From the NCBI RefSeq assembly GCF_000014745.1, contig NC_008347.1, forward strand, positions 1,249,501 to 1,313,500: a stretch of 64,000 nucleotides of DNA, in the 5' to 3' direction. The stretch is from Maricaulis maris MCS10 (lineage in GTDB: Bacteria > Pseudomonadota > Alphaproteobacteria > Caulobacterales > Maricaulaceae). A program made the translations under genes and the position numbers. Shown one piece after another: positions 1 through 64,000 of the stretch (its first letter is position 1; each line of letters begins with the position of its first letter). The notes below the pieces were generated by a model. The model was not told where the DNA came from. It saw nothing but the letters and a program-made list of their open reading frames with translations, and did not search any database.

Positions 1-2715
1 CTCGGTATCGGGATCCAGCACGTCGTCCGGTGTGAGGCCGGAGGAGACCATGTAGAGCGCCATGTCGCCAACGACCTTGGAGGAGGGCGTCACCTTGACG
101 ATGTCGCCGAACATCATGTTCACGGCGGCATACATCTTGGCGACTTCATGCCAGCGCTCGGCCAGCCCCATCGAGCGGGCCTGTTCCTTGAGATTGGTGA
201 ATTGCCCGCCCGGCATTTCGTGCAGGTAAACCTCCGACGCCCCGGCCCGCAGGTCGGGCTCGAAGGCGGCGTATTGGGTGCGCACATCTTCCCAATAGTC
301 CGAGAAGCGGCGGATCACCGCCGGGTCGATCCCTGTGGTGCGATCGGTATCGCCAAGCGCCGTGATGATGGAGCCTAGATTGGGCTGGGAGGTCAGGCCG
401 GAGAAACTGTCCATGGCCGCATCCACGGCATCGGCGCCCGCTTCGCAGGCCGCCAGAACAGTCGCGGCGGCAATGCCGGACGTGTCATGGGTGTGATAAT
501 GCACCGGCAGGCCGGTCTCGTCCTTGATGGCGCTGACCAGGGTGCGGATCTGGGCCGGACGGCACAGGCCGGCCATGTCCTTGATGCCGATGATATGGGC
601 GCCGGCGGATTTGAGCTCACGGGCGAGGCCGAGATAATAGTCGAGCTGGTATTTCGGCCGCTCGGCATGACCCAGATCGCCGGTATAACAGATCGCCGCT
701 TCGCACAGACGGTCGGTCTTGAGCACCGACTCCATGGCGACTTTCATGTTGTCGGCCCAGTTGAGACTGTCGAAGACGCGGAAGACATCAATCCCGGTCT
801 GGGCCGCCTGTTTGACAAACAGGTCGACGGCATTGTCGGGATAATTGGTGTAGCCGACGGCGTTGGAGGCGCGCAGGAGCATCTGGAGCATGACATTCGG
901 CATGCGCTGGCGCAGATCGGCCAGGCGGTCCCAGCTGTCTTCCTTCAAAAAGCGCAGGGCGACATCAAAGGTCGCGCCGCCCCAGCATTCGATCGAAAAC
1001 AGCTCGGACAGGTGTTCGGCATAGGCCTCCGACACGGTGACCATGTCGTGCGAGCGCATGCGCGTTGCCAGCAGGGACTGGTGACCATCGCGCATGGTGG
1101 TGTCGGTGATCAGCACGCGCTTTTGCGCCAGCATCCAGTCGCGAAAGCCTTCCGGGCCCAGCTTGTCGAGCAATTGCTTGGTGCCGTCCGGTGCCTTGCC
1201 GGTGCTGGGTGGCGGCACCGGTGTGACGGCATGGGCCGGTGGCAGCGGCCGGCCGGCCACCTCCGGATTGCCATTGACCGAGACGTCGGCGATGAAGCCG
1301 AGCAGACGCGTGGCGCGGTCGCGGCGCTTGGGAAAATCAAACAGGGCCGGCGTGGTGTCGATGAAACGGGTGGTGATATTGCCCGAGACGAAGTCCGGGT
1401 GATTGATGACGTTTTCCAGGAAGGCGATATTGGTCGAGACGCCGCGGATGCGAAACTCGCGCAGGGCCCGATCCATCCGCCGCACAGCTTCTTCCGGCGT
1501 CGCTGCCCAGGCGGTGACCTTTTCCAGCAGGCTGTCGAAATAGCGCGTGATCACGGCGCCGGAATAGGCGGTGCCGCCATCCAGCCGAATGCCGAAACCC
1601 GTCGCGCCGCGATAAGCAGTGATACGGCCATAATCCGGGGTGAAATTATTCTGCGGGTCTTCCGTGGTGACCCGGCATTGCAGGGCGTGACCGTGCAGCA
1701 CGATTTTCGACTGTTCGGGGACGCCGGTCTCGGACTCGATACCGATATGGCCGCCACGGGCGATCTGGATCTGGGCGCGGACGATGTCGATCCCGGTCAC
1801 TTCCTCGGTCACGGTATGTTCGACCTGGACGCGCGGATTGACCTCGATGAAGTAGAATTTGCCGGTTTCGGCATCGAGCAGGAATTCCACCGTGCCGGCG
1901 CCGCAATATCCCGCATGGCGCACCAGGCGCAGGGCGGCCTCGCAGATGGCGGAGCGGGTGTCCTCGCCCATGTCCGGCGCCGGGGCGCGCTCGACGACTT
2001 TCTGGTTGCGGCGCTGGACCGTGCAGTCGCGCTCGTAGAGATGGACCAGATTGCCATGACTGTCGCCGAGGATCTGGACCTCGATATGGCGCGCCTTGCG
2101 GATCAGTTTTTCCAGATAGACCTCGCCATTGCCGAAAGCGGCTTCGGCCTCGCGGCGACCGGCTTCCGCCTGGGCGTGCAGCTCGCCGGCCTCCTCGATC
2201 ACCCGCATGCCGCGACCACCACCGCCCCAGCTGGCCTTGAGCATGAGCGGATAGCCAACGGCCTCGGCCATTGTGTCCCAGTCATCCGATGCGTCGGGCA
2301 AGGGGCCTGTCGCGGGCACCACCGGCACCTCGGCCTCAACCGCCATATTGCGCGCGGCGACCTTGTTGCCGAGGGATTTCATGACATCCGGAGACGGGCC
2401 GATAAAGGTCAGGCCGGCCGCGGCACAGGCTTCGGCGAAGTCGGGATTTTCCGACAGGAAGCCATAGCCGGGATGGATCAGGGTCGCGCCGCACTTCTTG
2501 GCAATGGCGATGATGCCGTCGATATCGAGATAGGCCTTCACCGGACCGAGGCCGGCGCCAACCCGATAGCTTTCATCGGCCTTGAAGCGGTGCAGCGCCA
2601 GCTTGTCCTCTTCCGCATAGATCGCGACCGTGCGCAGGCCGAGCTCGGTAGCGGCGCGCATGATGCGGATGGCGATTTCACTGCGATTGGCGACGAGGAG
2701 TTTTTCGGTGGGCAC
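1..2715 (-). CDS. pyc: Pyruvate carboxylase, 3' end cut by window edge
   Basis: Biotin enzyme that carboxylates pyruvate to oxaloacetate with ATP and bicarbonate (anaplerosis, cytoplasm). About 905 N-terminal codons are visible; the biotinyl-lysine domain lies beyond the left edge. The biotin carboxylase domain covers roughly residues 1-450, with the conserved opening LLVANRSEIAIRIMRA and a Gly-rich ATP-grasp loop KASWGGGGRGM. The carboxyltransferase domain starts near residue 535 with DTTMRDGHQSLLATRMR. The combination of both domains in one chain excludes a simple biotin carboxylase subunit. I chose GTG at 2715 as start because GGGAGA sits 6 nt upstream and the family N-terminus begins exactly there. 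A LacI-type palindrome lies about 50 nt upstream. A long open frame on the opposite strand is a shadow. Confidence 0.97.
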   Translation of the reverse strand, partial: MPTEKLLVANRSEIAIRIMRAATELGLRTVAIYAEEDKLALHRFKADESYRVGAGLGPVKAYLDIDGIIAIAKKCGATLIHPGYGFLSENPDFAEACAAAGLTFIGPSPDVMKSLGNKVAARNMAVEAEVPVVPATGPLPDASDDWDTMAEAVGYPLMLKASWGGGGRGMRVIEEAGELHAQAEAGRREAEAAFGNGEVYLEKLIRKARHIEVQILGDSHGNLVHLYERDCTVQRRNQKVVERAPAPDMGEDTRSAICEAALRLVRHAGYCGAGTVEFLLDAETGKFYFIEVNPRVQVEHTVTEEVTGIDIVRAQIQIARGGHIGIESETGVPEQSKIVLHGHALQCRVTTEDPQNNFTPDYGRITAYRGATGFGIRLDGGTAYSGAVITRYFDSLLEKVTAWAATPEEAVRRMDRALREFRIRGVSTNIAFLENVINHPDFVSGNITTRFIDTTPALFDFPKRRDRATRLLGFIADVSVNGNPEVAGRPLPPAHAVTPVPPPSTGKAPDGTKQLLDKLGPEGFRDWMLAQKRVLITDTTMRDGHQSLLATRMRSHDMVTVSEAYAEHLSELFSIECWGGATFDVALRFLKEDSWDRLADLRQRMPNVMLQMLLRASNAVGYTNYPDNAVDLFVKQAAQTGIDVFRVFDSLNWADNMKVAMESVLKTDRLCEAAICYTGDLGHAERPKYQLDYYLGLARELKSAGAHIIGIKDMAGLCRPAQIRTLVSAIKDETGLPVHYHTHDTSGIAAATVLAACEAGADAVDAAMDSFSGLTSQPNLGSIITALGDTDRTTGIDPAVIRRFSDYWEDVRTQYAAFEPDLRAGASEVYLHEMPGGQFTNLKEQARSMGLAERWHEVAKMYAAVNMMFGDIVKVTPSSKVVGDMALYMVSSGLTPDDVLDPDTE

Positions 2716-2763
2716 GCGGCGTCTCCCGATAGGGTCAGGGGTGGCGCGCGCCGGTCAGCGCGC

Positions 2764-2777
2764 TGGTAACGTTACCA
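2764..2777. promoter_or_regulatory. Candidate LacI-family operator upstream of pyc
   Basis: TGGTAACGTTACCA is a perfect 14-bp palindrome with a central CG, the usual shape of LacI/GalR-family operators. It lies 49-62 nt upstream of the pyc start codon, so it could sit over or next to the promoter. A related palindrome built from the same GGTAACG half-site is found upstream of the transaldolase gene at 6390. No regulator gene is adjacent, so the binding protein is unknown. Confidence 0.5.
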
Positions 2778-2911
2778 TAAAAACCGCTTCGCGCGGCGGA
2801 TGGAAGCGAAATGTTGCACTGCGAAGGTTGAGGGTGACGCGTTTTGAGGTCGGCGGCAAGAGAGACAGGTTTGGGGCACGGGCGATGAGCGGGAAGGCGT
2901 GATCTCGACCG

Positions 2912-2950
2912 CCTTGGCCTTAAGAACCGGATACGGCCCGCTGGCTGACA
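2912..2950 (-). repeat. Half copy of the dispersed palindromic element
   Basis: On the minus strand this reads TGTCAGCCAGCGGGCCGTAT followed by CCGGTTCTTAAGGCCAAGG, matching the left arm and leading flank of the full elements at 30441 and 50701. The opposite arm is absent, so it cannot form the long hairpin. It looks like a decayed or truncated copy. Confidence 0.75.
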
Positions 2951-3167
2951 ATAGAATTAAGGGCGGTTCCGCGCTTGGCGCGATGACCTGAACGAGCTTC
3001 CTTCGGTCGCGCCGGTTTCGCGCCTCTAACACGGTGTCTCCAACTCGGTACCTCCATGGTCGTTATCTCCGAGGAAGAGGTTCTGCCCCGCTCCGCTGTG
3101 GGCGCCCAGAATATGTACATAATTGAGATATGCTATCATCAATCTGCGACAGATTATGAGATATAGC

Positions 3168-3207
3168 TTGAAAAATTTACTCTAACATGTAATATCTTAG
3201 TTACATG
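3168..3207 (+). promoter_or_regulatory. Promoter with overlapping inverted-repeat operator of the ArsR-type operon
   Basis: TTGAAA (3168-3173) and TAATAT (3190-3195), 16 nt apart, resemble a sigma-70-type promoter. The inverted repeat CATGTAA (3186-3192) / TTACATG (3201-3207), with 8 nt between the arms, overlaps the -10 box and ends about 10 nt before the start codon. This placement suits autorepression by the ArsR-family product of the first gene; that is an inference. Confidence 0.55.
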
Positions 3208-3217
3208 AGGTGATCAG

Positions 3218-3607
3218 ATGATGTCTCCGGACTCGATGGATGCGGTTTTTCAGGCGCTCGCCAGCACAACGCGGCGCGAGATGCTCGACATCGTCCGCAA
3301 TGAGCCGGGATGCTCGGTCGGGGCGGTCGCCAGCCGTTTTGATGTCAGCCGGATCGCGGTGATGCGCCATCTGACCGTTCTGGAGGAGGCCGGTCTCATC
3401 ATCTCGGACAAGCGCGGACGCACGCGGCATCTCTACATGAATGCCGTGCCCATCCAGATGATCCATGACCGGTGGACGAGCGAGTATTCCGCGCTCTGGT
3501 CCGGTCGCATGCTGGATATCAAGTATCTCGCCGAACAACGCCGTGCCCGCGACGGCGATGCGCCGGAGGCGGACGAAATTACTCACACGAAGGGGGAGCC
3601 AGGATGA
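3218..3607 (+). CDS. ArsR-family winged-helix transcriptional regulator
   Basis: A 129-residue DNA-binding protein. A winged helix-turn-helix covers about residues 8-80, including SVGAVASRFDVSRIAVMRHL (recognition region) and the wing DKRGRTRHLYMN. The metal-binding cysteine motif of arsenic or cadmium sensors (ELCVCDL type) is absent, so it is not a classical metal sensor. It belongs to the subgroup encoded next to AHSA1/SRPBCC proteins. The next gene overlaps it by 4 nt (ATGA), so the two are translationally coupled. Two adjacent ATGs (3218 and 3221) follow a GAGGTGA box; either may be used. It probably represses its own operon through the inverted repeat that overlaps the promoter. Confidence 0.9.
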   Translation: MMSPDSMDAVFQALASTTRREMLDIVRNEPGCSVGAVASRFDVSRIAVMRHLTVLEEAGLIISDKRGRTRHLYMNAVPIQMIHDRWTSEYSALWSGRMLDIKYLAEQRRARDGDAPEADEITHTKGEPG

Positions 3608-4197
3608 GTGAACCACAAGCCAAAAGCCTGTCCGGAGAGGTCCGGACATCCATGTACCGGGTCATGATCCGGGCGACGATTGACCAGGTCTGGTCCGAGC
3701 TGATCCGGACCGACCGGCCGATGCCCTTCTTCTTCAACGGCCAGTATGACACGCCCGGCCTTCAGAACGGGGCGGCCTTCGCCATGCGCACGCCGGACGG
3801 CAAGCATACGCTGGTAATGGGCAAGGTGATCGAGTTTGAGCCGCCGCACCGCTATGCGCATACCTTCCGCTTCACCACTTCGGACGACCCGGTCTCGATC
3901 GTGCGCTATGTCCTCAAGGAGGTTGAAGGCGGGGTTGAATTCACGCTGATCAATGAGCACTCGGCGGCCGACGAGGTCTCCAAGTCCGAGAAGCAAATGG
4001 CGCAGGGCGCGAAATTCATCTGCGAGAATCTCAAGGCACTGGTCGAGACCGGCAAGGCCACGATGGGCGGACGCATGATGCTGTTCATGTTTTCCTTGAT
4101 GGCGCCGATGACGCCGAAGGCGGCGCTGTCGAGCAATTGGCCGCTTGAGCGCGCGCCCGACCTGTCCGAAATTCCTGCAGTCACAGAGGAGGCCTGA
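3604..4197 (+). CDS. SRPBCC/AHSA1-family protein
   Basis: A 197-residue protein of the START-like helix-grip fold (AHSA1, activator of Hsp90 ATPase-like). Visible features are the N-terminal strand and helix VMIRATIDQVWSELI, the PMPFFFNG region, and the later VIEFEPPHRYAHTF and TLINEH segments typical of the family. These proteins bind hydrophobic ligands in a cavity, but the ligand here is unknown. The start at 3604 forms an ATGA overlap with the ArsR gene. ArsR-AHSA1 gene pairs are widespread in bacteria and are usually co-regulated. The C-terminal 40 residues, after GGRMMLFMFSLM, lie outside the core domain. Confidence 0.88.
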   Translation: MSEPQAKSLSGEVRTSMYRVMIRATIDQVWSELIRTDRPMPFFFNGQYDTPGLQNGAAFAMRTPDGKHTLVMGKVIEFEPPHRYAHTFRFTTSDDPVSIVRYVLKEVEGGVEFTLINEHSAADEVSKSEKQMAQGAKFICENLKALVETGKATMGGRMMLFMFSLMAPMTPKAALSSNWPLERAPDLSEIPAVTEEA

Positions 4198-4199
4198 TC

Positions 4200-4769
4200 A
4201 TGGCGCAATCCCCGGAAGACATGGCGCGGTCGATGATCGCCAACATGCCGGAAAAGACCGGCAAACCGCTCGGCGACTGGGTCGCGATCGTCAAGGCGAG
4301 CGGGCTGGAAAAGCATGGCGAGATGGTCAAGCTGCTCAAGACCGAGCACGGCATGACGCATGGCTTTGCCAATCTGGTGGCGCATGAAGTGAAGAGCGGG
4401 GTCGTCTCGGCCCCGGCTGCCGCCACTGACCTGGTCGAAGCGCAATATGCCGGCGGCAAGGCCGGCCTGCGTCCGATCTATGATGCCCTGTCGTCCGCCG
4501 CGACCGGCTTTGGCGGCGATGTCGAACTCGCCCCGAAGAAAGCCTATGTCTCGCTGCGGCGGGCCAAGCAGTTCGGCCTGATCCAGCCCTCGACCAGGAC
4601 GCGGGTTGATCTCGGTCTCAATCTCAAAGGGGTCGAGCCCGCCGGTCGGCTGGAAGCGTCGGGCTCGTTCAATGCGATGTGCACCCATCGTGTCCGCCTG
4701 GACGGGCCGGGCGCGGTCGATGCCGAAGTGCTTGGCTGGCTCAAACAGGCTTATGAGGCGGCAGGCTAG
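4200..4769 (+). CDS. DUF4287 and DUF5655 domain protein
   Basis: A 189-residue cytoplasmic protein with two small domains. Residues 1-65 match DUF4287, with the KTGKPLGDWVAIVK and HGEMVKLLKTEHGMTHGFAN segments. Residues 85-187 match DUF5655, with YVSLRRAKQFGLIQPSTRTR and the C-terminal WLKQAYEAAG. Neither domain has an established function. It starts 3 nt after the AHSA1 stop codon, so it is the third gene of the ArsR operon. No terminator is obvious directly after it. Confidence 0.85.
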   Translation: MAQSPEDMARSMIANMPEKTGKPLGDWVAIVKASGLEKHGEMVKLLKTEHGMTHGFANLVAHEVKSGVVSAPAAATDLVEAQYAGGKAGLRPIYDALSSAATGFGGDVELAPKKAYVSLRRAKQFGLIQPSTRTRVDLGLNLKGVEPAGRLEASGSFNAMCTHRVRLDGPGAVDAEVLGWLKQAYEAAG

Positions 4770-4851
4770 GTGGACGGCGCCCGGTTTGCCACTGGACAGA
4801 CCTTGCGGGCGCGGGCATGCTTGCGGTGAAATTTTGTTGGAGAAAGGCGCC

Positions 4852-4992
4852 ATGCGTCTACTGGCAGGCAAAAACGTGCAGATGACCGGGGTGGCACGCA
4901 AGTGCGCGCCGATCCCTGCCGTGCGCCGTCTTCCCATCATTTCGATTACCACCGTCATGGCGCCTACAGGAGCGATGACAGCCACGACCTGA
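4852..4992 (+). CDS. Putative leader peptide of a threonine/isoleucine attenuator upstream of ilvA
   Basis: A 46-codon frame with a good GGAGAAAG ribosome site 6 nt upstream of its ATG. Its second half is rich in Ile and Thr: IISITTVMAPTGAMTATT closes the peptide. That fits ribosome stalling when Thr-tRNA or Ile-tRNA is scarce. CAGGAGCG (4967-4974), inside the frame and just after the ATC ATT TCG ATT ACC ACC cluster, is complementary to CGCTCCTG (5026-5033), the left arm of the terminator hairpin just before ilvA. This gives the two exclusive structures of a classical attenuator. A second frame through the same region is His-rich but has only a poor GTG start. The regulatory reading is inferred from layout. 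Confidence 0.7.
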   Translation: MRLLAGKNVQMTGVARKCAPIPAVRRLPIISITTVMAPTGAMTATT

Positions 4993-5022
4993 CCCCTTTG
5001 ACTTAGGTTTCGTGCAGTTTCA

Positions 5023-5054
5023 CCCCGCTCCTGGCCACAGGAGTGGGGTTTTTT
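5023..5054 (+). terminator. Intrinsic terminator (attenuator) in the ilvA leader
   Basis: CCCCGCTCCTG (5023-5033) pairs with CAGGAGTGGGG (5038-5048) with one G-U pair and a short loop, followed by six T residues (5049-5054). It ends 25 nt before the ilvA start codon, so it cannot be the end of an unrelated transcript without also blocking ilvA. An alternative pairing of 5026-5033 with 4967-4974 in the leader frame would disrupt it. Confidence 0.85.
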
Positions 5055-5079
5055 CTGCGCGGCATTCCGGAGACCGCCC

Positions 5080-6351
5080 ATGTCGCTAACTGCCCGTTCG
5101 ACAGCCCCTTTGCCAGACTGCCCACCGCAAGAAGCCACCGCGCTGTCTGCTGCGTTCGACCATGTCGACACGCTGCGGCGGGACGGGTTTGGCGGCATTC
5201 TGCGTGCCCCGATGGTCGCATCGCCGGTCCTGTCGGCGAGCGCGGGATGCGACCTGTGGGTCAAGCTGGAAAACCTTCAGGTCACCGGCTCGTTCAAGGA
5301 GCGCGGCGCGTTTGCCCGCATGGCCGCCCTCAGTGCGGATGAGCGCCGCAGGGGCGTTGTCGCGGCGTCGGCGGGCAATCATGCCCAGGGTGTGGCACGC
5401 AGCGCCGGGGCGATGGGTATAGCGGCCCGGATCTACATGCCGGTGGGAACGCCGACCGTGAAGGTCAATGCGACCCGCGCCCTGGGCGCTGAGGTCGAGT
5501 TGGCCGGCGATGATTTTGATGCGGCCAAGGCGCTTGCTGTCGCCGCAGCCGAGACCAGCGGTGCCGTCTTCATCCACCCCTTCGATGACCCTGTCGTGCT
5601 GGCCGGGCAGGGAACGGTGGCGATGGAAATGCTGGAGGACCAGCCCGACCTCGACGTGCTGGTCTTCCCGGTCGGCGGCGGCGGGCTGGCGGCGGGCGCC
5701 GGGCTGGCGGCGCGGCGGATCAAGCCGGACATCGAACTGGTGGGTGTGCAGTCCGACCTTTTCCCGGCCTTTGCCAATCTCTTTCACGACGCCGACCGGC
5801 CGGTCGGTGGTTTCACCCTCGCTGAAGGCATTGCCGTGCGTCAGCCCGGTGATCTGACCAGCGCGATATTGAAGACCCTGCTCGATGATGTCCTGCTGGT
5901 GGACGAGCGCCAGATCGAGCACGCGCTCAATCTCTTCATCGCGCAGATGCGGGTCCTGCCGGAAGGGGCGGGCGCTGTCGGGCTTGCTGCCGTCCTCGCC
6001 CACAAGCAACGCTTTGCCGGCAAGAAGGTCGGCCTCGTCCTGTCCGGCGGCAATGTCGATACAAGGCTCTTGTCATCGCTCCTGCTGCGCGACCTGGCCC
6101 GATCGCGCCGGCTAGCCCGCTTCCGCATCGAGCTGGTCGATATTCCCGGGCAGTTGTCGAGCGTGTCGGAGATCATCTCCGAGGCCGGTGGCAATGTCAC
6201 CGATGTCGCCTATCACAAGACATTCTCGGACCTGCCAGCCAAGGTGACCTATATCGATATCTCGCTGGAGGCGCAGGATGGCGCCCATATGGACCGGATC
6301 CAGGCGGCCCTGCAGGCGGCCGGCTTCCGGGTCGAACTGGCGGGCTACTGA
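5080..6351 (+). CDS. ilvA: Threonine ammonia-lyase (threonine dehydratase)
   Basis: PLP enzyme converting threonine to 2-oxobutanoate, the first committed step to isoleucine. 423 residues. The PLP lysine is K73 in VTGSFKERGA; SAGNHAQG and the phosphate-binding PVGGGGLAAG loop are also present. A C-terminal ACT domain (about residues 345-420, FRIELVDIPGQLSSVSEIIS) suggests allosteric control by isoleucine or valine. The single ACT domain resembles the shorter dehydratases rather than the E. coli biosynthetic enzyme with two regulatory repeats. The upstream Thr/Ile leader peptide and attenuator point to a biosynthetic role. The ATG at 5080 follows GGAGA 7 nt upstream. Confidence 0.93.
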   Translation: MSLTARSTAPLPDCPPQEATALSAAFDHVDTLRRDGFGGILRAPMVASPVLSASAGCDLWVKLENLQVTGSFKERGAFARMAALSADERRRGVVAASAGNHAQGVARSAGAMGIAARIYMPVGTPTVKVNATRALGAEVELAGDDFDAAKALAVAAAETSGAVFIHPFDDPVVLAGQGTVAMEMLEDQPDLDVLVFPVGGGGLAAGAGLAARRIKPDIELVGVQSDLFPAFANLFHDADRPVGGFTLAEGIAVRQPGDLTSAILKTLLDDVLLVDERQIEHALNLFIAQMRVLPEGAGAVGLAAVLAHKQRFAGKKVGLVLSGGNVDTRLLSSLLLRDLARSRRLARFRIELVDIPGQLSSVSEIISEAGGNVTDVAYHKTFSDLPAKVTYIDISLEAQDGAHMDRIQAALQAAGFRVELAGY

Positions 6352-6389
6352 GTTGATCTGCCCATCGGGCTTTGAAATGTCACATCCGG

Positions 6390-6405
6390 CCGTTACCGGT
6401 AACGG
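6390..6405. promoter_or_regulatory. Perfect 16-bp palindrome upstream of transaldolase, candidate operator
   Basis: CCGTTACCGGTAACGG is its own reverse complement and lies 36 nt before the transaldolase start. It contains the same GGTAACG/CGTTACC half-sites as the palindrome upstream of pyc, but joined in the opposite order. It may be the site of a LacI-like or other dimeric regulator of central carbon genes. Confidence 0.45.
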
Positions 6406-6441
6406 CAGCGAAATACACTGACCGACCGCGAGGAGCGCATC

Positions 6442-7095
6442 ATGAAATTCTTTGTCGACACGGCCGAAACCGCAGAGATCGCCGAGCTGGCTGAAGCCGG
6501 TCTGGTCGATGGTGTCACCACCAACCCGTCCCTGATCGCCAAATCAGGCCGTAACTTCCTCGAAGTGGTCAAGGAAATCTGTGATCTGGTCGAGGGACCG
6601 GTCAGCGCCGAAGTCACTGCGCTCGAAGCGCCGGCCATGATCGCCGAAGGCAAGAAGCTGGCCCTGCTGGCCGACAATGTCGTGGTCAAGCTGCCGCTGA
6701 CCTTTGAAGGTCTCAAAGCCTGCCAGGCGCTGACGGCCGAGAATATCCAGACCAATGTGACGCTGTGCTTTTCCGCCAATCAGGGCCTGCTCGCTGCCAA
6801 GGCCGGAGCGACCTATGTCTCGCCCTTCATCGGCCGGCTCGATGATCTTGGCGTTGACGGCATGGAGCTGATCGCCAATCTGCGGATGATCTTCGACAAT
6901 TACGCCTTCGACACCCAGATCCTGGCCGCTTCGATCCGTTCGGCCGACCACATCCAGCAATGTGCCCTGCTGGGCGCCGACGTCGCCACCGCCCCGCCCT
7001 CAGTCCTGAAAGGCCTGGTCAAGCACCAGCTGACCGACAAGGGCCTGGAAGCCTTCATGGCCGACTGGCAGAAGACGGGTCAGAGCATTCTCTAG
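6442..7095 (+). CDS. tal: Transaldolase (short, TalC/MipB type)
   Basis: A 217-residue TIM-barrel aldolase of the short transaldolase/fructose-6-phosphate aldolase family. It transfers dihydroxyacetone between sugar phosphates in the non-oxidative pentose phosphate pathway. MKFFVDTAE and [14 protein letters not shown] at the start and the Schiff-base lysine K83 in VVVKLPLT are diagnostic; SPFIGRLDD and ILAASIRS are also conserved. Sequence alone does not separate transaldolase from fructose-6-phosphate aldolase activity; transaldolase is the usual assignment in alphaproteobacteria. GAGGAGCG precedes the ATG. Its 3' end meets the convergent DUF2855 gene at a shared terminator. Confidence 0.93.
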
Positions 7096-7116
7096 CGGGG
7101 CTGTCGGGGACAGGGC

Positions 7117-7154
7117 GAAGGGGCCGCCGTATCGGGTTACGGCCAGGCCCCTTC
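7117..7154. terminator. Bidirectional terminator between tal and the DUF2855 gene
   Basis: GAAGGGGCC (7117-7125) pairs with GGCCCCTTC (7146-7154), and the inner GCCGTA/TACGGC extends the stem with a small bulge. The A/T content at both ends is modest. Its position between two converging stop codons supports service for both strands. Confidence 0.6.
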
Positions 7155-7167
7155 TTGCCCCACCCGA

Positions 7168-8241
7168 TCAGACCTTGATGCTGAATCCGTCCCGCGGCCT
7201 GGCCTTGCCGTCCAGCAAGGCACGGTAAGTGGCGAGGGCGCCGTCGCTTCCTGCTTCACTGCGGAAGTCGAAATAATCCGGTGCGGCGTCGGCAAACTTG
7301 CGCCAGGCGGCCTTGTATCTCTGATCGAACGCTTCCGGTCCCCATTGCTTGATGAGGGTGCGCGCAGCGTCCGGAGCGAAGAAGAATTGTGGTTTGGGCG
7401 GGGGCAGGTCGCGCGGTGGCGCGGATTGCTCCCAATGGGCGCCGCCGACCCGGATATTGGCGGCGAGCTGGCCGGCAAGGCCTTCATGGAGCTTGCGGTT
7501 GAGGTCGGCGTCTCCGGCGAAGTCGACGATCACCGCCGGCGCGGAGGGGGCCAGCGCATCGAGCGCGTCATATGTCGCAACTGAGTCATAGAGGCCCAGG
7601 CCCGACACGAAGTCTGCATTGCCCTTCGACGTCAGGCCGATCGCCTGGCGGCCGCCGCCAGCCTTGAGCGCAAAGGCGAGGGCGATGGCGGTCTTGCTGG
7701 AGGCGCTGGTCAAGAGGACCGGTGCCTCGGTCAGGCCGTTGTCCGGGTCGCGCAGGAAGAAGTCGAGCAACCAGGCGGTGATGAAGAGCGGCTGCAACAC
7801 CATTTGCGCGGCCTCGCCCCTTGATGACCAGCCGGGATCGGCGGCGCAGCGGACATAATTATTGTAGGCGGGGGCCAGCTCGGCGCGGTGTTCGGACGTG
7901 TCGACGAAACCGGCCGGCGTCACCTTGCCGGGACTGACAATCAGTTCTGATGCGGCCGGGAAATAGCCGTAGATCCGCTCGCCGACGGTGAGGCCGTCGA
8001 CCCGGCTTTCAGCGATCTCGGCGAAACCCCATACCGGCAGACGGCAGCGACCGTCATCGCCGGGGAAAAAATCCCAATAGCGCATCGCATCGCCAAAGGC
8101 CGCATAGGTGATGTTGTTGGCGGTCAGCGCAAAACTGTCGACCGACAGGCGGGCTTCGCCCTCGGCGAGCGGTCGCGTCGTCGCCTCGGCGATCCGGACG
8201 TCAGTAATGTTTTTGCGGTCTATGGACAGGGCCCAGTTCAT
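7168..8241 (-). CDS. DUF2855 family protein
   Basis: A 357-residue protein of the DUF2855 family, distantly similar to medium-chain dehydrogenases/reductases. The N-terminal half has the GroES-like pattern (LTANNITYAAFGDAMRYWDFF, then LPVWGFAEI and GERIYGYFP). The middle has a nucleotide-fold-like APVLLTSASSKTAIALAFAL segment, although the standard GxGxxG loop is not obvious. No substrate is known. The ATG at 8241 follows GGGAGAGATCG. It is transcribed away from ccoN and convergently with tal. Confidence 0.85.
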   Translation of the reverse strand: MNWALSIDRKNITDVRIAEATTRPLAEGEARLSVDSFALTANNITYAAFGDAMRYWDFFPGDDGRCRLPVWGFAEIAESRVDGLTVGERIYGYFPAASELIVSPGKVTPAGFVDTSEHRAELAPAYNNYVRCAADPGWSSRGEAAQMVLQPLFITAWLLDFFLRDPDNGLTEAPVLLTSASSKTAIALAFALKAGGGRQAIGLTSKGNADFVSGLGLYDSVATYDALDALAPSAPAVIVDFAGDADLNRKLHEGLAGQLAANIRVGGAHWEQSAPPRDLPPPKPQFFFAPDAARTLIKQWGPEAFDQRYKAAWRKFADAAPDYFDFRSEAGSDGALATYRALLDGKARPRDGFSIKV

Positions 8242-8444
8242 CGATCTCTCCCGTTGACGGTCGTCTTTGCGACCTGATGCCAGGACAGTTCACGGGATCC
8301 TGCTGCGGATCAAGCGCGCAAGCTTCAGGGATGGGATGGGCGAGGCTGAAACTGCAGTGAAAACCGCCCGTGACAAATTGCCATACACATTTTGTGGTGA
8401 AGTGCGCTACACCCGGACAATAACGCGAATCGCCGGGGGCACAC

Positions 8445-10097
8445 ATGATTTCCGCTCAAGGGCTACGACGGGCCGGATCCGACCCGAACACAGCCATCGT
8501 ACTCCTCATCACCGTATTGGGCGCCCTGTGGTCGCTCTTTGCTGCCGCCTATGCTCCGGACGCCGCGATGAAAGGGCAGGCCTGGCTCCTGCTCGGCGGT
8601 TTCCTGACCGGTATTTTCCTGCTGGTTGGCTCGATCGCCGGCGGTGGGGTGATCACCGATGAGCGCGAGTATAACGAGAACCTGATCAAGGCCGGCGTGA
8701 TCGCCTCCATGTTCTGGGGCGTGGTGGGATTGCTGGTCGGCGTTGTCATTGCCTTCCAGCTGGCCTTCCCGGTCCTCAATATCGAGGAATTCGGTTTCAC
8801 CAATTTCGGACGTCTGCGTCCGCTGCACACCTCGGCCGTGATCTTTGCCTTCGGCGGCAATGTACTGATCGCGACGTCCTTCTATGTCGTCCAGCGGACC
8901 TGCCGGACCCGGATCGCTGGCGGCATCTGGCCGTGGTTCGTGTTCTGGGGCTATCAGTTCTTCATCCTGATGGCCGCCTCGGGCTATGTCGTCGGGATCA
9001 CCCAGGGCAAGGAATACGCCGAGCCGGAATGGTATGCTGATCTCTGGCTGACACTGGTCTGGGTGGTCTATCTGCTGGTCTTCCTGGGCACGCTGTGGAA
9101 GCGCAAGGAGCCGCATATCTATGTGGCCAACTGGTTCTACCTGGCCTTCATCGTCACGATTGCCGTCCTGCACGTGATCAACAACCTGTCCATGCCGGTC
9201 TCCTGGCTTGGCTCGCGCTCCTACTCTGCCTTCTCCGGCGTGCAGGATGCCCTGATCCAGTGGTGGTACGGCCATAATGCGGTCGGCTTCTTCCTGACCG
9301 CCGGCTTCCTCGGGATCATGTACTACTTCATCCCCAAGCGGGTGAACCGGCCGGTCTATTCCTATCGCCTGTCGATCATCCACTTCTGGTCGCTGATCTT
9401 CATCTATATCTGGGCCGGACCGCACCACCTGCATTATACGGCCCTGCCGGAATGGGCGCAGACGCTGGGCATGACCTTCTCGATCATGCTGTGGATGCCG
9501 TCCTGGGGCGGAATGATCAACGGTCTGATGACGCTGTCGGGCGCCTGGGACAAGCTGCGCACCGACCCGGTGGTCCGCATGCTGGTGATGTCCGTTGCCT
9601 TCTATGGCATGTCGACCTTTGAAGGTCCGGTGATGTCGATCCGCGCCGTCAACGCCCTGTCGCATTATACCGACTGGACTGTCGGCCATGTGCATTCGGG
9701 GGCGCTTGGCTGGGTCGGCTTCGTCTCCTTCGGTGCCATCTACTGCCTGGTTCCCTGGTTGTGGAAGCGCAAGGGCATGTTCTCCAAGGCCCTCATCGAC
9801 TGGCACTTCTGGGTCGCGACGATCGGCATCCTTCTCTACATCACCTCGATGTGGGCGGCCGGTATCATGCAGGGCCTGATGTGGCGGGCCTATGACAGCC
9901 TCGGCTTCCTGGAATACTCCTTCGTCGAGACCGTCGAAGAGATGCATATCTCCTACATCATCCGGGCTGTCGGCGGGCTGCTCTACCTCGCTGGTGCCCT
10001 CATCATGGCCTACAATGTCTATCGCACCATCAAGGGCGATGTGACCGAGGTCGATGAAGATGTTGTCGATCAACCCTCACTCCAGCCGGCGCAATAG
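8445..10097 (+). CDS. ccoN: Cytochrome c oxidase cbb3 type, subunit I
   Basis: Catalytic subunit of the high-affinity cbb3 terminal oxidase, which reduces O2 to water in the inner membrane. 550 residues and about 12-14 membrane helices. The haem and CuB histidines are visible in [31 protein letters not shown] and [11 protein letters not shown]. ccoO, ccoQ and ccoP follow directly, with ccoO starting 9 nt after the stop. The 203-bp upstream gap shared with the DUF2855 gene shows no convincing TTGAT-N4-ATCAA Fnr/FixK box, so oxygen control is not evident from the sequence. Confidence 0.98.
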
Positions 10098-10106
10098 GAG
10101 GTCCTC

Positions 10107-10865
10107 ATGTCAGGGAAAAAATCTCTCTGGAGCGATCTCCACAAATCGCTCTTCGAAAAGAACTCGCTCATCCTCACGGTCGGGGTTCTCGTGACCGTCT
10201 CGATCGGCGGCATTGTCGAGATCGCACCGCTCTTCTACCTCGACTCGACGATCGAGGAGGTTGACGGCATGCGGCCCTACACGCCGCTCGAGCAGCTGGG
10301 ACGCGACATCTATATTCGCGAGGGTTGCTATAACTGCCACTCGCAAATGGTTCGCCCGCTGCGCGACGAGGTCGAACGCTATGGCCACTACTCGCTGGCG
10401 GCCGAGAGCATGTATGACCACCCCTTCCAGTGGGGCTCGAAGCGGACCGGTCCGGACCTCGCCCGCGTCGGTGGCAAGTATTCCGACGAATGGCATCGCG
10501 ATCACATGCGGCGGCCGCAATCGGTGGTGCCGGAGTCGATCATGCCGGCCTATGGCTTCCTGGAGACGTCCGAGCTCGCCTTCGACAATGTCGAGGCCAA
10601 TCTCCGCGCCCTGCGCACGGTGGGTGTGCCCTATGACGACACGATGCTCGCATCGGCCGTGTCGGACATCGAGACCCAGCTGGATCCGTTCGCCGATGAT
10701 TATGACGGCTTCCAGGCGCGCTATCCTGGTGCCGTGATGCGGGAATTCGATGGCAATCCGGACCAGGTGACCGAGCTCGATGCGCTGATCGCCTATCTGC
10801 AGGTGCTCGGCACGATGGTGGATTTCTCCACCTATGAAGCCGAAGCCGATGAAAATCTGAGGTAG
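10107..10865 (+). CDS. ccoO: Cytochrome c oxidase cbb3 type, subunit II (mono-haem cytochrome c)
   Basis: A 252-residue membrane-anchored cytochrome c that passes electrons from CcoP to CcoN. One N-terminal helix (about residues 20-45, [20 protein letters not shown]) is followed by a periplasmic domain with one haem site, CYNCHSQM, first Cys at residue 74. The probable axial methionine is in [16 protein letters not shown] lies just upstream of the ATG. It is the second gene of ccoNOQP. Confidence 0.97.
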
Positions 10866-10869
10866 GGCG

Positions 10870-11067
10870 ATGTACGAACTCCTCTCCACCTTCGCGCAGA
10901 CCTGGGGCCTGCTGGTCTTTGTCGTCCTGTTCGGCACAGCGCTCGTTTACGCGCTCTGGCCACGCAACCAGGCCCGGTTCGATGCTGCGGCCAGCGCCCC
11001 ACTTGTTGAAAACGACGCTCCGGCTCCGGCCGGCGAGACCGAGGACGAGACCCATGTCCGAGCATGA
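10870..11067 (+). CDS. ccoQ: Cbb3-type oxidase component CcoQ (FixQ)
   Basis: A 65-residue single-helix membrane protein (LLVFVVLFGTALVYALWP), the small subunit thought to help stabilise the cbb3 complex. Identification rests on size, topology, the YALWPRNQ motif after the helix, and position between ccoO and ccoP. It starts 4 nt after ccoO and overlaps the ccoP start by 14 nt, which suggests coupled translation. Confidence 0.9.
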   Translation: MYELLSTFAQTWGLLVFVVLFGTALVYALWPRNQARFDAAASAPLVENDAPAPAGETEDETHVRA

Positions 11068-11977
11068 CGAGACACGCGAAACCGACGCGCATTCCGGAAC
11101 CGCAACAACCGGCCACGAATGGGATGGCATCAAGGAGCTCGACACGCCATTGCCGCGTTGGTGGCTCTATATCTTCTACGCCTCGATCGTCTGGTCGGTG
11201 GTTTATTGGGTCCTGATGCCGGCCTGGCCGGCGCTGCCGGGACTGGCCGGCGAGACCGACCACACACGTGGCCTGCGCAACCATTCCGAGCGGGCAAATG
11301 TCGCGCTGGCCCTTGATGCGCTGGCGGCAGAACGCGCTGACGGGTTCGCGGCGCTGGAAGGCGCGTCGATCACCGAGATCGAGAATGATCCGGACCTGCT
11401 CGGCTTCGTCTTTGCGGCCGGTGAGGCCGTATTCGGCGATAACTGCGCGACCTGCCACGGAACGGGTGCCCAGGGTTTTGTCGGATATCCCAACCTGAAT
11501 GATGATGTCTGGCTGTGGGGCGGCTCGTATGACGATATCCGCACCACTCTCGCCGTTGGCATCCGGGCGGAGCATCCCGACACGCGTTTCTCGCAGATGC
11601 CGGCTTTCGGGCGGGATGAATTGCTGACGCGCAGCGAGATCGCCGACACGGCCGATTACGTCCTGTCGCTGTCCGGTGTCGAGGCCGACAGCGCGGCCAT
11701 CGCCCGCGGCGCTGTGATCTACGACGCCCAGTGCGCCAGCTGCCACATGCCGGGCGGTGTTGGCGACCGGGTCCAGGGTGCGCCTGATCTGACCGACCGG
11801 GACTGGCTCTATGGCGGCAGTCGCGACCAGGTCATCGCCAGCATCCATCGCGGGCCCTATGGCGTCATGCCGGCCTGGGAAGGTCGGCTCGACGAGGCAA
11901 CACTCGATGCCATGGCCGCTTATGTGTTCCTCTTGGGAGGCGGGGAGGGTGCGTCAGAGCGCCCCACCGGGCAGTAG
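11054..11977 (+). CDS. ccoP: Cytochrome c oxidase cbb3 type, subunit III (di-haem cytochrome c)
   Basis: A 307-residue di-haem cytochrome c that receives electrons from soluble c-type cytochromes. The N-terminus has the conserved GHEWDGIKELDTPLPRWW segment, then one membrane helix (about residues 38-60), then two haem domains with CATCH (Cys 131) and CASCH (Cys 227). Axial methionines are likely in FSQMPAFG and GVMPAWEG. The ATG at 11054 lies inside ccoQ; starts further upstream in this frame do not look like CcoP. Confidence 0.97.
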   Translation: MSEHDETRETDAHSGTATTGHEWDGIKELDTPLPRWWLYIFYASIVWSVVYWVLMPAWPALPGLAGETDHTRGLRNHSERANVALALDALAAERADGFAALEGASITEIENDPDLLGFVFAAGEAVFGDNCATCHGTGAQGFVGYPNLNDDVWLWGGSYDDIRTTLAVGIRAEHPDTRFSQMPAFGRDELLTRSEIADTADYVLSLSGVEADSAAIARGAVIYDAQCASCHMPGGVGDRVQGAPDLTDRDWLYGGSRDQVIASIHRGPYGVMPAWEGRLDEATLDAMAAYVFLLGGGEGASERPTGQ

Positions 11978-12018
11978 GTCGCATGTGAGCGGCTGTCCGG
12001 CTCCTGTATGAAGCCGTC

Positions 12019-13500
12019 ATGACCCAGCCAACTGCCCAGCAACAGGCCGCGGCCGGCATTCCCCGGTCGCAGGCCGAGGCCGTCAACGCGGCCGAGACGC
12101 GCGAGCTCTACAAGAAGCGCGAGCCGATCTATCCCAAGCTGGCGCACGGCAAGTTCCGTTTTGCCAAATGGGTGGTGATGGCGGTCACGCTGGGGATTTA
12201 CTATCTGGTCCCCTTCCTGCGCTGGGACCGGGGTGAGGGCGCGCCGGACCAGGCCGTGCTGATCGATTTTGCCGGCCGTCGCTTCTACTTCTTCTTCATC
12301 GAGATCTGGCCGCAGGAAATCTATTACGTCACCGGGCTGCTGATCATCGCCGCGCTGGGCCTCTTCCTCGCCAGCGCGCTGTTCGGGCGGGTCTGGTGTG
12401 GCTATGCCTGCCCGCAAACGGTCTGGACCGATCTCTTCATCATGGTCGAGCGCCTGTTCGAGGGCGATCGCAATGCCCGCATCAAGCTGGACCGGGCCGG
12501 GTGGACGACTGACAAGGCGCTGCGCAAGGTCGGCAAGCACGCGGTCTGGCTGTTGATCGCCTTCGGGACCGGCGGTGCCTGGATCCTCTATTTCCACGAT
12601 GCCTGGGACACGCTGGCGAATTTCTTCGCCGGTACGGCGGCGCCGTCCTCCTATGTGTTTGCCGGTGTGCTGACCTTCACCACCTATGCCCTCGCCGGAA
12701 CCATGCGTGAGCAGGTCTGCACCTATATGTGCCCCTGGCCACGCATCCAGGCCGCCATGACGGATCGCGAAGCGCTGAACGTCACCTATCGCGTCGATCG
12801 TGGTGAACCGCGCGGCGCTCACAAGAAGAATGAAAGCTGGGACAATCGCGGCGATTGCATCGACTGCAAGCAGTGCGTGGCGGTCTGCCCGATGGGGATC
12901 GATATCCGCGACGGCGCCCAGCTGGAATGCATCCAGTGCGCCCTGTGCATCGATGCCTGCGACGACATCATGGCCAAGGTCGACCGTCCGACGGGTCTGA
13001 TCACCTATGAGACCGATGACAATGTCGACCGTTTCGTGGCGGGTGAGAAACCGCGCTACCGTTTTCTTCGGGCCCGGACGATGGTCTATGCGGTGTCACT
13101 GGCGATCGTGTGCGCGGTGATGCTGGCCGGGCTGGTCATGCGCACCGAGCTCGACCTGAATTCGCAGCGCGACCGCAATCCGAATTATGTGCGGCTGTCA
13201 GACGGTTCGGTACGGAACGGGTATTCGCTGACCGTCATCAACAAGGCGACAACGCCGCGCGTGCTTCAGCTCGCCATCGACGGCGATACCGCTTTCCAGA
13301 CCCGCGTTCTGGGCGCTCCGGCGGATGCGCCCGGACGGTTGGAGGTCGGCGCCGACACGACACAGGACTTTGTCATCTATCTGACCCTGCCAGGCGAGGC
13401 GATCGACGGTCCACGCGAGGACTTCCAGTTCCGGGTCACCGATCCGTCGACCGGCGAGACCGCGACCACCCGATCCGTCCTGATCACCGGAGCTGATTGA
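12019..13500 (+). CDS. ccoG: Cytochrome c oxidase accessory protein CcoG (FixG/RdxA)
   Basis: A 493-residue polyferredoxin-like membrane protein that assists cbb3 oxidase biogenesis, probably as a cupric reductase feeding copper delivery. It has several membrane helices, CGYACPQTVW and CTYMCPWPRIQ motifs, and two ferredoxin-type [4Fe-4S] motifs (CIDCKQCVAVCP and CIQCALCIDAC) near residues 280-315. An Ig-like periplasmic C-terminal domain follows the last helix. It is the first gene of the ccoGHIS assembly group, 41 nt after ccoP. Confidence 0.96.
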   Translation: MTQPTAQQQAAAGIPRSQAEAVNAAETRELYKKREPIYPKLAHGKFRFAKWVVMAVTLGIYYLVPFLRWDRGEGAPDQAVLIDFAGRRFYFFFIEIWPQEIYYVTGLLIIAALGLFLASALFGRVWCGYACPQTVWTDLFIMVERLFEGDRNARIKLDRAGWTTDKALRKVGKHAVWLLIAFGTGGAWILYFHDAWDTLANFFAGTAAPSSYVFAGVLTFTTYALAGTMREQVCTYMCPWPRIQAAMTDREALNVTYRVDRGEPRGAHKKNESWDNRGDCIDCKQCVAVCPMGIDIRDGAQLECIQCALCIDACDDIMAKVDRPTGLITYETDDNVDRFVAGEKPRYRFLRARTMVYAVSLAIVCAVMLAGLVMRTELDLNSQRDRNPNYVRLSDGSVRNGYSLTVINKATTPRVLQLAIDGDTAFQTRVLGAPADAPGRLEVGADTTQDFVIYLTLPGEAIDGPREDFQFRVTDPSTGETATTRSVLITGAD

Positions 13501-13503
13501 GCC

Positions 13504-13974
13504 ATGCGAAACCCGTTCAACCCGCTGCGCGGCTGGCACGTCCTGATCCTGATCCTGATGTTTTTCGGCGTCACGATCGGCGTCAACGCGACCTTCGTGA
13601 CGCTTGCCCTGTCCAGTCATCCCGGCGAAGACGTGCCGCGCTCCTACGTGCAGGGCCTCAATTACAATGACACGCTGGACCGCCGCAACGCCCAGGCCGC
13701 CCTGGGCTGGTCGGCGCGGGTCAACCAGGTTGATGGCGATCTCGTCCTCGCCATTGATGATGCGGACGGGGCGGCTGTCGCCGGCCTCCAGCTGGCCGGC
13801 CAGCTGATCCACCCCGCGGATACGGGCGCTGACTGTGACCTCGCTTTCACCGAGGCCCGGCCGGGTGTCTATCGCTCGACGCTGCCTTGCGGCGAGGCCG
13901 GTGATTGGCGTTTGCGTGTGCATACGGTGGACGGCCCGCCGTTCGAGATGATGCACGCTTTGAGGCTGCCATGA
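13504..13974 (+). CDS. ccoH: Cbb3 oxidase assembly protein CcoH (FixH)
   Basis: A 156-residue protein with one N-terminal membrane helix (WHVLILILMFFGVTIGVNATF) and a periplasmic beta-rich domain. FixH/CcoH is required for cbb3 assembly and interacts with early subunit complexes. The family signature GLNYNDTL follows the helix. It begins 3 nt after ccoG and its stop overlaps the ccoI start (ATGA), so all three are probably coupled. Confidence 0.93.
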   Translation: MRNPFNPLRGWHVLILILMFFGVTIGVNATFVTLALSSHPGEDVPRSYVQGLNYNDTLDRRNAQAALGWSARVNQVDGDLVLAIDDADGAAVAGLQLAGQLIHPADTGADCDLAFTEARPGVYRSTLPCGEAGDWRLRVHTVDGPPFEMMHALRLP

Positions 13975-16157
13975 CGGCGGCTGTCGCCGGGGCGGCGATG
14001 GCCGGACATGCCGACCCGCAGGCCTTCGTGCGGGAAAGCGATGGCGAGGCCAGTCTCGATCTGCTGGTCCGCGGTGCCACCTGTGCCGGCTGTATCGCCC
14101 GTATCGAAGGCGGGCTGAAGGCGGATGCCCGTGTCACCCAGGCTCGTCTGAACTTGTCGACCGGCCGGCTGAACCTGCGCTGGACCGGATCTGCAGACCT
14201 TGCGCGCGACTATGTCGATACATTGGGCCGGCTGGGCTATCCGGCGACGCCCTATGAACCGGAGAGCGAGGCCGATCCGCAAAAGGAAGATGAGCGCAAA
14301 CTCCTCTATGCGCTCGCGGTGGCCGGCTTCGGCATGGCCAATGTCATGTTACTCTCGATTTCGGTCTGGGCCGGCGGCGAGGAGATGAGCGCCAGCCTGC
14401 AGGCGTTGATGCATCGCGGCTCCGCCCTGATTGCCCTGCCGGTCGCGGCGTACGCTGGCCAGCCCTTCTTCCGTTCTGCCGTGACCGCCCTGCGCAGCGG
14501 TCACGTCAACATGGATGTACCGATTTCGCTGGCGGTCCTGCTGGCCTGCGGCCTGTCGGTCTGGGAAACCTTTATCGGTCACGGACAGACCTATTACGAC
14601 GCAGCTGTCATGCTGCTCTTCTTCCTGCTTATTGGCCGCTTTCTCGATATGCGCCTGCGCGCCCGCGCCGGCGAGGCCGCCCGAGGACTCGCGGCGATGC
14701 AGGCCGCCACCGCCAATCGTCTGGAAGCCGATGGCCGCGTCCGCGCCATCCCGGCGCGCGATGTGAAGGCGGGCGACCGGCTGGTCCTCGCTGCCGGTGA
14801 CCGCGTCCCGGTCGATGCGACCATTTGTGAGGGCGAGGGCGCGCTGGACGGCTCGCTCGTGACCGGTGAAACAGCGCCCGTCATTGCCAAGCCGGGGCTC
14901 GACGTTTTTTCCGGCATGCTCAATCTCGACGGCAAGCTGGTGCTCGAAGCGCGCAGTGATCGCGACCATTCGCTGCTGGCCGAGATCACCCGGCTCGTGG
15001 AAGCCGGTGAGCAGGCGCGCTCGCGCTATGTCCGTCTGGCCGACCAGGCGGCGCGGCTCTATGTACCGGTCGTGCACGGGTTGGCGGCGCTGACGCTGAT
15101 CGGCTGGCTGGTGATCGGTGGCGAGGCGCGTCCGGCCATCATCAACGCCATTGCGGTGCTTATCATCACCTGTCCCTGCGCGCTGGGGCTGGCGGTGCCG
15201 GCCGTTCAGGTCGTGGCGTCGGGGCGGCTCTACCGTGAGGGCGTGCTGGTGAAATCCGGCGATGCGCTGGAGCGTTTCGCAGGCATTGATACCGTGGTGT
15301 TCGACAAGACCGGCACCCTGACCGAGGGACGCCCGCGCCTGATCAATCAGGACGCGTTGCCGGACGGCATGCTGGAGCAGGCCGCACGCCTGGCCCGTAC
15401 CAGTCGTCATCCGCTCTCGCGCGCCATTGCTGATGCCGCCGGCATGGGCGAGGCCGCGGCCGGGGTCCGCGAAGTGCCGGGAGGCGGTCTGGAAGCCGAA
15501 CAGGACGGCATGCTGGTCCGCTTTGGCGCAGCGAACTGGATGGGAATTGACGCCCATTCCGACCCGCATACGGAAGCCTGGCTGCAGGTCGGAACGGACA
15601 GGCCGGTCCGCTTTTGTTTCGAGGACAGTCTGCGCCCGGATGCCAAGGCTGTGATCGCGGGCCTGAAGGCGCGGGGCTGCGGCGTGACCCTGCTGTCCGG
15701 TGACCGGCCCGGTCCGGTCAATGCGGTGGCAATGGAGCTTGGCATTGACGATTGGCACGCAGGCCTTCAGCCACGCGACAAGATTGACCGGCTTGAAGCC
15801 TTGAAAGCACAGGGACGGGTCGTGGCGATGATCGGCGACGGGATCAATGACGCGCCGGCCCTGGCGGCGGCCCATGTCTCTGTCTCGCTCGCCTCTGCCG
15901 CTGAGATTTCCCAGGCCGCCGCCGATTTCGTGTTGCAGGGCGACAAGCTGGCGGCCTGCCTGGTCACGCTGGATGTATCGCGGTCGGCGCGGCGGCGTGT
16001 ATTGGAGAATTTCGGTCTGGCGGCCGCCTATAATGCGATTGCGGTACCGATGGCCGTCGCCGGACTGGTGACGCCGCTGATTGCCGCCATCGCCATGTCG
16101 GCGTCCTCGGTCCTGGTCACGCTGAATGCGCTCCGGCTGGCGCGGAGAACGCGCTGA
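13971..16157 (+). CDS. ccoI: Copper-translocating P-type ATPase CcoI (FixI)
   Basis: A 728-residue P1B-type ATPase that supplies copper for the CuB centre of cbb3 oxidase. It has an N-terminal heavy-metal domain with a CAGC site (C38, C41), the membrane CPC motif (C401-P-C403), the phosphorylation site DKTGT at D445 and the hinge MIGDGINDAP. The start at 13971 overlaps the ccoH stop codon; translation from further upstream would run through ccoH. Gene context (ccoG, ccoH, ccoS) distinguishes it from a CopA-type detoxification pump. Confidence 0.96.
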   Translation: MTAAVAGAAMAGHADPQAFVRESDGEASLDLLVRGATCAGCIARIEGGLKADARVTQARLNLSTGRLNLRWTGSADLARDYVDTLGRLGYPATPYEPESEADPQKEDERKLLYALAVAGFGMANVMLLSISVWAGGEEMSASLQALMHRGSALIALPVAAYAGQPFFRSAVTALRSGHVNMDVPISLAVLLACGLSVWETFIGHGQTYYDAAVMLLFFLLIGRFLDMRLRARAGEAARGLAAMQAATANRLEADGRVRAIPARDVKAGDRLVLAAGDRVPVDATICEGEGALDGSLVTGETAPVIAKPGLDVFSGMLNLDGKLVLEARSDRDHSLLAEITRLVEAGEQARSRYVRLADQAARLYVPVVHGLAALTLIGWLVIGGEARPAIINAIAVLIITCPCALGLAVPAVQVVASGRLYREGVLVKSGDALERFAGIDTVVFDKTGTLTEGRPRLINQDALPDGMLEQAARLARTSRHPLSRAIADAAGMGEAAAGVREVPGGGLEAEQDGMLVRFGAANWMGIDAHSDPHTEAWLQVGTDRPVRFCFEDSLRPDAKAVIAGLKARGCGVTLLSGDRPGPVNAVAMELGIDDWHAGLQPRDKIDRLEALKAQGRVVAMIGDGINDAPALAAAHVSVSLASAAEISQAAADFVLQGDKLAACLVTLDVSRSARRRVLENFGLAAAYNAIAVPMAVAGLVTPLIAAIAMSASSVLVTLNALRLARRTR

Positions 16158-16381
16158 TGTCGGTTCTGATCTGGATGATCCCGGTGGCCATTGCGATGGG
16201 CGCCCTGGGCCTTGCCGGTTTCCTGTGGAGTCTCCGCTCGGGCCAGTATGAGGATATGGACGGCGCCGCCCAGCGGATGCTGATGGACGATGATGCGCCG
16301 TTGCCGTCGCGCGATTCTGAAACCGGCGAGGGTGCGCAGGATGATGGTCAGATCGACGGCGATGCGCGCCGCGATGCCTGA
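16157..16381 (+). CDS. ccoS: Cbb3 oxidase maturation protein CcoS (FixS)
   Basis: A 74-residue membrane protein with one N-terminal helix (LIWMIPVAIAMGALGLAGFLW) followed by the family motif SGQYEDMDGAAQRML. CcoS is needed for cofactor insertion into CcoN. It overlaps ccoI by one base (TGATG). The acidic C-terminal tail after residue 48 is longer than in the shortest homologues and looks disordered. Confidence 0.95.
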   Translation: MSVLIWMIPVAIAMGALGLAGFLWSLRSGQYEDMDGAAQRMLMDDDAPLPSRDSETGEGAQDDGQIDGDARRDA

Positions 16382-16382
16382 G

Positions 16383-17129
16383 CTATTCGGCCGGCAGGAA
16401 GTCCCGATAGGCATGCCAGGAGGCTAGCGCGATCCACGGGAAGGTGATGGCCAGGCCGACGCCGAAGGCGGCGATCCCGGCGCCGATGGCGAAGGCGATC
16501 AACCAGGCCCAGGTCAGCAGCACAAAGGGTTGGGCAGCGACAGCCCGCAGGCTGGTGACCAGTGCGGTGACAGCGTCGACATCGCGATCGACCAGCATGG
16601 GGAAGGCGAGGACGGAGATCGAAAAGGCCAGGGTCGCCAGAATGCCGCCGATCAGAGTTCCGATCGCCAACAGGGTGAGGCCGGCACCATCGCTCAGCAG
16701 GAAATTGAGGAATGGCCCGGGATCAAGCGGGCTGAAGGGCGCAATGAGGACCAGCAGGAATTGCGCGATCCGCACCCACAAAAGCAGCAAGAGCAGGAGC
16801 AGCAGGCTGAGAAAGCCGATCTGGGACAAACGGTCGGGCATGCGCGAGATGATGACGCGGAAGCGCGGGGTTTCGCCGCGTTCAATCGCCCGGCTGACCT
16901 GGTAGATACCGATTGCGAAGGCCGGGCCGACAAGGGCAAACCCGCTAAGCGCAACGGGGATGGCGGAGGCCAGTCCGATACTGGTCAGACCAACGCTGAC
17001 CGTCAGCCCGATGAGGACGAAAATGGCGCCATAGGTCAGGCAGACCCGGGGCGCCTTGATGAAATCCTGCCAGCCAGCTTGCAACCATTTCCACGGAGCA
17101 TCGCGTCTGACATGCTGCAATTTCATCAT
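16383..17129 (-). CDS. DUF2189 family integral membrane protein
   Basis: A membrane protein of about 248 residues with roughly six hydrophobic segments, including an unusually pure leucine run (LSLLLLLLLLLWVRIAQFLL). The order of segments and the AGWQDFIKAPRVCLTYGAIF opening fit the DUF2189 family, which is often found near cytochrome oxidase genes in alphaproteobacteria. Function unknown. I prefer the ATG at 17129 (a second ATG follows at 17126) because AGGGGAG lies 6 nt upstream; an in-frame ATG at 17156 lacks a site. It is convergent with ccoS, with one base between the coding regions. Confidence 0.82.
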   Translation of the reverse strand: MMKLQHVRRDAPWKWLQAGWQDFIKAPRVCLTYGAIFVLIGLTVSVGLTSIGLASAIPVALSGFALVGPAFAIGIYQVSRAIERGETPRFRVIISRMPDRLSQIGFLSLLLLLLLLLWVRIAQFLLVLIAPFSPLDPGPFLNFLLSDGAGLTLLAIGTLIGGILATLAFSISVLAFPMLVDRDVDAVTALVTSLRAVAAQPFVLLTWAWLIAFAIGAGIAAFGVGLAITFPWIALASWHAYRDFLPAE

Positions 17130-17276
17130 CTTGAGCTCCCCTTGATGCCCAATCACTAAGCTGTATCGGCCCTTGCGGCAATACGCCGTACTTTTTTTAT
17201 GGCTTTCCCGCTGTCATGCATCAACAGGGGCCGTACCGGACAAGGAAAGTCGCGTGGCCAGGGGAGTAACCGAGCG

Positions 17277-17987
17277 ATGACAGCAATGCTGGGTGAACTC
17301 AGCCTGGCGGGCGGATTTGCGGCCGGCCTGGCGTCCAGCCTGCACTGCGTCGGCATGTGCGGTGGCATCGCGTCCAGTTTGACCCTGTCGCTTTCGCCAA
17401 ATGGGTCGAGGGCCGACCGGGTGCGTGTCTTGCTGTTCGCCCAGCTCGGCCGGATCATCGCCTATACGCTGGCCGGCGCCGCTCTGGCCGCGATCGGGAC
17501 CGGTCTCTATTTCGGCTTTGACCGGGCCGAGGCCCATCATGTCATGCGCTGGGCCGGCGCCCTCGTGCTGGTCTATATCGGTTTTTCGGTCATGGGTTGG
17601 GCGCCTGCCCTGTCCGGACTGGACCGCCTCGGTCAGGGCGTGCACCGCTTCATGGGCGCGCGGCTGGGTGGCGCATTCCACGCGGCAAGCCCGGTGCTGG
17701 CGGGTCTGGTTTGGGGGCTGTTGCCCTGCGGCATGGTCTATGCGGCGCTCCTTTATGCCCTGTTGTCCGGCAGCGCCGTTTCCGGAGGACTGGTCATGCT
17801 GGGCTTCGGGCTGGGCACCTTGCCAGCCGTGACCGCTGCGGCGCTCGGCCTGACGCAATTTCTCGCACTCGCCCGCCGGCCGGGCACCCGCTATTTCGTC
17901 GGTGCGGTGATTGTCATGATCGGCTTCGCCTCGGCGGCCATTCCATGGCGGGCGCTGGCAGCGCTGTGCGGCATCCCGCTCGACTGA
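17277..17987 (+). CDS. TauE/SafE-like (UreH-type) membrane protein linked to cbb3 genes
   Basis: A 236-residue integral membrane protein with six or so helices. HCVGMCGG (residues 23-30) in the first helix and LLPCGMVYAALLYAL in a middle helix are the paired Cys motifs of the UreH-type membrane domain, related to the DsbD/CcdA fold. Members encoded beside ccoGHIS are usually annotated as sulfite exporter TauE/SafE family, but a role in copper or redox handling for oxidase assembly is more likely from context. The start at 17277 follows GGGGAGTAACC; the frame is open further upstream but not hydrophobic. Confidence 0.85.
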   Translation: MTAMLGELSLAGGFAAGLASSLHCVGMCGGIASSLTLSLSPNGSRADRVRVLLFAQLGRIIAYTLAGAALAAIGTGLYFGFDRAEAHHVMRWAGALVLVYIGFSVMGWAPALSGLDRLGQGVHRFMGARLGGAFHAASPVLAGLVWGLLPCGMVYAALLYALLSGSAVSGGLVMLGFGLGTLPAVTAAALGLTQFLALARRPGTRYFVGAVIVMIGFASAAIPWRALAALCGIPLD

Positions 17988-18115
17988 CCCGTCGCGCCAT
18001 GCCCTTGCCCACCAAGCGGGCAGCCTCTCGAAAACATCAATGTTTCAACCTGTTTGTAGGTGCGTTTCGCAATAGCATGCCCTAAGCTCGCCAGTGCTTC
18101 ATTCAGGGGAGAGGC

Positions 18116-21100
18116 ATGATGGCGACTCGGTATGCAAACTGGCTTGTGGGGGCATTGGCCCTGACTGTTGCGGCCTGTTCCGGTGGCTCCCAGGAGACCG
18201 AGACCGGCCCGCAGCTGGACGCCCGTGAAGCCGGCGCCCCCCGCGCCGAAGAAAGCACGCCCAGCCAGTTCGCCTTTCTGCGCTATTCCATCGATGTCGA
18301 TGACGACGCGCCCCGCCTGTGCCTTGGCTTTACCCACCCGCTCGATCCGCAGGCTGATTACGCGTCCTATGTCGCTGTCACTCCTGAGCGCCCCATCGCC
18401 CTGGATGCCAGCGGGCAGAGCCTGTGTGTCGGTGGACTGGGCTTTGGCGAGGGTCAGTCGCTGACGCTGCGTGCCGGTCTCCCGGCCGCCAATGGCGATG
18501 GCCTGCTGGTCGATGAGACCGTCGAGGTCGATTTCGGTGACCGGCCCGCCTATGTCGGTATTGCCGGCGACGGGGTCATCCTGCCGCGCCTCGATGCCGA
18601 CGGCCTGGCGATCGAGACCGTCAATGTCGACAGCGTCGCGGTCACCCTTCGCCGCATCAATGACCGGGCCCTGGCTTTCCGGTCCATCACCTCCGGCGCC
18701 AATATTGCCTCGGGGGACTATTACTGGTCCGGCGAAGAGGAAAACCCCGACGCGGTCGGCGAGATCATCTGGCGCGGTGAGATGGACACGGCCGGCCTGC
18801 TGAACACGCCGGTGACGACCGTCTTCCCGGTCGCCGAGGCCATCGGCACACTGACACCGGGTGCCTATCACATCACCGTGGTCGATGCCGCCGAGGCTGA
18901 TGATGACTACCGCACGCCGGCTCGCGCCAATCGCTGGCTGGTGATCACCGATCTGGCCCTGACGGCCTATCGCGGCAATGACGGCGTCGATTTCGTTGTC
19001 CGTTCGCTGCAGACCGCCCAGCCTGTCTCCGGTGTGCGGGTCGAACTGATCGCCCGCTCCAATGAAGTGCTGGCCGGGGTGACGACCGATGCCAGTGGCC
19101 GGGCGCGCTTTGAGGGCCCGCTGACCCGCGGCGAGGGCGCCATGGCGCCGCGCTTGCTGACAGCCTACGGCCCTGACAATGACTTCGCCGTGCTCGACTT
19201 TCAGCGCAATCCGGTTGACCTGTCCGGACTGGACACAACGGGGCGCCAGCGCCCGGACGGGGCCGATGGTCTCGTCTATCTCGACCGTGGCATCTATCGT
19301 CCCGGCGAAACCGTGCATGTATCAGCCCTGCTGCGCGATGCCGAGGCATTCGCCGTCACCGACCGTCCTGTCGATCTGACTGTCTATGGTCCCAACGGTA
19401 TCGAGGCGGCCAATGTGCGTTTCCCCGCTGCTCCTGATGCGGGCGGTGTCAGCTGGGCCTGGGATGTGCCGCGCACAGCGGCACGCGGCGAGTGGCGAAT
19501 TGTCGCCGAGATGGATGGCTATGGCCGCGTCGGCCAGGTCCGCTTCTCGGTCGAGGACTTCGTGCCGCAACGCGTCGGTCTGACCCTGTCCGGCGATGAC
19601 GCGATGGCCATCGGTGCCGGCGAAGTCCGCGATATTGAAGCCAATGTGCGCTTCCTCTATGGCGCACCTGGCGCCGGTCTGGTGGTCGAGGGACGGGTCC
19701 GTGTCGAGGTCGATCCGGCTCCCTTCGCCGATTTTGCCGATTTCCGTTTCGGGCGCGGCGATGAACCCTTCCGTGAGTTCACCAGTGATCTCGCCGATAC
19801 CGTCGCCGATGGCGCCGGCCGCGCGGTCCAGTCGATCGATCTGGGCGAGGCCGGCCGCGATGCCACCCAGCCCTTGCGTGTGCGCGCTGTGATCTCGGCC
19901 ATTGAGCCCGGTGGCAGGCCGGTCGCCGACGATCTGCGCATTCCCTACCGCCCGGCCGATCTCTATCTCGGCTTGCGCCCGCAATTTGACGGGCGCGCCC
20001 AGCGCAATCGTGAAACCGCGATCGATGTCGTGGCTCTGGACCCCGCAGGTGACCTCGTCGCCACGCCGCTGGAATGGCAATTGGTGCGCGTGGACTGGGA
20101 ATATGACTGGTATCGCGTGGGCAGTGGTCGCTGGCAGTGGCGCCGCACCCGCAATATCGTTCTGGTCGAACAGGGTGTTGCGTCGAGTGTTGGCGATGGT
20201 CCGACATCCATCGATATCCGGGCTCTCGACTGGGGCAGCTACCGGCTTGTCGTCACCGGGGCGAGCAGTGGCCAGAGCGCCTCGACCGATTTCTGGGTCG
20301 GCTGGGGTGCGACGGCAGAAGCGGGCAGCGAAGCGCCTGACCGTGTCGCCCTGTCGACACCGGACACGCCAACGCCGGTTGGTGGCGAAATGACGCTCAG
20401 CCTGCTGCCGCCCTATGCCGGCGAGGCCGAAATCGTGATCGCCAGCGATCATGTGATCGAGACGCGCTCGGTCACCATTCCGGAAAGCGGCGCCGAATTG
20501 TCCTTCCGTGTCACCGAGGAATGGGGCGCCGGCGCCTATGCCATGGTGTCCCTGTTCACGCCGCGCCATCCGGTCGACCAGCCAGCCCCGCGACGGGCGG
20601 TGGGTGTGGCCTACCTGCCGGTCGATATGGGGCAGAGGACATTTGAGCTGACGATGGACGCGCCTGAACGTGTCCATCCGCGCCAGACGCTGGAATTGGG
20701 CGTGACCCTGGACGGGCCGGTGCGTGAGGGCGCCTGGCTGACCGTCGCGGCTGTGGATGAGGGCATTCTGGCCCTGACCCGTTTTGCCTCGCCCGACCCG
20801 GTCAGCTGGTTCTTCGGTCAGTCCTCGCTCGATGTGGATCTTTATGATGATTACGGTCGCCTGCTCGATCCCAACCAGGGCGCCGCTGCAGCTGTCCGTT
20901 CCGGTGGTGACCAGATCGGCGGCGCCGGCCTGACCGTGGTGCCGACCCGCACGGTGGCCCTGTTCAGTGGTCCGGTGTCGGTCGGTCGCAATGGCCGCGC
21001 CACCGTCGCGCTGGAGATTCCCGACTTCAATGGCGAGCTGCGCCTGATGGCCGTGGCCTGGAGTGAAAGCGGGGTGGGCGGTCTCTCCCAACCGCTGACG

Positions 21101-22981
21101 GTGCGCGATGATGTGCCCGCCGAACTCATCCTGCCCCGCTTCCTGGCGCCTGGTGACGTCTCGACGGCGACGCTGACCATCGACAATGTCGACGGTGCTC
21201 CCGGCGACTATCTGACCACCATGACAGCCGATGGTGCCGTGTCCGGTGCCGCATCTGACACCATCCCGCTCGACCAGGGCCAGCGCGCCGACCGTCGCTA
21301 TGCGCTGGAAGGCGCCGATGCCGGCCTGGGCTCTGTGGCGCTTGATGTTGGCGGACCGGCTGATTTCGCCGTGTCTCGCAGCTATCCGATCGAGGTCCGC
21401 TCGGCCTGGCTGCCATCTTCCACCGTCACCCGTGGTCGGCTGCTGCCGGGTGAAAGCTGGTCGCTGGGCTCGGACGCACTTGCGGCCTATCTGCCCGGCG
21501 GGTCGGATGTCACGCTGAGCTTCTCGCCGACACCGCTGGACGAGGATGCGCTGCTGCGCTCCCTGTCGCGCTATCCCTATGGCTGCACCGAACAGATCAC
21601 CAGTCGCGCCATGCCGCTTCTGATGGCCGACCCGCTGGCCCAGGCCGCCGGCATTGACGGTGTCGACGACACGCGGGTGATTATCCAGGATGCCATCTCG
21701 ACCCTGCTCAACCGACAGGCCAATGATGGCACGATCGGCCTGTGGCGCATCGGCGACCGCGGCAGCCGTCCGTGGATCGGGGCCTATGCCGTCGATTTCC
21801 TCGAACGGGCCAAGGCGGCCGGCTACACCGTGCCGCAGGCAGCGCTGGACCGCGCCTATTCGGGTTTGGAGCATGTTGCCGCGCAGGAGAGCTGGCGGGT
21901 CAGCGGCTACACCACCACCATCTATTCCTGGCGCGGCCAGACCGACACCGCCGAGCGCCTGTCTGACCGCAGTGCGGCCTATGCGCTTTACGTGCTGGCC
22001 CGGGCCGGCCGGGTCGACCGCTCGCGCCTGCGCTACATGCATGATGAACGTCTCGGCGAGATCGACAGCCCGCTCGCCCTGGCGCAATTGGGCGCGGCGC
22101 TTCATCTGATCGGCGACCGGGCCCGGTCGCTCAGTGCCTTCGACGCCGCCGAGGCCCTGATCGGTTATGAGAATCCGGGCGACTGGTATCAGTCGGCCCG
22201 TCGTGACCTGGCCGGCGTGGTCGCCTATGCCGCCGAGGCCGGCGATGCCGAACGCGTCGCCCGCCTCGCCGAACAGGTCGTGACCGATCTGCCCGAACCG
22301 GCCCGTCTGACCACGCAGGAAAAGGCTTTCCTCCTGATGGCGGCGCAAGGCTTGTCGGGCGGCGCGGATAGCGTTGTGATTGAGGCGCCGTTCGCCCCGA
22401 CGAACGGTGAGCGTCCCGTCTTCACCGTGCAGCCGGACATGCTGGATAGCGAGCTGACCTTCACCGCAGCAGGCGAGGGACCGGTCTGGGTGACCCAGCT
22501 GGCCCATGGCGAGACCCGCCTGGCACCGGACGCCGCAGCCGAAGGCCTGTCCGTGCAGAAACGTGTGCTCGGCCTTGATGGCCGGGCAGTTGATCTGGAA
22601 GCGCTGGTGCAGGGCGACCGGCTTGTCATCGACATTACCGTGTCTCCGCACGAACAACGCCTGATCCCGGCCATTCTGACCGACCTTCTGCCGCCGGGCT
22701 TCGAGATCGAGGCCGAGATCAGTTCGGCCGAGGGCGCGCCGCGCGGAGCCTATGCCTGGCTCGGCCAGATCGTCTCGCCATCGATGAGTGAAACCCGGGA
22801 TGACCGGTATGCCGCCGCCCTGGACCTGACCCAGCGCCGACCGCGCCGGCTGGCCTATATCGTCCGTGCCGTGACGCCCGGTGAATACACCCTGCCGGGC
22901 GCCGTGGTCGAGGACATGTATCGCAGTGATGTCTATGCCCGATCGCAAACCCGCCGGGTGGTGATCGCGCCGCGCGACTGA
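18116..22981 (+). CDS. Bacterial alpha-2-macroglobulin lipoprotein with thioester motif
   Basis: A 1621-residue periplasmic protease-trapping protein. The signal peptide ends in a lipobox with Cys21 (LTVAAC), so it is membrane-anchored. Several macroglobulin-like beta domains follow; VYLDRGIYRPGETVHVSALL near residues 385-405 marks the MG2 domain. The internal thioester motif is present as GCTEQ with the reactive Cys at residue 1157, followed by alpha-helical repeats and a receptor-like C-terminus. This fits the YfhM class, which is thought to guard the periplasm against foreign proteases. The pbpC gene begins 2 nt after its stop, the usual partner arrangement. GGGGAGAGGC precedes two adjacent ATGs. 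Confidence 0.96.
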   Translation: MMATRYANWLVGALALTVAACSGGSQETETGPQLDAREAGAPRAEESTPSQFAFLRYSIDVDDDAPRLCLGFTHPLDPQADYASYVAVTPERPIALDASGQSLCVGGLGFGEGQSLTLRAGLPAANGDGLLVDETVEVDFGDRPAYVGIAGDGVILPRLDADGLAIETVNVDSVAVTLRRINDRALAFRSITSGANIASGDYYWSGEEENPDAVGEIIWRGEMDTAGLLNTPVTTVFPVAEAIGTLTPGAYHITVVDAAEADDDYRTPARANRWLVITDLALTAYRGNDGVDFVVRSLQTAQPVSGVRVELIARSNEVLAGVTTDASGRARFEGPLTRGEGAMAPRLLTAYGPDNDFAVLDFQRNPVDLSGLDTTGRQRPDGADGLVYLDRGIYRPGETVHVSALLRDAEAFAVTDRPVDLTVYGPNGIEAANVRFPAAPDAGGVSWAWDVPRTAARGEWRIVAEMDGYGRVGQVRFSVEDFVPQRVGLTLSGDDAMAIGAGEVRDIEANVRFLYGAPGAGLVVEGRVRVEVDPAPFADFADFRFGRGDEPFREFTSDLADTVADGAGRAVQSIDLGEAGRDATQPLRVRAVISAIEPGGRPVADDLRIPYRPADLYLGLRPQFDGRAQRNRETAIDVVALDPAGDLVATPLEWQLVRVDWEYDWYRVGSGRWQWRRTRNIVLVEQGVASSVGDGPTSIDIRALDWGSYRLVVTGASSGQSASTDFWVGWGATAEAGSEAPDRVALSTPDTPTPVGGEMTLSLLPPYAGEAEIVIASDHVIETRSVTIPESGAELSFRVTEEWGAGAYAMVSLFTPRHPVDQPAPRRAVGVAYLPVDMGQRTFELTMDAPERVHPRQTLELGVTLDGPVREGAWLTVAAVDEGILALTRFASPDPVSWFFGQSSLDVDLYDDYGRLLDPNQGAAAAVRSGGDQIGGAGLTVVPTRTVALFSGPVSVGRNGRATVALEIPDFNGELRLMAVAWSESGVGGLSQPLTVRDDVPAELILPRFLAPGDVSTATLTIDNVDGAPGDYLTTMTADGAVSGAASDTIPLDQGQRADRRYALEGADAGLGSVALDVGGPADFAVSRSYPIEVRSAWLPSSTVTRGRLLPGESWSLGSDALAAYLPGGSDVTLSFSPTPLDEDALLRSLSRYPYGCTEQITSRAMPLLMADPLAQAAGIDGVDDTRVIIQDAISTLLNRQANDGTIGLWRIGDRGSRPWIGAYAVDFLERAKAAGYTVPQAALDRAYSGLEHVAAQESWRVSGYTTTIYSWRGQTDTAERLSDRSAAYALYVLARAGRVDRSRLRYMHDERLGEIDSPLALAQLGAALHLIGDRARSLSAFDAAEALIGYENPGDWYQSARRDLAGVVAYAAEAGDAERVARLAEQVVTDLPEPARLTTQEKAFLLMAAQGLSGGADSVVIEAPFAPTNGERPVFTVQPDMLDSELTFTAAGEGPVWVTQLAHGETRLAPDAAAEGLSVQKRVLGLDGRAVDLEALVQGDRLVIDITVSPHEQRLIPAILTDLLPPGFEIEAEISSAEGAPRGAYAWLGQIVSPSMSETRDDRYAAALDLTQRRPRRLAYIVRAVTPGEYTLPGAVVEDMYRSDVYARSQTRRVVIAPRD

Positions 22982-22983
22982 TC

Positions 22984-25044
22984 ATGTTTGGTCTGGGGCG
23001 GGCATACTGGATCATACTGGCCACCCTGTCGGGGCTTGTGGGCCTGCTCGCCCTCGACCGGCTGTTGCCACCGCCCCTGCCGGACGCCGGGTCGGTGTCG
23101 GCGGTGGTCCGTGATCGCAATGGAGCGGTTTTGCGGGCTTTCCCGGTAGAGGAGGGGCGCTGGCGTCTGGCCGCCGATATCGACACGCTCGATCCGGATT
23201 TCCTGGCCGCCCTGCTCGCCTATGAGGACGAGCGCTTTTTCGGGCATTGGGGCGTCGACCTGCCAGCCCTGATGCGCGCCTCCCGCGACAGCCTGGCGGC
23301 CGGACGTATTGTCTCGGGCGGATCGACCATCACCATGCAGCTGGCCCGGCTGATCGAGCCGCGCGAGCGGACCTTCGGGGCCAAGCTGATCCAGATGGCG
23401 CGGGCGCTCCAGTTGGAATTGCGCCTGACCAAGCGCGAAATCCTGGAGCTCTATCTTACCCTGGCTCCCTATGGCGGTAATCTGGAGGGTGTGCGGGCGG
23501 CGAGCTGGGCCTATTTCGGGCGGGAGCCGGATGATCTGACCATCGACCAGATCGCGATGCTGATCGCCTTGCCACAATCGCCCGAGGCCCGGCGTCCGGA
23601 CCGGCGGCCCGGGCAGGCAGTGCTGGCCCGCAGCCGGGTGCTGGAGCGTCTGGCGGCTGTTGGCCTGGCCCGCGACACCTCCGCCGCCGATGCGCTCGGT
23701 GATCCGGCCCCGCGCCGCCGCGCCTTCCCCTCCGATGCCTGGCATGCGGCCGACGATCTGCGCCGGGCCCGACCGGACCGTCATGACCATGTCAGCACGC
23801 TGGACCGGGCGCTCCAGCGCATGCTCCAGGACCGGCTGGAGAGCGAGCTGCCGGAGACCGGGCCGGATGTTCAGTTCGCGGCCATGGTGATCGATACGCA
23901 AAGCCGCGCCGTGCGGGCCATGGCCGGCTCGGCCAGCCGCGCCAGGCCGGGCGGCTGGATCGATCTGACCGACCGGGCGCGCTCGCCGGGTTCGACCCTG
24001 AAACCCTTCATCTACGGCATGGCCTTCGATGACGGGCTGGCGGCGCCGGGCACGCGCATCGCTGACCTGCCGCGGCGCTATTCCGGCTATCAACCGGATA
24101 ATTTCGACCGACGCTTCCGCGGCGATGTGACCATTGCCGAAGCGCTGCAGCACTCGCTCAATATTCCCGCCGTGACGACGCTGGACGGTGTCGGCGCGCG
24201 CCGGTTCAACGCGGCGCTCGGCTTTGCCGGGGCGCGTCCCCTGCGACCGCGTCAGGCCGGTCAGGACAGTGGACTGGCTGTGGCACTGGGCGGTGCGGGA
24301 CTGACGCTGCGGCAGGTCGGTGTGCTCTACGCCGCGCTGGGTGATGGCGGCGAGGCGAGGCCACTGGCCTGGTATGAGGATGAGTTGGACACAGGTGTCG
24401 CGCCCGGCGGCTTCCGCCTGCTGTCCGCGGAATCGGCGGACGAGATCATGGCCGTGCTGCGCCGCGCTCCGCATCCGGGTGGTCGGGTACCGGCCCTGCT
24501 GGCGCGCGGCGCACCCGATATCGCGTTCAAGACGGGGACGTCCTATGGTTTTCGCGATGCTTGGGCTGCCGGTATCGCCGGGCGCTACACGATCGTCGTC
24601 TGGACAGGCCGGGCCGATGGCGCACCGCGCGACGGCGTGACCGGGCGGGAGGCGGCGCTGCCGCTGCTGTTCCGTATCGCCGACGGGATCAGCCAGGTCG
24701 AGCCGGGCAGTGCCATGACCGGGACACCGGATCCGGCGCTGCCGGATGCGCTTCCCGAGACGTTGACGGCTTTCCAGCAGGATCCGGCGCCGCACATCCT
24801 GTTCCCTCCGGATGGGGCCGAGATCTGGTCCGACCGGGCCGGGCGGGGCTTTATCCTGTCGGCGCAAGCGGCTGGTCCGCTGCGCTGGTATGCGGACGGT
24901 CAGCGCGTGCCGCAAAACGCGCTGGGCGAAGCGCTGTGGACGCCAACCGGCCCGGGCTTCTATTCGGTCAGCGCGATCGACGAGACCGGGCGCGAAGCGC
25001 GCGCGTCGGTCCGCGTCAGAGGCAGCGCGGTTCGCGCCGAGTGA
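22984..25044 (+). CDS. pbpC: Penicillin-binding protein 1C
   Basis: A 686-residue bifunctional peptidoglycan synthase: N-terminal membrane helix, glycosyltransferase family 51 domain (EDERFFGHWGVDLPALMRA, then GGSTITMQLARL), transpeptidase domain and a C-terminal PBP1C-specific module. Transpeptidase motifs are S337-T-L-K340, HSLN, and KTG at K516. Overlap with the alpha-2-macroglobulin operon suggests repair of cell wall where the envelope is attacked. The linker between glycosyltransferase and transpeptidase is short, as is usual for PBP1C. Confidence 0.96.
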   Translation: MFGLGRAYWIILATLSGLVGLLALDRLLPPPLPDAGSVSAVVRDRNGAVLRAFPVEEGRWRLAADIDTLDPDFLAALLAYEDERFFGHWGVDLPALMRASRDSLAAGRIVSGGSTITMQLARLIEPRERTFGAKLIQMARALQLELRLTKREILELYLTLAPYGGNLEGVRAASWAYFGREPDDLTIDQIAMLIALPQSPEARRPDRRPGQAVLARSRVLERLAAVGLARDTSAADALGDPAPRRRAFPSDAWHAADDLRRARPDRHDHVSTLDRALQRMLQDRLESELPETGPDVQFAAMVIDTQSRAVRAMAGSASRARPGGWIDLTDRARSPGSTLKPFIYGMAFDDGLAAPGTRIADLPRRYSGYQPDNFDRRFRGDVTIAEALQHSLNIPAVTTLDGVGARRFNAALGFAGARPLRPRQAGQDSGLAVALGGAGLTLRQVGVLYAALGDGGEARPLAWYEDELDTGVAPGGFRLLSAESADEIMAVLRRAPHPGGRVPALLARGAPDIAFKTGTSYGFRDAWAAGIAGRYTIVVWTGRADGAPRDGVTGREAALPLLFRIADGISQVEPGSAMTGTPDPALPDALPETLTAFQQDPAPHILFPPDGAEIWSDRAGRGFILSAQAAGPLRWYADGQRVPQNALGEALWTPTGPGFYSVSAIDETGREARASVRVRGSAVRAE

Positions 25045-25131
25045 CCCGCGATCGAGCGCACGCGCTTGTGATTGATGAGTGTGCGGACAAATTCTCCCTG
25101 ATTGCCTAGTCTGCCCGCAGCAGGAGGCGAT

Positions 25132-25659
25132 ATGTCCATGTTGACGACCTTTGTCATGGCGATGCTGGTGACGTTCAGCATGATCGGGGAGAGTGAGGAA
25201 ATGGTGGTCGGCGAGACCACTGATTTCCACACCAGCCTGATCGCCGTTTCAGGGCATGATTTTTACGGCCTGCAGATTGGCGTGCGTCGCGACCGACCCT
25301 GTCAGGTGCGAGCCTTTTTCCGCGGGGCGTCACCCCGGACCGCCCAGTTTTGCACCCGGCGGATGACGCGCCGGCAACTGGAGGGCGCGGGAAGCGCCAC
25401 GCTGCGCGCTGGCGAGCGGGTCAATGGCATTGCGGCCTGTTTCACCGACGCCGAACGGGTCGGCGCGGTACGACTCTACACCTTTGCCGATGAGGCGGTG
25501 ACGGCGGAAGCCGGCGACTGTGTCACCGAATACCGCACCGTGTGGTGCCAGCGCGGTTGGACGGTCCAGGGCGTGCAGCTCTATTTTGACCGTGCCGCGA
25601 CCGGTCCCGGACAGGCGAGCCTCGTCGGCCTTCGTCCGCTGTGTGTCAATTCCGCCTGA
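25132..25659 (+). CDS. Small secreted protein of unknown function
   Basis: A 175-residue protein with a short hydrophobic N-terminus (LTTFVMAMLVTFSMIG) that could be a signal peptide. The remainder has five cysteines spread across it (near QVRAFF, QFCTRR, IAACFT, DCVTEY, VWCQRG) plus one near the C-terminus, suggesting disulfides outside the cytoplasm. I do not recognise the family. The ATG at 25132 follows AGGAGGCGAT, a strong site, so I prefer it over upstream in-frame starts. It follows pbpC by 87 nt and may be co-transcribed with it. Confidence 0.75.
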   Translation: MSMLTTFVMAMLVTFSMIGESEEMVVGETTDFHTSLIAVSGHDFYGLQIGVRRDRPCQVRAFFRGASPRTAQFCTRRMTRRQLEGAGSATLRAGERVNGIAACFTDAERVGAVRLYTFADEAVTAEAGDCVTEYRTVWCQRGWTVQGVQLYFDRAATGPGQASLVGLRPLCVNSA

Positions 25660-25721
25660 GGCGTCTTGCCAGACCGGCGTCGGCGCGGGACCCTGTGCGT
25701 GTATCACGGGGAGATTTTCAC

Positions 25722-26786
25722 ATGCTTCGTTTCATGATCACGGCTGTCGCAGCCGCGGGCGCCATGCTTGCAACGGCGGGCAGTCAGGCGCAATCGGAGG
25801 GCCGCTGGGCCCTGGTCATTCACGGCGGTGCCGGCGTCATCGAGCGCGGCGCCATGACGCCCGAGCGCGAGGCCGAGTATCGCGATGCGATGAATGCCGC
25901 GCTCGTTCGCGGCGAGGCTGTCCTCGACCAGGGCGGCAGCGCCCTTGATGCGATCGAAGCGGTCATTCACGGCATGGAAGACGATCCGCTGTTCAACGCC
26001 GGGCGCGGCGCGGTGTTCACGGCCGCCGGCCGCAACGAGCTGGACGCCTCGATCATGGATGGGGCGAGCCTGGAGGCCGGCGCGGTCGCCGGTGTGACCC
26101 AGGTCCGCCATCCCATTTCCCTGGCCCGTGCCGTGATGGACAATTCCCGGCATGTCATGTTGCAGGGCGAGGGCGCCGAGACCTTTGCCCGCGAGCAGGA
26201 GCTGGAAATCGTACCTCCGGCCTACTTCTTCACCGAACGGCGCTGGGCGGCGATGGAGCGCTCGCTGGGTGCTTTGGGTCTGCCAATCCCGTCCCGTCCG
26301 GATGGAGCGCCCGCTCCGACCGGGGTTGATCATGGCGAGCTGGATCGCGACGCCCGCGAACACCGCTTCGGCACTGTCGGCGTGGTCGCCCTGGACCGCG
26401 CCGGAAACATTGCGGCGGGCACCTCGACCGGCGGCACGACCGCCAAGCGGTGGGGCCGGGTCGGTGACAGCCCGATCATCGGAGCCGGGACCTATGCCAA
26501 TAATGCCAGCTGCGGTGTCTCAGCCACGGGGACGGGCGAGTATTTCATCCGCCTGACGGTCGCCAGCCGGATCTGTGCCCTGGTGGAGTTCCAGGGCCTC
26601 GACCTGCAGGCCGCCAGCGACCAGGTCATCGGCGACGAGCTGACGGCGATGGGCGGCGATGGCGGCATCGTCGCGCTTACGCCGGGCGGCGAGATCGCCT
26701 GGAGTTTCAACACGCCGGGCATGTATCGGGCCCGCTTGAGCGAGGGCGGTGAGCCGGTGGTTGCGATTTACGGAGACGAGGACTGA
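25722..26786 (+). CDS. Exported isoaspartyl peptidase / L-asparaginase (Ntn hydrolase)
   Basis: A 354-residue plant-type asparaginase/beta-aspartyl peptidase. A signal peptide (to about AGSQA) directs it to the periplasm. WALVIHGGAG opens the mature enzyme. Autocleavage would release the nucleophile T218 in HRFGTVGVVALD, followed by STGGTTAKRWGRVGD and GAGTYANNASCGVSATGTGE, which are family hallmarks. It hydrolyses isoaspartyl dipeptides, and asparagine more weakly. GGGGAG lies upstream of the chosen ATG. Confidence 0.93.
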   Translation: MLRFMITAVAAAGAMLATAGSQAQSEGRWALVIHGGAGVIERGAMTPEREAEYRDAMNAALVRGEAVLDQGGSALDAIEAVIHGMEDDPLFNAGRGAVFTAAGRNELDASIMDGASLEAGAVAGVTQVRHPISLARAVMDNSRHVMLQGEGAETFAREQELEIVPPAYFFTERRWAAMERSLGALGLPIPSRPDGAPAPTGVDHGELDRDAREHRFGTVGVVALDRAGNIAAGTSTGGTTAKRWGRVGDSPIIGAGTYANNASCGVSATGTGEYFIRLTVASRICALVEFQGLDLQAASDQVIGDELTAMGGDGGIVALTPGGEIAWSFNTPGMYRARLSEGGEPVVAIYGDED

Positions 26787-26839
26787 CGTCGCTGCAAAGA
26801 CTGTAGCTGTCGGCGTTCTCGTCCCGTATTGACCGATTG

Positions 26840-27748
26840 CTAGAGCGTCGACGGTTCGCCGCGGCTGAAATAGGCCGCGTCGGCCTTCATTTGCGCGATG
26901 ATATGGTCGTAGGCGGCCCGCACACGCGCGCTCTTGCGGACCGTCTCGTGGGCGACCACCCACAGGTCCAGCGAGCTTTCAAAGTCCGGCAAGATGCGTT
27001 CGAGATAGATGCTGTTGCGCGCCAGCCGGTGCGAGGTCACACCGACGCCGAAACCGGCCTCCAGCCCCTTGACGTGGGAGGCGGGGCTGTTGGACTTGAA
27101 GGAGACATGCCGCGGCAGGACCGGAGCGCCTGTCTGCGTCGATGGCCAGCCGAAATAATCGCCAATCGACCAGCCGACACCGGCATGGTCGGCGAGGTCT
27201 TCCACGGCGTTCGGACGACCATGCTTGTCGAGATAGCTCTTGGCGGCATAGAGGCCGGCGCCGACCGTGGCACCACGGCGTCCGACCAGGCTTTGCTGGG
27301 TGCCGGGGCCGTTCCAGCGCAGGGCGATATCGGCCTCGCGATCGGCCAGATTGGCTGAATTATTCTTGATTGCGATATCGATTCCAATGCCGGGATTGGC
27401 GGCCTGAAAACTCTCCAGCGCCAGTGGCAGCCAGTCGGCGCCCAGGCCTTCCGAGGCGGAGACGACCACCAGGCCTGACAGGGACTGGTCCTGGGCCATG
27501 GCGGCGCGCTCGATGGCCGACGCCTCGTCGCGCATGCGCGCGGCATGGGCGGTCACTTTCCGGCCGAGCGGGGTCAGTCGTGTCTGCCCCTGCTCGCGCT
27601 CGAACAGGGGTTCGCCAAAACGGGATTCCAACGCCTGCAGGCGCCGTGTAACCGTGGGTTGGCTGACGCCGAGCTCATGGGCCGCGGCGGTCAGGCTGCC
27701 TGCTTCGGAAACGGCGAGGCAGACGAGATAATCAGACCAGTCATCCAT
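26840..27748 (-). CDS. LysR-family transcriptional regulator
   Basis: A 302-residue regulator. The N-terminal winged helix-turn-helix has SLTAAAHELGVSQPTVTRRLQ, and a periplasmic-binding-like effector domain follows (SGLVVVSASEGLGADWLPLAL). It is divergent from the small TPR gene at 27854 with about 105 nt between them; whether it controls that gene is not shown. No ligand can be predicted. Confidence 0.92.
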   Translation of the reverse strand: MDDWSDYLVCLAVSEAGSLTAAAHELGVSQPTVTRRLQALESRFGEPLFEREQGQTRLTPLGRKVTAHAARMRDEASAIERAAMAQDQSLSGLVVVSASEGLGADWLPLALESFQAANPGIGIDIAIKNNSANLADREADIALRWNGPGTQQSLVGRRGATVGAGLYAAKSYLDKHGRPNAVEDLADHAGVGWSIGDYFGWPSTQTGAPVLPRHVSFKSNSPASHVKGLEAGFGVGVTSHRLARNSIYLERILPDFESSLDLWVVAHETVRKSARVRAAYDHIIAQMKADAAYFSRGEPSTL

Positions 27749-27853
27749 ACGAATTTGTATTCCAAGGATGATGATATCGTCAATTCCATTCGCGGAACTT
27801 CGTTCTAATTATGAACAGTGTTTACCGCATTGCTCATATCGGAGGGATTGATC

Positions 27854-28321
27854 ATGCGCTCAATGTTTCTCGCGGCCGCCCTGGCCGCCATCGCAACGCC
27901 AGCCGGAATTGCCCAGACCTGTGACGCCGAACCGACCCTGGTCGGCCACCGGACTGCCAACGGTACGGTACGTGCCCAGTACAACGCCGTCGAGCGCGGC
28001 GAGTGGCCCAATGTGGTGCTGATCGGCGAAGGCCTAGTTGAAACCGGCCTGTCTTCGCGCAACAAGACCGCCGCCTGGTCCAATCTCTGCGCCGGTTATG
28101 CGGGCAGTGGTGAGTATGAAGCGGCCGTCTCGGCTTGCGGCGAGGCCCTGGCCCTGCGCGACAATGCCTGGCGTGCGCTCAATAATCGTGGTGCGGCCCA
28201 TTGGCTGGCTGGCAATACGGAGGCGGCCCTGGCCGATTTCCGCGCCGCCGACGCTGCCTCGACCGGTGAGGACGAAGTGACCGCGAATCTCGCAATGGCC
28301 TCGTGCACCTCGGCAAACTAA
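27854..28321 (+). CDS. Small secreted TPR-like protein
   Basis: A 155-residue protein with a cleavable signal peptide (MRSMFLAAALAAIATPAGIAQ). The rest contains about two tetratricopeptide-like helical pairs (AAWSNLCAGYAGSGEYEAAVS and ALNNRGAAHWLAGNTEAALA). Similar small proteins are common in Caulobacterales and Maricaulales, with no known role. GGAGGG lies 7 nt before the ATG at 27854. A strong terminator follows about 35 nt after the stop. Confidence 0.82.
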   Translation: MRSMFLAAALAAIATPAGIAQTCDAEPTLVGHRTANGTVRAQYNAVERGEWPNVVLIGEGLVETGLSSRNKTAAWSNLCAGYAGSGEYEAAVSACGEALALRDNAWRALNNRGAAHWLAGNTEAALADFRAADAASTGEDEVTANLAMASCTSAN

Positions 28322-28355
28322 TCCTCCCAGACAGGTTTGCATGCTGCACAGACTG

Positions 28356-28390
28356 GCGGCCGGAGCGTGTTGTGCTCCGGCCGCTTTTTT
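28356..28390 (+). terminator. Rho-independent terminator after the TPR gene
   Basis: GCGGCCGGAGC (28356-28366) and GCTCCGGCCGC (28374-28384) form a perfect 11-bp stem with a 7-nt loop, followed by six T residues. Confidence 0.92.
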
Positions 28391-28512
28391 GTCGCTGAGC
28401 ACAGGCTTGCACCAGGCTGCGGGCCCGGGCTTCAAATCGGTTTCGATTGCAACTAAAACGGCGCTATCGATGTGAGTGGCCAGCCTTGCCCGGCCAGACG
28501 CAGGAGCGACGC

Positions 28513-29142
28513 ATGCCGGACCAACCCCCCAAACCCCTGCTGGATGGCTATCGCGAATTTCGCCGCGATGCCTACAAGACCCAGCGGGCGCACTATGCCG
28601 AGCTGACCAAGGGCCAGAATCCGCACACGCTGATCATTGCCTGCTCCGACAGCCGGGTGGACCCGGCAGTGGTGTTCAGCGCCCGCCCGGGCGATCTGTT
28701 CGTGGTCCGCAATGTCGCTAATCTCGTGCCGCCGATGGATGATGATGGCGGACGCCATGGCGTCTCGGCCGCGATCGAATTTGCTGTCAGCGCCCTGGGT
28801 GTCGACCATATCGTGGTGATGGGGCATGGCCAGTGTGGCGGCGTGGCGGCTTGCGTCGCCGGCCTCGACAGCCTGTCCTTCAAATATGTCGGCCCCTGGC
28901 TGGAGCCACTCGAACCGGCGCGGGCCGAAGTGCATGCGCATCATGGCGACGCCGACAGCGAGACGCTGTGTGATGCGCTCGAGCTCAATTCGATCCGGCA
29001 TTCGATCCGGCGGCTGCACCAATTCCCCTTTGTCGAACAGGCGATCCAGGACCGCGGGCTGCAACTGCACGGGGCCCGCTTCTCGATTCATGACGGGGTA
29101 TTGGAGTGGATGGGGGAAGACGGCGAATTCCATCCGGTCTAG
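28513..29142 (+). CDS. can: Beta-class carbonic anhydrase
   Basis: A 209-residue cytoplasmic zinc enzyme interconverting CO2 and bicarbonate. Zinc ligands C44 (ACSDSRVDP, with catalytic D46 and R48), H105 and C108 (GHGQCGG) are all present. It may supply bicarbonate to carboxylases such as the pyruvate carboxylase in this window. The ATG at 28513 follows CAGGAGCGACGC; the frame extends upstream but without family similarity. Confidence 0.95.
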   Translation: MPDQPPKPLLDGYREFRRDAYKTQRAHYAELTKGQNPHTLIIACSDSRVDPAVVFSARPGDLFVVRNVANLVPPMDDDGGRHGVSAAIEFAVSALGVDHIVVMGHGQCGGVAACVAGLDSLSFKYVGPWLEPLEPARAEVHAHHGDADSETLCDALELNSIRHSIRRLHQFPFVEQAIQDRGLQLHGARFSIHDGVLEWMGEDGEFHPV

Positions 29143-29294
29143 CCTCGCCGCAGTCCCGCGTCCGACGCGGACTCCAGATCTGGCTGCGCCCGCCTCTTTC
29201 AATTGCCGCGCATCGGGCGCCAGCCTGCTTCGCAACATTTCAACCGGCGGATCATCACGTCGGGACCACAATCGATGCACAGGGAAGTGACAGG

Positions 29295-30302
29295 ATGAAA
29301 CTCGCAACGCTCAAATCTGACAGCCGGGATGGCCGCCTGGTCGTCGTCTCAAAAGATCTCGCCTGGTGTGCGGATGCCCGGCAGGTCGCGCCGACCCTGC
29401 AGGCGGCCCTTGATGACTGGGACCGGTGCGAGCCCGAGCTTCGCGCCCTGTCAGAAGAACTCGAGCGTGAAACCATTCCGCGCGAGCGCTTCCATGAACG
29501 CGAGGCCCTGTCGCCGTTGCCGCGTGCCTTCCAGTGGGCCGACGGGTCAGCCTACGTCAACCATGTCGAACTGGTCCGCAAGGCGCGCAATGCCGAGATG
29601 CCGGCCACCTTCTGGACCGACCCGCTGATGTATCAGGGCGGCTCCGACGCCTTCCTCGCCCCGCGCGCCGATATCCCGCTCGGCGACACGGCCTGGGGCT
29701 GTGACATGGAGGGCGAGGTCGCTGTCATCACCGGCGACGCGCCGGCCGGTTGTTCGGTCGAGGACGCCGCCAAGACCATCCGCCTGGTGATGCTGGTCAA
29801 TGACGTCTCCCTGCGCGGCCTGATCCCCGGTGAGCTGGCCAAGGGCTTCGGCTTCTTCCAGGCCAAACCGCCGAGCGCCTTCTCGCCGGTCGCTGTCACG
29901 CCGGACGAGCTGGGTGAGGCCTGGGATGGCAAGAAGCTGCACCTGCCGCTCTTGGTGAAATATAATGGCGAGCTGTTCGGCAAGGCCGAGTGCGGCGTCG
30001 ACATGACCTTTGATTTCGGCCAGCTGATCGCCCACCTCGGCAAGACGCGCCCGGTCACGGCCGGCACGATTGTCGGCTCCGGCACAGTGTCCAACAAGCT
30101 CGATGATGGTCCCGGCAAGCCGATCAGTGAAGGCGGTGTCGGCTATTCCTGCATCGCCGAGATCCGCATGATCGAAACGATCAATGACGGCAAGCCAAGC
30201 ACGCCTTTCATGCAATATGGCGACACGGTCCGCATCGAGATGAAGGACAAGGACGGCAAGTCCATCTTCGGCGCCATCGAGCAGGAAGTGGTCAAGGCCT
30301 GA
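29295..30302 (+). CDS. Fumarylacetoacetate hydrolase family protein
   Basis: A 335-residue FAH-fold enzyme that probably cleaves or hydrates a beta-diketo or oxo acid. The catalytic core includes the metal-site region WGCDMEGEVAVITGDAP, the substrate loop MLVNDVSLRGLIPGELAKGF, FQAKPPSAFSPVAVTPDELG, and the C-terminal GTIVGSGTVSN and GYSCIAEIRMIE. The length and N-terminal domain resemble 2-oxohepta-3-ene-dioate hydratase and fumarylacetoacetase-like members. No tyrosine-catabolism genes are nearby, so the substrate is open. ATG at 29295 follows AGGGAAGTGACAGG. Confidence 0.88.
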   Translation: MKLATLKSDSRDGRLVVVSKDLAWCADARQVAPTLQAALDDWDRCEPELRALSEELERETIPRERFHEREALSPLPRAFQWADGSAYVNHVELVRKARNAEMPATFWTDPLMYQGGSDAFLAPRADIPLGDTAWGCDMEGEVAVITGDAPAGCSVEDAAKTIRLVMLVNDVSLRGLIPGELAKGFGFFQAKPPSAFSPVAVTPDELGEAWDGKKLHLPLLVKYNGELFGKAECGVDMTFDFGQLIAHLGKTRPVTAGTIVGSGTVSNKLDDGPGKPISEGGVGYSCIAEIRMIETINDGKPSTPFMQYGDTVRIEMKDKDGKSIFGAIEQEVVKA

Positions 30303-30330
30303 GGGCGGGCAACCATCCCGGCAAGGCAAG

Positions 30331-30361
30331 AAAAGGGCGGGGCGATGATCCCGCCCTTTTT
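30331..30361 (+). terminator. Rho-independent terminator after the FAH-family gene
   Basis: AAAAGGGCGGG (30331-30341) pairs perfectly with CCCGCCCTTTT (30350-30360) around an 8-nt loop. The T run closes the structure and the A run lets it work in either direction. Confidence 0.9.
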
Positions 30362-30440
30362 CGTTGCGGGCAGCGATCTGCCGGTTCGCGTGGGGAAGAC
30401 CGGGGCGCACCTAATATCCTGCGCCCGGCGCGGGAGCTAT

Positions 30441-30562
30441 CCATAAAACCCATGTCAGCCAGCGGGCCGTATCCGGTTCTTCAGGTCAAGGGCGCCGCAG
30501 GCGCCGCTTCGCGGTTGAAACCCTTGAGCTGAAGAACCGGATTCGGCTTTCACCCGGCAATG
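30441..30562 (+). repeat. Dispersed palindromic element, copy B
   Basis: Arms at 30466-30492 and 30521-30547 (27 nt each, starting GCCGTATCCGGTTCTTCAGG) form a long stem with two mismatches. The flank TGTCAGCCAGCGG lies before and CACCCGGCAATGGATA after. The loop has CGCCGCTTCGCGGTTGAAA in common with copy D. It is non-coding. Confidence 0.88.
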
Positions 30563-30596
30563 GATAACGGCGCAGCCTGAATCCGAGAATTAATTG

Positions 30597-30613
30597 GTGC
30601 CTGTCACCATTTG
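30597..30613 (+). repeat. Left arm of a 17-bp inverted repeat bracketing 30.6-35.0 kb
   Basis: GGTGCCTGTCACCATTT, with its exact reverse complement at 34943-34959. The two arms enclose the outer-membrane barrel gene and the repeat protein gene. No target-site duplication is evident next to the arms. The core GGTG-CCTGT-CACC is itself a small hairpin. Confidence 0.7.
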
Positions 30614-30862
30614 TTTCGGTCATTTTTAGAGCATGGGTCGGGCCGGTTTTCGGGTTCTCGAGGCGGGGCGACACGGTTTGGGGCGCCGCAATTTACACAG
30701 AGGCCTTGAGCGATTTCGCAGTAAGGCCGTCGCCAAATCAAGGAAGTCGGCCCCCACACGTTCTGGTAAATGATTGATATGAATGGTTTCGGCGAGCCAC
30801 GCCGTTGACGGTGAAAAGGCACTATGCAAATTTGTTTGCTACGAGAGTTGGGGCACTTGCAT

Positions 30863-31774
30863 ATGAAACCATTGCTTGGAGTTATCGCTGCCGTCGGATT
30901 GGCGGGAGCTTTTGGAAGTGCGTCTGATGCACAAACTGGCGATGGGGACTTGAGCTTCAGCCTCGGGCTGACGGTGTCGAATAGCGACAATATCGCTTTC
31001 CTGTCGGGCGCGGGCGTCTCATCGGACGACGACAGCTCGATTACGCTGCGTGGGAGTGCAAACGGCAAGTGGCAAATCGGTGACAATGGTCGCCTGTCGC
31101 TTGATTACGCCTTCTCCGGCACGCGCTACAGTGCAATCGGATCGCGGGACAATAACCTCCATCTTGGCACGGCGACCTACACCCATCGCGTTGGCGTATC
31201 GGTCCTCGGCGGCAGTTATGCCATCGGGCGCTACCAGCTCGACGGCGAAGATTTCCTGGAGATCGACGTGGCGAGCCTGTTCTTTGGAACGCCGGGGCCA
31301 TGGGGTTGGGTGCTGGTCGGTCGCTACACAGCGACGGAAAAGACATTCGACGCGGCCCTGTCAGAACGGGACGCAAGCGCCGACAGCGTCGGCATTTCGG
31401 CATCGCGGCGATTTGGCGATACCCGAATTCGACTGGAATTGAGCCAGGCCGGTGAAGACGCAAGTTCGGACTTCCTGGATAACAACTCCACCACCGTCTC
31501 CATCAACCTGTCCCAACCGCTCCGGTTGATCGATCAACCGCTCCGCCTGTCGCTCACCGCCGGCATCTCGGAGCGCAGCTATGACCGGCTCGATCCGTAT
31601 TACGGCGTTACCCGAGAAGATACGCGCCGCAGATATCAGGCCGCGCTGTCTCGGGAATTCGACAGCGGATTGTCCATAACAGGCTCCGCCAGCCATCTGG
31701 ATTCAAGCTCGAACCTGCCGTCGGCGAATTACGACCAGACGATCATCAGTTTCAGCATCAATCAACGCTTCTAG
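30863..31774 (+). CDS. Putative outer-membrane beta-barrel protein
   Basis: A 303-residue protein with a signal peptide (MKPLLGVIAAVGLAGAFGSA) and a mature part made of alternating hydrophobic/polar strands (DLSFSLGLTVSNSDNIAF, GRLSLDYAFSGTRYSAI, HRVGVSVLGGSYAIGRYQLD). The C-terminus IISFSINQRF ends in Phe, as BAM-assembled barrels do. No family is recognised beyond that; I estimate 12-14 strands. It precedes the large secreted repeat protein by 63 nt and the two may form an operon. Both lie between the 17-bp inverted repeats, and base composition is more A+T-rich than in neighbouring genes. The chosen ATG has only a weak ribosome site (GAGTTGGGG). Confidence 0.72.
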   Translation: MKPLLGVIAAVGLAGAFGSASDAQTGDGDLSFSLGLTVSNSDNIAFLSGAGVSSDDDSSITLRGSANGKWQIGDNGRLSLDYAFSGTRYSAIGSRDNNLHLGTATYTHRVGVSVLGGSYAIGRYQLDGEDFLEIDVASLFFGTPGPWGWVLVGRYTATEKTFDAALSERDASADSVGISASRRFGDTRIRLELSQAGEDASSDFLDNNSTTVSINLSQPLRLIDQPLRLSLTAGISERSYDRLDPYYGVTREDTRRRYQAALSREFDSGLSITGSASHLDSSSNLPSANYDQTIISFSINQRF

Positions 31775-31837
31775 ACGTTGAATTCAAGCCGCGCGCCAGG
31801 GGCGCCGCGGCCAAGGCCCGACCGAAGGACCCGGAAC

Positions 31838-34800
31838 ATGAAAACATCACGACTTGCCGGCATGTTCGCTGCCGCCGTCATTGCCGGTACATTCAGCCTG
31901 ACCGCGTCCGTTGCGGTCGGCGCTCAAGGCCTCGTTACTTCGTCAGGCTTTAGCTGCGAACTGGATGCAGCCATAGCCGCAGGAACGGCAACGCAAGCCC
32001 AATTTGCCGAGGCAGTTGCCAGGCTGCCGCGGGATCCGCGGAATCCTGATGTTGTGTTGCTGGACAATGGTGTACGCGCAAGTGCCCGGGAAATCCTGGC
32101 GATTGCAGCGGCCGGCAATGGCGTTCCAGCCGGCAATGTGGCGAGCGCGCCGGACCGGGCCAATCCGGCCAATTTCGTCGCCCATCTGCAGTTCAGCAAC
32201 AATCAACGTGCCATGTCGCACAGCGATTTCATGTACGCGGTTTTCAGCGGCGTCTCGACGGGATTGTTCGGAACGGTTGATCTGTGTGCGCCGCCCCCGG
32301 TTCCGCAAAACATTGTGACCCAGGCCATGCTCGGCCCTGTGATTCAACCGTCACAACCCCCGGTGATCCAGTCGCCGACGACCAATAATCCCGCTGCGTT
32401 CAGCGCCGCCGCGACTCGGCAACCTATGCGCAGGTATGCTTGTGAGCTGGTTGGGGCCGTTTCTAGCGGAACGGCGACCCAGGCCCAATTCGCTCAAGCT
32501 GTTGCCAGGCTGCCGCGCGATCCGAGTAATCCGGATATCGTGCTTCTGGACGATGGCGTGCGCGCTCGGGCGAGCCAGATTTTGGCGATTGCAGCAGCGG
32601 GCAACGGTATTGCCGCAGCCCCCGTGACGAGCGAGCCGGATCGCACAAACCCGGACAATTACATTTCCCATCTGCTGTACCGTAGCGGTGGAACCGCGAT
32701 AGCCCATTCCACTTTTATCGCTTCGGTTTTTTCCGGCCTCACGCCGTCTGGCGGCGGCCCGGCTGATTTGTGCAGCCCGGCGCCAACCCCGGCTTCGCAA
32801 AACATTGTGACCGACGTATTGCTCGGCCCTGTGGTCCAATCGCCCGTGTCTGGCGGTGTGGCGCCTGTCGCCGCGCCCGGCAACCTCAATATGCCAGCCG
32901 GCAATGCCACGCCAACGGTAGCCATGACCTGCCCGCTGGATGAAGCCATTCAACTCGGAACGGCGACGCCGGCCCAGTTCGCAGAGGCGGTCGCAAGGCT
33001 GCCGCGCGATCCGAATAATCCCTCAATCGTGTTGCTCGCAAACGGTGCACGCGCGCAGCTCGGCGCTATCAATGCGCTCGTCGCTGGCGGATCCGGACTG
33101 CCTGCTAGCCCGTTATCCACCCCGCCGGATCGGTCCGATCCGAACAATCTCATGGCGTATCTCGTCCACGACAATGGCGGCAATGCGCTGACGCACCAGG
33201 CCCTTGTCACCGCGATATTCAGGGGCGTTGCCACTTCGCTCGGCGGATCGGTTGACCTGTGCGCCCCTGCGCCGGCGCCGCGCCAAGTCAACGTCTCCAT
33301 CGGAAGCCCGGCACCGGCACCGGTTTTGCCTGTAACGCCTGTGCTCCAGCAGCCACAAACCTTGTCGATCCAGTCGCCAACGACCGGCAATCCCGTCGCG
33401 ATTGCCGGAAGTGGGGTTCAGATGACCCATCAGGGGGTCAGCATCAACCTTGCTTGTGAGCTGGAAGACGCCATTCAACTCGGAACGGCGACGCAGGCCC
33501 AATTCGTCGAGGCAGTGGCCAGGCTGCCGCGCGATCCGAGCAATCCCGACATCGTACTTTTAGCCGATGGGGTGCGCGCCCGGGCGAGCCAGATCTTGTC
33601 GATCGCGGCGGCCGGCAATGGCATCCCCGCTGGTAATGTGACGGGCACGCCCGATCGCACGAACCCGGACAATTACATTGCCTATCTGCAGTCCTTCTCT
33701 TCAAACGGAATGCCGCATTCGAGTTTTATCGGTGAGGTCTTTTCTGGCCTTACGACGTCTCACAACGGCCCAGTCAATCTGTGCAGCTCGGCACCGACAC
33801 CGGCATCGCCCACATTGCCTGTGCTCCAACCGCCACAGCCCCTGTCGGTCCAGTCGCCGACGCCCAACAATCCCGCCGCGGTGGCTGGCAGTGGCGCCAA
33901 TATGACCAATTTTGGCGTCTTCCTCGACTCTAATTGTGCGCTTGATAACGCGCTAGGAGCCGGCACGGCGACGCAGGCCCAGTTGATTGAGGGTGTCGCC
34001 AGGTTGCCGCGCGATCCGAACAATCCGGACATCGTGCTTCTGGACAATGGCGTGCGCGCTCGGGCGAGCCAGATCTTGTCGATCGCAGCAGCCGGCAATG
34101 GCATCCCCGCCGGTAATGTGACGGGCATGCCGGATCGCACAAACCCGGACAATTACACTGCCTATCTGCAGTCCTTCTCTCCAAACGGAATGCCGCATTC
34201 CGCTTTTATCGCTTCGGTTTTTTCCGGCCTCACGGCGTCCAGCGGTGGCCAACTCAATATGTGCAGCCCGGCACCGGCACCTGCATCGCCCATATCGCCT
34301 GTGCTCGGGCAGCCACAGTCTTTGCAATCGGTCCAGTTACCGACGACCGGCCAGCCGAATCTCAACATTACGGATGATGGCCCGAGCCTGTCCGTGTTGC
34401 CGAACGTTGACACGGTTTCTCCAACCCCGACCGCGCCGAATGCCGGTTCTGTTGATTGCTGGTCCTTCGACGAGCGGACCGGGCTATGGGTTCAAAATCC
34501 AAACTGCCCCGGAAGTCCTGCTCCGACGACCGGCCAGCCGAACCTCAACATTACGGATGATGGCCCGAGCCTGTCCGTGTTGCCGAACGTTGACACGGTT
34601 TCACCAACCCCGACCGCGCCGAATGCCGGTTCTGTTGATTGCTGGTCCTTCGACGAGCGGACCGGGCTATGGGTTCAAAATCCAAACTGCCCCGGAAGTC
34701 CTGCTCCGATTCCAGACGGCACGCAGACCGTGCAGCCGGCTGCCCTGGTCATGGAAGAGGTCATCGACGAATTGCAATCTGACCCCGCCGAGAACATCGA

Positions 34801-34882
34801 AGGCATTGTCGAAGAAGCGATCCGGGAAACGGTGGAGGAAGCGATCGAGGTCTGCTTCTTTGAAGAGGAATGTGAATTTTAG
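31838..34882 (+). CDS. Large secreted repeat protein, five Cys-bounded domains plus tandem C-terminal repeat
   Basis: A 1014-residue exported protein (signal peptide to about VAVGA). Five homologous domains start at Cys 40, 202, 365, 540 and 700. Each has about 110 residues with ARLPRDPXNPDIVLLDNGVR and ILAIAAAGNGIPAGNV cores, ends near a second Cys (DLCAPPP or NLCSSAP), and is followed by a Pro/Gln/Thr-rich linker of about 50 residues. The two cysteines may close each domain with a disulfide. Residues 835-895 and 896-956 are a near-identical 61-residue duplication, each with DCWSFDERTGLWVQNPNC. The C-terminus is a very acidic helix (EEAIRETVEEAIEVCFFEEE). I do not recognise the domain. A surface or matrix role next to the outer-membrane barrel gene is a guess. 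Confidence 0.8.
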   Translation: MKTSRLAGMFAAAVIAGTFSLTASVAVGAQGLVTSSGFSCELDAAIAAGTATQAQFAEAVARLPRDPRNPDVVLLDNGVRASAREILAIAAAGNGVPAGNVASAPDRANPANFVAHLQFSNNQRAMSHSDFMYAVFSGVSTGLFGTVDLCAPPPVPQNIVTQAMLGPVIQPSQPPVIQSPTTNNPAAFSAAATRQPMRRYACELVGAVSSGTATQAQFAQAVARLPRDPSNPDIVLLDDGVRARASQILAIAAAGNGIAAAPVTSEPDRTNPDNYISHLLYRSGGTAIAHSTFIASVFSGLTPSGGGPADLCSPAPTPASQNIVTDVLLGPVVQSPVSGGVAPVAAPGNLNMPAGNATPTVAMTCPLDEAIQLGTATPAQFAEAVARLPRDPNNPSIVLLANGARAQLGAINALVAGGSGLPASPLSTPPDRSDPNNLMAYLVHDNGGNALTHQALVTAIFRGVATSLGGSVDLCAPAPAPRQVNVSIGSPAPAPVLPVTPVLQQPQTLSIQSPTTGNPVAIAGSGVQMTHQGVSINLACELEDAIQLGTATQAQFVEAVARLPRDPSNPDIVLLADGVRARASQILSIAAAGNGIPAGNVTGTPDRTNPDNYIAYLQSFSSNGMPHSSFIGEVFSGLTTSHNGPVNLCSSAPTPASPTLPVLQPPQPLSVQSPTPNNPAAVAGSGANMTNFGVFLDSNCALDNALGAGTATQAQLIEGVARLPRDPNNPDIVLLDNGVRARASQILSIAAAGNGIPAGNVTGMPDRTNPDNYTAYLQSFSPNGMPHSAFIASVFSGLTASSGGQLNMCSPAPAPASPISPVLGQPQSLQSVQLPTTGQPNLNITDDGPSLSVLPNVDTVSPTPTAPNAGSVDCWSFDERTGLWVQNPNCPGSPAPTTGQPNLNITDDGPSLSVLPNVDTVSPTPTAPNAGSVDCWSFDERTGLWVQNPNCPGSPAPIPDGTQTVQPAALVMEEVIDELQSDPAENIEGIVEEAIRETVEEAIEVCFFEEECEF
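34340..34705 (+). repeat. 183-bp near-perfect tandem duplication inside the repeat protein gene
   Basis: Units 34340-34522 and 34523-34705 differ at only a few bases (for example AAT/AAC and TCT/TCA), which change no residue I can see. The duplication preserves the reading frame (61 codons) and must be recent, because the five larger repeats of the same gene have diverged strongly. Confidence 0.92.
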
Positions 34883-35196
34883 GTAGAATCGACGCTCGGC
34901 GCATTCATCTCATGGCGGCTCAGAGTTGACGAAGCTGTTGTAAGAAATGGTGACAGGCACCGATATATCGCCGGATTGGCGGTGTTATCTTGAGGCCGCA
35001 ATGTCGCGGGATATCGAGATTCGGATTGGTCAATTTGATGGGCGCGCTGCGCCAGCCTTTCTCTTGCCCGCAATAGCCTCAAACCCCGTCATCCCCCGGC
35101 TTGTCCGGGGGGCCTTGTCCACCCGGTCGACGGGGATCGTCGGGCTGGAGGGACGGTTAGGTCCGTGCGCGTCTACGCCGCGCTGGCGGCTCGACC
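34883..35196. other. 314-bp intergenic region
   Basis: It contains the right inverted-repeat arm (34943-34959) and a short hairpin CCCCCGG (35093-35099) / CCGGGGG (35105-35111) within GTCATCCCCCGGCTTGTCCG, a repeat type seen between genes of many alphaproteobacteria. I see no gene in it. Confidence 0.6.
34943..34959 (-). repeat. Right arm of the 17-bp inverted repeat
   Basis: AAATGGTGACAGGCACC, the exact reverse complement of 30597-30613. It lies 61 nt after the stop codon of the repeat protein gene. Confidence 0.7.
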
Positions 35197-35532
35197 CTAG
35201 TGCGCCTGGTCCGGCGTCATTTTCAGTTGATAGCGCGTGCCGTCAAAGCTCTCGAAGGCCTCAGCGATTTGCGGGTGCTCGACCGGGCCGTTCTCGGCGT
35301 CGGGCAGGAGATTGCCCTCCGAGACATAGGCGCCGTAATAGCTTTCATCATTCTCGGCCAGCAGGTGATAGAAAGGCTGGTCCTTGGACGGACGGACATT
35401 TTCGGGAATGGACTCGTACCATTCCTCTGTATTGGCGAATTGCGGATCCACATCCACCACCACCCCGCGGAAGGGGAAGAGCCGGTGGCGAACCACATCG
35501 CCCAATCCGAATTTGGCGTCGCGAATGATCAT
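35197..35532 (-). CDS. hspQ: Heat shock protein HspQ
   Basis: A 111-residue protein of the HspQ (YccV) family, reported in enterobacteria to act as a specificity factor for the Lon protease and to bind hemimethylated DNA. The conserved N-terminus AKFGLGDVVRHRLFPFRGVVVDVDP and the QPFYHLLAEND and YVSEGNLLPD segments are present. The ATG at 35532 is the only sensible start. It is divergent from ppx/gppA; a heat-shock promoter is not obvious in the 234-bp gap. Confidence 0.93.
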   Translation of the reverse strand: MIIRDAKFGLGDVVRHRLFPFRGVVVDVDPQFANTEEWYESIPENVRPSKDQPFYHLLAENDESYYGAYVSEGNLLPDAENGPVEHPQIAEAFESFDGTRYQLKMTPDQAH

Positions 35533-35766
35533 GGCATCTTACTCTGGCACACACTCTGGCACATATGAACGCGCGCGGACCATCCTCGCGCGCCGGGACC
35601 CTATCTAGGGTGTTTCTTGCATTAAGCTACGGCTTGCACTGCCAGACGTCACGCATCCTTGCAGGTCAATCACTTCCTTGTATTCTGCAATCAACAAAGA
35701 AATAGCCCGATTCGAGCCGCGCCTCCCGAACCCGGATGCGGCGCGCCGGTCGGCAAGAGGGAAATC

Positions 35767-36888
35767 ATGGCGGAGCCATCGTCCCGGTCTGATCCGGGCA
35801 GTGATGCCGCCGCACGCAAGCGGAGAGGGCGCAAACGCGCGCCAGCTCCCGTGTACGGCGCGATCGATCTGGGAACCAATAATTGCCGCATGTTGCTGGC
35901 GCAGCGATCCGGTAGCAGCTTTCATGTCGTGGATGCCTTTTCACGGGTCGTGCGGTTGGGCGAGGGCATAACCGGCTCGGGTGCGCTGTCGCAGGGGGCC
36001 ATGGATCGGGCCGTCGAGGCGCTCAAGGTCTGTGCCGACAAGATCCGTCGCCAGAACGTCGTCAAGCATCGCTCCATCGCCACACAAGCCTGCCGCATGG
36101 CCGATAATGGCGCTGAATTCCTCGACCGCGTCGAACGCGAGACCGGGCTGACCTTCGATCTCATTACCGCCGAGGAAGAGGCGCGCCTGGCCGTGCATGG
36201 CTGCGTCGACCTGCTCGATGAAGACCGCGACGCAGCGCTGGTGATCGATATCGGCGGCGGCTCCACCGAGCTGTCCTGGGTCGATCTGGCCGAATGGCGC
36301 CGGCGCGGTGGCCGGGACTCGGGCGGCCGCCCGCCGATGAAGTCCTGGACCTCGACGCCGGTGGGTGTGGTTACCCTGTCGGAACGCTTTCCCGAGCGTG
36401 AGGACCGGGCCGAATGGTACCAGGACATGAAGACCTATGCCCGCGACCTGATGAAGACCCCGCGCGGCGCCAAGGCCATGCGGCCGATCTTCGATGATGG
36501 TCGGGCCCATCTGGTCGGCACGTCGGGGACCGTCACCTCGATGGCCGGCGTGCATCTGCGCCTGCCGCGCTATGACCGGTCTAAGGTGGACGGGTTGTGG
36601 ATGAGTGGCGATGAGGCGCTGGACGCCTGCAAGCGCTTGCGGGAACTGGATTTTCACGGTCGCTCGCAAGAGCCGACCATCGGCGCCGACCGGGCCGAGC
36701 TGGTGCTCGCCGGCTGCGCGATCTATGAGGCGGTGGCCGAGATGTGGCCGGCCGACCGGTTGCGGGTCGGTGACCGGGGCTTGCGCGAAGGCATGTTGCT
36801 CAATCTGATGCGAAAGTCCAAGAAGCGCAGGCGTCGCCGCAAGAAGGCGGGCGATGCGGCGCCAGACGTGACAGGATCAGACGCATGA
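35767..36888 (+). CDS. Ppx/GppA family exopolyphosphatase / pppGpp phosphatase
   Basis: A 373-residue sugar-kinase-fold phosphohydrolase acting on polyphosphate or (p)ppGpp. The phosphate loop VYGAIDLGTNNCRMLLAQR (from about residue 36), ITAEEEARLAVHG, VIDIGGGSTELSW and LVGTSGTVTSMAG are family motifs. The first 35 residues are basic and low in complexity, and the Lys/Arg-rich tail (KKRRRRRKK) may bind polyanions. It overlaps rlmE by 4 nt (ATGA). The ATG at 35767 follows AGAGGGAAATC. Confidence 0.92.
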   Translation: MAEPSSRSDPGSDAAARKRRGRKRAPAPVYGAIDLGTNNCRMLLAQRSGSSFHVVDAFSRVVRLGEGITGSGALSQGAMDRAVEALKVCADKIRRQNVVKHRSIATQACRMADNGAEFLDRVERETGLTFDLITAEEEARLAVHGCVDLLDEDRDAALVIDIGGGSTELSWVDLAEWRRRGGRDSGGRPPMKSWTSTPVGVVTLSERFPEREDRAEWYQDMKTYARDLMKTPRGAKAMRPIFDDGRAHLVGTSGTVTSMAGVHLRLPRYDRSKVDGLWMSGDEALDACKRLRELDFHGRSQEPTIGADRAELVLAGCAIYEAVAEMWPADRLRVGDRGLREGMLLNLMRKSKKRRRRRKKAGDAAPDVTGSDA

Positions 36889-37724
36889 GCGACGACGATC
36901 AAAAACCCGAAGACGCGACGCCCGACGGCTCGGAGCCTGCCGAAAACCAGCCCGATGGCGAGACGCCGGCAGCCGGTGAAGGCGCGCCGGACCAGGCCGG
37001 CCTGCCCGGTTGGGGCAGCAGTGACAAGCGCCGCGGCCGCCGCTCCGGTCCGATGAAGAAGGGCGGAGACGCCCGCGCTGCCAAGCAGATGTTCGAGCGC
37101 GTGAAAACCGCGCGGGGTCGCAAGTCCTCTTCGACCCGCTGGCTGCAGCGTCAGCTCAATGATCCCTATGTGAAGAAAGCCCAGATGGAGGGCTATCGCT
37201 CGCGCGCGGCCTACAAGCTGTTGCAACTGGACGAGCGTTTCAAACTCCTCAAGCCGGGCATGCGCGTGGTCGATCTCGGCTCGGCGCCGGGCGGCTGGGT
37301 GCAGGTGGCACTGAAATCCGGTGCCTCCGAAGTGGTCGGGATCGACTTGCTGGAGATGGAAGCCATCGCCGGCGCGACCCTGCTGGAAAAGGACTTCACC
37401 GACGCCGACGCGCCCAGCCTGGTGAAGGCCGAGATGGGCGGCGCCGCCGATGCCGTCGTCTCTGATCTCGCGCCCTGGACCACTGGCCACAAGACCACCG
37501 ACCATTTGCGCATCGTCGCCCTGGCCGAACTCGCGGCCCATTTCGCGGTCGAAACCCTCAAGCCCGGCGGTTTCTTCATCGCCAAGGTCTTCCAGGGTGG
37601 ATCCGACAGTGATCTGCTCAACTTCCTCAAGGCCAATTTCGAGAAGGTCCGCCACTTCAAGCCGGATGCCAGCCGTTCGGAAAGCGCCGAGACCTTTGTT
37701 GTCGCGATGGGCTTCAAGGGCTAG
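36885..37724 (+). CDS. rlmE: 23S rRNA 2'-O-methyltransferase RlmE (FtsJ)
   Basis: Methylates U2552 of 23S rRNA during 50S maturation. 279 residues against about 210 in E. coli: the first 80 are an extra charged Pro/Glu/Gly-rich and then basic stretch. The catalytic core has K111 (RSRAAYKLLQLDER), the SAM loop VDLGSAPGGWVQVAL, SDLAPWTTG, the lysine in FIAKVFQG and the glutamate in SRSESAETFVVA, giving the K-D-K-E set. It starts inside the ppx/gppA stop codon. Confidence 0.94.
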   Translation: MSDDDQKPEDATPDGSEPAENQPDGETPAAGEGAPDQAGLPGWGSSDKRRGRRSGPMKKGGDARAAKQMFERVKTARGRKSSSTRWLQRQLNDPYVKKAQMEGYRSRAAYKLLQLDERFKLLKPGMRVVDLGSAPGGWVQVALKSGASEVVGIDLLEMEAIAGATLLEKDFTDADAPSLVKAEMGGAADAVVSDLAPWTTGHKTTDHLRIVALAELAAHFAVETLKPGGFFIAKVFQGGSDSDLLNFLKANFEKVRHFKPDASRSESAETFVVAMGFKG

Positions 37725-37782
37725 CGCATGTAATTGTCGCCCACCGCTCCCAAAGGTAGAGTGAAGCCTTGGAGGCGTTCAC

Positions 37783-38556
37783 GTGATTGGCGACTGGCTA
37801 CAACTTCTGGGGGCGGCACTTGGCGGGGGGCTGGTCGTCAAACTGCTTGATATCGCCTATCAGGAATACCGCTCGCGCAGTATGAAGTCCAAGTCGGCGA
37901 GGGCCTTCGTCGATTCCCATCTTGTGCCGTTGATCAAGGTTGCGGATGAGCTAGTGGGCAAGCTGCGTTCGCTTGCCATGCAGGACTTCCAGCCGCTTCA
38001 TGACACAACCGATCTGGCGCGATCCAAGGACCTGCAATCGACCGTCTACCTTCTGTCAAAATTCTGGGCCCAGATCGAAGTCTTCCGGACTGCCGGCTTG
38101 ACCGTCGAATTCGTGCGTGACGAACGCGGACGGACTTTGCAGACCTTCATCGACTGCCTCGAATCCCGTCGTGTGCGATTACAGGACCGGATATCGCAAA
38201 GAGCGATCGGCGAACTCATGCTGAATGATCAGGCGGAGGGGCTCGACCTGGTTCGATTTCTTGACTTTGCCCTGCGGCAGAAGGAGCACCCTCTGGCGCA
38301 GGAATGGGTAGGGCCTCTCGTCGATTTCCTGTCCCGCACCCGCCATACAACCGAGCGACAACGCTTGATGGCCTATGGGATCGTCGTGCACGCGCTGGTC
38401 GATACTCTCGACCCCAAACACGCTTTGAGCCGAGAGCGACCCTCCTATCCCCGCAAGTTGTCGCGAAAGACATGGCGCGACCTGCGCTACCGCATCTTTG
38501 CGCGTTATCTCACCGTGGTGGATGACAGCTCAAAATATATCGGGCCGCCCAAATAG
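37783..38556 (+). CDS. Hypothetical protein with N-terminal membrane helix
   Basis: A 257-residue protein beginning at GTG 37783, 6 nt after GGAGG. Residues 1-25 (WLQLLGAALGGGLVVKLLDIAY) form a likely membrane anchor. The remainder is helical, charged and rich in Leu/Arg, and appears cytoplasmic. I do not recognise a domain. It is separate from rlmE by 58 nt and its stop codon lies inside a perfect hairpin. Confidence 0.75.
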   Translation: MIGDWLQLLGAALGGGLVVKLLDIAYQEYRSRSMKSKSARAFVDSHLVPLIKVADELVGKLRSLAMQDFQPLHDTTDLARSKDLQSTVYLLSKFWAQIEVFRTAGLTVEFVRDERGRTLQTFIDCLESRRVRLQDRISQRAIGELMLNDQAEGLDLVRFLDFALRQKEHPLAQEWVGPLVDFLSRTRHTTERQRLMAYGIVVHALVDTLDPKHALSRERPSYPRKLSRKTWRDLRYRIFARYLTVVDDSSKYIGPPK

Positions 38557-38565
38557 GGCGGCCCG
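38541..38565 (+). terminator. Hairpin overlapping the stop codon, probable terminator
   Basis: CGGGCCGCCC (38541-38550) pairs perfectly with GGGCGGCCCG (38556-38565) around a 5-nt loop. The stop codon TAG is in the loop. No T run follows, so intrinsic termination is uncertain; it could instead protect the 3' end. Confidence 0.5.
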
Positions 38566-38705
38566 AAAGGGTAAGGCGGACCGAAATGACTTTGGGCTTC
38601 AAGCTGTCGCTTTCGAAACCGACACGCCAGTTGCTCCGCCTTTAGCTCGTTCGGCGAGGGTCGCCGTTACCTGATTTATAGCATGTCGTCGGCGTAAGCG
38701 GAAGG

Positions 38706-39128
38706 TCACATACCCCGTCCGTCCTCGTCGGTTCGCTGGATCGAGACGGGTACGCCATTCGCGCCCATATCATCCCAGATCCGGACCACCACGCCATGAT
38801 CGCTTTCGTCATGGACTTCCAGCAGGACTGCGCTTTCGGGATTTTCTGCCCTGTGCCGATTGACGGAGGCCAGAACCCGTTCGATGTCGGTCCGGTCCTG
38901 GTTGACGAAAACCTGGTTGTCGCTGTCGACCTGGATCAGGATCACGGGCCGGTTCGGCGCCTCGCACCCCGCGCCTTCGCACTCCGGCGGCGGGCGCAAA
39001 TCGACACCCTCTTCCGACAGGAATGTCGCAGTGACGATGAAGAAAATCAGCAGGATGAAAACGATGTCCAGCATCGGGGTCATGTTGACCTCTGCCTGGT
39101 CGTCGCGCTTGCGAAAACGTTTACGCAT
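38706..39128 (-). CDS. exbD: ExbD/TolR-family biopolymer transport protein
   Basis: A 140-residue inner-membrane protein of the proton-channel partner family. The N-terminus has basic residues, then NMTPMLDIVFILLIFFIVTATFL with the conserved channel Asp in MLDIVF. The periplasmic domain follows (VILIQVDSDNQVFVNQDRT). A short insert with two cysteines (PPECEGAGCEAP) sits where most ExbD proteins continue directly. No exbB or tonB is next to it, so its partner must be encoded elsewhere. Confidence 0.9.
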   Translation of the reverse strand: MRKRFRKRDDQAEVNMTPMLDIVFILLIFFIVTATFLSEEGVDLRPPPECEGAGCEAPNRPVILIQVDSDNQVFVNQDRTDIERVLASVNRHRAENPESAVLLEVHDESDHGVVVRIWDDMGANGVPVSIQRTDEDGRGM

Positions 39129-39299
39129 GTGGGCCTCCCCATTGGCCGATGGACCGCGCCAGCCTCACCCGGCGCCTTGTCAGTCGAACGAGCTGGCAAG
39201 GCAGGAGCGGGGAGGCGGGAAGGCCATTTGCGGGCGAAAATGGGGCCGCGTGTCGGACGCGTGCTTGTTCTGGCCGTGCCCGGTGCCTAGCCTGACGAC

Positions 39300-41646
<2,347 letters not shown>

Positions 41647-41777
41647 TCAGCCCGGGTTGAATGAGCCGGGAAAGGCAAGCCGCCATCTTCGCATGAAGGC
41701 CATTCCGGGGCGGCGATTGCCGGGACGGGGCGGGGTGGCTACCCCGCTTCCATCCATTCTTTTCAAGGAGAAGCCTG

Positions 41778-42194
41778 ATGTCTGACGCTTTGATCTACCC
41801 GCTCCTGGTGCAAGTCGCCCTGACGTTCGTCCTGCTGTTCGCCACCGCTTTTTTGCGCACGGGATCGATTGCCGCTGGCAAGGTCAAGCCGGCTGACATC
41901 ATGCTCGGTCAACGGGCCTGGCCGAAACAGGTCCAGCAGGTCTCCAATGCGTTCCACAACCAGTTGGAAACGCCGGTCTTGTTCTTCGTCGGTGTCATCC
42001 TGGCAGTTGTGACCAGTGTTGGCGGGCCGGTTCTGCTCGCCCTGTCCTGGACCTGGGTGGCGCTGCGCATTGTCCACGCCTTCATCCATGCGACCAGCAA
42101 TCATCTGCGCTGGCGCTTTTACTGTTTTGCCGCCGGTGTCTTCGTCCTGCTGGCATTCTGGATCACGCTGGCGATCGGGATCGTGACGCGATGA
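41778..42194 (+). CDS. MAPEG family membrane protein
   Basis: A 138-residue, four-helix membrane protein of the MAPEG family (membrane-associated proteins in eicosanoid and glutathione metabolism). AFHNQLETPVLFF and WVALRIVHAFIHATSN are family motifs. Bacterial members often have glutathione-dependent peroxidase or transferase activity, but this one is untested. GGAGAAGCCTG precedes the ATG. It overlaps the next gene by 4 nt. Confidence 0.88.
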   Translation: MSDALIYPLLVQVALTFVLLFATAFLRTGSIAAGKVKPADIMLGQRAWPKQVQQVSNAFHNQLETPVLFFVGVILAVVTSVGGPVLLALSWTWVALRIVHAFIHATSNHLRWRFYCFAAGVFVLLAFWITLAIGIVTR

Positions 42195-42559
42195 TGCAGG
42201 ACCAGCCAATGCTCGAGACCGGGCAGGACATTCTTTTCCTGCTGACTGGCGCCTGGGGTGACGGTGAGGGCGGTCCGTGGCTGTGCGCCGATTGCTGCAC
42301 GATGGAGGGCGCCATCAAGGTCAATCCGCATTGGGCTGAAGCTGTCACCCTGGTGCGGGTCGATTACGCCCGTCCGCGCGCGGAGATCGTGGCCTTGCTG
42401 GACGCGGACCATCAGAATGCGCCGACCCTGATCCTCAGCCCCGACACGGTGGCCCATATCGAGCCGGAGGCGGTGGTGAATGGCCGTCGGATCTATACCG
42501 ACCCCAAGGCCATCTGCCGCCAGCTGGCGGCGTGCTATACCGGCGCCCAGCCGAAATAA
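42191..42559 (+). CDS. DUF3088 family protein
   Basis: A 122-residue cytoplasmic protein of the DUF3088 family, with a thioredoxin-like outline: a strand (DILFLLTGAW) followed by two close Cys pairs in WLCADCCTMEGAI, and a second half with NAPTLIL that resembles the cis-Pro segment of glutaredoxins. A redox role is possible but unproved. Its ATGA overlap with the MAPEG gene suggests the two work together. Confidence 0.8.
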   Translation: MMQDQPMLETGQDILFLLTGAWGDGEGGPWLCADCCTMEGAIKVNPHWAEAVTLVRVDYARPRAEIVALLDADHQNAPTLILSPDTVAHIEPEAVVNGRRIYTDPKAICRQLAACYTGAQPK

Positions 42560-42598
42560 ACCGCGCCCGAGTGCGCCCTTACAAGACGGATATCCGAC

Positions 42599-43912
42599 AT
42601 GAGAGACGGCGCACGCATTGCCGCGGCCATCGAGATTCTCGAGACCCTCCAGACCCAGCACCAGCCAGTGAAGGACGCCGTGCGCGATTGGGGCAAGGCG
42701 CACCGCTTTGCCGGCTCGGGCGATCGCGCCTGGATCGGCGGGCTGGTGCTCGACGCGCTGCGTCACCAGTCCTCGACCGCCTACGCGATGGACGGAGACG
42801 CGCCTCGCACGCTGGCCATTGGCACGGTCGGACGGGTCTGGGGTGTTGAGGCTGATGCCATCGACGCCATGTTTGCCGGTGATGATCATGCGCCGGAAGC
42901 CCTCACCGACGCCGAGCGAGAGGGCCTGGCCCGGGACATTTCCGACGCGCCGCTGCACATTCGCGGCGATGTGCCGGAATGGCTCGAGGAAAGCCTGGTC
43001 CGGGCCTTTGGCGAGGCCGCCGCCGAAGAGGGCCGCAAGCTCTCTTCGCGGGCGCCGGTTGATCTCAGGGTGAATGAAGCCAAGGTCGATTTCGACCGTG
43101 CTTTCAAAGAGGTATCGTCAAAACTGAAAGCGGCTGAAAATAGCCCCTTGGTGCGCTCAGGTATTCGCATTCCGCAGCGCGACCCGCGTGGCAAGTCAGC
43201 CGCCGCCGAGAGCATTCCCGCCTATGGCAAGGGCTGGGTCGAGGTCCAGGATATCGGTTCCCAGCTGGCCGCGCTGGCCTCGGGCGCCCGTGCAGGCGAG
43301 CAGATACTGGACTATTGCGCCGGTGCCGGTGGCAAGACGCTGGCGCTATCCGCACTTTTGCACAATACCGGACAGGTCCACGCCTGGGACATTGACTGGC
43401 GCCGCCTGCGCGCCATCTGGCCGCGCCTCAAGCGCGCCGATGTGCGCAATGTCCAGGTCCATGATGATAGTGAAGACAAGGCCTTGGGTGAGTTTGTTGA
43501 GAAAATGGATGTCGTTTTCTGCGATGCGCCCTGCACCGGAACCGGCACCTGGCGCCGCCGTCCCGACGCCAAATGGCGTCTCAAGCCCGCCGCTCTCGAC
43601 CGTCGCATGAAAGAGCAGGACATCGTGCTGGAACGCGCCCATCGCTATGTGAAGCCGGGCGGCCGTCTGGTCTACATCACCTGCTCGGTCCTGCCGGAAG
43701 AAAACGGTGACCGGGTCAATGCTTTCCTCGACAAGGTCGAGGGTTTCAAACCGGTGCCGGTGATGGACGCGCTGATCCAGTCCGGCGGTCTGGGCGACGG
43801 CGCCGAGGCGCTGCTGGAGTCTTGCCTCACCGAACACGGCGCCCTCCAGCTCTCGCCGGGCCGGACGGATACGGACGGGTTCTACATCTGCGTGATGGAG
43901 CGGGTGGGGTGA
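42599..43912 (+). CDS. RsmB/NOP-family RNA (cytosine-5) methyltransferase
   Basis: A 437-residue SAM-dependent RNA m5C methyltransferase. An N-terminal NusB-like region (residues 1-140) precedes the catalytic domain with LDYCAGAGGKTLALSALL (SAM loop), the catalytic FCDAPCTGTGTWRRRPD, and LVYITCSVLPEENGD, which carries the second conserved cysteine. RsmB targets C967 of 16S rRNA; whether this protein has the same target cannot be told from sequence. The following gene starts inside its stop codon. Confidence 0.9.
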   Translation: MRDGARIAAAIEILETLQTQHQPVKDAVRDWGKAHRFAGSGDRAWIGGLVLDALRHQSSTAYAMDGDAPRTLAIGTVGRVWGVEADAIDAMFAGDDHAPEALTDAEREGLARDISDAPLHIRGDVPEWLEESLVRAFGEAAAEEGRKLSSRAPVDLRVNEAKVDFDRAFKEVSSKLKAAENSPLVRSGIRIPQRDPRGKSAAAESIPAYGKGWVEVQDIGSQLAALASGARAGEQILDYCAGAGGKTLALSALLHNTGQVHAWDIDWRRLRAIWPRLKRADVRNVQVHDDSEDKALGEFVEKMDVVFCDAPCTGTGTWRRRPDAKWRLKPAALDRRMKEQDIVLERAHRYVKPGGRLVYITCSVLPEENGDRVNAFLDKVEGFKPVPVMDALIQSGGLGDGAEALLESCLTEHGALQLSPGRTDTDGFYICVMERVG

Positions 43913-44478
43913 GTGAAACGATCGTTCTGAGGCAAAGCACCGATAAACTTTTGGCAATGGCTGTGGGCTGCCTTGCCGGTATCGGTGCGTGCGCTTGGGC
44001 GTTGGTAAATCTGCATACGGGAAATCTGGTCGAGAATGTTGAAAGCATTCGACGTGGCTGGTTCGCGTACTGGCTTCTTTGGGCGGGACTACCCTTCCTT
44101 GGAGTCGGCTGCTGGGTATTTGCCAAAGACGGGATGGCAGCGGCTCGCGGTCGCGCGAGTTTGACCCTTGATGAAGTTGGTTTTCAGGAACAGACAACTG
44201 GTCGCGACCGCCGATTGTGCTGGAACCAGGTGAGCCCTTTCGAGGTCTACACCAAGCGTCGGTTTGGCGTCCCGGCCGTATCAATGGTGGTGTTTGATGT
44301 TCTCGATCAGCCCGCGGACTGGTGGTCAGGCATGAACCGGAATGTCGCAGGTCGAGGGGCGTGGCTTCAACAGAGTTACGAGCTGCCACCTCAGGAGCTG
44401 GCCGATTTATTGAACAAATACCGCGATGCCGCGCTCAGCGACAAGCTCGAAAGTGTAGGAAAATGCGAGCCGGCTTGA
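43909..44478 (+). CDS. Two-helix membrane protein with PH-like cytoplasmic domain
   Basis: A 189-residue protein beginning at GTG 43909, overlapping the methyltransferase stop. Two membrane helices (LLAMAVGCLAGIGACAWALV and WFAYWLLWAGLPFLGVGCWV) are followed by a domain starting SLTLDEVGFQEQ and continuing RLCWNQVSPFEVY, the strand pattern of small bacterial PH-like domains. Function unknown. A similar layout is seen in the next gene, across the palindromic element. Confidence 0.72.
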   Translation: MSETIVLRQSTDKLLAMAVGCLAGIGACAWALVNLHTGNLVENVESIRRGWFAYWLLWAGLPFLGVGCWVFAKDGMAAARGRASLTLDEVGFQEQTTGRDRRLCWNQVSPFEVYTKRRFGVPAVSMVVFDVLDQPADWWSGMNRNVAGRGAWLQQSYELPPQELADLLNKYRDAALSDKLESVGKCEPA

Positions 44479-44530
44479 CCGGGGTCATTCCCTTCTGCGC
44501 AATCGCGCATGCCCCACCATAATCTGCTTG

Positions 44531-44651
44531 CCGGGAGACCGCCGTATCCGGTTCTTCAGGTCAAGGGGTCTACCCGCTTTGCGGCCCCTCGGGCCCTTGA
44601 CCTGAAGAACCGGATACGGCCTGCTGGCTGACAAGCGATCTATGGATAGCG
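44531..44651 (-). repeat. Dispersed palindromic element, copy C
   Basis: Arms 44541-44567 and 44594-44620 are perfect 27-nt inverted repeats (GCCGTATCCGGTTCTTCAGG at the outer end). Read on the minus strand, the flank order matches copies B and D: TATCCAT and TGTCAGCCAGC before, TCTCCCGGCAAG after. Its loop differs from the other two copies. Confidence 0.9.
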
Positions 44652-44727
44652 CCGCGTCGTGCGCCGCTTTATCAGATTTGGGTTGGTTTCAGCTATTGGC
44701 CGCAGGTTGCCTATTCCCGGTGCGGCA

Positions 44728-45285
44728 ATGAATGGTTTTTTGGGGGCCGGTGAAGTGTTGAGCTATGTGGCAGGGTATGTCTTGGGCTTTGCCTTGGTTG
44801 CGGCCATTCATTGGCGGCACCGAGCGAGGCGACGTCTGCGCCATCCGGGGTTTGCGTTCGTTGAGGCAATCCCAACTCCGATGTTGTTGGGCATTCTGTT
44901 GCTTTTTATCACCCTGCACAATGTGGTCACCGGCCCGACCGGATTGGCGGCACAGGAGGGGCGCGAAGTTGAACTTGTGACTGTCGGATTGGGTATCTTC
45001 GTGGCCTGCGCTCTGCTCTACCTGACCCGATCAGAGATCCGGTGGTCCGATGATACCCTGGCCGCACGGCGCTGGCCCGGCGCGGACATCCAGCTGGCCT
45101 GGAACGATATCCGGCAGGCGGGCATCTCCGAGATATTCCTGCGCGTGTGGGTCACCGATGCCCAAGGACGAACACTCGTCATCGGCAAGGCGACAAGACC
45201 ATCAAGCCTCGCGGACGAAATGGCGGCGCACTTGGGCGACCGCTTCATCGGCATCCGAAAGCCGCAGGCTGCGCCAGCGGAATAG
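44728..45285 (+). CDS. Two-helix membrane protein with PH-like domain
   Basis: A protein of about 185 residues with two membrane segments (VAGYVLGFALVAAIHW and PTPMLLGILLLFITLHNVV), a third hydrophobic stretch (LGIFVACALLYLT), and a C-terminal PH-like domain with IRWSDDTLAARRW and IQLAWNDIRQAGI. It resembles the gene at 43909 in topology and in the W-N motif, so the two may be old paralogues. The start is uncertain: ATG 44728 has a weak site, and a GTG at 44659 would add 23 residues. Confidence 0.68.
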   Translation: MNGFLGAGEVLSYVAGYVLGFALVAAIHWRHRARRRLRHPGFAFVEAIPTPMLLGILLLFITLHNVVTGPTGLAAQEGREVELVTVGLGIFVACALLYLTRSEIRWSDDTLAARRWPGADIQLAWNDIRQAGISEIFLRVWVTDAQGRTLVIGKATRPSSLADEMAAHLGDRFIGIRKPQAAPAE

Positions 45286-45368
45286 TCGGCATACTCACCC
45301 TCCGACATTCTTCATCAGCAACATCTGGCGCCCCTTGAACTCGCGGCCTGTCTCCCGTGTTCACCCGA

Positions 45369-46214
45369 TCACCGCGCACCGACACGTCGCCGTTTTGTAC
45401 CGGCCGGCGCCCCATATCCCAACTCGTTCAGTCTCTGCCGGGTCGCGGGGTTGACCTGCACATCCAGTCCCGCACCCGCGCCGACCCGGCGCCGGGTCAG
45501 GGGCTGGTTGATGAGGGGGGCGCTGTCATGCTCCAGCCCGTGCAGCTCGATGCTCCGCGTCGCGTAGTGCAACTGGGCGGGCTCGAATTTCAGGCCGAGG
45601 AAGGTCATCAAACGGGTCACCGTGGCCTTGGGCCGGGTCGCCAGGTCTTCGTAACGAATCCGGATGATGCGACCGGCGAGACTGCGTTCGGCGGCGAGGC
45701 CGATACCGGTCAGGTCGGTCCAGTATTTCAGCGCTGCGCCCGTGTTGCTGACATGGGGGAAGGGGCGCCCCTGAGGGTCGCGCCAGTTGCGGGCGAGCAG
45801 GGAATTTGCGACGTCGCGACCATCACGCACGACATGGATGAAACGGGCCTGCGGAAGCAGCCGCCCGAGCGGGTCAAAGGCGGCGACATTGAGCGAGGTC
45901 TTTTCGACCAGCACCTTGATGGGCGGTTGATCCAGTGGCGCGCTGATCATGCCGGTCAGCAGGTCGGCCATGGTGCGGCGCATGTCCTCGGCGCCCAGAT
46001 CGAAATCCTGCGCGTGCAGGGGGCCCAGCTCGCGGGCAAAATTCTGCCATTGCATGGCGATCGAGGGCGGCAGACCCGTATCGGGTCCGCAATGGGCATG
46101 GCGATGGGGTTCCAGCAGGCGGCGCAGCAGGGTCAGGCCGGAGCGCGGACAGCCGCCGGCAAAGACCAGGCCTTGGCCATCGCTGCGTCCGGCCTTGCCT
46201 TCGCTGTCAGACAT
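45369..46214 (-). CDS. Sulfotransferase family protein (downstream gene of pair)
   Basis: A 281-residue PAPS-dependent sulfotransferase. The 5'-phosphosulfate loop GGCPRSGLTLLRRLLEPH lies at about residues 19-37 and the 3'-phosphate motif ARFIHVVRDGRDVANSLL follows. The start at 46214 overlaps the upstream sulfotransferase by 8 nt, so the two are translationally coupled. The substrate is unknown; an exopolysaccharide or lipid head group is likely given the nearby acyltransferase. Confidence 0.88.
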   Translation of the reverse strand: MSDSEGKAGRSDGQGLVFAGGCPRSGLTLLRRLLEPHRHAHCGPDTGLPPSIAMQWQNFARELGPLHAQDFDLGAEDMRRTMADLLTGMISAPLDQPPIKVLVEKTSLNVAAFDPLGRLLPQARFIHVVRDGRDVANSLLARNWRDPQGRPFPHVSNTGAALKYWTDLTGIGLAAERSLAGRIIRIRYEDLATRPKATVTRLMTFLGLKFEPAQLHYATRSIELHGLEHDSAPLINQPLTRRRVGAGAGLDVQVNPATRQRLNELGYGAPAGTKRRRVGAR

Positions 46215-47007
46215 AGCCGAGCCGGTCCAGATGGTGTCCGGCCACGCGCATGACGGTGTCGAGCCGGGTCTGGTCGAGATCGGTCTGCCAGCGATCGATG
46301 GCGGTCCGGTCGACGGGACGGGAGACACGGTCGGCACTGGACTCCGCCATACCCTGACGGCCGTCGAAAGCGTCTGCATGATCGAGCGCGCGGGCCTTGG
46401 CGTCATCGTCCTCGCCCAGTGCATCGAACAGGCGGGAGATCGTGCCGGCCGTGTCAGCCACGAGATCCTCATAGCGCAGCTCGACATAATTCGGGTCGGC
46501 CTTCATGCGCTGGCCGGCATCGATGCTGGCACACCAGAGCTGCGCGGCGGCTTCGGCGTCGCGGGTGATCGCCATCGGCTGACCGGTCCTAGCGTCGGTC
46601 CAGTCCATGGACAGAAGCGACGCGACCACATCGCGGCCATCGCGGACGATGCCGATCAGCGGGCTGTCGGGGAAGATCTGCCGCAGGCGGGAAAAGTGAA
46701 GGATATTGGCCGGCGTCTTCTCGGCCACCCGCGCCCCGGTCCGCTCGTGCAGCGGGGCCAGCAGCGTGTCGATGGCGCGGGCAAAGCGGTCATTGAGCGC
46801 CTGGCGGTCGAGACCATAGCCGCGCGCCAGCACGTCGGACTGTCCGGCCTCGATCTGTTCGGCCAAATGGCACAGGGCTGGGATGACCCGCATCTCCGGT
46901 CCGCAGACGATATTGCGGCTGGCATTGACCATGGCGCGCAGCAATGTCGTGCCGGATCGCGGGGCACCGCCGATGAAGATGGGAGATTTTCCGACCGCGT
47001 ACTGCAT
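46207..47007 (-). CDS. Sulfotransferase family protein (upstream gene of pair)
   Basis: A 266-residue sulfotransferase with the P-loop-like FIGGAPRSGTTLLRAMVNAS at residues 10-30, then SPLIGIVRDGRDVVASLLSM and the C-terminal YVELRYEDLVADTAGTISRL. It shares the fold of the downstream gene but is clearly a different paralogue. The ATG is at 47007; no strong ribosome site is seen. The acyltransferase gene lies 123 nt upstream on the same strand. Confidence 0.88.
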   Translation of the reverse strand: MQYAVGKSPIFIGGAPRSGTTLLRAMVNASRNIVCGPEMRVIPALCHLAEQIEAGQSDVLARGYGLDRQALNDRFARAIDTLLAPLHERTGARVAEKTPANILHFSRLRQIFPDSPLIGIVRDGRDVVASLLSMDWTDARTGQPMAITRDAEAAAQLWCASIDAGQRMKADPNYVELRYEDLVADTAGTISRLFDALGEDDDAKARALDHADAFDGRQGMAESSADRVSRPVDRTAIDRWQTDLDQTRLDTVMRVAGHHLDRLGYV

Positions 47008-47129
47008 GAGTGACCCGAGACAGCGAGTTCACTCTCAGGTAGCAGGCCGCGTCGGTGGCAATAAGTTACATTGTTTCAATAAATTACGGAAGTTTCACTG
47101 AGTGTACATGGCGTCGGGATAACCGTCTG

Positions 47130-48194
47130 TCAGGACCGGGTTTTTCGCGGCCCTCCGCCAAAGAAGCGACCGATCAACTGTTTTCCGGCGTTGAGCAATG
47201 GCGTCTCGACAAGGCGGTAGACAATCAGGCCCAAGGCCAGGCTGGCGACCAGGCCGCCGGCAAACAGGATCAGCGTGCTGACGGGGCCGTGCGGCAGGAG
47301 GCCCGCCAGGACGCGGGCTGCGACCCCGATGACCAGCAAATGCCCGAGATAGATGGCGTAGGACCAATCACCGATTGCGGCGAGTAGTTTCGGCCAGCGC
47401 GGTTGCCAGGCCAGCACTGTCCAGACCAGGCCGATAGCCAGGGTGATAAAGGCCAGGACCCGAATGTCAGCGATCGCCAGCCCGTCCAGACCATGCCTGA
47501 TGGTCCAGGTCATAGCCAGGCCTGCGCCGATGACCAGTGTGATCAGCGCCGGCCAGCGGAATGCTGACAGGCGATCGCGGAACTCTGCGAGCGCGATTCC
47601 AGCGATGAATTGCAGGTTGAAACCGCTGAGCGCGAGAGCGCGCCAGGGGTGGTTTGTATCGATCAAGCCAGCCATGGCTGCCACTGTGAGAAGGGCCCAC
47701 AGCCCCAACGCGGCCCGGCGCCAGCGCGGCGGCAGGAACAGGACCAGACCGTAAACGAGGTAAAAGTAGAGCTCGTGGGTCAGCGTCCATCCGACCAGGA
47801 GCAGGGGTGGTTGCCCGGTCGGCAGCAGGGTGAGGCTGGCCACCCAGTCCAGTTCTCCCATGCCGCGGCTCAGGCTGTCATCCAGTACCAGATAGCCGAC
47901 CACTGACAGGCCGGTGAATATCCAGTAGAGCGGGAAAATCCGGTTCAGGCGTTTCAGCGCATAGCTCGGACCGGGCCGTGTGGCTGTGCGGTAGAGCGTG
48001 TGGATAATGAAACCGGAAATGACGAAAAAGACGTCGACGCCTGCAAAGCCCACATATCCGACCGGACCCAGCAAATCGGTACCCAGGAAGCGAACACCCG
48101 CCTGGTTCAGATGGCCGACGACAACCAGCAACACCGCGATGGCCCGCAGATATTGCAGCTCGATGATCTCGGCGCGGGGACGGTCAGGCAGCAT
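47130..48194 (-). CDS. Acyltransferase 3 family membrane protein (OafA/YrhL-like)
   Basis: A 354-residue integral membrane O-acyltransferase with about ten helices. YLRAIAVLLVVVGHLNQAG at the N-terminus carries the catalytic-type His; GVDVFFVISGFII and LKRLNRIFPLYWIF are further family motifs. Such enzymes acetylate or otherwise acylate surface sugars. GGAGAG lies 4 nt before the ATG at 48194. It heads a minus-strand group with the two sulfotransferases. Confidence 0.92.
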   Translation of the reverse strand: MLPDRPRAEIIELQYLRAIAVLLVVVGHLNQAGVRFLGTDLLGPVGYVGFAGVDVFFVISGFIIHTLYRTATRPGPSYALKRLNRIFPLYWIFTGLSVVGYLVLDDSLSRGMGELDWVASLTLLPTGQPPLLLVGWTLTHELYFYLVYGLVLFLPPRWRRAALGLWALLTVAAMAGLIDTNHPWRALALSGFNLQFIAGIALAEFRDRLSAFRWPALITLVIGAGLAMTWTIRHGLDGLAIADIRVLAFITLAIGLVWTVLAWQPRWPKLLAAIGDWSYAIYLGHLLVIGVAARVLAGLLPHGPVSTLILFAGGLVASLALGLIVYRLVETPLLNAGKQLIGRFFGGGPRKTRS

Positions 48195-48285
48195 CAACTC
48201 TCCGCTGGGCAATGCCGACCACCCAGCAGCCGACCCTTGAGCGCCGACAGTGGCCCGCCACGATGGTTCAGGCCAAGTGTCATAA

Positions 48286-48873
48286 TCAGCTGCGGGCGAA
48301 GACCAGTGAGAAGGTAACCGGGACAACCGGCGTGATCGAGGGCAGGCCGGCGAGGTCCTGCAAGGTCGCAAGACCATCGATGAGATCATGGTCAGCCGCG
48401 TCAATGATCACGGGAGAACGGCTTTCGACGAGGATGCTCCGCCCGTCGATCTCGCTGACGATCACCTCGGCCTCGATCTCCATGGCGACGCCGTGCAGGT
48501 CGAGCGCGGCGTCGAGTGTGAGGGCGCGGCGCTCACCGGCGCCAAGGTCGGCAAGCGCGGCGAGGTCGAGTGTGGCGGTTACCCGGGCATCGGCAAAACG
48601 CTCGATCTCGAACAGGTGCTCGCGCATGCGCTCATTGCGGATGCCGATGCCGGTCTCGATGGTCGCCAGATCGATTACCAGTTCCGCCTGGCCGTCCGGC
48701 ATGACCGACCCGCTGAGGCCGGAAAAGCTGTGGGTTTCGGCGATGTCACCGGATTTGATGGAGACGAAGCTGAGGGCTGATCGGTCCGCGTCCAAATGCC
48801 AGGTGCCCGGAGTGACGGGCTGCGAGCAGGCGACGGCAAGGCTGGCGAGAAGCGCGGTCATGACAAGGCGCAT
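48286..48873 (-). CDS. YceI-family lipoprotein
   Basis: A 195-residue protein with a lipoprotein signal (MTALLASLAVAC, lipid-anchored Cys 16) and a YceI lipocalin-like barrel: GTWHLDADRSALSFVSIKSG near the start, LIDLATIETGIGIRNERM in the middle. YceI proteins bind isoprenoid-like lipids in the periplasm. I chose the ATG at 48873, preceded by GGAGAT, because it opens the signal peptide. It is divergent from guaA. Confidence 0.88.
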   Translation of the reverse strand: MRLVMTALLASLAVACSQPVTPGTWHLDADRSALSFVSIKSGDIAETHSFSGLSGSVMPDGQAELVIDLATIETGIGIRNERMREHLFEIERFADARVTATLDLAALADLGAGERRALTLDAALDLHGVAMEIEAEVIVSEIDGRSILVESRSPVIIDAADHDLIDGLATLQDLAGLPSITPVVPVTFSLVFARS

Positions 48874-49101
48874 GTCGGATCTCCATGGTTTGACTTGCCG
48901 CAAGACTTGCGCGCCCGGCCGCTCGCGGACAAGCCCGTTGTGATGAATTTCCGGCAAAACCACGCAAAGCGCAGGTCCGGGGCGGTGCGGGACTGGTCAA
49001 GCGGGCTGACTCGCGCTATCGGGCCACATGCTGACAGATGTTTCTGCCATCTCCCTACAATCTGACCTCCGGGACACCTGCGCGCGCGGGTGCGAACGCC
49101 C

Positions 49102-50661
49102 ATGACCGATCAACACGACAAACTCCTCATCATCGATTTTGGCAGCCAGGTGACCCAGCTCATCGCCCGCCGCGTCCGCGAGAGCGGGGTGTTCTGCGAG
49201 ATCCACCCCTATAACCGCGCCGACGCCGCCTTCATCGATGCCTATGACCCCAAGGCGATCATCCTGTCGGGCTCGCCGCATTCCACCCATTGGGACAATT
49301 CCCCGCGCGCCGACGCGTCGGTCTTCACGCGCGGAATTCCCGTCCTGGGGATCTGCTATGGCGAGCAGACCATGTGCGCCCAGCTGGGCGGCCGGGTCGA
49401 GGCCTCCGAGGAGCGCGAGTTTGGCCGCGCCGACATCAAGCTGGTCGAGGACAGCCCGCTCTTTGCCGGCTTTGGTCCGGTCGGTCATGAAGAGCGCGTC
49501 TGGATGAGCCATGGCGACCGTGTCGCGGCGCTGCCCGAGGGCTTCAAGGTCATCGCGACCTCGGGCAATGCGCCCTATGCCGCCATTGCGGACGAGACCC
49601 GCAAATTCTACGGCGTGCAGTTTCATCCGGAAGTGGTTCACACACCGCGTGGCGCAGCCCTGCTCGAAAATTTCACGCACAAGATTGCCGGCCTTACAGG
49701 TGACTGGTCGATGGCCAATTTCAAGGATGAGGCGATTGCCAAGATCCGCGAACAGGTTGGCGACAAGCGCGTCCTGTGCGGCCTGTCCGGCGGCGTCGAC
49801 AGCTCGGTCGCAGCCGTCCTGCTGCATGAGGCGATCGGCGACCAGCTGGTCTGTGTCTTTGTCGATACCGGCCTGATGCGCCAGGGCGAGGCCGACGAGG
49901 TCGTGACCCTGTTCCGCGAGCACTACAATATCCCGCTCGTCCATGCCGAGGCCGAGGACCTCTTCCTGACCGCCCTTAAGGGCGTCGACGATCCGGAGAA
50001 GAAGCGCAAGATCATCGGCAGCCTCTTCATCGATGTCTTCGACGAGAAGGCCAAGGAGGCCGGCGGCGCCGACTTCCTCGCCCAGGGCACGCTCTATCCC
50101 GACGTCATCGAAAGCGTCAGCTTTGATGGCGGCCCCTCCGTCACCATCAAGTCGCACCATAATGTCGGCGGCCTGCCGGCCCGGATGAAGATGAAGCTGG
50201 TCGAGCCGCTGCGCGAGCTGTTCAAGGACGAAGTCCGTGCGCTTGGCCGCGAGCTCGGCCTGCCGGACGCCTTTGTCGGTCGCCATCCCTTCCCGGGACC
50301 GGGTCTCGCCATCCGCATCCCCGGCGCTGTCTCCAAGGAAAAGGCCGACATCCTGCGCAAGGCCGATGCGATCTATATCGAGGAGATCAAGAAGGCCGGC
50401 CTCTATGACGAGATCTGGCAGGCTTTCTCGGTCCTGCTGCCGGTCAATACGGTCGGTGTGATGGGCGATGAACGCACCTACGACGCCGTCCTCGCCCTGC
50501 GCGCCGTCACCAGCGTCGACGGCATGACGGCGGACTACTACCCCTATGAGCACGACTTCCTCAGCCGCGTGGCGACGCGGATCATCAATGAAGTGCGCGG
50601 CGTGAACCGGGTGGTCTATGATGTGACGTCCAAGCCGCCGGGGACGATTGAGTGGGAGTAG
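49102..50661 (+). CDS. guaA: GMP synthase (glutamine-hydrolysing)
   Basis: Converts XMP to GMP with ATP and glutamine. 519 residues. An N-terminal class I glutamine amidotransferase domain ([18 protein letters not shown], nucleophile C85 in [10 protein letters not shown], and a catalytic His in GVQFHPEV) precedes the ATP-pyrophosphatase domain ([15 protein letters not shown]) and the dimerisation domain ending in [11 protein letters not shown] further in-frame ATG 12 nt upstream is possible. Together with guaB it completes GMP synthesis in this window. Confidence 0.98.
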
Positions 50662-50700
50662 GGGGTCCGTAGCTCGAAAACTGCGCCAAGCGCGGATTGA

Positions 50701-50826
50701 TCCATAAAGCCCTTGTCAGCCAGCGGGCCGTATCCGGTTCTTGAGGTCAAGGGCGCGCAGCGCCGCTTCGCGGTTGAAACCCTTGAGCTCAAGAACCGGA
50801 TACGGCTTTCTCCCGGCAAGGGATGT
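50701..50826 (+). repeat. Dispersed palindromic element, copy D
   Basis: Arms 50727-50753 and 50780-50806 (27 nt, one mismatch). Relative to copies B and C the stem has TTCTTGAGG with CTCAAGAA instead of TTCTTCAGG with CTGAAGAA, a compensatory change. Flanks TGTCAGCCAGCGG and TCTCCCGGCAAG match the other copies. Confidence 0.9.
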
Positions 50827-51246
50827 ATGGCTGGGAGAGCGCCCGGCGCGTCTGTTCGACAGAAGACGCCAGCCTCGCAATCTCACACGCCATTTTTCCC
50901 GGGCGAAGACCCGGGACTGACCGAGCGCGCCTTGAGGCGCTGAGTCTCCGGTTGGCGCCGGATAGCGCTGACGCGCTTTCTGGGAAAATGGTGATGGAGT
51001 TCCGGGAGTGCGGGAGTCTCTGCGCGCCAGGCTTGGGGAATTGAAGACGCACCCCCCAAACCGAATTACCTTGCAAAAGACACAATCGCCCCCCATATAG
51101 CGGCTACTCGATCTTGAATGCCGAATCTTCTGGGGGCGATCTGTCGCCCCGCTGACGCTCTTCCTTTCAAATTTCGACACTCGGGTACTTTCCGGCACGC
51201 GGTCGGGCAGACCCATATCTACGTGACTGATTGAAAGGAAATCGTC
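50827..51246. other. 420-bp gap between the palindromic element and the cold-shock gene
   Basis: CCATTTTTCCC (50890-50900) and GGGAAAATGG (50982-50991) are inverted, with further short hairpins between them (CCCGGG pairs and GCGCC/GGCGC runs). I see no gene. The last 150 nt before 51247 should hold the cold-shock gene promoter and a 5' leader, but I cannot place a -35/-10 pair with confidence. Confidence 0.5.
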
Positions 51247-51456
51247 ATGGCTACTGGTACCGTAAAATTCTTCAACACCACCAAAGGTTTTGGCTTCATC
51301 CAGCCGGAAGATGGCTCCACGGACGTTTTCGTCCACATCTCTGCCGTTGAGCGCTCTGGCATGACCACGATCACCGAAGGCCAGAAGCTGTCCTTCGAAG
51401 TCGTTCAGGACAAGCGTTCGGGCAAGAACGCTGCCGAGAACCTTCAGGCTGTCTAA
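51247..51456 (+). CDS. cspA: Cold-shock protein (CspA family)
   Basis: A 69-residue single cold-shock domain binding single-stranded RNA/DNA. RNP1 (KGFGFIQP) and RNP2 (VFVHISA) are both present. GAAAGGAA precedes the ATG. The A+T-rich leader could allow temperature-dependent folding, as in other csp genes, but I found no clear cold box. A strong terminator follows about 50 nt after the stop. Confidence 0.97.
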
Positions 51457-51508
51457 GCCATACTGCCAGTCCCGGGGCCGGATTGCCGCGCCCCGGACAG
51501 GCAATCAG

Positions 51509-51536
51509 AAAGGCCGGGCACTCGCCCGGCCTTTTT
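51509..51536 (+). terminator. Rho-independent terminator after the cold-shock gene
   Basis: AAAGGCCGGGC (51509-51519) and GCCCGGCCTTT (51524-51534) form an 11-bp stem with a 4-nt loop, followed by a T run. Confidence 0.93.
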
Positions 51537-51584
51537 GTTTTTCCGGCCCATTTGCCCTATTGTCAGCGCCAAGGAGACATGCCC

Positions 51585-51830
51585 ATGAGCGAACCCGTTT
51601 ACAGTGACCTTCTGAAAGTGACCCCGGTGGCCCCGAAAACGCGGGCCGAAATCACCGACACCATGGTCCGCACCAAGCTGGACAAGGAAACCGACGAGCG
51701 GCAGGCCAAGATCCGCAAGCTGCGCCAGGCCCGTCTGGCGATGGAAGCCAAGGCCGCGGCTGCCGCAGCCAAGCCTGCTGCGCCGAAAAAGGTGCGGGCG
51801 AAGCCGCCGAAATTCGCCAATAAGAGCTAG
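51585..51830 (+). CDS. Small charged hypothetical protein
   Basis: An 81-residue protein, with a helical, basic and Ala-rich second half (KIRKLRQARLAMEAKAAAAA then KKVRAKPPK). No domain is recognised. Start: AAGGAG lies 8 nt upstream of ATG 51585 and only 2 nt before ATG 51579, so I prefer the former. The codon pattern and ribosome site support a real gene despite its size; the basic tail could bind nucleic acid, but that is a guess. Confidence 0.65.
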   Translation: MSEPVYSDLLKVTPVAPKTRAEITDTMVRTKLDKETDERQAKIRKLRQARLAMEAKAAAAAAKPAAPKKVRAKPPKFANKS

Positions 51831-51856
51831 TCATCCCTGACGGCCGATGCGGCCAG

Positions 51857-52762
51857 TCACCAAAGCGCGGTCAGACTTGATCGCAGGCGGCTCCTTGCGA
51901 AGTCGAGGAAGCTGCGCAGCTTGGCCGGCTGCACGCCGCGGCCGGCATGAACAAGATGCACAGGCAAGGGTGCCGGCTCGAATTCCTCCAGCAATACATG
52001 CAGTGACCCGTTCTTCACGGCGTCAGCGCATTGATAACTCAATACCCGGGTCACACCCACACCATCGCAGGCTGACCAGACCGCGGCATCGGCGCTGCTG
52101 ACGGTGAGACGGGGCCGCGGCGCGCTGTCATGTGTCTGCCCGCCGGGGCCTGTGAAGGTCCAGCGGCCGGCCGGCGACAGGATGTCGAAGTGCACGCCGG
52201 GCAGGTCGGACAGGTCCTCCGGCGATTGCGGCTTTCCGTGGGCCGCCAGCAGAGCCGGACTGGCAACAACGACCGTCCGGATCGATCCGACTTTTGTCGC
52301 CACCATGGAGCTGTCCGGCAGCGGCCCGATCCGCACCGCCATGTCGATATGTTCGTCCATCAGGTGAAGATTGCGGTCGGACAGGACCAGGCGGACATCG
52401 ATCCTGGGATAGGCCACAAGAAAGTCCCGGATCACCGGCAGGACCAGAAGGCGTCCAAAGGCCACCGGAGCGGTCATGATCAGCTCACCACGCGGCGAAT
52501 GATATTCGCCGGCCGCTGCCCGTTCTGTCTCATCAATATCGTCCAGGATCCGCCGTGCGGCGGCGAGATAGGCCGTACCGGCATCAGTCAGGGCGAGCTT
52601 GCGGGTGGTTCGCGTCAGCAGTTTTGTACCGAGATGGGCTTCCAGCTCTGTAACCTGACGGCTGATCGTGGCCAGGGGGATGCCGAGGGCCCGGCTGGCA
52701 CCGGAAAAACTCCCGCTGTCGACCACCTGCACGACAATGGACATGGCTTTGAGACGGTCCAT
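51857..52762 (-). CDS. LysR-family transcriptional regulator
   Basis: A 301-residue regulator with an N-terminal helix-turn-helix (SFSGASRALGIPLATISRQVTEL) and an effector-binding domain. The length and VDSGSFSGASRALGIP opening resemble the DhcR/YafC-like group of LysR regulators. It is divergent from the AhpD-like/flavin-oxidase pair, with 126 nt between start codons, which suggests it controls them. A TTCC-N7-GGAA palindrome lies just outside its start. Confidence 0.92.
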   Translation of the reverse strand: MDRLKAMSIVVQVVDSGSFSGASRALGIPLATISRQVTELEAHLGTKLLTRTTRKLALTDAGTAYLAAARRILDDIDETERAAAGEYHSPRGELIMTAPVAFGRLLVLPVIRDFLVAYPRIDVRLVLSDRNLHLMDEHIDMAVRIGPLPDSSMVATKVGSIRTVVVASPALLAAHGKPQSPEDLSDLPGVHFDILSPAGRWTFTGPGGQTHDSAPRPRLTVSSADAAVWSACDGVGVTRVLSYQCADAVKNGSLHVLLEEFEPAPLPVHLVHAGRGVQPAKLRSFLDFARSRLRSSLTALW

Positions 52763-52767
52763 TTTTA

Positions 52768-52782
52768 TTCCATTTATTGGAA
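52768..52782. promoter_or_regulatory. Candidate LysR binding site
   Basis: TTCC (52768-52771) and GGAA (52779-52782) flank an A/T-rich spacer, directly upstream of the LysR start and within the divergent region. It fits the general dyad of LysR autoregulatory sites. The assignment is tentative. Confidence 0.35.
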
Positions 52783-52888
52783 AAGAATTTCCCGATTATA
52801 GCCGATTATCATTCTTTGCGGAACGCCCATTTCTCCCCGGCAGAACGCGGTCCCGGACGGATCGCCCCAATCCCTGAAGGAGAAACCA

Positions 52889-53434
52889 ATGTCCCGCCTG
52901 CCCATTCCAGATTTCGATTCCGCTCCCGCAGCCTCCAGGCCGATCCTGGAGGCCGTTCACAAACAGCTCGGTGTCGTGCCGAACATGTTCCGTCTGATTG
53001 CCACCAGCCCAGCCGCGCTGGAAGGCTATACCGGCAATAATGGCGCGCTCTGCAGGGCGCTGGATGTCAAGACCCGCGAGCGCATCGCCCTTGCCGTGGC
53101 CCAGGTCAATGGTTGTGACTATTGCCTGTCGGCCCACACCTATCTGGGTCTGAACCTTGCCAATCTCACGCCGGAAGAGGTTGCCCGCAACCGCACCGGG
53201 CGGTCCGGCGAAGCCAAGGCTGATGCCGCTGTCGGTTTCGCAGCAAAGGTGGTGCGCGAGCGCGGCCGCGTCAGCGAGAGCGACATCACCGGGTTGCGCG
53301 AGGCGGGCTATGCCGACGGCCAGATTGTCGAGATCGTCGCCCTGGCCGCCGAAAATGTCTTCACCAACCTGATCAACAACGTTGCCGAGACCGATATCGA
53401 CTTCCCCGTCGTCACCGCGTCGCAGGCAGGCTGA
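52889..53434 (+). CDS. Carboxymuconolactone decarboxylase / AhpD-like protein
   Basis: A 181-residue all-helical protein of the CMD superfamily. The redox motif C76-x-x-C79 with H83 (GCDYCLSAHTYLG) makes peroxidase-type (AhpD-like) activity more likely than lactone decarboxylation. KTRERIALAVAQVN precedes it, as is typical. It starts 127 nt from the divergent LysR gene and precedes the flavin-oxidase gene by about 70 nt; all three probably respond to the same oxidative or xenobiotic signal. Confidence 0.9.
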   Translation: MSRLPIPDFDSAPAASRPILEAVHKQLGVVPNMFRLIATSPAALEGYTGNNGALCRALDVKTRERIALAVAQVNGCDYCLSAHTYLGLNLANLTPEEVARNRTGRSGEAKADAAVGFAAKVVRERGRVSESDITGLREAGYADGQIVEIVALAAENVFTNLINNVAETDIDFPVVTASQAG

Positions 53435-53502
53435 TCACGAGCGGGCAGGCCGTCCTGTCGGTCTGCCCGCCTCCCATTGGTCAAAAGGACTGGAGCGGCA
53501 TC

Positions 53503-54144
53503 ATGAGCTACCGATTTCCCGACATCGCCACCACAGCCAGCGTGCGGGCGGTCCGCGAAGACATGGGCAGTGCCCAAGTCTGGGAACGCTTCGAGGGAGA
53601 CCGCGCGCCCGATAGCCTGACGCAGCACGAAACAGATTTCATAGCGGCGCGCGATCATTTCTATATGGCTTCGGTTTCGCAGTCGGGCTGGCCCTATGTC
53701 CAGCATCGTGGCGGACCGAGAGGTTTCCTGACCGTGTTGGATGCCGCCACACTGGCATTCGCGGACTATCGCGGAAATCGCCAATACATCTCCGTCGGCA
53801 ATATGCGGGCCAATGCCCGTGTGGCCCTGATCCTGATGGACTATGCCAACCGCACACGCTTGAAGATATTCGCCACTGTCGAGCTTTTGCCGGTCGATGC
53901 CGAGAGCGATCTGGCCGGGCGTGTCCTCCCGCAGGATTATCGCGCCCGCACTGAGCGGATTGTGCTCCTGCATGTGGTGGCGTTCGACTGGAACTGTCCC
54001 CAGCACATCACGCAACGCTTCACTGAGGACGAGATCATCGAGACCATGCGTGATGTCAATGAGCGTCTGGTTGGACTGGAGGACGAGAATGCCCGTCTGC
54101 GCGGGGAGCTCGCGCTGGCTCGGAGCGGGGTGGCGAACCCGTGA
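53503..54144 (+). CDS. Pyridoxamine 5'-phosphate oxidase family flavoprotein
   Basis: A 213-residue split-barrel flavin-binding protein. The FMN-binding stretch includes FYMASVSQSGWPYVQHRGGPRG at about residues 49-70, then ADYRGNRQYISVGNM and LMDYANRTRLKIFATVEL. The C-terminal 30 residues (NERLVGLEDENARLRGELAL) form a coiled coil. It is likely an FMN-dependent reductase or oxidase rather than the vitamin B6 enzyme PdxH. Confidence 0.87.
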   Translation: MSYRFPDIATTASVRAVREDMGSAQVWERFEGDRAPDSLTQHETDFIAARDHFYMASVSQSGWPYVQHRGGPRGFLTVLDAATLAFADYRGNRQYISVGNMRANARVALILMDYANRTRLKIFATVELLPVDAESDLAGRVLPQDYRARTERIVLLHVVAFDWNCPQHITQRFTEDEIIETMRDVNERLVGLEDENARLRGELALARSGVANP

Positions 54145-54232
54145 AGGGGCCACGCCAGGCCAACCGCCTTTGGTGCTGGGAACCCAATCGGGATCGGATA
54201 GATTGCGACCGCAAAGTCACGTGGAGTCCAGA

Positions 54233-54442
54233 ATGATCGATACCCTGCAGGCCCGTCTCGATGAGGTCGAGGCCCATGCCGCCCATCAGGACAAGGCCGT
54301 GGATGATCTCAACGCCGTCATTCTCGACCAGCGCGAGGAACTCGACCGGCTGACCCGTCGGGTCAATGTCATGCTGACCCGCCTCGAGGCGTTGGAAGCG
54401 GCTGCGCCGGGGCCGGAGGTGACCAAACCGCCGCACTATTGA
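54233..54442 (+). CDS. slyX: SlyX protein
   Basis: A 69-residue coiled-coil protein of the SlyX family: VEAHAAHQDKAVDDLNAVIL, then REELDRLTRRVNVMLTRLEAL, ending in the typical KPPHY. Role unknown. Its stop overlaps the stop region of the convergent LytTR gene by 7 nt. Confidence 0.92.
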   Translation: MIDTLQARLDEVEAHAAHQDKAVDDLNAVILDQREELDRLTRRVNVMLTRLEALEAAAPGPEVTKPPHY

Positions 54443-56022
54443 GGCGGGCGCTTGTCGGCAAGCGCCGACCGGACTGCCGGAAGGATTCGGCGGCTGACGG
54501 GCACTCGTGCGCCGTTGGACAGGATCAGCTCGCCGGTGCCGCCGGCATCACGCTCCAGGGCCGAGACGAAGAGCGTGTTGACGACATGGGAGCGGTGGAC
54601 CCGCAGGAAGGCCGGCGGCAATTCATTCTCCAGCCCGCCCAGCGTGCCGGAATAGAGCGATGTGCGGCCATCCTCGAAATGCAGCTCGACATAATCACCG
54701 GCGGCCTTGAGCTGGACGATCCGGTCGGTCGAGACATAGTCGACGCGACCGGCACTGACGAGCTGGATCTGGGCTGGCGCGGACTTCTGCCGGGCCTGGT
54801 CGAGGGCCGTTTGCAGTTTCAGTGCGCGGCGGGCTTCGAGCCGTCTCTGGCGGCGCTCGGCGACCAGGGATTGGGCCTGCTGGTACATGGCGAAGGCCAG
54901 CACTCCGGCGGCAGCGTAGAAATAGCCGACATCCAGAAAGTATGAGCCGACCTGGAACAGCACCAGAAGGAAGGCCGCGAAGGCTATGAGCAGGACCGCA
55001 GCGCCCTTGCGACGCTGGAATGTCCACAGCGCCGACCAGGCGAGGCCGGCCAGGGCGCAGCTGGTCAGGACTCCAACCGTTTTGCCGTCGAAGCCGGGCA
55101 TCAGAATTACCACCGGGACGAGGGCGGTCAGGACAACCAGTATCCGGGCCAGTTTCGAGCGCCATCCCAGCGACGTCATCCGCTCGAGCAGGTAGGCAAG
55201 GATGCAGAGGCCGAACCCGGCGGCGCACAGCGTGATCAGGATCAGGCGGACATCCTGGAAAGGGTAGGGGTAGGCGACCAGTCCGCGGGCTGTTTCGACC
55301 AGCAGCTCGGTACCGCCAAACAGGGCCGCCGCCGCCAGCAGGGCCGATTGGGACCGGTCCTCATTGCGCCACGCCGTGACCCCGAAGAAAACCAGGCTGA
55401 CCAGAAAGACGCCGAAAGTGATCAGGCTGGGCCAGTAGGCGGTTATGATGATCCGGGTGGGATCCTGAAAGCGGCCAAACAGGATTGCGTGGACCGGAGA
55501 CACCAGCTCCAGCCAGCCGTGATGCGATGACATGCGGATGTCGACGATATTGTTGCCCTGATGCACCAGGGTGTGGGGCACGAACAGGCTGGCATCGATC
55601 CGCCCGGGCGTTTCCGAGCGTCGGTCATCGCCCGGCTGGCCATTGGTGCCGACTAGGCTTCCATTGATGAAGACCTCGCTGGACATCTTGCCCAGCACCA
55701 TCAGCCCGAAGGGGCCGTCGCCGCGCAGATGCTCCGCCGCCAGCGGCAGGCGCATCCGGACCCACAGGTGAGCGCCCTGCGGGTCGAGTTCACGGATCGG
55801 CACGCTGCGGCATGTTGGCGAGGTGTAGTCGGGTGGTGCGGTGTCGTCATTGCGCGCCGGGCAGACGCGCACGTCCTCAAGGGCGACATGAACCTGCGGC
55901 TGGGCCAAGGCGTCGCCTCCGAAGGCGAGTGTCGAAACCAGGGCTGCGATCAGGATGAGGGCGGAGAGTATGGTCGGGCGGTGAGCGGTCATGCCGGGCA
56001 GATTAGCGGTTGTCTCGCGCAT
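54436..56022 (-). CDS. Membrane-embedded LytTR-family regulator
   Basis: A 528-residue protein. A signal-like N-terminus is followed by a periplasmic domain of about 150 residues (with two cysteines in VRVCPARNDD and SPTCRSVP), around seven membrane helices (about residues 190-395), a coiled linker rich in Arg/Glu, and a C-terminal LytTR DNA-binding domain (VDYVSTDRIVQLKAAGDYVEL, then FLRVHRSHVVNTLFV). The layout resembles a membrane sensor that binds DNA directly, with no response-regulator receiver domain. The ligand is unknown. An alternative ATG is at 55992. Confidence 0.9.
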   Translation of the reverse strand: MRETTANLPGMTAHRPTILSALILIAALVSTLAFGGDALAQPQVHVALEDVRVCPARNDDTAPPDYTSPTCRSVPIRELDPQGAHLWVRMRLPLAAEHLRGDGPFGLMVLGKMSSEVFINGSLVGTNGQPGDDRRSETPGRIDASLFVPHTLVHQGNNIVDIRMSSHHGWLELVSPVHAILFGRFQDPTRIIITAYWPSLITFGVFLVSLVFFGVTAWRNEDRSQSALLAAAALFGGTELLVETARGLVAYPYPFQDVRLILITLCAAGFGLCILAYLLERMTSLGWRSKLARILVVLTALVPVVILMPGFDGKTVGVLTSCALAGLAWSALWTFQRRKGAAVLLIAFAAFLLVLFQVGSYFLDVGYFYAAAGVLAFAMYQQAQSLVAERRQRRLEARRALKLQTALDQARQKSAPAQIQLVSAGRVDYVSTDRIVQLKAAGDYVELHFEDGRTSLYSGTLGGLENELPPAFLRVHRSHVVNTLFVSALERDAGGTGELILSNGARVPVSRRILPAVRSALADKRPPQ

Positions 56023-56136
56023 CGTCCCGCCGCTTGTCGGTCCCGGGCTGCCGTCGGTCGATTGGCGGGTGATTGCCAGGGATCGGGGCGTTTAGCTGTG
56101 CCTGTGCCGGGGGCATGAAACAGTGGAGCTTGTGCG

Positions 56137-57609
56137 ATGAAACGACTGACAATGGCCCGGGCGGGTTTGCTGGCAGGGGCGATTTTTGCCTCAGTGACGG
56201 CTGCCGGCCTGGCGGCGCAGCCCGGCGGCGAGACCGCCATCGTCTTTGCCGCCCAGAGCGGCGACACGGCTGATGCCTTTCGCGGTGAATTCCAGGTGCC
56301 GGAAAACCGGGCCGACCCGGACAGCCGGATGATCACCATCAGCTATGTGCGGTTTCCGGCGACCGGCGAGAGCGCCGGACCTCCCATCATCTATCTCGCG
56401 GGCGGCCCTGGTGGCTCCGGATCCGGCACGGCCGAGCGTCAGCGTTTTCCGCTCTTCATGGCGATGCGCCAGCATGGCGATGTGATCGCCTTTGACCAGC
56501 GCGGCACCGGGCAGTCCCAACGGCCGCCGCGTTGTGTGAGCAGCCAGTCCGCCGACGACAGCGCGCGGGTCAGCGATGCCGGCATCATTGCCAGCCAGCG
56601 GGCGGCCCTGAGCGAGTGCCTGGCCTTCTGGGATAGCGAAGGCGTGGATGTGCTCGGCTATACGACCCGTGAAAGCGTCGCCGACCTGTCCGATCTTCGG
56701 GTTCATCTCGGTGCCGAGCGGATGTCGCTCTGGGGTATCTCTTATGGCAGCCACCTGGCACTCGCAGCCTTGAACGAAATTCCTGACGAGATTGACCGCG
56801 TCATCATCGCCAGCGCCGAAGGGCTCGACCAGACGGTCAAGCTGCCGGCCAGGACCGATGACTATATCGCGCGGCTGCAAGAGGCGGTGAACACCCAGCC
56901 CGCTGCTGCCGCACTCTATCCCGATATTGCCGGCCTGATGCGCCGCGTTCATGCGCAGCTGGAAGCCGAGCCGATCCTGATGCAGGTGCCACAGGCGGAC
57001 GGGACGAGCCTGCCCTTCCTGCTGCAACGCCATCATCTCCAGCAATTTTCGTCCGGGCTGATCGCCGATCCGACCAATGCCGGCCTCCTGCCGGCGCTCT
57101 ATGCCGGTGTGGAGAGGGGCGAGACCCAGCTGCCGATCGCGCTCCTGCAATATTTCTGGACGCCCGGCGAGGCGATCACGATGAGTGCGATGCCGACCGG
57201 CATGGACCTGGCGTCGGGCATCAGTGCCGACCGCCTGGTTCTCGTCGAACAGCAGGCTGAGACCTCGCTTCTGGGTGCCTATCTGAATTTTCCCATGCCG
57301 CAATTGAACAGGGCTGTCCCCGGCCTCGATCTGGGTCCGGACTTCCGTCGCGGGCCGACCGGCGACACGCCCGTGCTCCTGCTGACGGGAACGCTCGACG
57401 GGCGGACTTATCCGCAAAGCCAGCGCGAGGCGGTTGCCGGGCTGAGCGATGTCACCCAGGTCACGGTCGTCAATGCCGGGCATAATCTCTTCATGACGAC
57501 CCCAGAGGTGGGCGAAGCGATGCATGCCTTCATGCGCGGGGAGCCGGTCGCGAGCGGGGAGATCGTGATCGAACTGCCGGACTTCCTCGCCAACCCGTTT
57601 GAAAGATAG
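56137..57609 (+). CDS. Exported alpha/beta-hydrolase (peptidase S33 / TAP-like)
   Basis: A 490-residue exported hydrolase with a signal peptide (LLAGAIFASVTAAGLAAQ). The oxyanion region YLAGGPGGSGSG, FDQRGTGQS, nucleophile S202 in WGISYGSHLAL, D421 in LTGTLDGRTYP and H449 in NAGHNLFM form the catalytic triad typical of proline iminopeptidase-like and tripeptidyl-aminopeptidase-like enzymes. It probably degrades peptides in the periplasm. Confidence 0.91.
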   Translation: MKRLTMARAGLLAGAIFASVTAAGLAAQPGGETAIVFAAQSGDTADAFRGEFQVPENRADPDSRMITISYVRFPATGESAGPPIIYLAGGPGGSGSGTAERQRFPLFMAMRQHGDVIAFDQRGTGQSQRPPRCVSSQSADDSARVSDAGIIASQRAALSECLAFWDSEGVDVLGYTTRESVADLSDLRVHLGAERMSLWGISYGSHLALAALNEIPDEIDRVIIASAEGLDQTVKLPARTDDYIARLQEAVNTQPAAAALYPDIAGLMRRVHAQLEAEPILMQVPQADGTSLPFLLQRHHLQQFSSGLIADPTNAGLLPALYAGVERGETQLPIALLQYFWTPGEAITMSAMPTGMDLASGISADRLVLVEQQAETSLLGAYLNFPMPQLNRAVPGLDLGPDFRRGPTGDTPVLLLTGTLDGRTYPQSQREAVAGLSDVTQVTVVNAGHNLFMTTPEVGEAMHAFMRGEPVASGEIVIELPDFLANPFER

Positions 57610-57803
57610 GGCACCGGCGCCGCATGGTGCGACCCTGAACCGTCGTAAATGCCCCGGTCTGGACAGGCCGGGGCAATCGGTTCCACATCGATCCTGCGTT
57701 TTTCCCTGACCGCCGCATCCAAACCGCGTCGTGGCGGCGACACAGGAGCAAAGACCCGCTGAATGCCGGTGCATCCAGGGGCGTGGAACAGGAGATCGAG
57801 CCG

Positions 57804-58223
57804 ATGGTCGAGCTTTTCGAGAGTTACTGGTGGTTGCTTTTCCCGCTGGCATTTTTTGTCGCGGCCGGTTGGGGCAGCTTCATGCGGTACAAGCGTACCC
57901 AGGCGAAGATCGACTTGCTGAAGACCTATGCCGCGTCCGGCAAGGAACCGCCGGCCGACCTGATCGCCAGCCTTGATGCCGCGGATGATGGCCGCCCGGA
58001 CTGGTCCGATCTGGACCGCGGTTCCCGCGGTGAAGACTCAAACTACGGCACAGGCAGCAACGCCTTCCTGGTGATCCTGTTTGCCGGTTTTTCCGCTGTG
58101 TTTGCCTATGAGGGCTATAGCGGTCTGATCGGAATGGGTGAGGTCGCCTATTTCGTGGCGATGATCTTCGCGGTCCTGTCCTTCGCCTTCCTGGTGTCGG
58201 CCTTCTTCAAGGGCAAGAAATAG
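57804..58223 (+). CDS. DUF6249-like small membrane protein, module 1
   Basis: A 139-residue protein: N-terminal helix (WWLLFPLAFFVAAGWGSF), a cytoplasmic stretch with the family-like motif LKTYAASGKEPPADLIASL, then two more helices and a basic tail (KGKK). The same plan is seen in the gene at 59796, although sequence similarity is low. It precedes an ECF sigma gene by 8 nt. The start at ATG 57804 has AGGAG 9 nt upstream; a GTG at 57783 is an alternative. A sensing role for the sigma factor is inferred from layout. Confidence 0.75.
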   Translation: MVELFESYWWLLFPLAFFVAAGWGSFMRYKRTQAKIDLLKTYAASGKEPPADLIASLDAADDGRPDWSDLDRGSRGEDSNYGTGSNAFLVILFAGFSAVFAYEGYSGLIGMGEVAYFVAMIFAVLSFAFLVSAFFKGKK

Positions 58224-58231
58224 GCTGATCG

Positions 58232-58771
58232 ATGAGTTCGCAACCGACGGACGCGGCGCTCGTCGCGGCGGCCCGCTCGGGCAATGATGCGGCCTATGCG
58301 CGGATCGTCGACCGGTATCAGGGGGCGATCCGCGCCTTCCTGCGCCGGTTGAGCCCCTATGATGCGGATGCCGATGATCTGGCGCAGGAGGTCTTCCTCG
58401 CGGGCTGGACCGAATTGCGCCGGCTGCGCCAGCCCGAGCGGTTGAAGACCTGGCTGTTCTCGATCGCCTGGCGCAAGGCCAAGGGCCAGGCCCGGACGAT
58501 GGCCCGCTCGCGCCAGCGCGACCATGACTGGCAGGACTTGCGCCCGGACAGCGAGACACCCCAGACCGAGCGCGCCATCGCCCTGCGGCAGGCGCTGGCC
58601 CAGCTGCCGCCAGACCAACGCGCCGCCATCTCGCTCTGCCTGGGCGAGGGCTGGTCGCATGGCGATGCCGCAAACGTCTTGGAAATGCCGCTGGGGACTG
58701 TAAAATCACATGTATTGCGAGGGCGTGCGCGCCTCGCCGAAATCCTGGGAGTGGGTGATGGACAAGACTGA
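58232..58771 (+). CDS. RNA polymerase ECF-type sigma factor, module 1
   Basis: A 179-residue sigma-70 family factor. Region 2 has DADADDLAQEVFLAGWTELRRL, and region 4 has LPPDQRAAISLCLGEGWSHGDAANVLEMPLGTVKSHVLRGRARL. There is no extra C-terminal domain. Its 3' end overlaps the next gene by 14 nt, the usual placement of a sigma/anti-sigma pair. It is a paralogue of the factor at 60193. Confidence 0.93.
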   Translation: MSSQPTDAALVAAARSGNDAAYARIVDRYQGAIRAFLRRLSPYDADADDLAQEVFLAGWTELRRLRQPERLKTWLFSIAWRKAKGQARTMARSRQRDHDWQDLRPDSETPQTERAIALRQALAQLPPDQRAAISLCLGEGWSHGDAANVLEMPLGTVKSHVLRGRARLAEILGVGDGQD

Positions 58772-59075
58772 TCCGCTTGCTGACTTCTTCGCCGCCGATG
58801 CGGCGCCGGGCAATGACCGGGACTTCCGGACCGGCGTCATGGAGCGGGTCGCCCGACGGCGCCTGCGCATCGAGCTGGTCCTGCGCCTGCTTGCGGGCTG
58901 CCTGCTGGTGCTCGGCCTGGCCCTGATCTCCCCGGCCTTGCAGATCGTTGCCGACACGCTGGGGCAGGAGATGTCCGCAGCGCTCCAGATCATCGCGATC
59001 GGGGGCGGGGTCGCCTTTCTCGGGCATGGCTGGGTGACGCGGACAATCCGGCTCCCGCGCATGCGCCTGTTCTGA
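58758..59075 (+). CDS. Small membrane protein, possible anti-sigma factor, module 1
   Basis: A 105-residue protein with a charged N-terminal part (DPLADFFAADAAPGNDRDFRTGVMERVARRR, as in the cytoplasmic part of small anti-sigma proteins) and two hydrophobic segments (VLRLLAGCLLVLGLALIS and LQIIAIGGGVAFLGHGW). No zinc-finger anti-sigma motif (HxxxCxxC) is present. The 14-nt overlap with the sigma gene suggests coupled synthesis. Confidence 0.72.
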   Translation: MDKTDPLADFFAADAAPGNDRDFRTGVMERVARRRLRIELVLRLLAGCLLVLGLALISPALQIVADTLGQEMSAALQIIAIGGGVAFLGHGWVTRTIRLPRMRLF

Positions 59076-59161
59076 TGATAGCGGCCGCGTGCGGCATCCG
59101 GTTTTCATCCACGACTTCGCGATGAATCGCTTATAGTCGGCCAAAGTTCGGGGAGGCGTTG

Positions 59162-59719
59162 ATGCTGGTTTTGACTGCGGGACTGGTCCTGTTTCTGGGT
59201 GTGCATTGCCTGCGCCTGGTACCGGGGCTGCGCGACACGTTGCAGGCCCGTCTTGGCGCAACGCCCTACAAGCTGACCTATACCGTGATCTCACTGATCG
59301 GCTTTGGCCTGATCATTTACGGCAAGGTTATCGCCCATCCGACCCCATCGATCTGGACAACACCGGGCTGGGGGCACCAGGCCGCGCTTTTCGCCGTCCC
59401 CGTCGGGATCATCCTTCTCACCTCCGCCTATGCGCCGGGCCATATCCGCCGCTGGGTGCGCCATCCTATGCTGGCCGGTGTCGTGGTCTGGTCCGGGGCG
59501 CATCTGCTGGCCAATGCCGAGGCGTCGGCGGTGTTGCTGTTCGGCAGTTTCTTCGTGTGGTCGCTTGTCACCTTCATCGCCGCTTGCCTTCGCGAGACCC
59601 CGCCACCCGTGGTGAAGGGCTGGGGCGGCGATCTGACAGCAATTGTGCTGGGTTTGATTGCAGCGCTTATCATATTGAATTTTCACATGTATCTGTTTGG
59701 CGTTGCGGTCATCGGATAG
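59162..59719 (+). CDS. NnrU family protein
   Basis: A 186-residue integral membrane protein with about five helices of the NnrU family. Motifs are the N-terminal GVHCLRLVPGLRD, WVRHPMLAGVVVWSGAHLLANAE and SFFVWSLVTFIAA. NnrU-related proteins are known from denitrifiers and are related to isoprenylcysteine-methyltransferase-like membrane folds; no nitrate or NO-reductase genes are here, so the role is open. It sits between the two sigma modules. Confidence 0.88.
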   Translation: MLVLTAGLVLFLGVHCLRLVPGLRDTLQARLGATPYKLTYTVISLIGFGLIIYGKVIAHPTPSIWTTPGWGHQAALFAVPVGIILLTSAYAPGHIRRWVRHPMLAGVVVWSGAHLLANAEASAVLLFGSFFVWSLVTFIAACLRETPPPVVKGWGGDLTAIVLGLIAALIILNFHMYLFGVAVIG

Positions 59720-59795
59720 TTTCTGCATCTAAATACGGACTTCGCCGCATCTCATGGTCAAAGGCCGCGCGGTGCGGCTCACTACGGAGGTTGAT

Positions 59796-60179
59796 ATGGC
59801 GGAAGATGTACTTGTTCCCCTCGGTTTGTTCCTGATGGTTGTCGGGATTGTGTGGATTTCGGTGAATGCATCGACGCAAAAGCGAAAGTCCATTCTCAAA
59901 GTGGTCGAGGAAGGCATTCGCTCTGGTCAAACCATGACCCCGGAGACCATTCGGGCATTGGGCATGCCGCGCAAGAATAGCAATGGTGACCTGAAAGGGG
60001 GCCTGATCCTGATCGCTGTGGCCGCGGCATTCGCCGTGTTCGGCATGTCGATCGGCTCGGTTGCTGGCGAGGAGGATGTGTTCCGCATCATGGTTTCCAT
60101 CGCGGCCTTCCCCGGCTTTATCGGTCTGGTTCTCGTCGGCTTCGGCCTGCTGGGACGCAAGAAAGAGGGCTCCGAGTAA
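59796..60179 (+). CDS. DUF6249-like small membrane protein, module 2
   Basis: A 127-residue membrane protein with the same plan as the gene at 57804: a first helix (LGLFLMVVGIVWISVNAS), a short cytoplasmic stretch (LKVVEEGIRSGQTMTPETIRALG), then two helices and the tail GRKKEGSE. This layout fits DUF6249. GGAGG lies 5 nt before the ATG. It is followed by an ECF sigma gene 13 nt on. Confidence 0.8.
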   Translation: MAEDVLVPLGLFLMVVGIVWISVNASTQKRKSILKVVEEGIRSGQTMTPETIRALGMPRKNSNGDLKGGLILIAVAAAFAVFGMSIGSVAGEEDVFRIMVSIAAFPGFIGLVLVGFGLLGRKKEGSE

Positions 60180-60192
60180 TCGGAGCGGGCTG

Positions 60193-60735
60193 ATGAAGGC
60201 GTCGGACGAAGAACTCACAGCCCTGGTGGTCGCCACGAAAAACCCGGCGGCCTTCGGGGAGCTGGTCCGGCGCCATCAGGGCCTGGTTCGGGGCATGCTG
60301 AACCGCATGTGCCGCAATCACGCCCTCGCCGACGATCTCGCCCAGGACGCTTTCATCCGGGCCTTTGAGAAGATCGGCAGCTTCAAGGGCACAGGCTCGT
60401 TCAAGTCCTGGCTGTGCTCGATTGCCTACACCCAGTTCCTGATGTCGGCGCGCAAGCGCAAGGCGACTGAGCGGGTGCTGGAGAAGTACAAGGCCGATGT
60501 CGAGGAAAGTGAAGCCCCGCGCGACATGGGCAATGTGGTTGATCTCGATCGCGGGCTCGCCACATTGAAGGAAGACGAACGGATCGCGGTGGTGTTGTGT
60601 TATTCATGCGGTATGTCGCATTCGGAAGCTGCTGAGGCGACCGGCATGCCGCTGGGAACGGTCAAGTCGCACGTCAATCGCGGCCGGGCCAAATTGCAGG
60701 CGTTCTTTGCGGACGCGGAGGTTATGGTGTCATGA
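60193..60735 (+). CDS. RNA polymerase ECF-type sigma factor, module 2
   Basis: A 180-residue sigma factor: region 2 with NHALADDLAQDAFIRAFEKI and region 4 with LKEDERIAVVLCYSCGMSHSEAAEATGMPLGTVKSHVNRGRAKL. The region 4 part closely matches that of the factor at 58232 (MPLGTVKSHV-RGRA). It overlaps the next gene by 4 nt (ATGA). Confidence 0.93.
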   Translation: MKASDEELTALVVATKNPAAFGELVRRHQGLVRGMLNRMCRNHALADDLAQDAFIRAFEKIGSFKGTGSFKSWLCSIAYTQFLMSARKRKATERVLEKYKADVEESEAPRDMGNVVDLDRGLATLKEDERIAVVLCYSCGMSHSEAAEATGMPLGTVKSHVNRGRAKLQAFFADAEVMVS

Positions 60736-61073
60736 CCATGGATGATGCATTCGATGCACGGCTCAAGGCCGCCTTCGCCCAGGCAGCCGAGCCGCTGGAA
60801 ACAGAAACCGAGGCCGACCGCTTCTCGCAGCGTGTGATCAAGCAATTGGCCAATCCCGATCGCAAGCGGATCCTGCTTCTGGGCGGGGCCGGTTCGACCG
60901 GGTCGGCGATTGCCGGCACCCAGCTGGAAGGTCTGCTCGGCCAGGTGCAAATCCCGGCTGAAGGCTTGCTGTCCAATGTCGGCTTCCTGATGGGGCCGGA
61001 AGTGTTGGCGGCTGGAGCGATGGCGCTCGCTGTCGGCATGGTCGCGATGGTACTGCCGCGGCGGCTGGCCTGA
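60732..61073 (+). CDS. Small membrane protein, possible anti-sigma factor, module 2
   Basis: A 113-residue protein in the same position as the gene at 58758: a charged N-terminus (DDAFDARLKAAFAQAAEPLETETEADRFS) and then hydrophobic segments (VLAAGAMALAVGMVAMVLP). It has the same ATGA-coupled layout with its sigma gene. No known anti-sigma domain is visible. Confidence 0.68.
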   Translation: MTMDDAFDARLKAAFAQAAEPLETETEADRFSQRVIKQLANPDRKRILLLGGAGSTGSAIAGTQLEGLLGQVQIPAEGLLSNVGFLMGPEVLAAGAMALAVGMVAMVLPRRLA

Positions 61074-61078
61074 GGCTT

Positions 61079-61105
61079 TTGCAGCGCAGCATGCTGCGCT
61101 AGGGT
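61079..61105 (+). promoter_or_regulatory. Candidate Caulobacter-type housekeeping promoter of panB
   Basis: TTGCAGC (61079-61085) and GCTAGGGT (61098-61105) with a 12-nt spacer fit the Caulobacter sigma-73 pattern (TTGACGS, 10-14 nt, GCTANAWC). The 18-bp perfect palindrome AGCGCAGCATGCTGCGCT (61083-61100) overlaps it and might act as an operator or as the end of the previous transcript. Confidence 0.45.
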
Positions 61106-61137
61106 CCGGCCACCTGTCGTGAAAAAGGCCATCCGCC

Positions 61138-61977
61138 ATGTCTGCCCAGTCAAAGTCCCCGACCAAGGCCCGCCGTATCACCGCCCCGGATATCCGTGCC
61201 CGCAAGGGCGGAGAGCCACTTGTCTGCCTGACCGCCTATGACGCGCCGATGGCGCGCATCCTCGATCCCCATTGCGATCTTTTGCTGGTCGGCGACAGTG
61301 TCGGCATGGTGGTGCACGGGCTGGACAGTACGGTCGGTGTGACGCTGGACATGATGATCCTGCACGGACAGGCCGTGATGCGCGGCGCCCGTCAGGCACT
61401 GGTCGCGGTCGACATGCCGTTTGGCAGCTATGAGCAGTCACCCGAGCAGGCCTTTGCCAATGCCGCACGCGTGATGGCCGAGACCGGCTGTCAGGCGATC
61501 AAGATCGAGAGCGGCACCTATGCCGCCGACACGATCCGTTTCATGGCGGCCCGCTCGATCCCGGTGATCGGCCATATCGGATTGCGTCCCCAGGCGGCCC
61601 TCGCCGATGGCGGGTTCAGGGCCAAGGGGCGGACCCAGGCCGAGCGCCAGCGCGTGATCGATGAGGCCCTGGCGACGGCCGAGGCCGGTGCCTTCGCGAT
61701 CGTCATTGAGGGCGTGGCCGAGGACCTGGCGCGTGAAATCACCGAGACAGTGGATGTCCCCACCATCGGAATCGGCGCTTCAGCCGCCTGTGACGGGCAG
61801 ATCCTGGTCACCCAGGACATGCTGGGCGTGTTCGACTGGACGCCGAAATTCGTCAAGCGCTATGACAATATGGCCGAGCGTACCGATGCCGCCGTGGCGC
61901 AATTTGCCAGCGATGTCCGCGATCGCAGCTTTCCCTCGCAGCGCGAGGTCTACACCATGAAGCGTTCGGACGGCTGA
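61138..61977 (+). CDS. panB: 3-Methyl-2-oxobutanoate hydroxymethyltransferase
   Basis: First enzyme of pantothenate synthesis, adding a hydroxymethyl group from methylenetetrahydrofolate to 2-oxoisovalerate. 279 residues. VCLTYDAPMARILD-type opening (VCLTAYDAPMARI), the metal-binding LLVGDSVGMVVHGLDSTVGV, VDMPFGSYEQSPEQA, IKIESGTYAADTIRF and TIGIGASAACDGQILVTQDML are all conserved. panC is not adjacent. Confidence 0.97.
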   Translation: MSAQSKSPTKARRITAPDIRARKGGEPLVCLTAYDAPMARILDPHCDLLLVGDSVGMVVHGLDSTVGVTLDMMILHGQAVMRGARQALVAVDMPFGSYEQSPEQAFANAARVMAETGCQAIKIESGTYAADTIRFMAARSIPVIGHIGLRPQAALADGGFRAKGRTQAERQRVIDEALATAEAGAFAIVIEGVAEDLAREITETVDVPTIGIGASAACDGQILVTQDMLGVFDWTPKFVKRYDNMAERTDAAVAQFASDVRDRSFPSQREVYTMKRSDG

Positions 61978-61983
61978 CCTCTG

Positions 61984-62012
61984 TTGCCGCAGGGGGGCAG
62001 TGACGCTAGGGT
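61984..62012 (+). promoter_or_regulatory. Candidate Caulobacter-type promoter of the YfgM-like/bamB operon
   Basis: TTGCCGC (61984-61990) and GCTAGGGT (62005-62012), spacer 14 nt. The 12-mer CGCTAGGGTCCG around the -10 box is identical to that before panB at 61097. It lies 38 nt before the chosen start codon. Confidence 0.45.
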
Positions 62013-62050
62013 CCGCGGCACATTGATTGGAATTACGGAGCCGCTTCGAC

Positions 62051-62836
62051 GTGGTCGATATTTTTGAAGAAGTCGACGAAGAACTTCGCCGGGACAAGTA
62101 TCAGGATTTGTTGCGTCAATGGGGCCCTTGGGCTCTGGGCGCGGCCTTGGCGGTGATCGCCGGATCCGTGGCCTGGCAGAGCTTCGATGCCTGGCAGACC
62201 GGCGGCCGCCAAACGGCCTCCGATGCCTTTATCGCGGCGATGACGCATTCCGAGTCAGGCGAGCTGGCGCTGGCCGCGGCCGGACTGGAAACGCTCGCCG
62301 AGAATGGCACGCCCGGTTACGTGTCGCTGGCGCTGATCCAGCGCGGCAATGTCGCGATCGAGCAGGGTGACAATGCGGCCGCGACCGGGTTCTTCGAACA
62401 GGCCGCAGCGCAAGCAAGCGATCCGCTTCTGCGTGACATGGCTGAAATCCGGGCCGTTTGGTCATCCTGGGACAGCCTGTCGTTTTCCGATATCGATCTG
62501 CGTCTGAGCCGCCTGGTCAATGCGGACTCGCCCTATCGCCATATCGCTCGCGAAACGATCGCGGCCGCGGCCCTGCGTGCAGACAATATCGAGCGGGCAC
62601 GGACCCAGTACCAATTCCTGTCCTTCTCCAGCGACGCGCCGGCCGGAGTGCAGCGCCGCGCCCAGGAAGCGATGGCGCTGATCGCCCAGCGCATGGCTCT
62701 GGCAGAGCCTGCCGCCGACGAGGCGACCACTGACGACGCAGTGACGGGAGCTGATCCGTCAGCGCCGGTCGACGGCGCGGCGGAAACCGCCGCCGAAGAA
62801 GAAACCACCGATGCCGGGGATTCAGGCGATGATTGA
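62051..62836 (+). CDS. YfgM-like tetratricopeptide membrane protein
   Basis: A 261-residue protein with an N-terminal cytoplasmic segment (VVDIFEEVDEELRRDKYQDL), one membrane helix (WALGAALAVIAGSVAWQSF) and a periplasmic TPR-like domain, ending in an acidic tail. This matches YfgM-like proteins (TPR_21 family), which associate with the SecYEG translocon. Start: GTG 62051, because the family begins at this point and ACGGAG lies upstream. It overlaps bamB by 8 nt. Confidence 0.86.
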   Translation: MVDIFEEVDEELRRDKYQDLLRQWGPWALGAALAVIAGSVAWQSFDAWQTGGRQTASDAFIAAMTHSESGELALAAAGLETLAENGTPGYVSLALIQRGNVAIEQGDNAAATGFFEQAAAQASDPLLRDMAEIRAVWSSWDSLSFSDIDLRLSRLVNADSPYRHIARETIAAAALRADNIERARTQYQFLSFSSDAPAGVQRRAQEAMALIAQRMALAEPAADEATTDDAVTGADPSAPVDGAAETAAEEETTDAGDSGDD

Positions 62837-64000
62837 TGTAAAGCGTATCCGCACCCTTCTTGGTGTGGCCCTGATTGCCCCGCTGGCGGCTTGCTCGTCT
62901 GTTCCCAACCCGCTCGACATGATCCCTGGCCGTGGCAATGACAGTGATTCCGAGCGGCTGAATGGTGATGCGCCGACCGATGGCCGCGTCTCCATCCTCA
63001 ATTTCGAACAGGGTCTGAACCTCGACAATGATGGCGAGGCGCGGGTCGTCGACCTGCCGCCGGCCTATGTCAACACGGTCTGGCCCCAGCCGGGTGGCTA
63101 TCCGACCAATGCCGTCCAGCACACCCAGGCCAGCGGATCGCTTGCCATCGCCTGGCGTGAAGGTTTCGGCAATGGCTCCGACAATGACCGCCGCCTGAAT
63201 GCCCGCCCGGTCGTGGCCGGTGATAATGTTTATGCCATCGACGCGCGCGGCGAAGTGGTCGCGATGAACGCCAACACCGGATCGGTTGTCTGGCGACACC
63301 GGATCGAAGCGTCCGAACGCTATGACCGGATGTCATTCGGTGGCGGCATCGCCTTCGATGGCGGACGTCTTTATGTGCACACAGGCCTGAATTTCTTCGT
63401 CGCCCTTGATGCCGGCTCGGGCTCGGAGATCTGGCGCTCCTCGACACTCGTGCCCTTCCATGGTTCGCCGACGGTCGCCGATGGCCGGGTCTTTGTGTCC
63501 AGCGATGACAATGAATTGCTGGCGCTCGATACCGATAGTGGCCAGGTGCTGTGGACCTATCAGGGCATTGTTGAATCGGCCCGTCTTCTGACCGCACCAA
63601 GCCCGGCCGTGCTGGGCGATATCGTCGTGGCGCCTTTCGCCTCGGGCGAGCTGATCGCCCTGCGCGTCCAGAACGGCAACCCGATCTGGCAGGACAGCCT
63701 GACGCGCGCCGGTGGCCTGACCGCCATGTCCGAGATCAATGATGTCGCCGGCAGCCCGGTCGTGGTCGACAATACCGTCTACGCCATGAGCCATTCCGGT
63801 CTGCTCGCCGCGATTTCGCTGCGTACCGGCGAACGCCTGTGGAGCCAGCCGGCCGGTGGGCTGCATGCGCCGTGGGTTGCGGGAGACTTCCTCTTCATCA
63901 CGACCAGTGAAGCCGAGATCGTCTGCATCAACCGGCTTGACGGTGAGGTCTACTGGATCACCCAATTGCCGCTGTTCGAAAATGCGCGCGAACGCAAGAA
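62829..64000 (+). CDS. bamB: Outer-membrane assembly factor BamB, 3' end cut by window edge
   Basis: About 390 codons are visible. The signal ends in a lipobox (LIAPLAAC) with the lipidated Cys near residue 22. Beta-propeller blades with PQQ-like repeats follow (VYAIDARGEVVAMNANTGSV, LFVALDAGSGSEIW-type, NELLALDTDSGQVLW). BamB is a scaffold of the BAM complex that inserts barrels such as the one at 30863. The upstream YfgM-like gene is its usual neighbour. The C-terminal blades lie beyond the right edge. Confidence 0.93.
   Translation, partial: MIDVKRIRTLLGVALIAPLAACSSVPNPLDMIPGRGNDSDSERLNGDAPTDGRVSILNFEQGLNLDNDGEARVVDLPPAYVNTVWPQPGGYPTNAVQHTQASGSLAIAWREGFGNGSDNDRRLNARPVVAGDNVYAIDARGEVVAMNANTGSVVWRHRIEASERYDRMSFGGGIAFDGGRLYVHTGLNFFVALDAGSGSEIWRSSTLVPFHGSPTVADGRVFVSSDDNELLALDTDSGQVLWTYQGIVESARLLTAPSPAVLGDIVVAPFASGELIALRVQNGNPIWQDSLTRAGGLTAMSEINDVAGSPVVVDNTVYAMSHSGLLAAISLRTGERLWSQPAGGLHAPWVAGDFLFITTSEAEIVCINRLDGEVYWITQLPLFENARERK

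Follow-up and report, generated by a model that had tools for sequence, protein, structure and literature searches.

The ilvA gene of Maricaulis maris MCS10 lies downstream of a short open reading frame and an intrinsic terminator, which raises the question of whether this arrangement controls the gene and which amino acid would set it. An earlier note on the window (the whole stretch of 64,000 nt analysed here, positions 1,249,501 to 1,313,500 of NC_008347.1) had proposed a threonine/isoleucine leader-peptide attenuator on the pattern of the enterobacterial thrL and ilv leaders. Examined together with related genomes, the window makes it very probable that ilvA is controlled by a ribosome-mediated transcription attenuator set by the supply of isoleucyl-tRNA.

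Leader frame, terminator and alternative pairings upstream of ilvA

The protein encoded by ilvA matched NF005600 and TIGR01127 above cut-off and contains PALP and ACT_4 domains. The 46-codon frame with its ribosome-binding site and the terminator, which ends 25 nt before the ilvA ATG, were confirmed at all the coordinates first described for them (Table 1). The upstream gene (DUF4287/DUF5655), on the same strand, ends at 4769. A consensus scan found no canonical sigma-70 site. In 13 of the 14 Maricaulis genomes with this ilvA, the CTGGAC block stands at a near-constant distance from the leader ATG, and the transcript probably starts just 5' of the leader frame, as placed by CTGGAC and the GCATG block. 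Downstream of ilvA, no terminator-like site was found between this gene and a fructose-6-phosphate aldolase-type gene (6351-6442), and the two may be cotranscribed in M. maris MCS10. Elsewhere in the window, a plus-strand ORF of 760 aa (487-2769) has an odd composition and resembles an antisense shadow cast by a gene on the minus strand.

Table 1. Features of the ilvA leader, in positions of the window
Feature	Position	Strand	Basis or value
Probable promoter: CTGGAC (-35 like, 4792-4797) and GCATG block about 17 nt on	4792..4820	+	
Ribosome-binding site GGAG of the leader frame	4839..4842	+	sequence
Leader peptide frame, 46 codons, MRLLAGKNVQMTGVARKCAPIPAVRRLPIISITTVMAPTGAMTATT	4852..4992	+	ORF; ATG 4852, stop TGA 4990-4992
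Control codons ATC ATT TCG ATT ACC ACC (isoleucine)	4936..4953	+	alignment of 14 leaders
Protector hairpin 1:2: GTCAT (4954-4958) with ATGAC (4975-4979), plus inner pairs	4954..4979	+	folds
Antiterminator 5' arm, CAGGAGCG	4967..4974	+	core GGA GCG 4969-4974, exactly five codons before the stop
Helix B over the leader stop codon: CACGACCT (4983-4990) with AGGTTTCGTG (5005-5014)	4983..5014	+	folds
Intrinsic terminator: 12-bp stem 5022-5033/5038-5049, loop 5034-5037, T tract 5049-5054	5022..5054	+	-24.5 kcal/mol
Antiterminator 3' arm, CGCTCCTG, identical with the terminator left arm	5026..5033	+	pairs with 4967-4974 in the fold without the right arm
ilvA, biosynthetic threonine ammonia-lyase with C-terminal ACT domain; predicted controlled gene	5080..6351	+	

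The terminator is the sole terminator-like site in 4400-5300; 0.7 such sites are expected from shuffling, and the scan alone is thus not significant. The 228-nt leader folded better than all 200 of its shuffles (z -3.6), and the duplex between the leader end and the left terminator arm was equalled in 17 of 2000 dinucleotide shuffles of this sequence. Because this single-sequence evidence is moderate, the relatives decide the case. In the predicted folds, the protector hairpin sequesters GGAGCG (-12.9 kcal/mol in the window, -7 to -13 in relatives), and helix B nests within the antiterminator; a stop-codon helix of other sequence is also predicted in relatives and in the leaders of ilvD described below. 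Both the protector hairpin and the stop-codon helix were absent from the earlier note. As modelled, protector hairpin, antiterminator and terminator form a classical three-state switch. The antiterminator of M. maris MCS10 is less stable than its terminator, a relation also seen in known attenuators, which makes the outcome a matter of kinetics.

In the mechanism that we propose, transcription would begin shortly before 4852, and the leader peptide would be translated behind RNA polymerase. With ample Ile-tRNA, the ribosome would pass the Ile codons and reach the stop codon, where either the protector hairpin forms or the ribosome itself masks GGAGCG; with GGAGCG unavailable, the terminator (5022-5054) would form and transcription would halt 25 nt before ilvA. 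Under a shortage of Ile-tRNA, the ribosome would stall at 4936-4947 and prevent the protector hairpin, GGAGCG (4969-4974) would pair with 5026-5031 of the left arm around helix B, and the antiterminator thus formed would let polymerase read into ilvA. A similar-looking leader before Streptomyces ilvB gave no response to control-codon changes (PMC1262725), which by analogy would count against reading the ilvA leader as an attenuator.

Isoleucine codons in the control segment

Nineteen Maricaulis genomes were searched, and 14 of them have this ilvA. Across the control segments of the 14 leaders, Ile accounts for 57 of 140 codons (41%) versus 4.6% in the genes of the window, with the 29 ORFs of the window serving as the reference for codon usage. 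The choice of codon is also skewed: ATT makes up 41 of the 57 control Ile codons versus 18% of Ile codons in the window genes, and GGA is used in 13 of 13 GGAGCG leaders versus 9.5% of Gly codons. The segment reads mostly S-I-I/T-I/T, and Ile is the only residue that is always enriched in it. Where the window has ACC ACC, relatives have ATT ATT/ATC (ISIII, ISIIT, SIIP); ACC at positions where these relatives encode Ile leaves the leader of the window poorer in Ile codons than most of its subgroup. From this alignment, the ACC ACC of the window appears to be largely a local change from Ile to Thr.

An attenuator that senses threonine, or threonine together with isoleucine, like enterobacterial thrL, would account for the ACC ACC in the control segment of the window, whose peptide ends ATT, and threonine is the substrate of the enzyme. 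We nevertheless regard threonine sensing as quite unlikely. Thr provides only 11 of the 140 control codons and is absent in several genomes, its sites are Ile, Pro or Gly in relatives, and it would be wasteful to induce a threonine-consuming enzyme when threonine is short. Isoleucine is the end product of the IlvA pathway and the feedback inhibitor of IlvA. Since Ile codons are enriched, Thr codons are few or absent and isoleucine is this end product, isoleucine is the likely signal of the ilvA attenuator; of the Ile/Thr control codons first proposed, the Ile part was thus borne out and the Thr part was not.

Conservation of the leader in Maricaulis

The leader frame, the Ile-codon cluster, the terminator and the pairing with its left arm were present in all 14 Maricaulis genomes with this ilvA. 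The frame has 41-49 codons, with the same length within each subgroup, and ends 83-105 nt before ilvA; a Shine-Dalgarno-like purine-rich stretch stands 5' of its ATG in most of the 14 genomes and is not evident in G011, the most divergent of them. Five codons lead from GCG (GTG in G011) to the stop codon without exception. GGA GCG itself occurs in 13 genomes, with AGG GTG at the same codons in G011, and, with few exceptions, GGA follows the control codons at a distance of 8-9 codons. Terminator stems with T tracts (-13 to -29 kcal/mol) were likewise found in every genome. When the stalled state was folded, with the RNA 5' of GGAGCG removed and the right terminator arm still untranscribed, R2:R3 was in the minimum-free-energy fold of 14 of 14 leaders. 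The protector hairpin is strong in subgroup 1 (that of the window), in G011 and in most of subgroup 2, and weaker in G003, G004 and G017. The complementarity of 4967-4974 to 5026-5033 claimed at the outset is real, and its eight perfect pairs are particular to M. maris MCS10; the conserved pairing is the 6-nt core GGAGCG:CGCTYC.

Covariation of the stems had been put forward as a check. The antiterminator core is invariant in the 12 genomes aligned, so covariation was silent there, and the compensatory case comes from one genome, G011, in which both partners are replaced (UAGGGUG:CGCCCUA, seven pairs, with CGCCCUA as left arm). G011 also has a new protector hairpin of 12 bp that contains its ATT ATC ACC control codons. 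A weak, sub-threshold match to Rfam Trp_leader was seen in the G011 leader. A covariance model built from 12 leaders, with G003 and G011 held out, recovered both, at 59.1 and 23.8 bits, respectively. In addition, each peptide was kept and its codons were redrawn by window usage; an antiterminator as strong as the real one arose in only 0.05% to 13% of redraws, depending on the sequence, so that the significance of the duplex in any single leader is modest. Combined by Fisher's method over five lineages (two larger ones and three of one member each), this gave p = 1e-4 when the two larger lineages were each represented by their worst member and 1e-5 with a chosen member. With 14 genomes and one compensatory replacement, leader-peptide attenuation through a mutually exclusive antiterminator and terminator, as the earlier note had it, is strongly supported.

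The peptide itself evolves differently in the two subgroups. In subgroup 1, its first half is free to change, with 174, 187 and 194 differences at the three codon positions, whereas subgroup 2 has a third-position bias of the coding type (41/38/122). The N-terminal half is not conserved between subgroups. These patterns bear on the idea that the main product is a trans-acting small peptide or small RNA and attenuation is secondary. Termination would release an RNA of about 230 nt, the frame is predicted to be translated into a peptide of 41-49 residues, and peTrpL/rnTrpL of Sinorhizobium are a known trans-acting leader peptide and RNA (PMC7298713). However, with an N-terminal half that differs between subgroups and lacks signs of purifying selection in subgroup 1, the conserved parts are those that cis control needs, and we hold a mainly trans-acting product to be very unlikely.

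A leader without any regulation, in which a plain terminator of the upstream gene is joined by a chance frame, would fit the single-sequence terminator scan, which was not above chance, and the position of the same-strand DUF4287/DUF5655 gene. We judge this highly improbable. The stretch between that gene and the leader contains the conserved CTGGAC block; although most of the peptide varies, the 14 genomes retain the frame, the Ile codons, the five-codon spacing and the complementarity; and a second copy before ilvD shows the same design. A metabolite-binding riboswitch, a T-box or a protein-binding leader could each operate a terminator/antiterminator switch, but this is barely credible here, as no Rfam family was significant on 4300-6500, no conserved structured domain was seen outside the frame, and the Ile cluster and codon-exact spacing would be left without explanation.

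A related leader before ilvD and comparison with known systems

With the covariance model of the ilvA leader, a second leader was found in M. maris MCS10 (G000:C1:345682-345801, minus strand, 39.8 bits). Located in front of ilvD in an ilvD-ilvC-ilvB operon, it encodes ...GLLLLVLVLITSSITGAVGAPA, with Leu, Val and Ile as control codons (GLLLLVLVLITSSITGA). The ilvD leaders contain GGAGCG, about five codons from the stop in most genomes, CGCTCC as the left arm of the terminator, and a helix of the CTGCC:GGCAG type over the stop codon; the ilvA leaders of G003 and G004 share GGAGCG...CTGCCTGAC with the ilvD leader. When a leader profile without the terminator was used, several ilvD leaders scored above all 64 kb of control DNA, although weakly (E ~0.0002 to 0.04). 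Six further Leu/Val/Ile-rich ilvD leaders were seen, some of them in Maricaulis genomes without this ilvA. No leader was found directly before ilvB or ilvC in Maricaulis, where the operon begins at ilvD.

Outside the genus, a scan of 46 non-Maricaulis ilvA loci, nearly all alphaproteobacterial, gave no convincing comparable leader, nor did the further non-Maricaulis ilvA loci that were inspected. The expectation that relatives keep the frame and the alternative pairing was thus borne out within Maricaulis (14 of 14) and failed in other genera. The covariance model matched 190 of 398 genomes of the order, mostly through a shared terminator shape, and matches were counted only if they were full-length and had a leader frame. 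In other genera of the family and order, such leaders stand before ilvD or ilvC. Nine of those noted in the family, ending in GAAAPV, GAVVPA and the like, lie directly before ilvC/ilvD. This placement before either gene implies that the genes of the operon were reordered behind a leader that kept its place at the front. A different family of the order has four leaders with Thr/Ile/Met codons (e.g. SKTTMIIMTPTSIAGRTRAT) and a terminator, which precede pairs of small proteins that lack annotation; one of these proteins is ACT-like (sub-threshold match to Pfam ACT_5).

Because a related ilvD leader occurs in the same genomes, the ilvA attenuator appears to be a duplicate at genus level, cut down to Ile. 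We lean towards an origin inside Maricaulis by duplication of the ilvD-ilvC-ilvB leader, with its control codons reduced from Leu/Val/Ile to Ile alone. The simplest reading of these sequences would be a duplication and a subsequent loss of Leu and Val codons; convergence of the two leaders on a shared design is the somewhat less likely alternative. If duplication is true, one ancestral switch gave rise to two separately tuned sensors, one for the common pathway and one for the Ile-only entry enzyme, and subfunctionalisation of a leader-peptide attenuator is visible at the codon level.

The enterobacterial leaders ilvL (of ilvGMEDA) and thrL follow a three-state logic of 1:2, 2:3 and 3:4 pairings, with control codons in a leader peptide. 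The Maricaulis ilvA leader has the same logic, with no sequence relationship demonstrated, and it most resembles the ilvD-ilvC-ilvB leader of its own genome; the parallel first drawn with thrL/ilv therefore holds for mechanism and fails for kinship. In enterobacteria, ilvA comes last in an operon shared with other genes, whereas Maricaulis ilvA has its own leader in which Ile codons dominate. The gathering threshold of Rfam Thr_leader (RF00506) was not reached, with no match in 4300-6500; the best related leader was an ilvD leader of another genus, at 45.8 bits against 55. In Firmicutes, an Ile T-box before ilv genes provides isoleucine-specific control by tRNA charging, with the tRNA read by RNA. 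The physiological idea is the same, but the sensor there is RNA and in Maricaulis would be a translating ribosome, and the T-box covariance model gave no match up to E = 5 in 4300-6500.

The closest counterpart by order is Caulobacter crescentus, in which ilvBN/ilvIH has a leader with branched-chain codons, a rho-independent terminator and control by the charging of Ile- and Val-tRNA (Tarleton et al. 1994, as described in PMC4117421). This alphaproteobacterial attenuator is of the same leader and terminator type; as far as that description goes, by which alone the two are likened, it controls acetolactate synthase and senses Ile and Val, whereas the Maricaulis leader would control ilvA. Our search of the open literature turned up no stand-alone alphaproteobacterial ilvA with an attenuator. 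Ribosome-mediated attenuation is already known for ilv genes of enterobacteria and, by that account, for Caulobacter ilvBN (PMC4117421), and Maricaulis ilvA is a well-supported, predicted new case, in which a stand-alone alphaproteobacterial ilvA would have been given its own isoleucine-specific attenuator. In front of two different genes, the branched-chain leader core GGA GCG / CGCTCC has been kept, with different sensing codons. The ilvA leader and the ilvD-ilvC-ilvB leader, which share GGAGCG, CGCTCC and a stop-codon helix and differ in the Leu/Val/Ile codons of the latter, thus form a natural pair in which to study how the specificity of an otherwise shared RNA switch is set by its control codons.
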